DNA of 39,859 nucleotides from positions 1 to 39,859 of the forward strand of contig CAIMWN010000017.1 in the NCBI GenBank assembly GCA_903845155.1, written 5' to 3'. Below, in pieces: positions 1-39,859 of this stretch. Numbering within the stretch: the first letter of the stretch is position 1; the number at the start of each line of letters is the position of its first letter. Under the pieces are notes generated by a model. It was not told where the DNA came from and ran no database searches. It saw only the letters and a program-made list of their open reading frames with translations. The DNA comes from Oligoflexia bacterium. Lineage in GTDB: Bacteria; Bdellovibrionota; UBA1018; CAIMNF01. The translations under genes were made by a program, and so were the position numbers.

Positions 1-179
1 AGCAGCAGCAACAGCAGCAAAATCCTTAAGTTAGCGCTGGCTTTGGATCGCTGATCTCACTAAGTGACGAAAATGATAGTGTATTTTTTTGCCTAATTTA
101 TTTACATCCCTGACTAAAGTTTAGCCTGAACTTTGACGATAAGTTGTACAGAACGTTATCGAACTTAAAGAGGGTTAAT

Positions 180-1808
180 ATGATTAATTGGGATGATTTA
201 AAACACATACACGTGATCCGCAAGCTACAGCAAATCATTGGTCAATGGTTTTACGCAGAAGTATTTTTCCTTGATGAGAGAGGAAATGTGCGGAATTACG
301 ACCCCTATGATCGTCAGCGAGAGTTTAAAAACCCTTTGTGTGCAAACCTCCTTCCAAAGGAAGCGGGGCGTGATTGGATTATGAATTATTTTCGTGAGAC
401 CTCAGATCGTTTCTCACAAGATAAAGAAAACCATATGATGGCAAATGGGCCACTTGGGTTTGATAAAGTGTTTATTTCAAAAATTGAACTTGAAGGCGAA
501 TACCTGGGCTCAGTGGTCGCTTATTGTTATATCGAAAATACGGTACCCAAGCAGGACATTGAATCAGTGGTTAAAAAAATCACTGAAAAAGGAATGGACC
601 CGGAACTTTTTGAGCAAGCAGTTCAAAAAATGAAAGCCCTTTCGCCATCGGAAGTAAAATACTTTTTCGAGTTAGTCGAACTCGTAGCCCAAGAAATTAC
701 TACCTTTCATACTGAGATTTCGAAACGTGAGGCGCGAATTCATGCGCTCAGCAATCAGCTGGAGAATCGTTATAGTTACGATCAAATGATTGGTAAATCA
801 AAACCGATGCAAGAGCTCTACTCTGTACTTGATAAAATTGCGAGTTCAGAAGCTACGGTTTTAGTCCAAGGGGATAACGGAACCGGTAAAGAGTTGATTG
901 CGAGATCGATCCACTTTAACTCGCCAAGAAAAAACGCAAGTTTTGTGACCGTGAACTGTTCTGCCTTCAATGAAAATTTACTAGATAGCGAATTATTTGG
1001 ACACGTAAAGGGCTCATTCACTGGAGCTATTAAAGATAAAAAGGGCCTCTTTGAAGCAGCTCACAATGGAACATTGTTCCTGGATGAAATCGGGGATATG
1101 ACTCTGACGATGCAAGTAAAGCTACTTCGCGTGCTTCAGCAAGGAACCTTGATTCCTGTTGGCGGTACCGAGGAACGTAAGGTTGAAGTCCGGGTGATCG
1201 CAGCGACTAATAAAGACCTAAAGGCGATGATTGAAGAAGGTACGTTTAGGGAAGATCTTTATTATCGTATCAACGTAATTAATATTCAGGTTCCGTGCTT
1301 GCGAGATCGCAAGGAAGATATTCCTGTGCTCGTCGATCACTTCTTGCTGAAAAGTTGTAAAGAAAAGGAAGTACCACTGAAGCAAATTACGTCTCGCGCC
1401 ATGGAGAAGATTTTTGATTATCAGTGGCCAGGAAACATTCGTGAATTAGAAAACGAAATGGAGCGACTAGTGGTGCTTTCAGGGACCGAGCAAAAGGTCG
1501 GCCCGGAGCTATTGTCTCCTCGCATTCGAGATGCAGTGGCGAGCAGTGGCTCAGGCGGAAAGAGCATGAACTTTAAGTACGCTGGAAAACTGAGAGACGC
1601 CATGGAAGAACTTGAAAAGACCATGATTAAAGAAGGACTCCGTAGAACGAAGTGGAATAAAAGCAAGCTCGCAAAAGAGCTTGGAATTTCACGAGCAGGA
1701 CTCATTATGAAAGTAGAAAAATACGGGCTCGATAAACGAAAGCTGCGTGAGGCTGAACTTGCGGCTGCGGCAGGTGGTAACGCTGGAAATGGCGGAGATG
1801 TTGCCTAA
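180..1808 (+). CDS. Sigma-54-dependent transcriptional activator (bacterial enhancer-binding protein)
   Basis: A 542-residue activator that would use ATP hydrolysis to open sigma-54 promoters. The N-terminal ~190 residues form a sensory region I cannot assign firmly (GAF/PocR-like in feel), followed by a short helical linker. The AAA+ core has a Walker A GDNGTGKE at about 231-238, the sigma-54 contact loop GSFTGA at 278-283 (Ser replaces the usual Ala, a common variant) and a Walker B LFLDEIGD at about 299-306. A Fis-type helix-turn-helix lies near 496-518. There is no phosphoacceptor receiver domain, so a ligand or partner protein is the likely input. I chose ATG 180 because AGAGGG lies just upstream; an in-frame TTG at 144 lacks a ribosome site. 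A strong hairpin terminator follows. The target genes are unknown; a sigma-54 promoter exists at 30.87 kb, but nothing in the sequence links the two. Confidence 0.93.
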   Translation: MINWDDLKHIHVIRKLQQIIGQWFYAEVFFLDERGNVRNYDPYDRQREFKNPLCANLLPKEAGRDWIMNYFRETSDRFSQDKENHMMANGPLGFDKVFISKIELEGEYLGSVVAYCYIENTVPKQDIESVVKKITEKGMDPELFEQAVQKMKALSPSEVKYFFELVELVAQEITTFHTEISKREARIHALSNQLENRYSYDQMIGKSKPMQELYSVLDKIASSEATVLVQGDNGTGKELIARSIHFNSPRKNASFVTVNCSAFNENLLDSELFGHVKGSFTGAIKDKKGLFEAAHNGTLFLDEIGDMTLTMQVKLLRVLQQGTLIPVGGTEERKVEVRVIAATNKDLKAMIEEGTFREDLYYRINVINIQVPCLRDRKEDIPVLVDHFLLKSCKEKEVPLKQITSRAMEKIFDYQWPGNIRELENEMERLVVLSGTEQKVGPELLSPRIRDAVASSGSGGKSMNFKYAGKLRDAMEELEKTMIKEGLRRTKWNKSKLAKELGISRAGLIMKVEKYGLDKRKLREAELAAAAGGNAGNGGDVA

Positions 1809-1827
1809 GTAATAAAACTTAAAGTGC

Positions 1828-1866
1828 AAAAAAGGATGATGGAACAAAGCTCCATCATCCTTTTTC
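1828..1866 (+). terminator. Intrinsic terminator, probably bidirectional
   Basis: A perfect stem of about 15 bp (arm GGATGATGGA preceded by an A-run; arm TCCATCATCC followed by a T-run) with a 7-nt loop. It lies 20 nt after the activator stop codon and faces the end of the convergent OmpW-like gene. The A-run on one side and the T-run on the other suit termination on both strands. Confidence 0.92.
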
Positions 1867-1896
1867 ATTTTAAATCCGTTCTCATTTCAGATTAAC

Positions 1897-2514
1897 TTAG
1901 AATTTAACGCCAAGACCAAGGCCGAATACCCATGGGTTAATTTTTAAGGTATCAAGCACTGTTCCTGAAGCGGCTGCAGAAACGTCTGTAGACATCATGA
2001 TTTTCTTCACATCTACGTTAATAAATGTTGGACCAGTAAGGGGGAAGTCCGAACCCACTTCAAATGCAGGAGCGATGCTGTTGGTAGTTGCAAGCGCAGC
2101 TCCACCGGCATTTAAATTACCATTGAAGAAGATAGTCCAGTTCAAACCAACTCCGATGTATGGATTAAATGAAGTGCCTAATAATTCTTTAAAGTGATAT
2201 TGAGCAGTCAAAGTAGGTGGCAATACGTTGATTGAACCAATAGCACCGCCATTGAGGGTAATGTCAGGTCTAATCATTGCTAAAATTAGCTCAAGAGATA
2301 AATTATTAGCTACAAAATAAGTGAAGTCAAATTCAGGAGCCGCTTGTCCCTTCACGTCTACTGTTAAATTATTGTTGCTTACGCTTGGAGCAACCATAAT
2401 CGCACGTGAACGCATCCAAAATTCACCTGAATTTTGTGCTTGTGCAATGACGGGCATGAGCATTGCTAATCCTAATACGGCTAAACTGAGTTTTTGGGTA
2501 AATGCTTTTTTCAT
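1897..2514 (-). CDS. OmpW-family outer membrane beta-barrel protein
   Basis: A 205-residue outer membrane protein resembling OmpW, a small eight-stranded barrel family for hydrophobic solutes. The start is ATG 2514, preceded by AGGAAAGAG; an upstream in-frame start at 2553 would precede the signal peptide and has no comparable site. Residues 1-27 form a signal peptide with a Lys-Lys start, a hydrophobic core and cleavage after AQAQ. The mature part has alternating strands, an OmpW-like block FDFTYFVANNLSLE, the strand LTAQYHFKELLG with a following PYIGVGLN, and a C-terminal phenylalanine, the usual barrel-assembly signal. The gene lies 38 bp after phhA on the same strand, so it may be the last gene of the aromatic amino-acid operon. 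A role in taking up aromatic compounds would be inference only. Confidence 0.82.
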   Translation of the reverse strand: MKKAFTQKLSLAVLGLAMLMPVIAQAQNSGEFWMRSRAIMVAPSVSNNNLTVDVKGQAAPEFDFTYFVANNLSLELILAMIRPDITLNGGAIGSINVLPPTLTAQYHFKELLGTSFNPYIGVGLNWTIFFNGNLNAGGAALATTNSIAPAFEVGSDFPLTGPTFINVDVKKIMMSTDVSAAASGTVLDTLKINPWVFGLGLGVKF

Positions 2515-2552
2515 AATACTCTTTCCTTTCGTCGGACGTGTTGTGGAACTCA

Positions 2553-3263
2553 CTATTGAATTCCTTTTTTAAACGCATCTAAGCATTGATAAAGATCACT
2601 TAGTTGCTCAATTAAAAAAATTTGTTTTTGAAACTCATCGATTCTGAACTCTAGTGTTCTGATTTTCTCTAAATTAAAAGTGTGAACCTTTGGTTCGTTG
2701 CTTAAGGCGAACCGAGTCTCAGCGGTGGACGACGCGAGCCCCGCGCCTAAAACGCGAATCCCTTCTGGGGTTTTAATGAGTGAGAATTCCAATGCAAACC
2801 AAAAGAGGCGCTCAAACTGTCGGCAAATTTCAGGTTGATGGATAAACGGACTCGCCACTTCCCCAAAAGCACGCATAAAATTTGCATAATCAGTATTGGC
2901 TAAAAATGGAAGATGTCCGTACAAGTCATGGAAGACATCCGGTTCTGGAGTGTATGCAAGATTTGCGGGATCGCGGATGAAATTTCCGATAGGGAATTCT
3001 CCATTTTTTAGCATCACAAAAAATGACTTAGGTTCTTCATGGCCTTTAACCCAAACACCTTTATAGCCAGTAAGATTCATCAATCTTGCATTGACTGTAT
3101 CCAGATCAGGCACACAGTGTTCAGAAATTTGAAGTGCCTTGAGTCCCTGATTGAACATGGGGTGAATCTGATGAAGCCGTGAGTGGTGTTGCCGTTCGAA
3201 AAGTCGGCTCCACGTTTCATTCTCAAGAGCTGTAAAATGGTGTGGTGACGGTGAGGAAGTCAT
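2553..3263 (-). CDS. phhA: Phenylalanine 4-hydroxylase
   Basis: A 236-residue pterin-dependent iron monooxygenase that converts phenylalanine to tyrosine in the cytoplasm. The bacterial single-domain form is expected at this size, and no N-terminal regulatory ACT domain is present. The iron triad is visible as His112 and His117 in FHDLYGH and Glu159 in WFALEF. The preceding YTPEPDV and FPIGNFIRDP segments are also typical of the family. The start codon overlaps the hpd stop as ATGA, which implies translational coupling. No pterin carbinolamine dehydratase (phhB), needed to recycle the cofactor, is found in the window. Confidence 0.95.
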   Translation of the reverse strand: MTSSPSPHHFTALENETWSRLFERQHHSRLHQIHPMFNQGLKALQISEHCVPDLDTVNARLMNLTGYKGVWVKGHEEPKSFFVMLKNGEFPIGNFIRDPANLAYTPEPDVFHDLYGHLPFLANTDYANFMRAFGEVASPFIHQPEICRQFERLFWFALEFSLIKTPEGIRVLGAGLASSTAETRFALSNEPKVHTFNLEKIRTLEFRIDEFQKQIFLIEQLSDLYQCLDAFKKGIQ

Positions 3264-4315
3264 GAGTCCTTAAAAACCCCTCTTTTGGCTTGATCTCGTT
3301 CAATAGAGCGAAAGAGTGCTTTGAAATTGCCCTCACCAAAGGAGTAGTGATTTTTCCTTTGGATGATTTCAATAAAGATGGGGCCAATCAAGTTTTGGGT
3401 AAAGATCTGCAGTAAGTAGCCTTGGTCGTCTCCATCGACAAGAATCTTATGGCTCTTAATTTTTTCGCGACTTTCGGTTACGTTCTTCACTCTGTTAAAT
3501 ACCTCTTCATAGTATTCAGGATCAATATCCAAAGTACTGATGGATGTACCTTTCAAAGCATCAACTGAGGCAATAATGTCGTCAGTAAGAAATGCAAGAT
3601 GCTGAATGCCAGGACCGTGATATTCTCGGAGGTATTCGTTGATTTGCGATTTTGCTTCTGTTGCTTCATTAATGGGAATGCAAAATGTTCCACAAGGTGA
3701 TTTGAGAGCGTAAGAGGTAAGTCCAGTATTGAGACCCCGAATATCAAAGTATCGAACCTCGGTGAATCCAAAAATTGATTTATAGAAATTTGCCCAGGTT
3801 TGCATGGTTCCAAATTCGACATTGTTGGTGAGGTGATCGATCGAAAGGAAGCCTTTATCGTGGTGAGTGATTGGATCAGGAATGTTTTTAAACCCCATGG
3901 AAGCAAAAGTGTAATCGCTGTCATTGACTCCGACGAAATAAATCAGGCTACCACCAATCCCTTGAATGGCTGGGATCATTTTTTGGTCGGAAGTAAAGTA
4001 ATCGCTTTGGTTTGCAGGTGTAGCACCTCGTGTAAGCGCAAGCTCATAGGCTTCATGCGGGTTTCTAAACTTCCAGCCCATTGAACAGATTGAAGGACCA
4101 TGTTGTGACGAAAACACTACGCCGGCCGACATTTTCTCTGAATTAATCATAAAATGAATGTCATTTTGTCTAAAATAATCGATGTTTTTCGAGCCGTGAG
4201 TTTTAGTCTTTGAAAATCCGAATTCGAAGAAGAGCGATTCGAGAGTTTTGGGGTGCGGACTTGCAAACTCAACGAATTCGATGCCGATTAGGCCGAGTGG
4301 ATTATGGTTAATCAT
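3260..4315 (-). CDS. hpd: 4-hydroxyphenylpyruvate dioxygenase
   Basis: A 351-residue Fe(II) enzyme that converts 4-hydroxyphenylpyruvate to homogentisate, the second oxidation in tyrosine breakdown. It has two vicinal-oxygen-chelate halves. The metal ligands of the C-terminal half are His161 (SIDHLTNN), His239 (GIQHLAF) and Glu316 (GPIFIEIIQRK), followed by the family C-terminal segment with GEGNFKALF. I chose ATG 4315 because GGAGAAC lies upstream and the ATG overlaps the hmgA stop as ATGA; an in-frame ATG at 4348 would run into hmgA. The tyrosine aminotransferase that should supply the substrate is not in the window. Confidence 0.96.
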   Translation of the reverse strand: MINHNPLGLIGIEFVEFASPHPKTLESLFFEFGFSKTKTHGSKNIDYFRQNDIHFMINSEKMSAGVVFSSQHGPSICSMGWKFRNPHEAYELALTRGATPANQSDYFTSDQKMIPAIQGIGGSLIYFVGVNDSDYTFASMGFKNIPDPITHHDKGFLSIDHLTNNVEFGTMQTWANFYKSIFGFTEVRYFDIRGLNTGLTSYALKSPCGTFCIPINEATEAKSQINEYLREYHGPGIQHLAFLTDDIIASVDALKGTSISTLDIDPEYYEEVFNRVKNVTESREKIKSHKILVDGDDQGYLLQIFTQNLIGPIFIEIIQRKNHYSFGEGNFKALFRSIERDQAKRGVFKDS

Positions 4316-5415
4316 GTTGTTCTCCAGCTTTTCCAATATTCTTTCCATTCGTAATCCTCAGTGGCGCCGCTCACTTGAAGTGGATTGCGGGTATCAATCA
4401 TGACTGCGATTTCATTGGTGTACTTGATGTCGTTGGTACGTTTGATTGCATCGGCCTGCGGTCCGTGATGAATGCCTTGTGGGTGAAAGGTGATCATCCC
4501 TTCTTTCGTGCCCGCTCGGCTGAAAAATTGGCCGTGGTGATAAAAAAGGACTTCATCGTAATCAATGTTTGAATGGTAAAAAGGGACTTTGAGCGCATTC
4601 GGGTCCCCGTTTTCAAGCGGCCGCGGCAGAAAGGTGCAAATGACAAATTGATTCGCGACAAAAGTGATATGGGCTGAAGGAGGAAGGTGGTAACGATCGC
4701 TCGAAACCGGACGAATGTCCTTCACGTTAATTTGCCACACCGTTAATGTGCCCTTCCATCCCACTGTATTGATGGGATAGAAGGGGTAAACGACTTTAGT
4801 GATTCCACCACAACGTCGAATCAGGAGGTCGTAATTTCCTGCGGGATGATCCTGATTCAATTCAGGTGTGGGAACTTGAATCATGGCAGGATCGAGAAGC
4901 GCATGTTGCCCGAGAATTCCTTTATCTGGAAGTCGAATTTCACTAAAGGATAGGATGTTCAGAATGTCCGTTTTTTCAAAAACTTTGAATCGAAACACGG
5001 TTCCTCTAGGAACCACGAGATAATCGCCCACTTGATATTGAAGAGGACCGAAGTCGGTTTCAAGTATTCCTTTGCCTTGATGAATAAAGAATACTTCGTC
5101 GCCATCTGCGTTTCTCATGAAGTACGGCATATCGACGTTTAAAGAGACATAAGCGATCTCGACATCATGATTAAGCAGCATGACTTCTCGTTGGCCGAGG
5201 TAATCGCCACCCTGCGTTTTTTCAATTTTTAAAGGATCAAAGGCCCGAGGTTTTAAGTCGCCTTCAATTTCTGTCCAGCCTACAGGAGGGGCAGTGCGAT
5301 AAAGATGCGCATAACGACCGAAAAACCCTTCGCGAGCGTATTCCTCTTCGTAGGTTCCTTCTGGAATATCGACGTGTGCTTGTCTGGTAACTTTTCCGCG
5401 AATATACGGGATCAT
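4312..5415 (-). CDS. hmgA: Homogentisate 1,2-dioxygenase family protein
   Basis: A 367-residue cupin-fold ring-cleaving dioxygenase expected to open homogentisate to maleylacetoacetate. It has an N-terminal cupin-like region (QYQVGDYLVVPRGTVFRF) and a C-terminal metal site. From the family, the likely iron ligands are His281 and Glu288 in FYHSNIDYDEVL and a histidine in HPQGIHHGPQ (316 or 317). It is shorter than the ~430-440-residue animal and pseudomonad enzymes and has one extra residue between the first two ligands, as in a distinct bacterial branch of the family. The start at 5415 has AGGAG 7 nt upstream. It is the first gene of the hmgA-hpd-phhA cassette; the downstream isomerase and fumarylacetoacetase genes are not in the window. 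Confidence 0.87.
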   Translation of the reverse strand: MIPYIRGKVTRQAHVDIPEGTYEEEYAREGFFGRYAHLYRTAPPVGWTEIEGDLKPRAFDPLKIEKTQGGDYLGQREVMLLNHDVEIAYVSLNVDMPYFMRNADGDEVFFIHQGKGILETDFGPLQYQVGDYLVVPRGTVFRFKVFEKTDILNILSFSEIRLPDKGILGQHALLDPAMIQVPTPELNQDHPAGNYDLLIRRCGGITKVVYPFYPINTVGWKGTLTVWQINVKDIRPVSSDRYHLPPSAHITFVANQFVICTFLPRPLENGDPNALKVPFYHSNIDYDEVLFYHHGQFFSRAGTKEGMITFHPQGIHHGPQADAIKRTNDIKYTNEIAVMIDTRNPLQVSGATEDYEWKEYWKSWRTT

Positions 5416-5499
5416 GCGACGCTCCTGACCGGGTTCGTTGTGTGGTCAGGAAATAAGATACGTCAGATAAAATATCAAAAAAAGTGCAATAGATTGATC

Positions 5500-5526
5500 A
5501 TCATGTTCAGTTTAACTGAACATGAT
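5500..5526. promoter_or_regulatory. 27-bp perfect inverted repeat upstream of hmgA, candidate operator
   Basis: Two 13-nt arms (ATCATGTTCAGTT and AACTGAACATGAT) flank one central T. The repeat lies 85 bp before the hmgA start and 13 bp after the citrate synthase stop, both genes being on the minus strand. The symmetry suits a dimeric repressor or activator controlling aromatic amino-acid breakdown. The alternative is a citrate synthase terminator, but the nearest T-run on the minus strand is about 12 nt beyond the hairpin, so that reading is weaker. Confidence 0.55.
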
Positions 5527-5539
5527 TTTAAAGAGGGCT

Positions 5540-6865
5540 CTATTCCCAAACCTGATCTTCACCCTTAAGCCATGCTTTTACATTCTCAGTAGTGACCGAT
5601 TTAGGGCGTTCGATTGGGAAATTGAGTGCACGGCACCAGCAAAGTGAAGCGAGGACTCCCAGCGCACGACTCACTCCAAATAGAACTGTATAATATTCAT
5701 AATCTTTCATTCCATAATGAATGAGCAGAGCGCCTGAATGGGCATCAACGTTTGGCCATGGGTTTTTGATTTTACCTAAAGATTGTAAAATGGGCGGAAC
5801 CGTTTCAAAAATCTTCCATACTGTATTTACGACTTTATCATCAGGCATGTGTTTTTTTGCAAACTCTTGTTGTGCGGTAAAGCGAGGATCTGTTTTGCGA
5901 AGAACGGCATGCCCGTAGCCTGGCACCACTTTTCCATCTGTAAGTGTTTTTTGAACATAGGCGGCGATTTGCTCGCCATTTGGAGTTTCTGTGCCGAGCG
6001 ATTTTTGCATTTCAAAAATCCACTTAATGACTTCTTGATTTGCTAGCCCGTGAAGAGGCCCCGCGAGTCCATTCATGCCGGCTGCAAACGCGAGATAGGG
6101 ATCACTCAATGCTGAACCAACGAGGTGAGTAGTGTGCGCGCTGACATTTCCACCTTCGTGGTCCGCGTGGATGGTCATATAAAGGCGCATCAATTCTTTG
6201 AATCCATCTTGATCAAAGCCAAGTAAATGGGCAAAATTGCCAGCCCAATCGAGCGAGTCAATAGCGGTAACTTCGGTTCCACCTTTATATTTACGACGAT
6301 AGACGTAGGCTGCAACGGCTGGAATACGCGCGATAAGGTTCATGGAGTCTTCGTAGATGAAAGACCAATAATCTTTTTTATTTACTCCTTCGGAGTATTT
6401 TTTTGCAAAAATTGAGTCATTTTGTAGTGCCATGACACCAATTACAAACTGGGTCATAGGGTGAGTTTCAAGTGGAAGTGAGTCAAGAGCTTTGTAAACG
6501 TGCGTCGGCATTTTTTTTGCTCGCTCACTCCAGTCTTGACTTAGCGTTTTGGCGTCAGCATCGGAAGGAATCTCTCCGGTCATCATCAGCCAAAATAAAC
6601 CTTCTGGAAGTGGTTCCGTTCCGCCAATCGCTTTAGGAAGTTTCTGTTGTAGTTCAGGAATAGTATATCCCCGAAAGCGAATCCCTTCTTGTGCATCTAA
6701 GAGTGAAGTTTCATACACCATGCCCGTGATTCCACGCATGCCTTGATAAATTTGTGAAAGATTCACTTCGCCGATTTTTTTAGCACCATGCTCTTTGATG
6801 ATGTCCTTAATTTCTGCGGAAAGTTGATCGGCCTTAGCTTTGAAGAGAGTTTTTAGTTTTTCCAT
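5540..6865 (-). CDS. gltA: Citrate synthase, eukaryotic (mitochondrial) type
   Basis: A 441-residue citrate synthase that condenses oxaloacetate and acetyl-CoA at entry to the TCA cycle. The sequence follows the mitochondrial family along its length, for example [50 protein letters not shown] and [12 protein letters not shown]. The catalytic residues are His272 (GPLHGL), His319 ([13 protein letters not shown]) and Asp374 (NVDAHSG), nearly the same numbers as in mature pig enzyme (274, 320, 375). I chose ATG 6865 because it gives the mature eukaryotic length; the 26-residue upstream extension has no family resemblance. Its ribosome site is weak. Eukaryote-like citrate synthases are known in Geobacteraceae. 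The gene ends just before the palindrome preceding hmgA. Confidence 0.96.
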
Positions 6866-6934
6866 ACTTATTATTAAATTTAAAGCATGTATGAAAAAGT
6901 CTCTATAGAAATCGCATGAAAGGAAGGAATAATT

Positions 6935-7124
6935 CAGTCGCATCCTTGACGGGCAATCGTTTATTTGTTTGAAGTCATTGGAGCTTCAATGGAGTAAAGT
7001 CGACTTTTTGAGCACGGCCTGGACGGCCGAAAGCGAAAAGGACAGGATGTCCGCGGAGACATTGCTCCATTGAAGCTCCAATGACGTTGAGCAAAATGAA
7101 GAATGCCCGTCAAGGATGCGACTG
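6935..7124. repeat. Nested perfect inverted repeats forming a large hairpin element
   Basis: The outer 21-nt arms are 6935-6955 (starts CAGTCGCATCCTTG) and 7104-7124, exact reverse complements. The inner 21-nt arms are 6974-6994 (contains ATTGGAGCTTCAATGG) and 7065-7085, also exact. The centre holds two small hairpins: CGGCC-TGGAC-GGCCG at 7015-7029 and GGACA-GGA-TGTCC at 7040-7052. The element fills most of the 261-bp gap between the barrel gene at 7127 and citrate synthase, both on minus, so it would be transcribed as a long structured RNA. It could be a non-autonomous mobile repeat, an mRNA 3'-end structure or a leader element. I see no open reading frame in it and no clear target-site duplication. 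Confidence 0.85.
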
Positions 7125-7126
7125 CT

Positions 7127-7759
7127 TTATTTCATAAACCCGAATGGGTACCGGAACCCATCAAACTTAACTTCACTAGCGCCTCCCCCCTCTTTTGGAG
7201 AGAGCGGAAAGCGGAATCGAAGGCCGTATTCCGCGCTGGTCATCAAATTCCCGCTACCTTTAGCAGATACGTTCTCCATGGCATAGGTGAGAGCAATTTG
7301 AAACTCAGGAACGATTCGCCAAATCACTCCTCCTTCATAAAAGTAGCCGGTACCACCATTGTTAGTGCGTAATCCAAATAGGCCACTGCCTGGTTGGTTG
7401 CTAAAGGTGAGCGGCGCATAACCGCCCCCAATGTAAAAACGCCAGAACTCTAATCTCATGGCGACGTTAGTGGTTGCCATGGCAAGCGCTTGGGAAGAAT
7501 TGGTGGTAAAGGTAGTGAGTCTATTTTGCAACCCTAAATCCAAATTCATAAAATGCTTGAATAAGGGAATGGGTTCATAAAAATTAAAACTGCCCACAAA
7601 CGACGAGCCAGAGACGGCAGTTTGCTGAAAAAATGCGTCACCATTTTTGACTGATCCCATAGAAGTTCCCACTTCGAAATAGGGGCTAGCATTCGCTTCG
7701 CAGTAAGCAATGTAGATAAATAAAATAGAGATGAGGATAAAGCGGAGCGTGCGGTTCAC
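7127..7759 (-). CDS. Secreted protein, probable outer membrane beta-barrel, function unknown
   Basis: A 210-residue protein with an N-terminal signal peptide (hydrophobic residues 6-19, then EANAS). The mature part is rich in Gly, Phe and alternating strands such as LEFWRFYIGGGYAPLTF, GTGYFYEGGVIWRIV and SAEYGLRFRFPL, typical of a small outer membrane barrel. The last predicted strand is followed by about 25 further residues with Gly-Gly-Gly, so the usual C-terminal phenylalanine is not terminal. The start is GTG, with a GAGG about 13 nt upstream, a rather long spacing. The stop codon sits two bases from the large inverted repeat. I do not recognise the family. Confidence 0.6.
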   Translation of the reverse strand: MNRTLRFILISILFIYIAYCEANASPYFEVGTSMGSVKNGDAFFQQTAVSGSSFVGSFNFYEPIPLFKHFMNLDLGLQNRLTTFTTNSSQALAMATTNVAMRLEFWRFYIGGGYAPLTFSNQPGSGLFGLRTNNGGTGYFYEGGVIWRIVPEFQIALTYAMENVSAKGSGNLMTSAEYGLRFRFPLSPKEGGGASEVKFDGFRYPFGFMK

Positions 7760-7841
7760 TTCTATTATATTACCTCGAGTTTATCAGACTGCGCGATCGG
7801 TAATATTTGCCGAGGGCGCAGCAATAATGGGCGCTTTAAGC

Positions 7842-7884
7842 AACCTGGTGTTTTGGTCGGCTATTCATCTATCCAGGTTTTTTT
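7842..7884 (+). promoter_or_regulatory. Hairpin with T-run in the pccB leader, possible attenuator
   Basis: The 7-bp arms AACCTGG (7842-7848) and CCAGGTT (7873-7879) enclose a 24-nt loop and are followed by seven Ts, 37 nt before the pccB start. A competing pairing GCCGA (7809-7813) with TCGGC (7857-7861) overlaps it. This is the general layout of a leader terminator with an alternative fold, but the stem is short and the loop long, so it may be chance. Confidence 0.3.
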
Positions 7885-7921
7885 ACCCCCACTTCCCACA
7901 AAAGTTGAGGTAGATTAAGGT

Positions 7922-9469
7922 ATGCAAAATGAAGAACTGAAGCGCCGGGAGCAACTTGCTTTTCAAGCAGGGGGCGAAGATAGAATTCAAAAACAACATC
8001 AAGGTGGAAAGTTGACTGCGCGGGAGCGAATTGATTTGCTTCTGGATTCCGGCAGTTTTGTCGAGATGGACAAGTTTGTTACTCATCGTTGCACCGACTT
8101 CGGAATGGAGTCGCACAAATTTTTAGGTGACGGAGTGGTTACCGGGTACGGTACTGTGAATGGTCGGAAGGTTTGCGTTTTTTCTCAAGACTTCACCGTT
8201 TTTGGTGGATCACTATCAGGTGCTCATGCAAGTAAAATTTGTAAAATTATGGATCTTGCGCTAAAAACCGGCGTGCCTGTGATCGGAATGAATGACTCTG
8301 GGGGGGCACGCATTCAAGAGGGTGTGGAGAGTCTCGGTGGTTATGCTGAAATTTTTTGGAGAAATGTTCAAGCGAGCGGAGTGATTCCACAAATTAGTTT
8401 AGTGATGGGGCCTTGTGCAGGTGGAGCAGTCTACTCACCCGCCATTACTGATTTTATCGCGATGGTACAAGATACCTCTTATATGTTTGTAACAGGGCCT
8501 GATGTAATTAAAACAGTCACACATGAAGAAGTGAGCAAAGAAGACTTGGGTGGTGCGGACACCCACGCAGAAAAAAGTGGAGTCTGCCAACTCGTGTACC
8601 CAGATGAGCGTGCTCTATTTGAAGGTACGCGCCGGTTAATGGATTTTTTACCGCTTAATAATTTGGACACTGCCCCGAAGAAGAATTGTACTGATTCGAG
8701 GGATCGTCTGAATGCGAAAATTCATGAAATTCTTCCTGATGTCCCTTCAAAGCCTTATGATATTCGGCACATCATTGAAGAAGTGGTAGATGATGCTGAT
8801 TTCTTAGAAATACACAAGGCTTATGCGGCCAACATCGTGGTGGGTTTTGCCCGTATGGGTGGTCAAACGGTGGGTATCGTCGGGAATCAACCGGCTCATT
8901 TAGCGGGTTGCCTAGATATCGCGGCCTCGACCAAAGGTGCACGTTTTGTTCGCTATTGTGATGCGTTCAATATTCCCATCATTACTTTTGTGGATGTGCC
9001 AGGATTTTTGCCGGGAACTTCACAAGAGTACGGAGGCATCATCAAGCACGGGGCAAAACTCCTCTATGCGTTTGCAGAAGCGACAGTACCAAAGTTAACG
9101 CTCATTACTCGTAAGGCTTACGGTGGTGCGTATGACGTAATGGCGTCGAAGCATATTCGTGCTGACGTTAATCTTGCTTATCCCAATGCGGAAATTGCGG
9201 TGATGGGGCCTGATGGAGCGATCAATATTTTATACCGCAAAGAAATTAGTGATGCAGAAAAGGCAGGCCACCTTGATCAAACCAGAGCAAAATTAGTCGC
9301 AGAATATAAAGAGAAGTTTGCCAATCCTTATAAAGCGGCTGAGCTTGGGTACATTGATGAAGTCATCGAACCCGAGTTTACTCGAACTCGTTTAATTCAA
9401 GCACTTGACTTGCTCGAAGGTAAGCGTGAACGAGGCCCAAGTAGAAAACACGGAAATATTCCACTCTAG
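7922..9469 (+). CDS. pccB: Propionyl-CoA carboxylase carboxyltransferase (beta) subunit
   Basis: A 515-residue carboxyltransferase that moves CO2 from carboxybiotin to an acyl-CoA, most likely propionyl-CoA to give methylmalonyl-CoA. Family marks include [18 protein letters not shown] near residue 29, the [12 protein letters not shown] block, [18 protein letters not shown], the first oxyanion loop [12 protein letters not shown] and the second loop [17 protein letters not shown]. The length is normal for PccB-type subunits. It starts at ATG 7922 after GAGGTAGATTAAGG. It opens a four-gene operon with an unknown protein, a biotin carboxylase and a biotin carrier. Substrate choice between propionyl-, acetyl- and other acyl-CoAs cannot be fixed from sequence alone, but the methylmalonyl-CoA mutase at 28 kb favours propionyl-CoA. 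Confidence 0.93.
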
Positions 9470-9477
9470 CATTTTAT

Positions 9478-10263
9478 ATGATCAATAAAAAACATATCAT
9501 CATTCTTGTCATTTCAATGGTTGCCGCCTTCTTCACCGTCATTTTTATTAGAGTGCCGAAAGAGGGAGCCTCTCCTGAGAAAAGTATCAACTTATTGGAT
9601 GCTCCTGAAGTAAGCGGAATGAAAGAACTCAGAGAGACATTCAATGAAGATGCGGGCTCTTTGAAGCTTTGTTTTAAAGATGCGTTCGTAAAAATACCAG
9701 CAGAAAAAATGAATGACCAAAGTTGGTGCAAGGATCATGAAAAAGAATTGAACAAAGTACTTGAGCTGTACCGCAATACCCCAGCACAAGAGTTGAAGTG
9801 TGATCTATCATTCCCGCTCCTGTTGGACGGTTGCCAAGGTGAAGGCTGTAACGAATATAATGTACTAAGGGCCAATGCTGACACTTCAGTCGTCGATTCG
9901 CCATTGACAGCAAATGTGATTGGTAAAATAAGCAAAGGGTTTGAAACCAAGGATGTTTTGGAGTTTAAAATTTTAGTAAAAGAGCCAGGCCGAGTGCGCG
10001 CGCTGGATAGTATTGAGGGCGAGGGATTACCTAAGCTCATTCGAATGGGTTATGCCTTCTCTACGCTCTCGTATATGGGTGAAGGCTTTTTAACTGGATG
10101 TATTGGCAAGCAGTCTTTTCCATTTGATGCCGACAAATCGGTTGAAACGCTAAATGAGGAAGTCGCCCAAGATTGGGTTAAAATTAAACTAAGCGGAACG
10201 CAGGCAGGATATGTACCGTATACGAGTTTTGAAAATATCGGAAATGAAAATGATGGAGAGTAA
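9478..10263 (+). CDS. Unknown membrane-anchored protein with SH3-like C-terminal region
   Basis: A 261-residue protein sitting between the carboxyltransferase and biotin carboxylase genes, 8 bp after the first and 2 bp before the second, so it is almost certainly co-transcribed. Residues 6-25 form a single hydrophobic N-terminal anchor after MINKKH, predicting a periplasmic body. The middle is cysteine-rich, including CQGEGC near 111-116. From about residue 119 it resembles a bacterial SH3 fold: VLRANADTSVVDSPL, an inner insertion, then WVKIKL and GTQAGYVPYTSF near the end. Bacterial SH3 domains often bind cell wall or metals. Nothing connects it functionally to acyl-CoA carboxylation. I see no clear ribosome site; translation may depend on reinitiation after pccB. 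Confidence 0.7.
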   Translation: MINKKHIIILVISMVAAFFTVIFIRVPKEGASPEKSINLLDAPEVSGMKELRETFNEDAGSLKLCFKDAFVKIPAEKMNDQSWCKDHEKELNKVLELYRNTPAQELKCDLSFPLLLDGCQGEGCNEYNVLRANADTSVVDSPLTANVIGKISKGFETKDVLEFKILVKEPGRVRALDSIEGEGLPKLIRMGYAFSTLSYMGEGFLTGCIGKQSFPFDADKSVETLNEEVAQDWVKIKLSGTQAGYVPYTSFENIGNENDGE

Positions 10264-10265
10264 CA

Positions 10266-11837
10266 ATGCAGTTTAACTATAAAAAACGTGGGGCCGTACT
10301 CATTGCTAACCGTGGTGAAATTGCAATTCGTGTTGCGCGCACTGCTAAGATGTTAGGGTTTACTACTGTTGGGGTTTATTCAGATGCGGATCGATTTTCA
10401 GAACACGTAAAGTTCTGTGATCATGCAGAATATATTGGCGCGAATGAGCCAAAATTCAGCTATCTCGTGGTTGATAAAATCATTGCAGCGGCAGAAAAAC
10501 ACGGAGCCAAATATGTTCATCCTGGGTATGGGTTTTTATCTGAACGGCCTCATTTTGTAGAGGCCTGTGAAAAAGCAGGTCTTGTCGTGGTTGGGCCATC
10601 TGCAGAGTCGATGAGGGTGATGGGTGATAAGATTACTGCAAGAAGGACTGTGGAGACTTTGGGATTGCCCGGTGTGCCCGGTTCGCCGGGAGCGGTGAAG
10701 GATTCTAAAGAAGCACTGGATTTTGCGAAGAAAGTGAAATTTCCAATATTACTGAAAGCAACAGCCGGAGGTGGTGGAAAAGGAATGAGAAGAGTGGATT
10801 CAGAGAACGAACTCTCTTCAGCATTTGATGCGGCTTCGCGTGAGGCCTTGAGTGCATTTGGCGATGGCGCGATGTACGTGGAAAAATATATCTTAGAACC
10901 TCATCATGTTGAGGTTCAAGTGTTTGGAGATGGAAAGGGTGGCGCCATTCATTTGGGTGAACGGGAGTGTTCTATTCAACGACGACATCAAAAAGTTTGG
11001 GAAGAGTCTCCCTCGCCCATTTTGGAAACGCACCCAGAGACACGCAAAAAAATGTTTGCCGCTGCCGTAAAAGTAACCAGCGCAATTCAGTACTCGGGTG
11101 CTGGAACCTTTGAGTTTATTGTCGACGGCGCAGGCGATTATTTCTTTTTAGAAATGAATACGCGCTTACAAGTGGAACATCCGGTGACCGAATGGGTGAC
11201 AGGTTTAGACATCGTTGCGATGCAGCTGTTATTAGCTTCAGGAGAACTTACTTTGCCCAAGCAAGATGAGATTCATGCATTGGGTTCTTCGATCGAAGTG
11301 CGTGTTTATGCGGAGGATCCGCAAAACTTTTTGCCGGCTCCTGGAAAAATTGGGAAAATTGTTCAACCCAATGGCCCGTTTTTGCGTTGGGACTCTTCTT
11401 ACCAAACTGGAAGTAATTTAGGGAGTGAAGTATCGATGTTTTACGACCCTATGATTGCAAAACTTTCGGTATGGGCAAATTCGCGCAATGAAGCAATAGC
11501 TAGAATGAGAGTAGCGCTCGACGAACTTGAAATTGAGCCGCCAAAGAATGCCAAGGGTGAGGCCAAGGGATCATTGAAAACGAACGTCGTTTTTTTGCAA
11601 AAACTTTCACGCTGCCGAGATGTAATTGAAGGAAATACCACTACTGACTTGATTCCACGGAACCCGTTACTGACCACAGACGAGATACTGAAAGAAGTTT
11701 CGGATGAAACTGCGATTGCCCTTTCACTTTTAAGACTGACCGAAGGCGCGGATGATGCTGTTTCGCAGGGTTCTCATTTATCATCGCACGGTACTGGCCT
11801 TTGGGCAGTGACTGCAAAAAGAGAGGCGATCAGATGA
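10266..11837 (+). CDS. pccA: Acyl-CoA (propionyl-CoA) carboxylase biotin carboxylase subunit
   Basis: A 523-residue ATP-grasp biotin carboxylase that carboxylates the biotin carried by the following gene product. It shows the N-terminal domain VLIANRGEIAIRVARTA, the conserved YVHPGYGFLSE, the glycine-rich ATP loop GGGGKGMRR at about 168-176, the ECSIQRRHQKVWEESPSP segment and the active-site EMNTRLQVEHPVTE. The biotin carboxylase core ends near residue 450. The C-terminal tail lacks the carrier domain found fused in many PccA proteins; here that domain is a separate gene whose ATG overlaps this stop codon as ATGA. Assignment to propionyl-CoA carboxylase rather than another acyl-CoA carboxylase rests on the neighbouring pccB. 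Confidence 0.92.
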   Translation: MQFNYKKRGAVLIANRGEIAIRVARTAKMLGFTTVGVYSDADRFSEHVKFCDHAEYIGANEPKFSYLVVDKIIAAAEKHGAKYVHPGYGFLSERPHFVEACEKAGLVVVGPSAESMRVMGDKITARRTVETLGLPGVPGSPGAVKDSKEALDFAKKVKFPILLKATAGGGGKGMRRVDSENELSSAFDAASREALSAFGDGAMYVEKYILEPHHVEVQVFGDGKGGAIHLGERECSIQRRHQKVWEESPSPILETHPETRKKMFAAAVKVTSAIQYSGAGTFEFIVDGAGDYFFLEMNTRLQVEHPVTEWVTGLDIVAMQLLLASGELTLPKQDEIHALGSSIEVRVYAEDPQNFLPAPGKIGKIVQPNGPFLRWDSSYQTGSNLGSEVSMFYDPMIAKLSVWANSRNEAIARMRVALDELEIEPPKNAKGEAKGSLKTNVVFLQKLSRCRDVIEGNTTTDLIPRNPLLTTDEILKEVSDETAIALSLLRLTEGADDAVSQGSHLSSHGTGLWAVTAKREAIR

Positions 11838-12352
11838 TGGACGGCAAGGTTGGATCAAAAAAACTATCTTGGAAGCAAACCCCTAAAGGTAAAAACGGAG
11901 AAGGTTTAGTTACCTTAGATGGCCGTGAATGCCATGTGAAATGGATTCGAGATGATCAAGGGATTTGGGTCGAAACCGAATCAGGCTTTGTGGGTTACGA
12001 TGTTCGGAAATCAGTGAATGATGATGGTGCAGCCCAATACATGCTCTTAAGACGGAAACATACGGATGTGATCGTTGGATTTTCGTTTCTGAAAGTAGGC
12101 GAAGAACTTGGTGCATCTTCAACTGAAAAGGTGAAGAAGGGCAGAAAGATTAAATCTCAAATGCCTGGCAAGATTTTAAGGGTAAACGTAAAGGTAGGAG
12201 ATACTGTAGCCAAAGGCCAGTCGCTGATGGTGATGGAAGCCATGAAGATGGAAAACGAAATTAAGTGTCTTCACGATGGAGTCGTAAAAGAAGTAAAAGT
12301 GACTGAAGGACAGGCTGTGGAGACCGGAGCTGAACTGTTGAGTTTGGTTTAG
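11834..12352 (+). CDS. Biotin carboxyl carrier protein of the acyl-CoA carboxylase
   Basis: A 172-residue carrier. The C-terminal ~75 residues are a biotinyl-lipoyl domain (SQMPGKILRVNVKVGDTVAKG) with the biotinylation motif EAMKMENE; Lys138 is the expected biotin site. The N-terminal ~95 residues are a beta-rich region, probably the BT-type interface that links carrier and carboxylase in multi-subunit acyl-CoA carboxylases. I chose ATG 11834 because it overlaps the biotin carboxylase stop codon (ATGA) and GAGAGG lies upstream. It closes the operon and ends 2 bp from the convergent lipoprotein gene, with no terminator between them. Confidence 0.92.
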   Translation: MMDGKVGSKKLSWKQTPKGKNGEGLVTLDGRECHVKWIRDDQGIWVETESGFVGYDVRKSVNDDGAAQYMLLRRKHTDVIVGFSFLKVGEELGASSTEKVKKGRKIKSQMPGKILRVNVKVGDTVAKGQSLMVMEAMKMENEIKCLHDGVVKEVKVTEGQAVETGAELLSLV

Positions 12353-12354
12353 GA

Positions 12355-12912
12355 TTACCAGCCATGCAAAGTGATGCTCGTTACTGCGTCTGCTGCGTTG
12401 TTAGCACTTGTTGATTCACGAATGTAAGCCGACTCCCCGCTATACTTTACTGAAACCACCGCGAAGACCTCGATAGATTCCTGTACAGGTGGTGCGAGAT
12501 TACTGTTGTTTATGAGCACCACAGTACAGTAATCACCAGGATTCAGCGGCTGATTGCAGGTGCCAATTGATTGAACGGAGCCCATTCCATTTAAGTAGGG
12601 AATACCATTGCTTGTGCCCAGCAAATTCAAAGTACTCGTGTCAATAGTTGCTTCCTCATTTGAATCATTAAAAATATAGACATTAAAAGTGTCGTTCAAT
12701 GGAACAACAGCTTTATCAGATTGAAGTTCTACCTTTCCTGATCGATCAGAAGTAGATGTGAGGGGTGCCGAAGCTGCGGCAATGGTACAATTGGTAGTAC
12801 AGGAAGAGCTCAGTCCACCAAAGTTAACAGTGGTAATTGTGTGAGCCGAACCACACGCAGTAAGAAGCGCGAGACAAATGGCTAAACTTGAATAGGTAAA
12901 AGCAAAGTTCAT
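12355..12912 (-). CDS. Putative lipoprotein, function unknown
   Basis: A 185-residue protein starting at ATG 12912, preceded by AAGGAAA. The N-terminus is a lipoprotein signal: a hydrophobic stretch, then LLTACGSA, with Cys20 as the likely lipidated residue (lipobox L-T-A-C). The mature part is rich in Ser, Thr, Asn and Val and reads as a small beta-sandwich, with segments such as VPLNDTFNVYIFNDSNEEATIDTSTL and NPGDYCTVVLINNSN. This resembles the immunoglobulin-like domains that cover conserved Cys residues in bacterial surface proteins, but I do not recognise a family. The 192-bp gap upstream, to purM, holds no feature I can support. Confidence 0.72.
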   Translation of the reverse strand: MNFAFTYSSLAICLALLTACGSAHTITTVNFGGLSSSCTTNCTIAAASAPLTSTSDRSGKVELQSDKAVVPLNDTFNVYIFNDSNEEATIDTSTLNLLGTSNGIPYLNGMGSVQSIGTCNQPLNPGDYCTVVLINNSNLAPPVQESIEVFAVVSVKYSGESAYIRESTSANNAADAVTSITLHGW

Positions 12913-13104
12913 CAATTGGTTTCCTTATGCTGAAACATTGCATGGGGTATACCAATGCTTATGGGCACGAAAAGCTGAGACAAATACTTAAATCTATAAG
13001 CGAAAATAGGACTCAACTGAATCCGTAAAGGGGGGATGTGTTTGTATGATGGACAGTAGGGTGTGTAAGGATTAGACGCTCAACTAAAAAGATAGAAACT
13101 GTTC

Positions 13105-14079
13105 TCAGCTAATTTGTAATCCTTTAAATTTTCCGCTCGTGCACCCCAATCTCAAAACTTCTTCGCCTTGTGCTTTTAAAAATGATTCAGCAAGAGCGGC
13201 ATCTTTTACGATAAGGACAAAGCCAACTCCCATATTAAAAGTTTCGTAAAGCTGATCGCGGCCGAGGCCGGAGCGCTTGATGATTTCATTCATAGCCGAT
13301 GGCCGGTCTGAATCTTGAGGAAGGTGATCGATTAGAAAACCGAGTTCTTCGCGAATTCGAGGAATATTATGAAAACCACCTCCGGTAATGTGCGCGAGCC
13401 CAGTGACATTATCGCGCTGATTTTTAAGCAATGCTTGAATGAGTTTTACATAGAGTCGAGTAGGGGTAAGGAGTTGCTTTTTAAGTTCAAGATCATTTGG
13501 CCCGAGTAATTTTCTGACCAGAGAGTAGCCATTCGAGTGAAAACCGCTTGATTTCAAGCCAAGAATGGTTTGTCCTGCTACACAGCGGCTGCCATCCATG
13601 AGGTCTTTTCGCATTACTTCGCCTACAGAAAACCCTGCGAGGTCATAAACTCCCTCAGCGTATACATCGGGCATCTCAGCGGTTTCACCGCCGACGAGCG
13701 CACAGCCTGAAAGCTTACATGCATTCACAATCCCTTTTACGATCGAGGTACTGACTTCGAGGTTTAATTTTCCTGTCGCAAGGTAATCGAGAAAAAACAT
13801 GGGTCTTGCACCAGTGCAGAGTATGTCATTCACACACATGGCGACCAGATCTTGCCCGATCGTATCGTGAATGTTGAGTTCTTGAGCAAGTTTCACTTTG
13901 GTGCCCACTCCATCGGTGCCTGATGCCAGAAGGCGCTCTTCATCCATCTCGTAGAGAGCTGCGAACCCGCCCACGCCCGATACCACGCGTGCATCATAAG
14001 TCTCTTTGATCATGCCTTTAATTTTCTCTACGAAAAGATCGCCTTTTTCTATGTCGACGCCAGCTGTTTTGTAATCCAT
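13105..14079 (-). CDS. purM: Phosphoribosylformylglycinamidine cyclo-ligase (AIR synthetase)
   Basis: A 324-residue PurM-family enzyme that closes the imidazole ring, converting FGAM to AIR with ATP (fifth step of purine synthesis). Marks include DYKTAGVDIEKGD at the start, GVGGFAALYEM, the glycine-rich ASGTDGVGTKVKLA, VAMCVNDILCTGARPMFFLDYLA, GGETAEMPDVY and GLAHITGGGFHNIPR. I chose ATG 14079 because AAGGGAG lies upstream and homologues begin at DYK; the upstream extension is not family-like. It is the last gene of the minus-strand purine operon, 53 bp after purH. No clear terminator follows. Confidence 0.97.
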   Translation of the reverse strand: MDYKTAGVDIEKGDLFVEKIKGMIKETYDARVVSGVGGFAALYEMDEERLLASGTDGVGTKVKLAQELNIHDTIGQDLVAMCVNDILCTGARPMFFLDYLATGKLNLEVSTSIVKGIVNACKLSGCALVGGETAEMPDVYAEGVYDLAGFSVGEVMRKDLMDGSRCVAGQTILGLKSSGFHSNGYSLVRKLLGPNDLELKKQLLTPTRLYVKLIQALLKNQRDNVTGLAHITGGGFHNIPRIREELGFLIDHLPQDSDRPSAMNEIIKRSGLGRDQLYETFNMGVGFVLIVKDAALAESFLKAQGEEVLRLGCTSGKFKGLQIS

Positions 14080-14132
14080 TTCTACTCCCTTGCAACGGTT
14101 AAAAATCTTTGCACGCAAATGATTAAACTCAA

Positions 14133-15731
14133 TTAATGTCTAAAATGCCTTTTACCAGTAAAGCTCATCGCCATTCCAAATTCATCGCAGGTCTGGATGA
14201 CTTCATTGTCTCTGACCGAACCACCCGGTTGCACGATATATTGAATGCCAATCTCATGTGCCGCTTCAATGGAATCTTTGAATGGAAAAAATGCATCAGA
14301 CACGAGGACTGCATCCTTCAGATTTTCATTCTTCGCCTTTGCTCGAACTCCAGCGAGTAAAGTGATGCAGTCTAAGCGGTTGGGCTGCCCGACACCGCTT
14401 GAGATGACCGTAAAGCCATTTTCCTTAATTCCAAATATCCCAATGCAATTGGATTTTAGGAATTTAGTCACGACGAGTCCAAATTGCATAACCGGACTGA
14501 GTTCACTTGGGAATTCCTTTTTAGTAACGAGTCTCATTTCGTTTGAGATCCCTTGGTCCTCATCTTGACAAAGAATTCCTCCGTTGATGGAGCGAATCGT
14601 CCATTCAGTATCTGACGATTTCTTGAGTGGAACTTCAAGGAGTCTCAGATTTTTCTTTGCTGAAAATAAGGTGAGGGCCTCTGCAGAGTATTTTGGAGCA
14701 ATGATCACTTCTACAAAACGCTCTTTTAACCAAGCTGCCATGGGAGCAGTGATTTCACAGTTAAAACAAATAATACTTCCAAACGCGCTAATAGAGTCAG
14801 CATTCCACGCGATTTCAAGGGCTTTCAGTGAATCAGCATGTTCAGCTACTCCGCAGGGAACGCCATGTTTTACAATGACACACACGGTATTCTTGCTCTT
14901 CCGGCTTTCAACTAACTGGTTTAATTCAGAAGCACATTTAAACGCTTGGTCTGAATCTAATAGATTATTGTAAGAGAGCTCTTTCCCTTGTAGAAACGTC
15001 GCTTGAGCAAGTGGCGTTTGAGTGTCGGTATTATTAAATTTAAGGATCGCCGCCTTTTGGTGGGGATTTTCACCATAACGAAGGGCAGTGCCTGAGCTCG
15101 TACTCATGCTGGCGTGAGAAGAGTCATGGGTGGCGAGACGCTTGGTGAGCTCTACGGCAATACTTAGGTCGTAAGCCGCGATTACCGAAAATGTTTTTAA
15201 GGCGAGCTGTTCGCGCGTGAGAAAGGAAATCTCCCCGGTCTTTTCGATTTCATTTTGAATCAAGCGATAATCGTTCGGAGAAGTCACACACGCAACATGA
15301 GCGTAGTTTTTTGCGGCCGCCCTGACCATTGTTGGTCCACCAATGTCGATGTTTTCAATCAGTTCTGGCAAGGGGCGATTTTCTTTTGCAGTTTTCTCGA
15401 AGGGATATAGATTGCAGATGACTAAATCAATCGCTTCAATTTTCAGCTTTTTTGCTTCTTGCTGATCTACTTCATGATCGCGGCGATAAAGCAGTGCGCT
15501 GCCCACTTGAAAGCTGATGGTTTTCATCCTACCACCAAAGGCTTCTGGGTTTCCGGTGACGGTTTCGATGGGGCGGTGGGGAATACCATTCTCGCTGAGT
15601 GTTTTTGCAGTACCTCCGGTGCTGATGAGTTCTACTCCCTGGTGGTGAAGGAATTTACAGAGGTCGATGATTCCTGTTTTATCTGAAACACTGACGAGCG
15701 CACGTTTAATTACTAATGCCTTTTGATTCAT
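14133..15731 (-). CDS. purH: Bifunctional AICAR transformylase / IMP cyclohydrolase
   Basis: A 532-residue enzyme catalysing the last two steps to IMP: formylation of AICAR by 10-formyl-tetrahydrofolate, then ring closure. The N-terminal cyclohydrolase domain (about 1-200) begins ALVSVSDKTGIIDL with the STGGTAKTL loop and VEVVTGNPE-like VETVTGNPEAFGGRMKT. The transformylase half starts near residue 215 (LRYGENPHQKA) and holds the catalytic Lys288-His289 pair in VKHGVPCG. The C-terminal PGGSVRDNEVI block and the terminal GKRHFRH are also typical. The start ATG overlaps the purQ stop as ATGA. Confidence 0.97.
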   Translation of the reverse strand: MNQKALVIKRALVSVSDKTGIIDLCKFLHHQGVELISTGGTAKTLSENGIPHRPIETVTGNPEAFGGRMKTISFQVGSALLYRRDHEVDQQEAKKLKIEAIDLVICNLYPFEKTAKENRPLPELIENIDIGGPTMVRAAAKNYAHVACVTSPNDYRLIQNEIEKTGEISFLTREQLALKTFSVIAAYDLSIAVELTKRLATHDSSHASMSTSSGTALRYGENPHQKAAILKFNNTDTQTPLAQATFLQGKELSYNNLLDSDQAFKCASELNQLVESRKSKNTVCVIVKHGVPCGVAEHADSLKALEIAWNADSISAFGSIICFNCEITAPMAAWLKERFVEVIIAPKYSAEALTLFSAKKNLRLLEVPLKKSSDTEWTIRSINGGILCQDEDQGISNEMRLVTKKEFPSELSPVMQFGLVVTKFLKSNCIGIFGIKENGFTVISSGVGQPNRLDCITLLAGVRAKAKNENLKDAVLVSDAFFPFKDSIEAAHEIGIQYIVQPGGSVRDNEVIQTCDEFGMAMSFTGKRHFRH

Positions 15732-16498
15732 GTGTGTAAGGTTCCCTTTGCTTGCTGAAATTGAAGTGCATTTTGAAAAAGAGTTCGCACGAGCATCGCA
15801 TTTTTTTCCTTTGCTTCAGTGCTGATCGCCAGTGGGTTTAAAAATGAATGAAGTGCGGCTTCAGGATGAGGCATCAGTCCTAAGATCTGTCCGCTGGCAT
15901 CAAGAAGTCCAGCTGCGCGGGAGTGAGCGCCATTCACATCCTCTAAGTATTGCAGTGGAATATGCAAGGCTGATGCGGCCTTTTCGTCTTGAACCACAAT
16001 CCGTCCTTCTTTGTGCCTCATCGGTAGCTTGAGTGTGCCTGTCATCCCTTTAAACCAAGGTGATTTTTCAGCCTCTTTGGTGATTTTCACTTCAACCCAG
16101 CGGTCTAGAAATTTACCATGGTCGTTTGTGGCCAGTGTTACGGTCCGTAGTTCACGAATACCCGTAAATACGCCGAGCTGGATGAGGACCTGAAATCCGT
16201 TACAGACCCCTAGAGTGAGTCCGCCGGTTTTAGTGAATTTCTCAAACACGGTGGTCATGCTGGTTCGCATTTTTTCAGCCAAAATTTTACCACTTCTAAG
16301 TTCGTCACCGAAGGAGAAGCCGCCGGGGATGCAAAAAATTTGATGCTCGAGAAGGACTTCCGGTTTTTTTAAAAACTCGTTCACGTGCATGAGATGAGTC
16401 ACAATCTGATCAGGCGCCGAAACGGTTTCAAAAGCGCGAGCAGTTTCGCGTTCGCAGTTAATGCCATCTCCATAAATAACCAGGATTGATGTTCTCAT
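15728..16498 (-). CDS. purQ: FGAM synthetase glutaminase subunit
   Basis: A 256-residue class I glutamine amidotransferase that supplies ammonia to PurL. The catalytic triad is visible as Cys99 in LGVCNGFQ and His211/Glu213 in MPHPEAA. Other marks are the N-terminal VIYGDGINCERET and the IPGGFSFGDELRSG segment. I chose ATG 16498 because it overlaps the purL stop codon (ATGA) and is preceded by GGAG; an in-frame start at 16513 lies inside purL. It is slightly longer than the ~225-230-residue Bacillus-type PurQ and closer to the glutaminase domain of large PurL enzymes. Confidence 0.96.
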   Translation of the reverse strand: MRTSILVIYGDGINCERETARAFETVSAPDQIVTHLMHVNEFLKKPEVLLEHQIFCIPGGFSFGDELRSGKILAEKMRTSMTTVFEKFTKTGGLTLGVCNGFQVLIQLGVFTGIRELRTVTLATNDHGKFLDRWVEVKITKEAEKSPWFKGMTGTLKLPMRHKEGRIVVQDEKAASALHIPLQYLEDVNGAHSRAAGLLDASGQILGLMPHPEAALHSFLNPLAISTEAKEKNAMLVRTLFQNALQFQQAKGTLHT

Positions 16499-19356
16499 AT
16501 TACGTTTCTCCAAAGATGAGTGAGGGCAGCAATAGATATTTTTTCATCTTTTAACTCAATCGTTGCGCTTGAATTCACTTCTCCTATAAAGATGCGTTCG
16601 TTGACTGAAAAGTGGCTTTCAAAAGCTGAAACCTGGGAAGGCTTAACTGACACTAGAATTCTTCCTGGATTTTCATTGAACAAAAATGAAGTCAAATGGT
16701 GTTCTGGTGGAACTGCCAATTTAATTCCAACTTGGTTCAGCATGAGGCTTTCAAAAACGGCAAAGAGGAGACCTCCTTCACTTAAATCATGAGCGCTCGC
16801 GATCAAGGTATTCCGCGTGGCCTGATAAAACTTTTGGTAAAATTCTCGAGTCGCTTTAAGATTAAAGTTTTCAAGCTTCTGTGCGCTTTCGATATCAAAA
16901 TGTTTTTGTAAAGTGGCGCCGAAGTAACGCAAATATTGACCGCTTGAATGCAGACCCAGTAAGTACATATGGTTTCCGGCTTCCGCGTGAGGCTTTACAA
17001 TTTTTCTCACGTCCGGGTGATAACCAAGGGCGGTGACGAGCAGGGTGGGGAGCACGCTGATTTTTACGGATTCTCCACTGGGGAGCGCACCGATAAAATC
17101 GTTCTTCATGCTGTCTTTGCCGCTAATGAGAGGCATTTCGTATGTCTTCACCAGTTCAGAAAGCTGCTCACAGGTGCGAACGAGTTGCGCCAGCTTGTGT
17201 TCAGCGTCCGGGTTCGTCGGACCAGGAAGTGGGTCCGGCCAGCAGAAATTATCAATCAAGGCAATTTTGTCAGGATCGATGCCAGTGACGATCAAATTAC
17301 GAACGGCTTCATCGGCAGCGATGAGTGCCATGATTCCACCATCGAGGAGTGAAAAATCAGGGCAGAGGCCTGAAGCAACACCAGCACCCTCAAAGCCTTT
17401 TCCTCCATGAGCACCCATCCAAATGATTCCACTGTCGTTGGGAGCAGCAGGAGAAATTCCTTCAAAAGGTTTCAGTGCGGTTCCTGCTTGAACTTCATGG
17501 TCGTATTGTCTCACCCATTTTTCCTTTGAAGCGAGACTCGGGTCCCGTGCAAGGGTTTCTAAGGTGTGTTGGATCGTGGAGAGTGCTGCTTTTTTTGCAG
17601 CCACTTTTTTCCATGTTTTTCGCGTTTCTGGTCCATTCCATTTTGCTTTGAGATTCATTTTAGGGAGACCATGATGCAGAAACTCTAAAGATAAATTTCC
17701 AACTAGTTCGTTCTGATAAAAAATTTCAAGCTGACCGGACTGGGTGAATTCGCCGACGACGCTTGCTGCCACCCCTCGGGAATCAGCGAGTGCCTTCAGT
17801 TTTTCAATTTTTTCCTTCGGCACCGCAAGGGTCATGCGTTCTTGGCTCTCACTCACGAAAATCTGCCACGGAAGGAGACCAGGATATTTAAGAGGAACCT
17901 CATGCAAAAATACTTTTGCGCCACCGGTTTGTTCGGCCATTTCACCGACGGAAGAGCTGAGTCCACCCGCACCATTATCGGTAACGGAAGAGTAAAGCAG
18001 CTGATCGCGTGCTTCCATCATGAAGTCAAGGACACGTTTTTGAGTGAGTGGATCACCAATCTGTACCATAGAAGAAGGCGTGGTGTGATCAAGAGCAAGT
18101 GAGCTCGACGTGGCTCCGTGAATCCCATCCAAGCCGACTGCTCCACCGACCATCACAATGAGGTCACCTGGAACTTGTCCTTTTGAAGCGCTTTCAATTC
18201 CTTGAATGGTGTGAGGAAGAACGCCGACGGTGCCACAAAAAACAAGCGGTTTTCCCGAGAAACTTTCGTCAAAATGTATAGCGCCATTGATCGTCGGAAT
18301 TCCACTTTTATTTCCGCCATCTTGAATACCGCGATGGACGCCCGTGAATATTTCCATAGGATGGAGTAAGCCTTTGGGAAGTGGCCCGGTTTCATTGGGT
18401 AGGCCAAAAAGTAAAACATTGGTATTGGCAATGGGTCTTGCGCCAAGACCGGTCCCCATGATGTCGCGGTTTACACCCAGAATGCCGGTGAGAGCCCCTC
18501 CGTAAGGATCAAGTGCGGAGGGTGAATTATGAGTTTCAACTTTAATGCACAAATCAAAGTCATCATGAAACCGCACGATGCCCGCATTGTCTTTAAATAC
18601 GGAGATCGCCCATTTCTTTTTTTCTTGTAAATCATGAGTAGGTTTTTCAATGAAAGTCTTGAATAAACTTTTAATCGTCTTGCCTTCGTACTCGATGTTA
18701 GCCGCAAATATTTTGTGTTTGCAATGCTCACTCCACGTTTGGGCCAGCACTTCAATTTCTACATCGCTGACACTCCGCTCATGAAAATGGTTTTGAATGA
18801 CGAGCATTTCGACTTCACTGAGGGCCCAGAATCTTTTTTTGGATAGATCTACGAGTTGCGCAGGATTAAGTCCACGAAGATCAATTTTCTCGACTTGAAT
18901 TTCCTGAGGCGAGGGATAGCTAAATACCTTGTTTTGGAGTTCTGCTTGATTTGGACTAGGAAAATGATAAGTTTTTGAGTCGTGAATCAGAGGATTATAA
19001 TGAGCTTGTTTTGCGCCTTCTTTGAGAAAATAAATTTCACCCGAGTGAACCTGCAGGGCCCGTGACTGGAGTAATGGATGAATGTGAAGTAATTCTTTGA
19101 AAGAAGATGCCGGATTATCCGTAACCCCAGGTCGAAAGGATACAACTTGAAGGCTAGAGTATGAGAGTGAATGCAGATTTTTTGCGTTTGGGTTGATCCA
19201 AAAATCTTGATCGACACGATCACTTAAGAGTGACGACAAATTCAGAAACTCTTGATCTGAAATGGGGGAGCCCGAGTACCGAACCCAAAAAGCTTGAAAG
19301 TGGTTTTCGTGTTCGTTTGCGTGGCGTAGGGGGAGTGCGATGAGTGTTTGATTCAT
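16495..19356 (-). CDS. purL: FGAM synthetase large subunit, PurSL-like fused form
   Basis: A 953-residue synthetase that converts FGAR to FGAM with ammonia and ATP. The length lies between small PurL (about 600-740) and large PurL (about 1300 with a fused glutaminase). The catalytic histidine block AQTWSEHCKHKIF is at about 205-217, so some 160 residues precede the usual core. They occupy the position of the PurS-like N-terminal domain of large PurL, and no separate purS gene is present. The core shows KVETHNSPSALDPYGGALTG, a duplicated AIRS-like half with SASK-type and GKDSMKND segments, and DLSEGGLLFA near the end. It uses a separate PurQ encoded by the next, overlapping gene. AGGATGA precedes ATG 19356. 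Confidence 0.95.
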   Translation of the reverse strand: MNQTLIALPLRHANEHENHFQAFWVRYSGSPISDQEFLNLSSLLSDRVDQDFWINPNAKNLHSLSYSSLQVVSFRPGVTDNPASSFKELLHIHPLLQSRALQVHSGEIYFLKEGAKQAHYNPLIHDSKTYHFPSPNQAELQNKVFSYPSPQEIQVEKIDLRGLNPAQLVDLSKKRFWALSEVEMLVIQNHFHERSVSDVEIEVLAQTWSEHCKHKIFAANIEYEGKTIKSLFKTFIEKPTHDLQEKKKWAISVFKDNAGIVRFHDDFDLCIKVETHNSPSALDPYGGALTGILGVNRDIMGTGLGARPIANTNVLLFGLPNETGPLPKGLLHPMEIFTGVHRGIQDGGNKSGIPTINGAIHFDESFSGKPLVFCGTVGVLPHTIQGIESASKGQVPGDLIVMVGGAVGLDGIHGATSSSLALDHTTPSSMVQIGDPLTQKRVLDFMMEARDQLLYSSVTDNGAGGLSSSVGEMAEQTGGAKVFLHEVPLKYPGLLPWQIFVSESQERMTLAVPKEKIEKLKALADSRGVAASVVGEFTQSGQLEIFYQNELVGNLSLEFLHHGLPKMNLKAKWNGPETRKTWKKVAAKKAALSTIQHTLETLARDPSLASKEKWVRQYDHEVQAGTALKPFEGISPAAPNDSGIIWMGAHGGKGFEGAGVASGLCPDFSLLDGGIMALIAADEAVRNLIVTGIDPDKIALIDNFCWPDPLPGPTNPDAEHKLAQLVRTCEQLSELVKTYEMPLISGKDSMKNDFIGALPSGESVKISVLPTLLVTALGYHPDVRKIVKPHAEAGNHMYLLGLHSSGQYLRYFGATLQKHFDIESAQKLENFNLKATREFYQKFYQATRNTLIASAHDLSEGGLLFAVFESLMLNQVGIKLAVPPEHHLTSFLFNENPGRILVSVKPSQVSAFESHFSVNERIFIGEVNSSATIELKDEKISIAALTHLWRNVI

Positions 19357-19363
19357 GGGTGGT

Positions 19364-19966
19364 TCATCCTAGGGTTCCTCGTTGATCAAGTTCATGAAGT
19401 ATTTTTTTATAGATTTCCCATTCAAGGGCGAGGCCTCGCTCTTTGAACGTTTCAAGCGTGTCATCAGTGCGTCGTGGGAATTTTAATTGTGCGAGAATGG
19501 GGCCGGTGTCCACTCCTGAGTCAACGAGATGAACAGTGATTCCTGATTCACTTACCTGATCTTGAAAAGCGCGTTCATACGAATGGGTGCCGGGATAAGC
19601 CGGCAAAAGGGATGGGTGAATGTTGACGACTCGATGAGCGCCATTTGGGTTTCGGAATGCGTTTAAAAGGGTAGGTCCCAGTATGCGCATGAAGCCGGCC
19701 AGGAAGATCCATTGGATGGAGTGAGCTCTGAGTGCTTCTAAAATTCTGGTTTCATGTTCCGCTTTATTGATTGCAAAGGGAATGACTTGAACGTCCACTT
19801 CGGGATAAAGGGATTTCACTTTGGCAGGGAGGGGTGAGTCAGCTCGATCTACAATGATGACAGGAATGTGAATCAGTGAGAGTTCTTTTTTTTGTGAGAG
19901 AAGTTGAAGGGCGTTGGTTCCCGTTCCAGAAGCAAAAATCGCGATTGGAAGAGAATGTTGGTTCAT
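19364..19966 (-). CDS. purN: Phosphoribosylglycinamide formyltransferase
   Basis: A 200-residue formyltetrahydrofolate-dependent GAR transformylase, third step of purine synthesis. The catalytic residues of the family are Asn115 and His117 in VVNIHPSLLPAYPG and Asp153 in DSGVDTGPI, matching Asn106/His108/Asp144 of the E. coli enzyme. The N-terminal phosphate loop is FASGTGTNA at 11-19. The start ATG overlaps the purD stop as ATGA; purL follows 7 bp downstream. No formate-dependent purT is seen. Confidence 0.97.
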   Translation of the reverse strand: MNQHSLPIAIFASGTGTNALQLLSQKKELSLIHIPVIIVDRADSPLPAKVKSLYPEVDVQVIPFAINKAEHETRILEALRAHSIQWIFLAGFMRILGPTLLNAFRNPNGAHRVVNIHPSLLPAYPGTHSYERAFQDQVSESGITVHLVDSGVDTGPILAQLKFPRRTDDTLETFKERGLALEWEIYKKILHELDQRGTLG

Positions 19967-21258
19967 GACCCACTTCCAATGTCACTTCTGAAGTGTTCAT
20001 GATTAAAATGGACCTGATCTAGCTTTTCATAAACGAGCTTTCTCGCTTCAGCTTTAGTGGCCGCAACGGAGGTGATGCCTAATACGCGGCCGCCACTCGT
20101 AATGAGGCAGCCATTTTCCTCGCTCACACCCGCAAAAAACAGGGTAGTTGAATCGTCGTGATAATACATGCCCGCGCTCAAGTGGACCGCTTGTTTGCTT
20201 TCAATAGGTTGACCAAATAGCCCCGGGTAGCCTTTCGCTGTCTTGACTACATGAATAGCATTTTGGTTTTTCGTCTGAAGCTTACTTTCACCAAAAAGTG
20301 CTTTGTTTTTAGTTGCCGAAGCCAGAAGCAGATTTGCAAAGTTCCCCTCGAGGAGCGGGAGAAATGTTTGGGTTTCTGGGTCGCCAAAACGGGTGTTGTA
20401 TTCTAGCAAAAATAACTGATCACCTCTGACCATGAGGCCTAAAAAAAGCATGCCTTGAAAAGGGAGTTCTTTTTCTTGCATCCCTTTTAAGGTGGGAATC
20501 ACAAACTGCTTTTCAACTTGCGCTAGGAGATTCTGATGGAACCAGGTTGCAGGCGAGTAAGCACCCATGCCGCCAGTGTTTGGGCCGAGGTCATGATCGA
20601 GCAGGCGCTTGTGATCACAGGCGCTCGCTAAAAATTGATATTGATCATTCATGCAAACATAAAAGAGTGAAACTTCGCGACCATGGATGCATTCTTCAAT
20701 GACCATGCCATCTTCTATGCCAGAGGGTTGGTGTTTGAAAAACTGGGTGGCCGCGTCTTTTGCCTCTTTAGTAGAGTGGCAAACAATGACGCCTTTTCCT
20801 TGGGCGGGCCCTGATAATTTAAGTGCATAGCCTTTCCACTCAGGGTGTTGCTCGATTGCATCAATGGCTTCGCTGAGTTGGTGAACTACAGCAAAATCGG
20901 CGGTGGGCATGCCAAATTCACGCATAAAAAGTTTTGATTTAATCTTTGAAGACTCTAAAAATGAAGAGGCTTGGTTCGGCCCGAATGCGGGTATTCCGTT
21001 TCTTTGGAATTCATCTACCCAGCCTTCGAACAGAAACTTCTCTGGACCAATGACGACTAGGGCGATGCCCAATTCTTTCACCGTTCTGAGCGTTTCTTCA
21101 AATGTAACTTCTGAGCGATCAAGGATGGTGAGTTCAGGGGTGTGTTTCATACCCGGGTTACCAGGTAATATAAAAGTCGAGGATACTTGTGGGTCACGGG
21201 AAAGGCGCCAAGCTAAAGCATGTTCTCTTCCTCCGCTTCCGAGTACGAGTACTTTCAT
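19963..21258 (-). CDS. purD: Phosphoribosylamine-glycine ligase
   Basis: A 431-residue ATP-grasp enzyme that joins phosphoribosylamine and glycine to give GAR. It begins with the typical MKVLVLGSGGREHALAWRL and carries LVVIGPEKFLFEGWVDEF (usually GPE.PL), the ATP-grasp segment KLSGPAQGKGVIVC, the HKRLLDHDLGPNTGGMGAYSP block and LEYNTRFGDPETQ. The usual Pro in the GPEAPL segment is replaced (GPEKFLF), a small departure. It is normal length and overlaps both neighbours by 4 nt (purC upstream, purN downstream). Confidence 0.97.
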   Translation of the reverse strand: MKVLVLGSGGREHALAWRLSRDPQVSSTFILPGNPGMKHTPELTILDRSEVTFEETLRTVKELGIALVVIGPEKFLFEGWVDEFQRNGIPAFGPNQASSFLESSKIKSKLFMREFGMPTADFAVVHQLSEAIDAIEQHPEWKGYALKLSGPAQGKGVIVCHSTKEAKDAATQFFKHQPSGIEDGMVIEECIHGREVSLFYVCMNDQYQFLASACDHKRLLDHDLGPNTGGMGAYSPATWFHQNLLAQVEKQFVIPTLKGMQEKELPFQGMLFLGLMVRGDQLFLLEYNTRFGDPETQTFLPLLEGNFANLLLASATKNKALFGESKLQTKNQNAIHVVKTAKGYPGLFGQPIESKQAVHLSAGMYYHDDSTTLFFAGVSEENGCLITSGGRVLGITSVAATKAEARKLVYEKLDQVHFNHEHFRSDIGSGS

Positions 21259-22274
21259 GTTAGCTGCTCCAGTGCTTTTGAGAGGTTTACTTTCAGTAAT
21301 TCGAGTTTAATTTGACTGTTTTCAAAAATCATTTTTCCGGCAAGTGTGTAAACAGAAGAGAGGTGTTTCAATACAGCTGCAGGAAGTTTGATCGGTTTTT
21401 CATTTAACTTTTCCATGCAGAAATTTTTGAAATCATCGGGTGCAGTGGATTTTGCCTGATTGAGGGCTTCATACCAAGGCGTAGTAATGTAATATTGTCT
21501 GAGGAGTTCTTTTGACAGTGTCTTGCCATCAAACGTTAGACGAATCTCATCTAGGCCAATGGAATCTACGAGCATAAAATCTCGCGAGCCTTTCTCCTGT
21601 CCCTGAATGAAAGCAAATTCAAGTTTCCCATCCCAAAGCTTGATTCCGGTTTTTGCGAAAACGGCCTGAAGTTCAAGTGCAATTGATTTTGTGAATAAAA
21701 GGAGCTTATTCCACTCTTGCTCACTGAGTCCTGCAAGCGTTTGAGCCTCGGTAGCGGACAGTGGGCGATCCAGTTTTTCAAGTTTAGTGGTCACGTCAAA
21801 CTTCACGAATGAAAAATCTTCCCCTTCTTGATAGGCGCGGTCAAATCCGGCCGCCTTCCAATCGTTTTCAGTTTTGAATTTTCTGAGAAGTGAAGAGCCC
21901 TTAGGTACTCCAAAGCGATAGATAACTTCGAGCGGGACTAATGTATCTATCGGTTTTTTTGTATAAGCAGCTTGGATGCTTTGAAGATCACCGCGAGGTA
22001 CTGCTACGGATTTTACGATCAGGTCGGTGGGCAAGGGGCCCCGGCCAATATAGTGGGTAGGAATTCCAATAGAATTGAAATAGGAGAGAAACTGGTGTCC
22101 CATGTCTGCGAGCGCTTTTCCTTTTTCAGGAATAGCGTCAGGCATTTCACCCCAATCAAAAATGGAGTAGCGATCTGAAAATCTAAATAGGAGTTGATCT
22201 GGGGATGAATGCTGATAAATGTCTTTGACGGAACCTAGGTGCAAGAGTTTGAGATGGTCGTCGTTTGAGGTCAC
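21255..22274 (-). CDS. purC: SAICAR synthetase
   Basis: A 339-residue enzyme that couples CAIR with aspartate using ATP. It shows HLGSVKDIYQ near the start, FSDRYSIFDWGEMPD (the family's FSDR.S.FD), AVPRGDLQ, LVPLEVIYRFGVPKGSS and, towards the end, DSIGLDEIRLTF, a variant of the usual DE.LTPDS region. It is longer than the ~240-residue bacterial form and nearer the ~300-residue long form, with a C-terminal extension. I propose a GTG start at 22274, overlapping the purF stop as GTGA and preceded by AAAGAG. An ATG at 22346 would place 24 unrelated residues inside purF. Confidence 0.93.
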   Translation of the reverse strand: MTSNDDHLKLLHLGSVKDIYQHSSPDQLLFRFSDRYSIFDWGEMPDAIPEKGKALADMGHQFLSYFNSIGIPTHYIGRGPLPTDLIVKSVAVPRGDLQSIQAAYTKKPIDTLVPLEVIYRFGVPKGSSLLRKFKTENDWKAAGFDRAYQEGEDFSFVKFDVTTKLEKLDRPLSATEAQTLAGLSEQEWNKLLLFTKSIALELQAVFAKTGIKLWDGKLEFAFIQGQEKGSRDFMLVDSIGLDEIRLTFDGKTLSKELLRQYYITTPWYEALNQAKSTAPDDFKNFCMEKLNEKPIKLPAAVLKHLSSVYTLAGKMIFENSQIKLELLKVNLSKALEQLT

Positions 22275-23695
22275 AGTGAAACTCTTTCTGTGGGTGGCCT
22301 TTCTCGTACAGGGTAGGCGTATTCTCCGTTCAAACAGGCTTTGCAAAAACTGATTCCGTCTAAGGCTTCGGTGAGCTCTTGAAGATTGGAGTAGAACACC
22401 CCATCGGCTCCCAGGCTATTCGCGACTTCACCTGTATTTTGCTTTGAAGCAATGAGTTCTTCCCGACTTGGAAAATCAATCCCGTAGTAGCAAGGATTCA
22501 CAATGGGGGGGCAAGTGCTGGCCAAGTAAACTTTTGCAGCACCATTTTGCTTTAGAAGGTCGATCAGCTTTTTTGAAGTGGTTCCACGAACAATGCTGTC
22601 GTCGACGAGTAAAACATTTTTACCTTTGACGAGTGAATCCACTACGCTGAACTTCATGTTAACGGCAAGTCGCCGAACGTCTTGACCATTTAAAATAAAA
22701 CTTCTTTGGACATACCGGTTTTTAATCAGAATTTCACGGAATGGAATTTTCAATTGTTCCGCAAGGCCAATAGCAGAAGGACGGCTGGTATCAGGCACGG
22801 GTGCTACAAAATCAAATTGCGAAGCAAGGGGTTGAAGTCGCTTTCCGAGAAGCAGCCCAAGTTTTAAGCGGACTTCGTAGACGTTTTTTGTTTCGAGTGT
22901 TGAGTCAGCACTCGAAAAGTAAACCCATTCAAACATGCAGGGAAGGGCCGTTTTTTTAGTGAGTTTAACACTCTGTACGTTTTGTTGCCGGTCAATCCAA
23001 ATCAGTTCGCCCGGGCCGATGTCTCGTTCATATTGGTAGCCCAGAAATTTTAGTGCGCAAGTTTCTGAAGTAAGACAATAAGAAGACTTGCCGTTAGATT
23101 CGAGGCGAGATCCTAAAATGAGTGGCCGAATTCCGTGAGGATCGCGAAATGCAAACATGCCTTCTGAGCCCAAAAGTCCCACAACTGAATAGCCACCTTC
23201 AGCTGCACTGAAAATATCTTGTACTGACTTTGCAATCTTCTGAAATTGGGTATCGGATTTACTGGTGTTGGCTCCAATGGATTCAGCCATCAACTGAAGA
23301 ATGATTTCTAGATCATTATCGCTCATGAACATTCTGTTCTTGGCGACGAGTGTTTGTCTGAGTTCAGCGTAATTGGAAAGGTTCCCATTGTGGACCATTC
23401 CAACACCCACGGGAAGAGAGAGTGCCATGGGTTGAAGGTCAGCTTCCTTTACTTCGCCAATAGTGGAATAGCGAGTATGGCCGATAGCGCTCATGCCTGT
23501 TAGTTTTTTAAGGTCGTTTTGAGTAAACGCCGCCGAAACATGGCCCAAACTTTTGTGGAGATGAAACTTACCAGTGTCCGAGTCAACACTCAAGATTCCG
23601 GCTGAATCTTGACCGCGATGTTGAAGCATCAGAAGTGCTTGATACACTTCTTGAGAGGCATGAGGAGTACCAAGGATTCCAACAATACCACACAT
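22271..23695 (-). CDS. purF: Amidophosphoribosyltransferase
   Basis: A 474-residue first committed enzyme of purine synthesis, making phosphoribosylamine from PRPP and glutamine. Cys2 follows the start directly (MCGIVGILG), so no propeptide is expected. HRGQDSAGI and HTRYSTIGE mark the Ntn glutaminase domain. The PRPP loop is VLLVDDSIVRGTTS. Four cysteines at the positions of the Bacillus subtilis iron-sulfur ligands appear in LPCMFEW, NPCYYGID and the C-terminal CKAC, so a [4Fe-4S] cluster is likely. It leads the eight-gene minus-strand operon; CTGGAG precedes ATG 23695. Confidence 0.97.
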   Translation of the reverse strand: MCGIVGILGTPHASQEVYQALLMLQHRGQDSAGILSVDSDTGKFHLHKSLGHVSAAFTQNDLKKLTGMSAIGHTRYSTIGEVKEADLQPMALSLPVGVGMVHNGNLSNYAELRQTLVAKNRMFMSDNDLEIILQLMAESIGANTSKSDTQFQKIAKSVQDIFSAAEGGYSVVGLLGSEGMFAFRDPHGIRPLILGSRLESNGKSSYCLTSETCALKFLGYQYERDIGPGELIWIDRQQNVQSVKLTKKTALPCMFEWVYFSSADSTLETKNVYEVRLKLGLLLGKRLQPLASQFDFVAPVPDTSRPSAIGLAEQLKIPFREILIKNRYVQRSFILNGQDVRRLAVNMKFSVVDSLVKGKNVLLVDDSIVRGTTSKKLIDLLKQNGAAKVYLASTCPPIVNPCYYGIDFPSREELIASKQNTGEVANSLGADGVFYSNLQELTEALDGISFCKACLNGEYAYPVRERPPTERVSL

Positions 23696-23759
23696 AAATT
23701 CTCCAGAGGCGACGTGACCAGTTAGTAATTTTTGTTCATCTATTTAATACCATAAAAAT

Positions 23760-23788
23760 TTGATTAAGACCACCCGATCCATTACGAT
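23760..23788 (+). promoter_or_regulatory. Candidate sigma-70 promoter for purK-purE-purB
   Basis: TTGATT (23760-23765) and TACGAT (23783-23788) are separated by exactly 17 nt in the divergent purF-purK gap. The expected transcription start, about 7 nt after the -10 box, falls at or within a few bases of the purK ATG at 23797. The purK start lacks a Shine-Dalgarno site, so the mRNA may be leaderless. No purine riboswitch or PurR-like box was recognised in the 101-bp gap. Confidence 0.4.
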
Positions 23789-23796
23789 TGTGATGA

Positions 23797-24942
23797 ATGA
23801 TTTCACAAAAGTTACCGATTGGAATTTTGGGCGATGGTCAGCTCGCGTTGATGCTGGGCGAAGCTGCTTTGGCTCAAGGTGTTGACTTTCTTGCTTACGG
23901 TAATGATCCTCATTCTTCTTTCGCAACGCGCTTTCCCTCTCAGTTTAGACTTGGAAAGAAGAACGATCAAAAAACCCTCAACGAATTCGCTAGATCATGC
24001 AGTGCGCTTACTCTTGAAAATGAATTTTATAAAGTGAATCAATTGCGCGAAGTCGCTCAAGCGACTGGGGTTCCATTTTTTCCTGATCTTCCCAGTTATC
24101 AGTTTTTTGAGAGCAAAGTTTCTCAGCATCGATTTTTTGATCGTCTTGGAATTCCCTCTCCTCGTTGGAGTCCCTATACGCCTGAGGCTGTACAGACGTT
24201 TTCCTATCCTTTGGTCTTGAAAGCGAGCGAGGGCGGGTATGATGGATATGGAGTAAGAATAGTTCAATTTGAAGAAGGGCTCGCTCAGGCTCTTTCTGAT
24301 TTGGGCTATTCAGAAGGTCGACCTGTACTCATAGAGGAAAAAGTGAACATTGAGCGTGAATTCGCCCAAGGCGTTCTCTTGGATGGAACGGGTGGAATCA
24401 TTTTTCTTCCGTTGGTGGAAACGATCCAGAAGAATGGAATTTGCGAGATGGTTTTGTCTCGTTCTTCACTGTCACTGCAAGAATATAAGAAGGTTGAATC
24501 TACTATCCATGTCATCCTGAAAAAATTTGCGAGTACCCAAATGCGTGGGCTCTTTAATTTTGAGTTCTTTTACGTGAATGGTGAAGTGTTGATCAATGAA
24601 GGAGCGCCACGCGTGCACAATTCGCAGCATCTCACCTTAAATGCATCTCCCGTTTCTCAGTTTGATTTAGTGATGAACTACTTATGGGCGGGGAAGATGG
24701 AACCCAAAGAGGTGACTATCCTTCCGGCAATTATGGTGAACTTGTTGGGTAAATCGAAGGGCGAGCAATATCGACTTGCCCTTCCTGTCCTCCCACCAGA
24801 AATTCAAGTTCATGCTAAACTTTACTTAAAGAAGGAATGTCGTCCTGGACGAAAAATGGGACACTTGAATTTAGTTGATCCAAGCGGGAAATTTAATTTA
24901 ATTGAATTAGCAGAGCGGGTCCTGAAGGAATACGAACTATGA
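23797..24942 (+). CDS. purK: N5-carboxyaminoimidazole ribonucleotide synthase
   Basis: A 381-residue ATP-grasp enzyme that carboxylates AIR with bicarbonate. It begins with the Rossmann-type [18 protein letters not shown] (usually GGGQLG.M). It also has the ATP-grasp segments [16 protein letters not shown] and [14 protein letters not shown], and the substrate segment [14 protein letters not shown] (usually E.APR.HNSGH.T). It is divergent from purF across a 101-bp gap and overlaps purE by ATGA. The ATG at 23797 has no recognisable ribosome site (see the promoter entry). Confidence 0.96.
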
Positions 24943-25466
24943 GCAAAAAGATTAAGAAACCACCCCCGAAAACTAAAAAAACAGAAAAACCCTTGGTGGC
25001 AATCATCATGGGTAGTGACAGTGACTGGGGAGTCATGAAAAAAGCGAAGGATAAACTCGACCAGTTTGGCGTTCCTTCGTTGTCGCGAGTCGTTTCCGCC
25101 CATCGGACTCCGGCCGACCTCGCGCCCTTTGCCAAGGAAGCGGAAAAATTAGGAATCAAGATCATCATTGCAGGCGCCGGTGGCGCAGCACATTTGCCGG
25201 GCATGATGGCGTCCTTTACTTCACTCCCCGTAATTGGCGTACCGGTACAGAGCCGGACTCTTCAAGGGCTAGATAGTTTGTTGTCCATCGTGCAAATGCC
25301 CGAAGGCATACCAGTCGCGACCGTTGCAATCGAGAACTCAGGGAACGCGGCGTTGCTGGCATTGCGGATTTTGGCTCTGGAAAACGCGGGGATTCGAAAA
25401 AAGTTAGACGCTTTTGTTCAGGACATGGCAGTTGCCTCGCGGAAGAAAACAGCAAATTTAATATAA
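24939..25466 (+). CDS. purE: N5-CAIR mutase (class I PurE)
   Basis: A 175-residue mutase that moves the carboxylate from N5 to C4 of the imidazole, giving CAIR. Family marks are [24 protein letters not shown] (catalytic His in the SAHRTP loop), [14 protein letters not shown] and [15 protein letters not shown]. Its pairing with purK supports the bacterial class I type. A Lys/Pro-rich tail of about 18 residues precedes the conserved domain. The start ATG overlaps the purK stop. Confidence 0.97.
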
Positions 25467-25491
25467 TGGCTTGAGAGTCAAAGGAAGAAAT

Positions 25492-26784
25492 ATGATTTCT
25501 CGTTACGAAGTGGAAGAAGTTTCTAAAATTTGGTCGGAAGATTTTCGCTTCAAGAAATTACTTGAAGTTGAATTAGCACTGTTGCAATCGCTTGAGAAAA
25601 AAGGTCGGATTCCAGCCGGAACCACAGCACATTTTGGGAATGTGCAAATTCGCCCTGAGCGAATCAAGGAAATTGAAGAGACGACTCGGCATGATGTGAT
25701 CGCGTTTTGTACCAGTGTCACTGAGCAGGTGAATCCCGAACATGCTCGTTATTTTCATTTTGGAGTCACTTCTTCCGATGTGCTCGACACGGCCCTTTCA
25801 CTTCAATTGCGGGATTCACTCCATTTGGTAAAATCGAGTTTGGAAGGTATGCTTCAAGCATTAGATGAGCGCATTGAGGAAACTAAAAACTTACTCTGCA
25901 TGGGGCGCTCTCATGGAATGTCGGCAGAACCGATGGTATTTGCGCAGAAATTTTTGTCTATTAGAGTTGAACTTGCAAGACGTCTCATTGATTACGATCA
26001 TTTACTTGCACATGAGCTCACTGGCCAAATTTCAGGAGCAGTCGGAAATTACACCGTGCTTGATCCTGAGATTGAATCGCTGACACTCGCCACCCTTGGG
26101 TTGAAAGTGGAGCCGGTGTCGACACAAGTCATTCCTCGAGATCACTTAGCACTCATGGTTTCCATTGGTGCGCTTACCGCGGTTGCGCTCGAGCGTTTGG
26201 CGGTAGAAATCAGACATCTTCATCATTCTGATATCGGTGAAGTACATGAAGGATTTGCAAAAGGGCAAAAGGGTTCGTCCACGATGCCACATAAAAAGAA
26301 CCCGATTTCGAGCGAAAATATTACGGGACTTTCGCGCATGGTTCGCGCGCACGTGGGAGTTGCACTTGAAAACACGGTCCTTTGGCATGAGCGGGATATC
26401 TCTCACTCCAGTAGTGAGCGTTTGTTTTTACCCGATCACTTTGGCTTATTGGTTTATATGTTGAGACGGATGACGAGCACCGTGAAGAACCTTGAAATTC
26501 ATCGTGAGAAAATAGAAGCAAAGGTGGATCAGCATTTTGCAACACTTTCGAGCGCGATCCTGCATCAACTGATCGAGCTCAATCCGGTGCCGAGGGAAGA
26601 ACTCTACGCACTGGTGCAGGCCGCATCTTTTCAAGCAAAGAACTTAGATGAATTTCTAAAAGGAATTGAATCGGGTGTCATCAAAGCTGGATTGAAGTGG
26701 GATTCAACAAAATTAAATTCAGCACAAATTAAAAAAAGTTATCTTTCCAATTTTGAAACGGTGTTGAAACGCACTCAAGCCTAG
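25492..26784 (+). CDS. purB: Adenylosuccinate lyase
   Basis: A 430-residue fumarase/aspartase-superfamily lyase that releases fumarate from SAICAR and from adenylosuccinate. The signature GSSTMPHKKNPISSE is at about 260-274, with TSSDVLDTALSLQ near the middle of the N-terminal half and GRSHGMSAEPM. I chose ATG 25492 because AAGGAAG lies just upstream and the protein then begins MISRYEVEEVSKIW, as in the family. It ends the purK-purE-purB operon; its TAG stop lies in a CTAG shared with the stop of the convergent FecR-domain gene. Confidence 0.97.
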   Translation: MISRYEVEEVSKIWSEDFRFKKLLEVELALLQSLEKKGRIPAGTTAHFGNVQIRPERIKEIEETTRHDVIAFCTSVTEQVNPEHARYFHFGVTSSDVLDTALSLQLRDSLHLVKSSLEGMLQALDERIEETKNLLCMGRSHGMSAEPMVFAQKFLSIRVELARRLIDYDHLLAHELTGQISGAVGNYTVLDPEIESLTLATLGLKVEPVSTQVIPRDHLALMVSIGALTAVALERLAVEIRHLHHSDIGEVHEGFAKGQKGSSTMPHKKNPISSENITGLSRMVRAHVGVALENTVLWHERDISHSSSERLFLPDHFGLLVYMLRRMTSTVKNLEIHREKIEAKVDQHFATLSSAILHQLIELNPVPREELYALVQAASFQAKNLDEFLKGIESGVIKAGLKWDSTKLNSAQIKKSYLSNFETVLKRTQA

Positions 26785-27566
26785 TGTTTAGCTTTTTTAA
26801 TGGGTTTGGCTTTCGCAGTATTAGTTTTGATTTCTGGAGCGGGCTTAACATGATGCGCTTCTGGCGGATTTAATTTCTCGGGAGAAGATAGGTAGTTTTC
26901 AGACTTCAAGAGTTCGGCTTTGTCTTGTGGAATGGGTTCCGCTTTGAATGATGTTTCTTTAATTACCGTTTCGCGTACCCCTTTGATTGAATGAAATCCA
27001 AGGGTCATCCCAGGTTGAACTAAACTCAGAGGCCTTCCCTTTGTATCTGAGACTTGTACTGAGCCTTTTAAAACATACACCTCTTCGTGAAATTCATCAT
27101 TCGAGCTTGGAGTGACTGAAGTGATGAATTCTGTTCCGCGGACACCCATTGTTGCAGCGTGAGTGTGAATATTAAACCATTGATGGTGGTCAATGTGTTT
27201 TTGAACCATCGACTTAATGATTCCTTTATTCAAGATTAAATCGAGATGGTCAGCTTCTTTTGACGAAGTATTTACTTTAAATTCAGAATTCGCAGAGACC
27301 TTGATTTCGGATTGATCATTAAATTTGATGGTGACCATGGAGTGTTCGCCCGTGGTAATAACTGCATTTTCGTTGACGAGAGATTGATTGGAGAGTTTCT
27401 GTTTTTGGCCCGTATTGGTGCTAGTCCATGCATCTCCCAAAATAGCCGTTACTTTAGCAATGACCATAGCTGGCATTTCTGCAGCAATAGTAGTGGTGGG
27501 TGCAAAAAATGCAGAAAAAAATACGATATTGAAGGCCAATGAGTAGTGAAGTTGGGGAAGTTTCAT
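26781..27566 (-). CDS. Secreted FecR-domain protein
   Basis: A 261-residue protein with a signal peptide (hydrophobic residues 9-29, TTTIAAEM). Residues ~35-190 form a FecR-type domain: VTAILGDAW, then LVNENAVITTGEHSMVTIKFNDQSEIKV, the strands SEFKVN and ATMGVRGTEFIT, and the ending VYVLKGSVQVSD. The GVRGTEF motif is characteristic. Unlike classical FecR there is no cytoplasmic anti-sigma segment, and no ECF sigma gene is nearby, so this is the stand-alone secreted type. The C-terminal ~50 residues are Pro/Lys-rich and likely disordered or wall-binding. It is convergent with purB, with both stop codons sharing CTAG. Confidence 0.85.
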   Translation of the reverse strand: MKLPQLHYSLAFNIVFFSAFFAPTTTIAAEMPAMVIAKVTAILGDAWTSTNTGQKQKLSNQSLVNENAVITTGEHSMVTIKFNDQSEIKVSANSEFKVNTSSKEADHLDLILNKGIIKSMVQKHIDHHQWFNIHTHAATMGVRGTEFITSVTPSSNDEFHEEVYVLKGSVQVSDTKGRPLSLVQPGMTLGFHSIKGVRETVIKETSFKAEPIPQDKAELLKSENYLSSPEKLNPPEAHHVKPAPEIKTNTAKAKPIKKAKH

Positions 27567-27692
27567 ATCTTTGATTCTTGGTGATGAACCCTACCTTCGG
27601 CAAGGGAAATGAGGAAAAGGCAATATTATTGCGGCGCGCTTTCTCTTTTTTGAGACGGCTGTTGTTCAAGAACGATCCTGTGTTATGTTTGA

Positions 27693-28064
27693 ATGTATAT
27701 GTCTCTTCAAAAAAATGTTTTAGGCACGACCCTCCGCACTTGCTGCACTAAGCCTCTCACTGGCTTTTTTAGAAATGGTTTATGTGAAACGGATGAAGAA
27801 GATGTCGGTTCACATACGGTTTGCATCAAAGTAACAGATGCGTTTTTAAAGTTCTCTAAAAGTGTGGGTAATGATTTGAGTACTCCCATTCCACAGTATG
27901 GTTTCATGGGAATTAAAGATGGGGATTGCTGGTGCCTGTGCCTCTCACGTTGGAAAGAAGCCTTCGATGCTGGAGTTGCACCCAAGGTGAAACTGGAGTC
28001 TTGCCATGAATCGGCTCTGGAGTTGGTGACTTTAGATATGTTAAAGAAGTACGCAATTGAGTAA
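27693..28064 (+). CDS. DUF2237 family protein
   Basis: A 123-residue small cytoplasmic protein matching the DUF2237 pattern as I recall it: KNVLG, then CCTKPLTGFFRNGLC, an acidic DEEDVGSHTVCIKVTDAFL segment, FSKSVGNDLSTPIPQYGF and DGDCWCLCLSRWKEAF. It is cysteine-rich (CC, CWCLC), which suggests metal or redox chemistry, but the family has no established function that I know. Two start codons are possible (27693 and 27699), neither with a clear ribosome site. It lies 27 bp before the mutase gene on the same strand and may be co-transcribed with it. Confidence 0.82.
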   Translation: MYMSLQKNVLGTTLRTCCTKPLTGFFRNGLCETDEEDVGSHTVCIKVTDAFLKFSKSVGNDLSTPIPQYGFMGIKDGDCWCLCLSRWKEAFDAGVAPKVKLESCHESALELVTLDMLKKYAIE

Positions 28065-28091
28065 AGCTTTTCCTTCGTGTATGCTAGCCCC

Positions 28092-29690
28092 ATGGCACAC
28101 GACCCTAAATTACCTTTCATCACGCGCTCGGGTATCCCGGTAAAAGAAATTTATACCGCGCAGGATTTGCCAAAAAATTTAAACGAGTATTTAGGTGAGC
28201 CCGGAGCTTATCCTTTCACACGTGGCGTTCAAAAAACCATGTACCGCGGTCGTCATTGGACAATGAGACAATACGCGGGTTTTGGAACCGCCGAGGAATC
28301 GAATCAGCGGTATCATTACTTGCTTGCTCAAGGAACGATGGGCCTATCAGTTGCATTTGATTTGCCCACCCAACTTGGTCTCGACCCAGATCATGCGCGT
28401 GCAAAGGGTGAAGTAGGTAAGGTGGGTGTATCGGTTGCGACGCTTGATGAAATGAGAACGCTTTTTAAGGGCATTCCCCTCGCAAAAGTTTCTACTTCAA
28501 TGACGATCAATGCAACGGCGGCTATTCTACTTTCGTTTTACGCGGCCCTCGCTGAAGAACAAGGTGCTGACATGAAAGAGCTCAGAGGCACCGTTCAAAA
28601 TGATATTTTAAAAGAATACATTGCGCGCGGGAATTTTATTTATCCTCCGAAGGGTGGGGTCCGCCTCATTACCAATATGTTTGATTGGTGCGCGAAAAAC
28701 ACGCCGAAATGGAATCCAATCAGTATTTCGGGTTATCATATTCGTGAGGCGGGTTCGAATGCAGTACAAGAACTTGCCTTTACCTTTGCAGACGCCATTG
28801 CCTATGTGGAAGCTGCAATCAAAGCGGGTTTGGATGTAGATGCGTTTGCTGGTCAGCTTTCGTTCTTTTTTAATGTGCATAATGATTTTTTTGAAGAGAT
28901 CGCAAAATTCAGAGCCGCACGCAGAATTTGGGCCCGTATCATGAAAGAAAAATTTCATGCAAAAGATCCGCGCTCCATGATGCTTAGATTCCATTCGCAA
29001 ACCGCAGGCTCTACACTCACGGCCCAGCAACCCGAGAATAATGTGGTCAGAGTAGCGATTCAGGCACTTTCGTCAGTGCTTGGGGGTACCCAGTCTTTAC
29101 ACACCAACTCAATGGATGAAGCTTTGGCTCTTCCATCGCAATCGGCGGCACTTCTCGCGCTCCGAACACAGCAAGTGATTGCATCAGAAACGAATGTCAC
29201 TCAAACCGTGGACCCACTTGCAGGAAGTTATTTTATTGAAAACCTCACTTCCGAAGTGGAAGCCGGTGTTTGGAAGTATTTGGAAGAAATCGAACAACGT
29301 GGTGGAACCATTCAGTGCATTGAAACTGGTTATATTCAGACAGAAATTCTGAACTCTGCCTACCAAGACCAGAAACGAATCGACTCGGGCGAGCTTCAAA
29401 TTGTAGGCGTGAATTGCTACCAAGATTCAACTTCACAGAAAAAGATGGAGCTTTTACGCATTCCACCCGATCTTGAAGTTCGCGCTGTGGAGCGAATTCG
29501 CGCATACCGAGCAAAGCGCTCGCAAGGAAAAGCGAACGACGCATTGAAAGCGCTGACTGAGGGCGCGAAGGGTGATGCGAATTTAATGGGACTGGTTTAC
29601 GAAGCCGTGAAAAGCGAATGCACTTTGGGTGAAATTGCGGACACGATGAAAAAAGTATTTGGAGAGTATCAAGAATACTCGGGGTTTTAA
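28092..29690 (+). CDS. Methylmalonyl-CoA mutase large subunit, without B12-binding domain
   Basis: A 532-residue TIM-barrel subunit of a coenzyme B12-dependent mutase interconverting (R)-methylmalonyl-CoA and succinyl-CoA. Marks are [78 protein letters not shown] and [14 protein letters not shown]. Tyr61 (RQYAGF) and Arg179 (YIARGNF) match Tyr89 and Arg207 of the Propionibacterium enzyme, the pair that separates methylmalonyl- from isobutyryl-CoA mutase. The protein ends after the barrel, so the cobalamin-binding part must be a separate small subunit, not found here. I prefer ATG 28092; a GTG at 28077 is in frame, and neither has a clear ribosome site. It completes the propionyl-CoA route begun at 7.9 kb. 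Confidence 0.94.
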
Positions 29691-29692
29691 TA

Positions 29693-30130
29693 ATGCCAAG
29701 ATTACCATTTTACGCAGAGGGAATTAAGTTTGAATGTCAGGGTTCAGGCAAGTGCTGCACTTCGCGAGGCAGCTACGGCTATGTGTATCTGACCGAAGAC
29801 GATCAGAAGCGATTTGCCAAATATTTTAAAATGACGAGAGCCGCATTTCTAGAAAAGTATTGTGGTGAAAAGGATGGCCATGCCTTTTTGCTTGATCCCC
29901 GAGAGATGGGGTATACTGGTCATCCTGAGGGTGATTGTCTGTTCTTGATTGAGAATCGTTGTAGCGTTTATGAGGCTCGGCCCGAACACTGTAGGACCTG
30001 GCCGTTTTGGCCAGAAAATATGAACCCCAAAACCTGGCGGACGGAAATTGCGGCGTATTGTCCGGGCGTGGGCAAAGGGAAGCTGCATACATTTGAAGAG
30101 ATCAAAGAGATTCTCGATTCGCAGAGTTAG
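29693..30130 (+). CDS. YkgJ-family cysteine-cluster protein
   Basis: A 145-residue protein of the YkgJ/Fe-S-type zinc- or iron-chelating family. The pattern is FECQGSGKCCTSRG near residue 14, then GDCLFL with ENRCSVYEARPEHCRTWPFWPE near 80-104, and a final YCPG. The conserved cysteines suggest a metal or [4Fe-4S] site; the biochemical role of the family is not settled. It begins 2 bp after the mutase stop, so the two are almost certainly co-transcribed. It could help mature or protect an iron- or cobalamin-dependent enzyme, which is inference only. Confidence 0.88.
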   Translation: MPRLPFYAEGIKFECQGSGKCCTSRGSYGYVYLTEDDQKRFAKYFKMTRAAFLEKYCGEKDGHAFLLDPREMGYTGHPEGDCLFLIENRCSVYEARPEHCRTWPFWPENMNPKTWRTEIAAYCPGVGKGKLHTFEEIKEILDSQS

Positions 30131-30202
30131 GAAGTGAATCACTCTGGAGTTCTTGGTCTTTATTTCTTTACAATATCAGGCTATTGGGTTACTTAATCGC
30201 CC

Positions 30203-30784
30203 ATGAACACTATTACTTCTGCTCTATTTTTGGCCCTGTATTTTTGTTTTTTGAGTGCTCCACAATCAATGGCTCAGCAGGCTTTGCCTCAAGCACCCAC
30301 TTGCTATGGGGAACATCACCAAGTGCTCAGTAACAGCAACGCACGAGTGGTGTCATTGAAGCAAACCACGCAAAACTTATATAAAGAGCAGGCGTTTGTT
30401 CAAGCTCATTTGGTGAAAATGCTGGCGGTGGTGGTGAATAGTTATGGGCACCACGAGCACTTCATCGTGAGTTTGGGAGAGCCTTCATCCCCTACCTTTT
30501 TGAACAAAGAAAATTTGATCGAAATAGCCGACAGTTTGAACGATTATTCGGCTCCGAGTGCCGATGAGCTTTCAAAGGGGCCTATTTATCTTTGTGGTGA
30601 ATACAACACGGCTGATGCAGCCAAAACTCCGCAAATTCTGAACTTTTCACCATCAGTTACGGGAGCAATCATTCATTGGACTCATTTAGCCGGTCCAAAT
30701 GTGGATGGAAACTACTCACATCCAAATGGATGGGTTTATGTTAATGGTAAACTCTACGGTACCGCGCTCGGTAAACAACATTAA
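30203..30784 (+). CDS. Secreted DUF3465-like protein
   Basis: A 193-residue protein with a signal peptide (residues 1-24, ending SMAQQA). The C-terminal third resembles DUF3465 as I recall it: a GEY segment (YLCGEYNTAD), then GAIIHWTHLAGP and SHPNGWVYVNGKLYG, where the family has a GxIHWTH...HPDGW pattern. Upstream there is a strand with HEHFIVSLGE, comparable to the family's exported ligand-binding core. The function is unknown. The start ATG 30203 lacks an obvious ribosome site. A 146-bp gap with sigma-54 promoter features follows before a small peptide gene. Confidence 0.65.
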   Translation: MNTITSALFLALYFCFLSAPQSMAQQALPQAPTCYGEHHQVLSNSNARVVSLKQTTQNLYKEQAFVQAHLVKMLAVVVNSYGHHEHFIVSLGEPSSPTFLNKENLIEIADSLNDYSAPSADELSKGPIYLCGEYNTADAAKTPQILNFSPSVTGAIIHWTHLAGPNVDGNYSHPNGWVYVNGKLYGTALGKQH

Positions 30785-30821
30785 TCATGCATTTTGTCCC
30801 TAGTGGTGCAGTATCGCTTTG

Positions 30822-30833
30822 GCACTGTAGTGC
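30822..30833. promoter_or_regulatory. Palindrome upstream of the sigma-54 promoter, possible activator site
   Basis: GCACT-GT-AGTGC, perfect 5-nt arms, 39 bp upstream of the -24/-12 promoter. Related TAGTGGTGCAGT text lies about 20 bp further up. The spacing from the promoter is short but plausible for an enhancer-binding protein site. Its short length makes chance occurrence quite possible. Confidence 0.3.
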
Positions 30834-30871
30834 ACTTTAACTTCTCTCACTCTGTTTTAATCACGTTCACG

Positions 30872-30889
30872 TTGGCACGTGTATTGCTT
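30872..30889 (+). promoter_or_regulatory. Sigma-54 (-24/-12) promoter
   Basis: TTGGCACG, four bases, TTGCTT: this matches the consensus TGGCACG-N4-TTGCW, with exactly 10 nt between the GG (30874-30875) and the GC (30886-30887). Transcription would start near 30899, about 30 nt before a small open reading frame that has a good ribosome site. It is the best promoter by eye in the window, although upstream activator binding is required by this class and the activator is not known. Confidence 0.85.
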
Positions 30890-30930
30890 TTACTTAAAAT
30901 GTATTAAGCAACGATAGAAACGCGGGGGAA

Positions 30931-31011
30931 ATGGCGATGACATTACAAAAACTTTATATACTGATGATTCTACTTCTTAGTTTGTTACAGCTCAATTCGA
31001 TGAATGCGTGA
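30931..31011 (+). CDS. Small hydrophobic peptide (26 residues) under the sigma-54 promoter
   Basis: A start codon follows a strong ribosome site (GGGGGAA just upstream). The peptide begins MAMTLQKLYILM and continues with a Leu-rich core, then QLNSMNA and TGA. It looks like an isolated signal peptide or a single membrane-spanning peptide: one Lys near the start, a hydrophobic middle, and a small-residue end. It could be a membrane micro-protein, a secreted signal fragment, a leader peptide for the gene at 31122, or the relic of a larger exported protein cut short at its cleavage site. A short hairpin with a T-run follows directly. It is too short for homology-based recognition. Confidence 0.55.
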   Translation: MAMTLQKLYILMILLLSLLQLNSMNA

Positions 31012-31012
31012 T

Positions 31013-31033
31013 TCACCTTTAGTGAGCTTTTTT
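31013..31033 (+). terminator. Weak candidate terminator after the small peptide gene
   Basis: TCAC and GTGA arms with a 5-nt loop, then GC and six Ts, starting 2 nt after the peptide stop codon. The stem is only 4-5 bp, so termination may be partial. If real, it makes a stand-alone transcript of roughly 135 nt from the sigma-54 promoter. Confidence 0.35.
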
Positions 31034-31065
31034 GTGCACCAAGTCACGCTCAGACGAGTTGAATC

Positions 31066-31092
31066 TTGCTTGCAGATCAGTTTCCATATGAT
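31066..31092 (+). promoter_or_regulatory. Candidate sigma-70 promoter for the secreted protease
   Basis: TTGCTT (31066-31071) and TATGAT (31087-31092) lie 15 nt apart, shorter than ideal, 30 bp before the protease start. The -10 box is close to consensus; the -35 is fair. The protease might therefore be transcribed independently of the sigma-54 promoter. Confidence 0.3.
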
Positions 31093-31121
31093 ACGCCTAT
31101 AAAAACGCGTACTTTGGAGAA

Positions 31122-32234
31122 ATGATGATCAGACCACTTATTCTAGCGATGTTGTTTTGCTCGGCGCCGAGTTTTGCATTTTATGCAACTGATGAAGGTC
31201 AGTGTACAAACGTAGATTTAAGGACTCAGTTCCCGATGAAAATGCGGGATCAAGGCAAGATTAGTTGGTGTTATGCACATTCGTCGGCTGATTATCTCCA
31301 ATATTATTTTAAAATTCCAGAGCAAATTTCGGCAGCAGATATCGCGATTATTTATAATTCTCGCTGGTTTCCAACCCTTTTGAACCGAATCAAGGGGGGC
31401 TATGTGCCAGAAACAGGTTTCGCGAAGGTTTCAATGAGGGATGGATTAGAGCATGGCTATTGTGCTGAAGATGCATTTCCTTCAAATGAATGGAATAAAG
31501 TTCAACGGGCTACTTCGGCTCAAACGGAGAGCACTCAATTGGTGCAAATTGAAGTTGCACTCAATGATCTCAAGAGTCTCCAAGATAATATGAACAAGGG
31601 GTTTTTTAAGTCAGCTTCTGATCTTCCTTACTTTTTTAAATTTAAAAATATCAACCGCGAGAAGTTTTTCTCCATTCTCTCTCGTTTTCCTTCATCTGAT
31701 ATGGGGAATGATTTCTTGGACGCTATTCGTGTTGCTGCCTGCGATGGAAATAGAAAACCCTATCCAGGAAGAATTGATCATATCACCATGCGAGTGAAGG
31801 GGGCCCATACTTTTAAGCGCTTTGGGAAGATGTTCGCTCAGAACACGCCGGTAAGTGTTGATTTTTTTTATGGGGTTCTCGAGAATTTAGATCATTATAA
31901 GGTCTCCTTGTCGGAGCTTCATACGACGATCCTATTGGGTAGACGATTTGATCCAGTCACTCATGAGTGTCAGTACTTAATGAAAAATAGTTATGGACCA
32001 AACTGCGACAATGAAGATCGCACTCGCCGTTATGATTCCCGCATCGCTTGTGACCAAGGTTATTTGTGGGTACCTGAAGGCGCTCTTTATGGCGCAATGA
32101 CGAGTTATGTTTACATCAAAGATGTGCTCGCAGATGATACAGACGGAAATTTCAGATCAGCAGAAGAAGTAATGGTCGAAAGTTCGTCTGCTGATGTCGC
32201 TCAAGATGATGAAGGTCAAAACTCGGAAGAGTGA
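31122..32234 (+). CDS. Secreted papain-like (C1) cysteine protease
   Basis: A 370-residue exported protein. A signal peptide (residues 1-19, ending SFA) is followed by a short acidic segment. The catalytic sites fit the papain fold: the oxyanion Gln45 and nucleophile Cys50 in DQGKISWCYAHSSADY (papain GSCWAFS region), His267 in ELHTTILLG and Asn289 in YLMKNSYG (papain LIKNSWG). Additional cysteines could form disulfides. There is no long propeptide, since the Gln-Cys block begins about 25 residues after cleavage, which is unusual for papain-type enzymes. The C-terminal ~35 residues are acidic and Ser-rich. Two adjacent ATGs (31122 and 31125) follow TTGGAGA; the second has better spacing. The likely role is breakdown of external or prey protein; the substrate is unknown. 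Confidence 0.8.
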   Translation: MMIRPLILAMLFCSAPSFAFYATDEGQCTNVDLRTQFPMKMRDQGKISWCYAHSSADYLQYYFKIPEQISAADIAIIYNSRWFPTLLNRIKGGYVPETGFAKVSMRDGLEHGYCAEDAFPSNEWNKVQRATSAQTESTQLVQIEVALNDLKSLQDNMNKGFFKSASDLPYFFKFKNINREKFFSILSRFPSSDMGNDFLDAIRVAACDGNRKPYPGRIDHITMRVKGAHTFKRFGKMFAQNTPVSVDFFYGVLENLDHYKVSLSELHTTILLGRRFDPVTHECQYLMKNSYGPNCDNEDRTRRYDSRIACDQGYLWVPEGALYGAMTSYVYIKDVLADDTDGNFRSAEEVMVESSSADVAQDDEGQNSEE

Positions 32235-32410
32235 GATCTTTTTTTCACGAAGAGATATTAAATTGATCTCATTTAAATATGATCATTCGACTCTCGATTT
32301 GGGCTAATATGTCCCCGTGTTTTTTTGTATGAACTACTTTAGGTAATATTGTCCCACCGCTTTTGCTCGCACAACTCATTGAGTTTACAAGGGAATTTTA
32401 AAAAGAGTTC

Positions 32411-32439
32411 TTGATTAATACACTTCCATTGTGTAACAT
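32411..32439 (+). promoter_or_regulatory. Candidate sigma-70 promoter for the cytochrome-porin gene
   Basis: TTGATT (32411-32416) and TAACAT (32434-32439) are separated by 17 nt and lie about 68 bp upstream of the ATG at 32507. Nothing else supportable was seen in the 272-bp gap from 32235. Confidence 0.4.
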
Positions 32440-32506
32440 TCGCACAAAGGAAATCGTTCAATGGATTTGGGGAATCAACCTCACCACTTTAAAACGGTAG
32501 TTCATT

Positions 32507-33874
32507 ATGATTAAGAATAAATCTCTCACTCTCGCCCTCGGACTGGTCACAGTATCGACAGCTTTTTTACAAATGCCATCGGCAAAGGCGACTCCCGCAT
32601 ATGCAAAACAAACTGGCTTAAGTTGTGTTGCTTGCCATAATGGTGTTTTCCCTCAGCTGACCGATTTTGGGAGAACGTTCAAGTTGAATGGATACACACT
32701 TGTGAACATGCCCACTATTAATGATGGTGGAAAGCCACCGGCTGGTGACACCACCACTCCTACCACTCCAGTTTTAAAACTTCTTGCTTCATCATCATTG
32801 GGTGGAATGGTTCAGACTTCATATACTCATGAGAATAAAACTGAGCCTGGAACCAAAAACGGCAACGTAGAGTTTCCTCAACAATTAAGTTTGTTTTATG
32901 CGGGTCAAATTGCGCCACATATTGGAGCATTTATTCAAATGACCTATAGTCAAGCATCGGGTGGAATCGGAATGGATAATACTGATCTCCGTTATGCAAA
33001 TACGACGACTATCGGCAAGAAGACTTTAAATTACGGAATTACCGTTAATAATAATCCAGGCGTAGAAGATCTTTGGAACTCCACTCCGGCTTGGGGTTAT
33101 CCCTATGCAAGTTCAAGCTATGCTCCGACCCCTGCGGCAAAAACAATGCTGCAAGGCGGTTTAGCACAGCAAGTTGCGGGTGCGGGTGCATACGGTCTTT
33201 TTAATAACCTGATTTACGGTGACATCACCACTTATACTTCAGCACAACAAGGGCACGGAAATCCTCCAGGTGCTACTTCTACTATGGTCATCAAGGGCGT
33301 AGCGCCTTATGCTCGCGTGGCTTTACAGCATAAATGGAAGAGTAGTTATTTAGAAATTGGAACGACTGCAATGCAAGCGAAAATCTATCCGGCTGGAGTG
33401 AGTGGTCCAACCGACAATTTTACCGACATTGGTGTTGATACTCAGTATGAATATTATCTTCCAAGGGCGAGTGTTACTGTTCATATGAATTTGATCAACG
33501 AGAAACAACAGTTGGATGCCTCTAACGCTTCAGGTGCTGCTGCAAATCCTGTGGACAAATTAACTGCATTTAATGCAAATGCTGAGATTATGTTCAAAAG
33601 TGGACTAAGTGCAACATTAGGTTGTTTCAAGACAGACGGCACTTCAGATGCGAATTTGTATACTCCGGCCGCAATCAGCGGCAGTGCAGTGAACTCTCCA
33701 AATAGTAGCGGTGTATCAGGAGAGCTTGCTTATCTATTGAATAAAAACGTGAACGTATCTTTGAACTATGTTTATTACAGCAAGTTCAATGGTGCAAAAA
33801 CCAACTATGATGGCAATGGACGCAATGCTACTGACAACAACACAGCTTACGTGTGTGTTTGGGTAGCGTTCTAA
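32507..33874 (+). CDS. Monoheme cytochrome c fused to an outer membrane porin-like barrel
   Basis: A 455-residue exported protein. After a signal peptide (to about residue 28) comes ATPAYAKQTGLSCVACH, with one c-type heme motif Cys40-x-x-Cys43-His44, then FPQLTDFGRTFKLNGYTL. The remaining ~370 residues are Gly/Asn/Thr/Tyr-rich alternating strands such as QQLSLFYAGQIAPHIGAFIQM and GELAYLLNKNVNVSLNYVYY, ending in Phe, as in an outer membrane barrel. This order, a short monoheme domain then a barrel, and the FP-L-FGR-FK-GY pattern resemble the Cyc2-type fused cytochrome-porins used by Fe(II) oxidisers, but also less studied relatives. Electron transfer across the outer membrane is a fair guess, iron oxidation only one option. 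A strong terminator follows. Confidence 0.82.
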   Translation: MIKNKSLTLALGLVTVSTAFLQMPSAKATPAYAKQTGLSCVACHNGVFPQLTDFGRTFKLNGYTLVNMPTINDGGKPPAGDTTTPTTPVLKLLASSSLGGMVQTSYTHENKTEPGTKNGNVEFPQQLSLFYAGQIAPHIGAFIQMTYSQASGGIGMDNTDLRYANTTTIGKKTLNYGITVNNNPGVEDLWNSTPAWGYPYASSSYAPTPAAKTMLQGGLAQQVAGAGAYGLFNNLIYGDITTYTSAQQGHGNPPGATSTMVIKGVAPYARVALQHKWKSSYLEIGTTAMQAKIYPAGVSGPTDNFTDIGVDTQYEYYLPRASVTVHMNLINEKQQLDASNASGAAANPVDKLTAFNANAEIMFKSGLSATLGCFKTDGTSDANLYTPAAISGSAVNSPNSSGVSGELAYLLNKNVNVSLNYVYYSKFNGAKTNYDGNGRNATDNNTAYVCVWVAF

Positions 33875-33904
33875 AACAACGATTGTAAAAGTACTCTAAA
33901 AATA

Positions 33905-33945
33905 AAAAGGCTGGAATTCAATTTGAATTCCAGCCTTTTGTTTTT
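33905..33945. terminator. Strong intrinsic terminator between convergent cytochrome genes
   Basis: 17-nt arms (AAAAGGCTGGAATTCAA and its exact complement) form a near-continuous hairpin, followed by GTTTTT. It lies 30 nt after the cytochrome-porin stop and 24 nt before the stop of the convergent triheme cytochrome. The A-run at one side and T-runs at the other suit both directions. Confidence 0.92.
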
Positions 33946-33968
33946 GCAGGTGTGTGAGTTCAGGTGGT

Positions 33969-35633
33969 TTACTGAGGTGCGCCCTCGCTAATCCAATCTC
34001 CCACCATTTTACGTTCAATGGGAGTCATTCCAGTCATGTTTCCTGGAGGCATCGTTTGATCTTGAACGACACGTTTGTTGATGGTGTCTTTTTTACTAAA
34101 TGCTACTGAATAGTCCATCCAATTTGGAATGGGGCTAGATGAGTTGTGGCACATAAAGCAGCGAGTTTGAAAAATTTGGCTCACGTCTTTAGTATAAGTC
34201 AGTCCCGCAGGGGCTGGATTAGGGTTTGGGCTAGGCGCTGGTGTGGAGCTTGGAGTTGCAGTTGGTACCGGCGTAGGAGCGGGGAGTCCGCCGAATGGCA
34301 CATTTTCAATCACCCAGGCAGCAAATACTTGCCGTTCTGCATCTGTCATTTTTGTTGCGTTATTATTAGGTGGCATGACTTTAGATTGCACCACCCAATC
34401 AAATATTTTTGGTTTGAGCGCCGCTGCTTTTTTGTAATTAGTTAAGTCAGGAATAGGGAAACCTGCTTGAGCATTATGGCAGGCGATACAGCGAGTGTTT
34501 AAGATCGGAGTAATATCTCTAGTAAAAGAAACTTGCAGGTAACCCGCAAGCGATTGTTGTATTTGAGAGTTATTTTTGATGAGTGAATATGCAGTAGTTC
34601 CTTTGGGTGAAAGAACATTACTGTAGTTGGCAATAGTGCTGGTGCTTGCATTTCCTGCAAGCAAGAGTTTGGTCAGGTCAAAGTCATTTGCATTCACTGC
34701 AAGCATCAAGGCACTGTAGCCCGCGACGTTTCTCAATTCGTTTCGAGTTGAAAACCCGATGACTTGATTGAGGTCCGCTCCTGCATTTACGAAGAGACTT
34801 GGAGCGCTGGGAATTCCTCTCGCGATAGACCAGAGCAGTACATTTGCGCCGTCACTGGTTTCATTTATAACTTGAGCAGCGCCGTGATTCAATAAGTCTT
34901 GAATGATGGATGAAGTGGCTGGCCTTGTTGCATCCAAATCCATGGCTGCGATGAGGAGTGCGGTGCGGCCATCATTGTTTTTTGCATTTCCACAGGCATT
35001 TTGTGCGAGTAAATTCGCAACGCCGGTGTCGTCCCCTTGAGTAACACTTGCGATCAGCTTACTGTTCAAACTATCAATGCAAGCGGCTGGCGTTGAGTTG
35101 GGGGTAGGTGCTGGAGTTCCGCCAGTGCTCGGCGGTGTGGTAGGCGGAGTAGTGGTGGTTCCGCCAGAAGTAGGTGGTGTCGTTGGAGTTTCTCCAGTGG
35201 TGGGAGGGGTGCTTGGAGCTATAGTTGGATTTGGGTTTGGAGTTCCTGGGGTATTGTTTCCCTCAACTGCACCCGCTTGAATCCATTGTCCGATCATGTT
35301 TCTTTCTTGATCAGTGATTAAAGTATTGAATGGAGCCATCGGCATGCTTCGATCAACTGTAACTTTTTGAAGAATCATGCTTCTCTTCGCATACGCCTCA
35401 CTATAATTAAGCCAGTTTCCACGGCTGCTTCCGGGGCCGTGGCAAGCGGCGCAGTTTTTCTGAAAAATAGGCTGAATGTTAGCTAGGTAACTGATCGTTG
35501 TCGATGACGTTGATGTTCGTGCTGAGCTGTTGGCCCCAGATGAGCTCATGGGAATCGGCATGTGCAGATTGTTTCCACCGCAGTTGGAAATAAGGAACGA
35601 TAGGCCTACAACGAAAATAGTTTCATACTTCAT
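33969..35633 (-). CDS. Triheme c-type cytochrome with embedded ankyrin-like region
   Basis: A 554-residue exported protein. The N-terminus is a signal peptide; LISNCGGN near Cys18 resembles a lipobox, although Asn at -1 is not typical. Three heme motifs occur: CAACH at 61-65, CIACH around 380 and CFMCH around 485. Each is followed by a Met-Pro segment of a shared ~80-residue domain (MPMAPFN, MPPNNNA, MPPGNMT), the Met being a plausible axial ligand. Between the first and second hemes lies a Thr/Pro/Gly-rich linker, then about 170 residues of ankyrin-like repeats: DGRTALLIAAMD, DGANVLLWSIARG, GYSALMLAVNANDFDLTKLLLAGNAS. A second Pro-rich linker precedes heme three. I chose ATG 35633; a TTG at 35654 precedes the signal. 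The electron partners are unknown. Confidence 0.83.
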   Translation of the reverse strand: MKYETIFVVGLSFLISNCGGNNLHMPIPMSSSGANSSARTSTSSTTISYLANIQPIFQKNCAACHGPGSSRGNWLNYSEAYAKRSMILQKVTVDRSMPMAPFNTLITDQERNMIGQWIQAGAVEGNNTPGTPNPNPTIAPSTPPTTGETPTTPPTSGGTTTTPPTTPPSTGGTPAPTPNSTPAACIDSLNSKLIASVTQGDDTGVANLLAQNACGNAKNNDGRTALLIAAMDLDATRPATSSIIQDLLNHGAAQVINETSDGANVLLWSIARGIPSAPSLFVNAGADLNQVIGFSTRNELRNVAGYSALMLAVNANDFDLTKLLLAGNASTSTIANYSNVLSPKGTTAYSLIKNNSQIQQSLAGYLQVSFTRDITPILNTRCIACHNAQAGFPIPDLTNYKKAAALKPKIFDWVVQSKVMPPNNNATKMTDAERQVFAAWVIENVPFGGLPAPTPVPTATPSSTPAPSPNPNPAPAGLTYTKDVSQIFQTRCFMCHNSSSPIPNWMDYSVAFSKKDTINKRVVQDQTMPPGNMTGMTPIERKMVGDWISEGAPQ

Positions 35634-35738
35634 GCCCAAGCTGTAACACCGCAAAAACCTAAAAACAAGCGTAAAATCAATATGTTACGAATGACAAAAA
35701 GTACCAAATCGAGACAAAATGACCCAAAATGTCAATCT

Positions 35739-36827
35739 CTATCGTCCGGGACGCGTTATATTCGTTTCCAGAAATTCCAAGTGATCAGGATGTCCGATGA
35801 TTTGATAACGGGTTTGAATGGAAATTTCATTTTTTGCCAATTTCAAATTCTTTCTCACCTTCCTGATACGGTCGATGGAGGTCTCGAGCGCCAGGGGATT
35901 GAGTCTCTTATCGACGAGTGCTTTTTTAATTGCTTCGATTGCGATTTTTGCATGAACTTCCGACCGATAGCATAATAGGTCACAGCCCGCCTCTAAGGCA
36001 AGAATGGGCGCTTCCTCAGCCCCATAGTTTTTCGTTATTGCATGCATCTCCATGTCGTCGCTCACGACGACTCCTTGAAACATGAGTTCTTCACGCAAAT
36101 ACTTCTTCATAAAAGTCGAAGAAAGAGTTCCGGGCCTGTCCGGATCCAAATGGGGAAGCATGATGTGAGCACTCATTACAAAATTACATCCAGATTTTAG
36201 TGCGCGTTGGAATGGAATCCATTCACGTTTTCGAAGTGTTTCAAGAGGAGTGGTCACTACGGGAAGATCAAAATGCGAATCGACTTGGGTATCTCCATGA
36301 CCCGGAAAATGTTTAATACAAGGTTCAACATGTTCGGTGAGGTGGCCTCGGACCGAAGCTGACACCATCCGAGTCACCACCTCTTCGGTGCTTCCATAGG
36401 CTCGGTCGCCAATCACGGGATTGTTTGGATTAGTATTGATGTCGCAGACGGGTGCGAAGTTCAATTGAATTCCGGCCGCAAATAGTTCCTTTGCCTGAAT
36501 CTGCGCTAGGTCAAACAAGACGCTCGGAGAATTGAGGTCCGCTATGACTTTGGCTGCAGGGAGCGGGGTGAATCCTTTTCTGAACCGCATGACTCTTCCG
36601 CCTTCTTGATCGGCAGAAATCATTACCGGAAAATTCTGATTGGAGCAAAAACTTTGAATCTCGTCAGTCAGTGCAATGAGTTGTTCTTTAGATTCATAGT
36701 TGTGGGCAAAGAGAATAAATTGACTCGATTTTTCAGCTTGAATGGTCTGAATGGTCTCTGCAGATAATGAATGCCCACTGAAACCCATGATCACTAATTC
36801 ACTTACTGAGTAGTCGCTTCTTAACAT
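35739..36827 (-). CDS. nagZ: Beta-N-acetylhexosaminidase (family GH3)
   Basis: A 362-residue family 3 glycosidase that removes N-acetylglucosamine from anhydro-muropeptides during cell wall recycling. It has the NagZ signature KHFPGHGDTQVDSHFDLP at about 172-189, with the His and Asp of the flexible catalytic loop, SADQEGGRVMRF near 71 and the nucleophile Asp257 in VVSDDMEM. There is no signal peptide, so it is cytoplasmic. It starts 9 bp after the preceding permease gene, so it shares its operon. The permease neighbours suggest it acts on imported wall fragments. The weak ribosome site may be offset by coupling to the permease. Confidence 0.94.
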   Translation of the reverse strand: MLRSDYSVSELVIMGFSGHSLSAETIQTIQAEKSSQFILFAHNYESKEQLIALTDEIQSFCSNQNFPVMISADQEGGRVMRFRKGFTPLPAAKVIADLNSPSVLFDLAQIQAKELFAAGIQLNFAPVCDINTNPNNPVIGDRAYGSTEEVVTRMVSASVRGHLTEHVEPCIKHFPGHGDTQVDSHFDLPVVTTPLETLRKREWIPFQRALKSGCNFVMSAHIMLPHLDPDRPGTLSSTFMKKYLREELMFQGVVVSDDMEMHAITKNYGAEEAPILALEAGCDLLCYRSEVHAKIAIEAIKKALVDKRLNPLALETSIDRIRKVRKNLKLAKNEISIQTRYQIIGHPDHLEFLETNITRPGR

Positions 36828-36836
36828 GGGTTTATT

Positions 36837-37598
36837 TTAAGATTGATCTACTCGAGATAGCAAGTGGAATGAAAGTAAGGTTAAAAACAGGGGTAAGCCA
36901 CAAAAAAGAGAGATCCACGGAGCCTCAAGCATATAGTCTTTTCCCTGTAGCATGAGTCGACCCCAAGTCTCGCTCTGGCTAGAATGACTCAAGCCTAAAA
37001 AGGCTAATGAAGTTTCAATGAGGAGGAGTCGAGTAAATAAAAATGGCAGAATTGCCAACGTGGATGCCCAAAGTTCAGGTAAAAGATGTTTCAGAAAGAT
37101 ATGAATCGAGTTTGCCCCGAGTGCCTCTGCGCTTTTTATAAAATCGTTTGCTTGAAGGTGAATCATTTGACTTTCAAAAAACCGAACCAAGTAGGGGACT
37201 ACTAAAAGTGAGGCAGCGAGTAATAGCGTATAAAATTGATTACTTAAAAAAACACTGAGAGCCAGAGCGATGAGGAATCCAGGAAGGGACGAAAGTGTAT
37301 CAATGAGGGTATCCCAAATGAGTTTTAATTTTCTGTTTTTAGAAATTCCTATAAGGCAAAGGCACAAAGAGGTGGCAATGCAGACCACCCCAATGGGAAT
37401 TACAATTTTGAAACTCTCAAATGCGGCGGTCAATGCGAGGAGAAAACAGTTTCTGCCAAAAGCATCAAATCCGAAATGGAGGACTCTCGTCAGGACATGA
37501 GCTTCAATCTCAACTGTAAAAAATGAGGCGATCGTTGCTGAGCAAACAAAAAGAATGAGCCATAATCTTGCGAAGAGTAAAGGAGAAATGTTCAGCAT
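36837..37598 (-). CDS. Peptide-type ABC transporter permease (DppC/OppC-like)
   Basis: A 253-residue inner membrane permease with about five or six hydrophobic segments. The EAA-type loop that contacts the ATPase is SAEALGANSIHIFLKHLLPE (about 159-178), and it is preceded by the family segment HFGFDAFGRNCFLLAL near the start (usual form HPLGTDELGRDVLSR). The region with LLLIETSLAFLGLS and ETWGRLMLQGKDY is also typical of DppC. It overlaps the DppB-like gene by 7 nt. No ATPase or binding protein gene is in the window, so the complete transporter must be encoded elsewhere. Confidence 0.85.
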   Translation of the reverse strand: MLNISPLLFARLWLILFVCSATIASFFTVEIEAHVLTRVLHFGFDAFGRNCFLLALTAAFESFKIVIPIGVVCIATSLCLCLIGISKNRKLKLIWDTLIDTLSSLPGFLIALALSVFLSNQFYTLLLAASLLVVPYLVRFFESQMIHLQANDFIKSAEALGANSIHIFLKHLLPELWASTLAILPFLFTRLLLIETSLAFLGLSHSSQSETWGRLMLQGKDYMLEAPWISLFCGLPLFLTLLSFHLLSRVDQS

Positions 37599-38449
37599 AG
37601 CCTTGGCTCCATTTTTCTTTGGATTGCAAACCCTAATTGTTGGCAGATGAGAGTAATCAGAGTGGCAACCATCAAGCCATTTTCAATGAGCGGGTAGTCG
37701 CGACTCAGTACAGAGTCGGTAATGAGTCTTCCGAGGCCGTTCCATTGAAAAATTATTTCGACGAGCACGCTGCCGTTAAAGAGAACGCCAATCTGACTGC
37801 CTAAAAACCCCATCATGCTGCCGATGCAAGGGTAGAGTACGTAATAGAAAAACACTTGAGTCTCCTCAAGCCCCCTTGCACGGGCGCCCGCCGCGGCACT
37901 CTCAGGAAGGTAGGTAGCAATCTTTCTAGATAAGGTTCGGTACCAAAAACCGGTGAGATAAAAGGAAAGTGTGAGTGCGGGAAGTAAGGGGTTTTGAGCC
38001 ACTGGAAATAAGTTCAGCTTGATCGAAAATATAATTAAGACGAGTGGACTGAGTAAAAATAGCGGAAAAGAAGCAAGAAGAATAGTAGATCCTTCCGCAA
38101 TTTTCTTCCAGCACTCATATCTAAACGAAAGAAAAAGGAGCGTAACGGAAAAGAAAGTGGTGAAGACGAGTGTCAAGAGGGTCAAGATCAGTGAGTTTGA
38201 GAAAGCGTGCAGAGTGAGTGTCGTCGCACTTTGATGGGTAACCAGAGAAGTGGCTTTCGGCAGAGTAAAAATTCTTTCTAAAAAAGTTGACGGTAAGTCC
38301 ATGCGCGCGCGCAGTTGCTCTATGGGGATTTGAATAAGGGAGTCATGAACTAAAAAGTCGGCTGGATCTCCGGGCAATGCATAAATCGCGCCTCGAGCTA
38401 AAATCCAAACGACGATGCAGACAAAAGTGATTCTCAGCAGCGTTTTCAT
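37592..38449 (-). CDS. Peptide-type ABC transporter permease (DppB/OppB-like)
   Basis: A 285-residue inner membrane permease. It has the N-terminal hydrophobic segment with LPGDPADFLV (usually PGDP), the EAA loop SAAAGARARGLEETQVFFYYVLYP at about 185-208, and the distinctive C-terminal FNGSVLVEIIFQWNGLGRLITDSVLSRDYPLI, the OppB-type segment (usually FPGLG). It is the partner of the DppC-like protein encoded just after it. The start codon overlaps the preceding gene's TAA stop by one base (TAATG), which implies coupling. Substrate is unknown; the nagZ neighbour suggests muropeptides or wall-derived peptides. Confidence 0.86.
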   Translation of the reverse strand: MKTLLRITFVCIVVWILARGAIYALPGDPADFLVHDSLIQIPIEQLRARMDLPSTFLERIFTLPKATSLVTHQSATTLTLHAFSNSLILTLLTLVFTTFFSVTLLFLSFRYECWKKIAEGSTILLASFPLFLLSPLVLIIFSIKLNLFPVAQNPLLPALTLSFYLTGFWYRTLSRKIATYLPESAAAGARARGLEETQVFFYYVLYPCIGSMMGFLGSQIGVLFNGSVLVEIIFQWNGLGRLITDSVLSRDYPLIENGLMVATLITLICQQLGFAIQRKMEPRLC

Positions 38450-39174
38450 TAAAGGAGAGATTTTTCGGCGGTGGATTTGTCTGTGAGGGTAACCACTTTA
38501 TTTAAGCTTGGGATTTCAATTTTAATCGCGTCGCCTTTTTTGCTCACCCACCAAAATGCCACGGTTTGGTTAAATTCAATTCTGAGTTTGCGCGCTTGGT
38601 TTTTGGTTGCAAACTCATCCATTCGCATTTCGTAAGCACTTCCCTTTACTACGAGCACTTGGTCTTCAATTTGATCTTCGACAATACTCGTAAATTCGAT
38701 GGGCTGCACACCGTTGATTCTCTTGTAATTCTTATTAATCCAAACGGGAAAAAAGGAAGTGAGGATGAGTTTGGGGAGCATTTCCGCTCTCAGGCTCTTT
38801 GCGGGCTGGTCGCCATTCTTAATTTTAACGGAGAATACCTTGCCGCCATTGAGAATGGTGCCATCGATCGATTTCTCGACTCCGTGATCTTGGGTTCTAA
38901 AGTTATAGAGCAAGGGCTCAAGAAGCGGCGTATTTTTGGCGCTTGCTCCTAGGTTACGGGTGTTAACGCCTTTGAGTTCTTTGATCCATTCATTCACTTG
39001 GATCTTGGCGCGGTCACCCACAATTTCGGCTTTTTCGTTGTAATAAGAGGTAGCTTTGCCATTCGTGTGTTCAATATACCAATTATTCCATAAAACTTCG
39101 GCACTGGCGTAGGGCAACAATGTACATAGTGTAAGTGTATATAAAATATACAAAGAACGTCTTAATTTTGACAT
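38449..39174 (-). CDS. Exported protein of unknown function
   Basis: A 241-residue protein with a signal peptide of ~26 residues (MSKLRRSLYILY, cleavage after ASA). I do not recognise the family. The mature part has a beta-rich look, with EVLWNNWYIEHTNGKATSYYNEKAEI at the start and VAFWWVSKKGDAIKIEIPSLNKVVTLT near the end, and many Lys residues. It opens the cluster with the two permeases and nagZ, so it could be a periplasmic partner of the transporter, though it does not look like a substrate-binding protein. I chose ATG 39174 because AAGGGG lies 7 nt upstream; an in-frame start at 39201 has none. Confidence 0.6.
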   Translation of the reverse strand: MSKLRRSLYILYTLTLCTLLPYASAEVLWNNWYIEHTNGKATSYYNEKAEIVGDRAKIQVNEWIKELKGVNTRNLGASAKNTPLLEPLLYNFRTQDHGVEKSIDGTILNGGKVFSVKIKNGDQPAKSLRAEMLPKLILTSFFPVWINKNYKRINGVQPIEFTSIVEDQIEDQVLVVKGSAYEMRMDEFATKNQARKLRIEFNQTVAFWWVSKKGDAIKIEIPSLNKVVTLTDKSTAEKSLL

Positions 39175-39263
39175 GTTTCGACCCCTTCTCTTATGGCTCA
39201 AGGATAGGCTAACTCATTTTAGTTATTAAAGAAAGATGCCGAAGAGATGACGGGAGAATACGA

Positions 39264-39859
39264 ATGTTCAACATAGGTCAGTACCGCGATATCGTGTTGT
39301 ATGCAGGTTATGCACTCATTGCGATTGCCACTTTCATCTTCGCGCGCGCAATTCTTACTGAGCAAGACAACATGTCTGCTCAAGAAAACTTGCGCGATCT
39401 CGATGGCAAAAAGAATTCTAATGGATTAATTAAAATTACTCGTCCATTTTTCTCCCAGTATATTGCTCCCGCCATTCGGGGAAAACCCAGATTTGAAAAA
39501 TCAAGAATCAAAAATAGAAGAAAATTGATCAGTGCAGGATTGAAAAATGAACTCACTGCTGATGAGTTCATGGCATTTAAAATTATGTTGGTCGTGATTT
39601 TCCCGTTGATTGCTGGCTTTTTGCGAGTTCTCGAAGTGGCCGATGTGCCGAATGAGTTATTTCCTGTTCTTCCCGTGGTCGGCTTCTTTTACCCTGATTT
39701 TTGGATCAATGGTCTGATCAAAGAACGCCACAAGCAGGTGATTAAGTCTCTGCCCTTTGTGGTGGATCTTCTTGCCCTTTCCACTGAAGCAGGATTGGAT
39801 TTTATTGGAGCCATTCAAAAAGTGGTGGAGAAAGCAGCACCCAGTCCCTTCATCGATGA
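39264..39859 (+). CDS. TadC-like type II/IV secretion inner membrane protein, 3' end cut by the window
   Basis: An open frame from ATG 39264 (preceded by GGGAGAA) to the last base; 198 residues are visible and no stop is met. A hydrophobic segment spans residues 11-31, another pair lies around 105-121 and 132-145, and a cytoplasmic stretch then carries SLPFVVDLLALSTEAGLDFIGAIQKV, the characteristic start of the type II secretion F domain as found in TadB/TadC proteins. TadC anchors the Flp/Tad pilus assembly in the inner membrane. The N-terminal domain layout fits TadC better than TadB, but the remainder is needed. It is divergent from the permease cluster across an 89-bp gap. Confidence 0.8.
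   Translation, partial: MFNIGQYRDIVLYAGYALIAIATFIFARAILTEQDNMSAQENLRDLDGKKNSNGLIKITRPFFSQYIAPAIRGKPRFEKSRIKNRRKLISAGLKNELTADEFMAFKIMLVVIFPLIAGFLRVLEVADVPNELFPVLPVVGFFYPDFWINGLIKERHKQVIKSLPFVVDLLALSTEAGLDFIGAIQKVVEKAAPSPFID

Follow-up and report, generated by a model that had tools for sequence, protein, structure and literature searches.

Comparative evidence for a conserved sigma-54-driven micro-gene encoding a putative single-span membrane peptide in a genus of uncultured Bdellovibrionales

The 39,859-nt stretch analyzed here (contig CAIMWN010000017.1 of assembly GCA_903845155.1; hereafter the window) belongs to a Bdellovibrionales MAG of 4.29 Mb in 337 contigs (G000). The locus of interest is bounded by two syntenic anchors, a methylmalonyl-CoA mutase gene on the left (28077–29690, + strand) and a convergent beta-N-acetylhexosaminidase (NagZ) gene on the right (35739–36827, − strand). 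Between them lie a candidate micro-gene with its own sigma-54 promoter and, downstream, a gene encoding a papain-like secreted protease-like protein (31122–32234, + strand). The 193-aa protein encoded at 30203–30784 is predicted to be secreted; it matches no Pfam family, and the syntenic region of the other eleven genomes of the genus contains no relative of it.

The promoter of the micro-gene is a −24/−12 (sigma-54) element, TTGGCACGTGTATTGCT, at 30872–30888 on the + strand. Its GG (30874–30875) and GC (30886–30887) are separated by ten nucleotides, as the original prediction had stated, and it matches the TGGCAC…TTGC consensus. It is the sole match without mismatches to TGGCACG-N4-TTGCW in the window, and matches with up to two mismatches are at chance level (six observed vs. 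6.1 expected). Across the whole window genome, TGGCAC-N5-TTGCW has 18 sites, compared with two for a reversed control. Across the genus, TGGCAY-N5-TTGCT with an ATG after it is far more frequent than its reversed control, and RpoN is encoded in all 12 genomes (Sigma54_DBD, 7e-66). In a survey of sigma-54 sites of the genus, the first frame reached from 100 of 119 sites has 70 aa or more, as expected of working promoters. The exceptions include the micro-gene in the window, its relatives, and a conserved non-coding unit described below. Transcription from sigma-54 promoters starts about 12 nt past the −12 element, and by this spacing rule the predicted start is at 30899 (+ strand). A sigma-70-like TTGGCA-17-TAAAAT overlaps the sigma-54 promoter in the window; it was rejected as an alternative promoter because the sequences of the relatives have no such −10 element, whereas the −24/−12 element is kept in all seven copies of the micro-gene.

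A ribosome-binding site, GGGGGAA (30924–30930, + strand), and a hydrophobic micro-ORF follow at the positions first proposed for them, and in all seven copies the ATG has a Shine-Dalgarno (SD)-like sequence ahead of it. The frame from the first ATG (30931–31011) has 26 codons, ends in TGA, and encodes MAMTLQKLYILMILLLSLLQLNSMNA. Only 1 nt separates GGGGGA from this ATG, whereas the second ATG of the frame, at 30937, follows it at 7 nt. The second start is therefore favored, and a product of 24 aa, MTLQKLYILMILLLSLLQLNSMNA (30937–31011, + strand), is more likely than one of 26 aa. Thus, the originally described frame and stop codon stand, but its start is probably 30937 rather than 30931. The micro-peptides of the relatives also have cores of 25–26 aa. 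Among 387 ATG frames of 20–50 aa in the window, ten reach a 15-residue hydropathy mean of at least 2.15; none of the 37 SD-preceded frames does so, although the SD filter did not count the micro-ORF itself. Acidic residues are absent from the cores of the seven copies, which carry a basic residue close to the N-terminus and reach a best 15-residue Kyte-Doolittle mean of 1.98–2.66. The micro-peptides have the size of small single-span membrane proteins (under about 50 aa, with a single hydrophobic stretch of some 15–20 aa). Searches of Pfam and NCBIfam with the micro-peptides returned only noise and no family match. At the 3′ end, a terminator-like stem, AGCTCA…TGAGCT (30989–31028), plus a T6 run extends to 31033 on the + strand and overlaps the end of the ORF. 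The TCAC/GTGA hairpin of the original prediction has 4 bp; AGCTCA…TGAGCT is the better stem. The structure is weak (−9.5 kcal/mol, z −1.4) and not conserved, with a similar 3′ stem found only in G011 among the relatives.

Seven copies of the micro-gene were found in six of the twelve congeneric genomes (G000, G002, G003 with two copies, G004, G008, and G011), each with its own −24/−12 promoter 40–64 nt upstream. In G002, G004, G008, and G011, such a promoter lies upstream of orthologues of the protease gene and is followed 41–46 nt later by a hydrophobic frame of 25 to 48 codons. A profile of five copies found the sixth on contig 275 of G003 (G003a; E 0.18), which has TGGCATGTCGATTGC 45 nt upstream and occupies the same syntenic place, where the protease gene is missing. 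A profile of six copies found the seventh on contig 243 of G003 (G003b; E 0.005), with the promoter TGGCACAAGCTTTGC 40 nt upstream. Each G003 copy was detected by a profile built without it, and the promoter played no part in the search. Among 369 genomes of the phylum, there were no strong profile matches outside the genus, and the weak out-of-genus matches that were checked have no −24/−12 element upstream. On these sequence comparisons, the micro-protein family appears genus-restricted and new relative to the libraries searched, although its kind, small membrane proteins, is already known. A literature search found no paper on sigma-54 micro-proteins in Bdellovibrio.

Six of the seven copies are at one site, in the order methylmalonyl-CoA mutase, papain-like protease (where present), and NagZ. 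The mutase and NagZ genes are anchors in all twelve genomes, with the mutase match of G008 being outside the stretch examined. At this locus, the micro-gene is beside nagZ in six genomes and ahead of the protease gene in five of them. G007 and G010 keep the protease gene and have no micro-gene, and G001, G005, G006, and G009 have neither. The NagZ tree requires at least three gain/loss changes of the micro-gene, a pattern that is compatible with one old gain followed by losses. Half of the genus is without the micro-gene, and it is therefore dispensable.

Differences among the closer copies are concentrated at the third codon position. For codon positions 1/2/3, there are 5/5/16 differences between G002 and G008, 9/1/13 between G002 and G011, and 12/4/16 between G008 and G011. 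Pairs among these three genomes have pN of 0.15–0.33 vs. pS of 0.75–0.77, and pairs within G003/G004/G000 have pN of 0.34–0.44 vs. pS of 0.69–0.98. For close pairs in both groups, column shuffles gave p = 0.0005–0.018. Between G002 and G011, 19 of 24 residues are identical in the coding frame, compared with 10 and 7 in the other frames. The window copy is too diverged from the MALA-type copies (G002, G008, and G011) for a pairwise selection test (p 0.09–0.89). Taken together, the codon-position and dN/dS patterns show purifying selection on the micro-ORF. In this comparison among relatives, a check suggested with the original prediction, the frame does not drift freely. A chance ORF or a relic is ruled out by the purifying selection together with the synteny, and the relic of a secreted gene that had been offered as one possibility is not borne out by a frame under such selection in seven copies. 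The central claim of a sigma-54-driven micro-gene for a hydrophobic, signal-peptide-like or membrane peptide is instead supported. That the unit is a real, conserved, and unannotated protein-coding micro-gene is well supported by the genomic data, and in our judgement it is likely to exist as a translated gene.

The papain-like protease is linked to the micro-gene in five of six genomes, and a papain-like protease gene is next to six of the seven micro-gene copies. Residues Q44, C50, H267, and N289 (window numbering) are kept in all six aligned members, a conservation of Q, C, H, and N that resembles papain-like enzymes. The family has no match in Pfam, NCBIfam, or PDB sequences; it has homologues in 12 genomes, with eight matches in the window genome. 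The window has 110 nt between the micro-ORF stop and the protease start, and four other genomes have 46–51 nt. No sigma-70-like promoter was found in between; co-transcription of the two genes is therefore plausible. G003b adjoins, divergently, another papain-like protease gene, whose product is 20% identical to that of the window (E 2e-8). G003 has about six papain-like protease genes, and the chance of such an adjacency is estimated at about half a percent (about 12 neighbor slots and about 2,600 genes). At the locus, five of the twelve genomes have both genes, one has only the micro-gene, two have only the protease gene, and four have neither; numbers this small cannot by themselves prove a functional link. 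A near-consensus sigma-54 site, TGGTATGTTGATTGC, stands 28 nt ahead of a further papain-like gene in G004 (L287; C71, position 729), a hint that more genes of this kind may be under sigma-54 control.

Upstream of the promoter, a palindrome, GCACTGTAGTGC (30822–30833), lies 51 bp from the −24 element and is a candidate site for the activator (enhancer-binding protein). Palindromes of the form GCAC-N2/N4-GTGC are found 51–82 bp upstream of three micro-gene copies (G000, G003a, and G003b); the G004 copy has an imperfect one, CACCAGTG, and those of G002, G008, and G011 have none. Of 69 sigma-54 promoters, 6 have the pattern GCAC[CT]N0-2[AG]GTGC upstream, compared with 0 of 69 downstream stretches and 0.1 in shuffles, in a test that is partly post hoc because the palindrome was first noticed by reading the sequences and then counted. 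As a semi-independent check, an order-wide search for GCACYGGTGC 50–110 nt before TGGC-N7-TTGC found five places in the genus and none for the reversed control; the only two such places in G003 are its two micro-genes. A general search for k-mer motifs ahead of the seven copies found nothing above shuffles and no motif common to all seven. Besides the three micro-gene copies, the pattern precedes lpxC in G007 and, in G004, both a lipoprotein gene and a different micro-ORF, and the lpxC promoter of G000 has GCACAAAAGTGC; the names lpxC and lipoprotein were assigned by reading translated sequences rather than by family search. Genes resembling lpxC are directly behind a consensus sigma-54 promoter in G000 (L045; C232), G007 (L099; C8), and G008 (L102; C3), and in two of these genomes a GCAC-N4-GTGC palindrome stands near −135. 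If true, control of lipid A synthesis by sigma-54 would be of note.

These features may be combined into a mechanism. Sigma-54 RNA polymerase would sit at the −24/−12 promoter until started by an enhancer-binding protein, whose probable site is the GCAC-N2/N4-GTGC palindrome 50–100 bp upstream. The short mRNA would then be translated from GGGGGAA into a hydrophobic peptide of 24–26 residues, which is expected to span the inner membrane as a single helix and, as a small membrane protein, to modulate a partner. As a guess, this partner would most likely belong to envelope biogenesis, or to the export or activity of the neighboring papain-like secreted protease, because most copies adjoin the protease gene and the palindrome is common with sigma-54 lpxC promoters. 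The micro-protein would thus probably be a regulator of the envelope or of the protease. A single-span inner-membrane micro-protein seems the simplest reading, and we regard an enhancer-activated form of it, with a suggested role as a membrane regulator, as reasonably probable.

Small single-span inner-membrane proteins are known in bacteria, e.g., YohP, KdpF, MgtS, and PmrR of E. coli. The micro-protein resembles them in its length of about 24–31 residues, one hydrophobic stretch, few charges, and its own ribosome site. Unlike them, it is sigma-54-controlled, genus-restricted, and without a Pfam or NCBIfam match. Control of envelope or 'bacterial exterior' functions by sigma-54 has been proposed (PMC3162934), and this proposal fits the palindrome common to the micro-genes and lpxC. 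The likeness to that regulon includes the −24/−12 promoter, and sigma-54 sites of the genus precede lpxC and lipoprotein genes; however, the products of the regulon are full-size proteins, whereas that of the micro-gene has 24 aa.

Among the alternatives, the best rival to the membrane micro-protein is a precursor of a secreted peptide, in which a signal peptide would be cleaved at A-x-A to release a short mature peptide, the mature part having been lost from the window copy. G003a (KAAHA|N), G003b (KRASA|D), and G004 (KLVHA|S) do have a signal-peptide-like segment followed by 20–22 polar residues, and in the window copy the peptide stops precisely at SMNA, where cleavage would occur. However, it is the hydrophobic segment rather than the tail that is conserved, and an A-x-A-like end is present in four of seven copies and a tail in three, with the tails not clearly conserved. 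Moreover, G002, G008, and G011, for which selection is clear, have neither A-x-A nor a tail, and the G003a tail overlaps the convergent 3′ end of nagZ. A secreted-peptide origin is thus considered unlikely. The size and hydrophobicity of the micro-peptide would also suit a type I toxin of the Ibs/Ldr/TisB/TimP kind held down by an antisense or trans RNA. TimP provides a precedent, showing that small membrane-targeted toxins exist (PMC7667032), and the micro-peptide is likewise small, hydrophobic, and of a predicted inner-membrane type. Against this, no antisense or regulatory RNA gene was found in a search for cis-antisense promoters, which gave weak, unconserved 9/12 matches in G000 and G004 only. 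The micro-gene is also mostly a single syntenic copy under sigma-54 control, and the Pfam and NCBIfam searches gave no match to a known toxin family. The toxin reading is quite improbable.

The position of the micro-ORF on the protease strand, at the short distances given above and with no sigma-70-like promoter between, would suit a translated leader that controls the protease by attenuation or translational coupling. In five genomes it is a short ORF preceding a gene, as are the leader peptides of attenuated operons. Unlike them, it has copies without the downstream gene, a conserved peptide, and no conserved attenuator (terminator/antiterminator) fold. Both G003 copies have only convergent genes behind them (nagZ for G003a and the contig 243 neighbor for G003b); with no same-strand gene downstream, a pure leader role is therefore excluded there. 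In addition, G007 and G010 keep the protease gene without the micro-ORF, and selection at the amino-acid level counts against a leader. Leadership of the protease gene at 31122, raised in the original prediction, is thus not borne out as the main role and is very improbable. A sigma-54-driven small RNA with a chance ORF would match the shortness of the unit, and candidates for conserved non-coding RNAs driven by sigma-54 do exist in the genus. However, conservation is in codons rather than in RNA, as the frame-specific identity of G002 and G011 shows, the fold of 30899–31035 is no better than shuffles (z +1.27), and an Rfam search of 28000–34000 found no structured RNA and one chance match only. 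This last explanation is barely credible.

Because such peptides are associated with lpxC and with secreted proteases, an envelope role of the membrane micro-protein can be put to a direct test. Annotation usually omits genes of 24 codons, for which independent evidence is seldom available. A sigma-54 promoter requires an activator, so conservation of promoter and frame together separates true micro-genes from noise. The same route also found a second family (family B), and sigma-54 promoters could thus help to locate membrane micro-proteins across the Bdellovibrionota, a poorly studied phylum that includes predators.

The micro-ORFs of family B, hydrophobic and sigma-54-driven, lie between the genes for a second methylmalonyl-CoA mutase and its B12-binding subunit. 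The G004 member (L089; C1:63257) is MGELLLFLLLLPLAQALLQKFRGD and has a strong terminator (−19.7 kcal/mol). In the same place, G010 (L316; C10) has MSAALLLIVVLPFVQILIQRLRRQ… behind the promoter TGGCCTGAACCTTGC, and nine of 24 residues are common to the two without gaps (shuffle p 0.003). A similar frame on contig 239 of the window genome (L315) is broken at a T6 run and lies behind TGGCACTTTTATTGC with a longer leader. A regulon of sigma-54 and an enhancer-binding protein, comprising at least two families of membrane peptides of about 24 residues, having the palindrome in common with lpxC, and tuning the envelope, is a tentative and rather doubtful possibility. About 60–125 nt past the L315 promoter, the family B 5′ region of the window genome contains a long inverted repeat, AATATCTGCACAGG…CCTGTGCAGATATT.

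The conserved unit without a long frame consists of a −24/−12 promoter followed at a nearly fixed distance by GGCACRAGNNGCTGGAAGG…CTTATGGAG. It has no Rfam match and is apparently non-coding, making it a candidate new small RNA. The unit is present at L086, L090, L091, L100, L175, and L233 (G003, G008, G006, G001, G011, and G002, respectively), and also at G009:C43.
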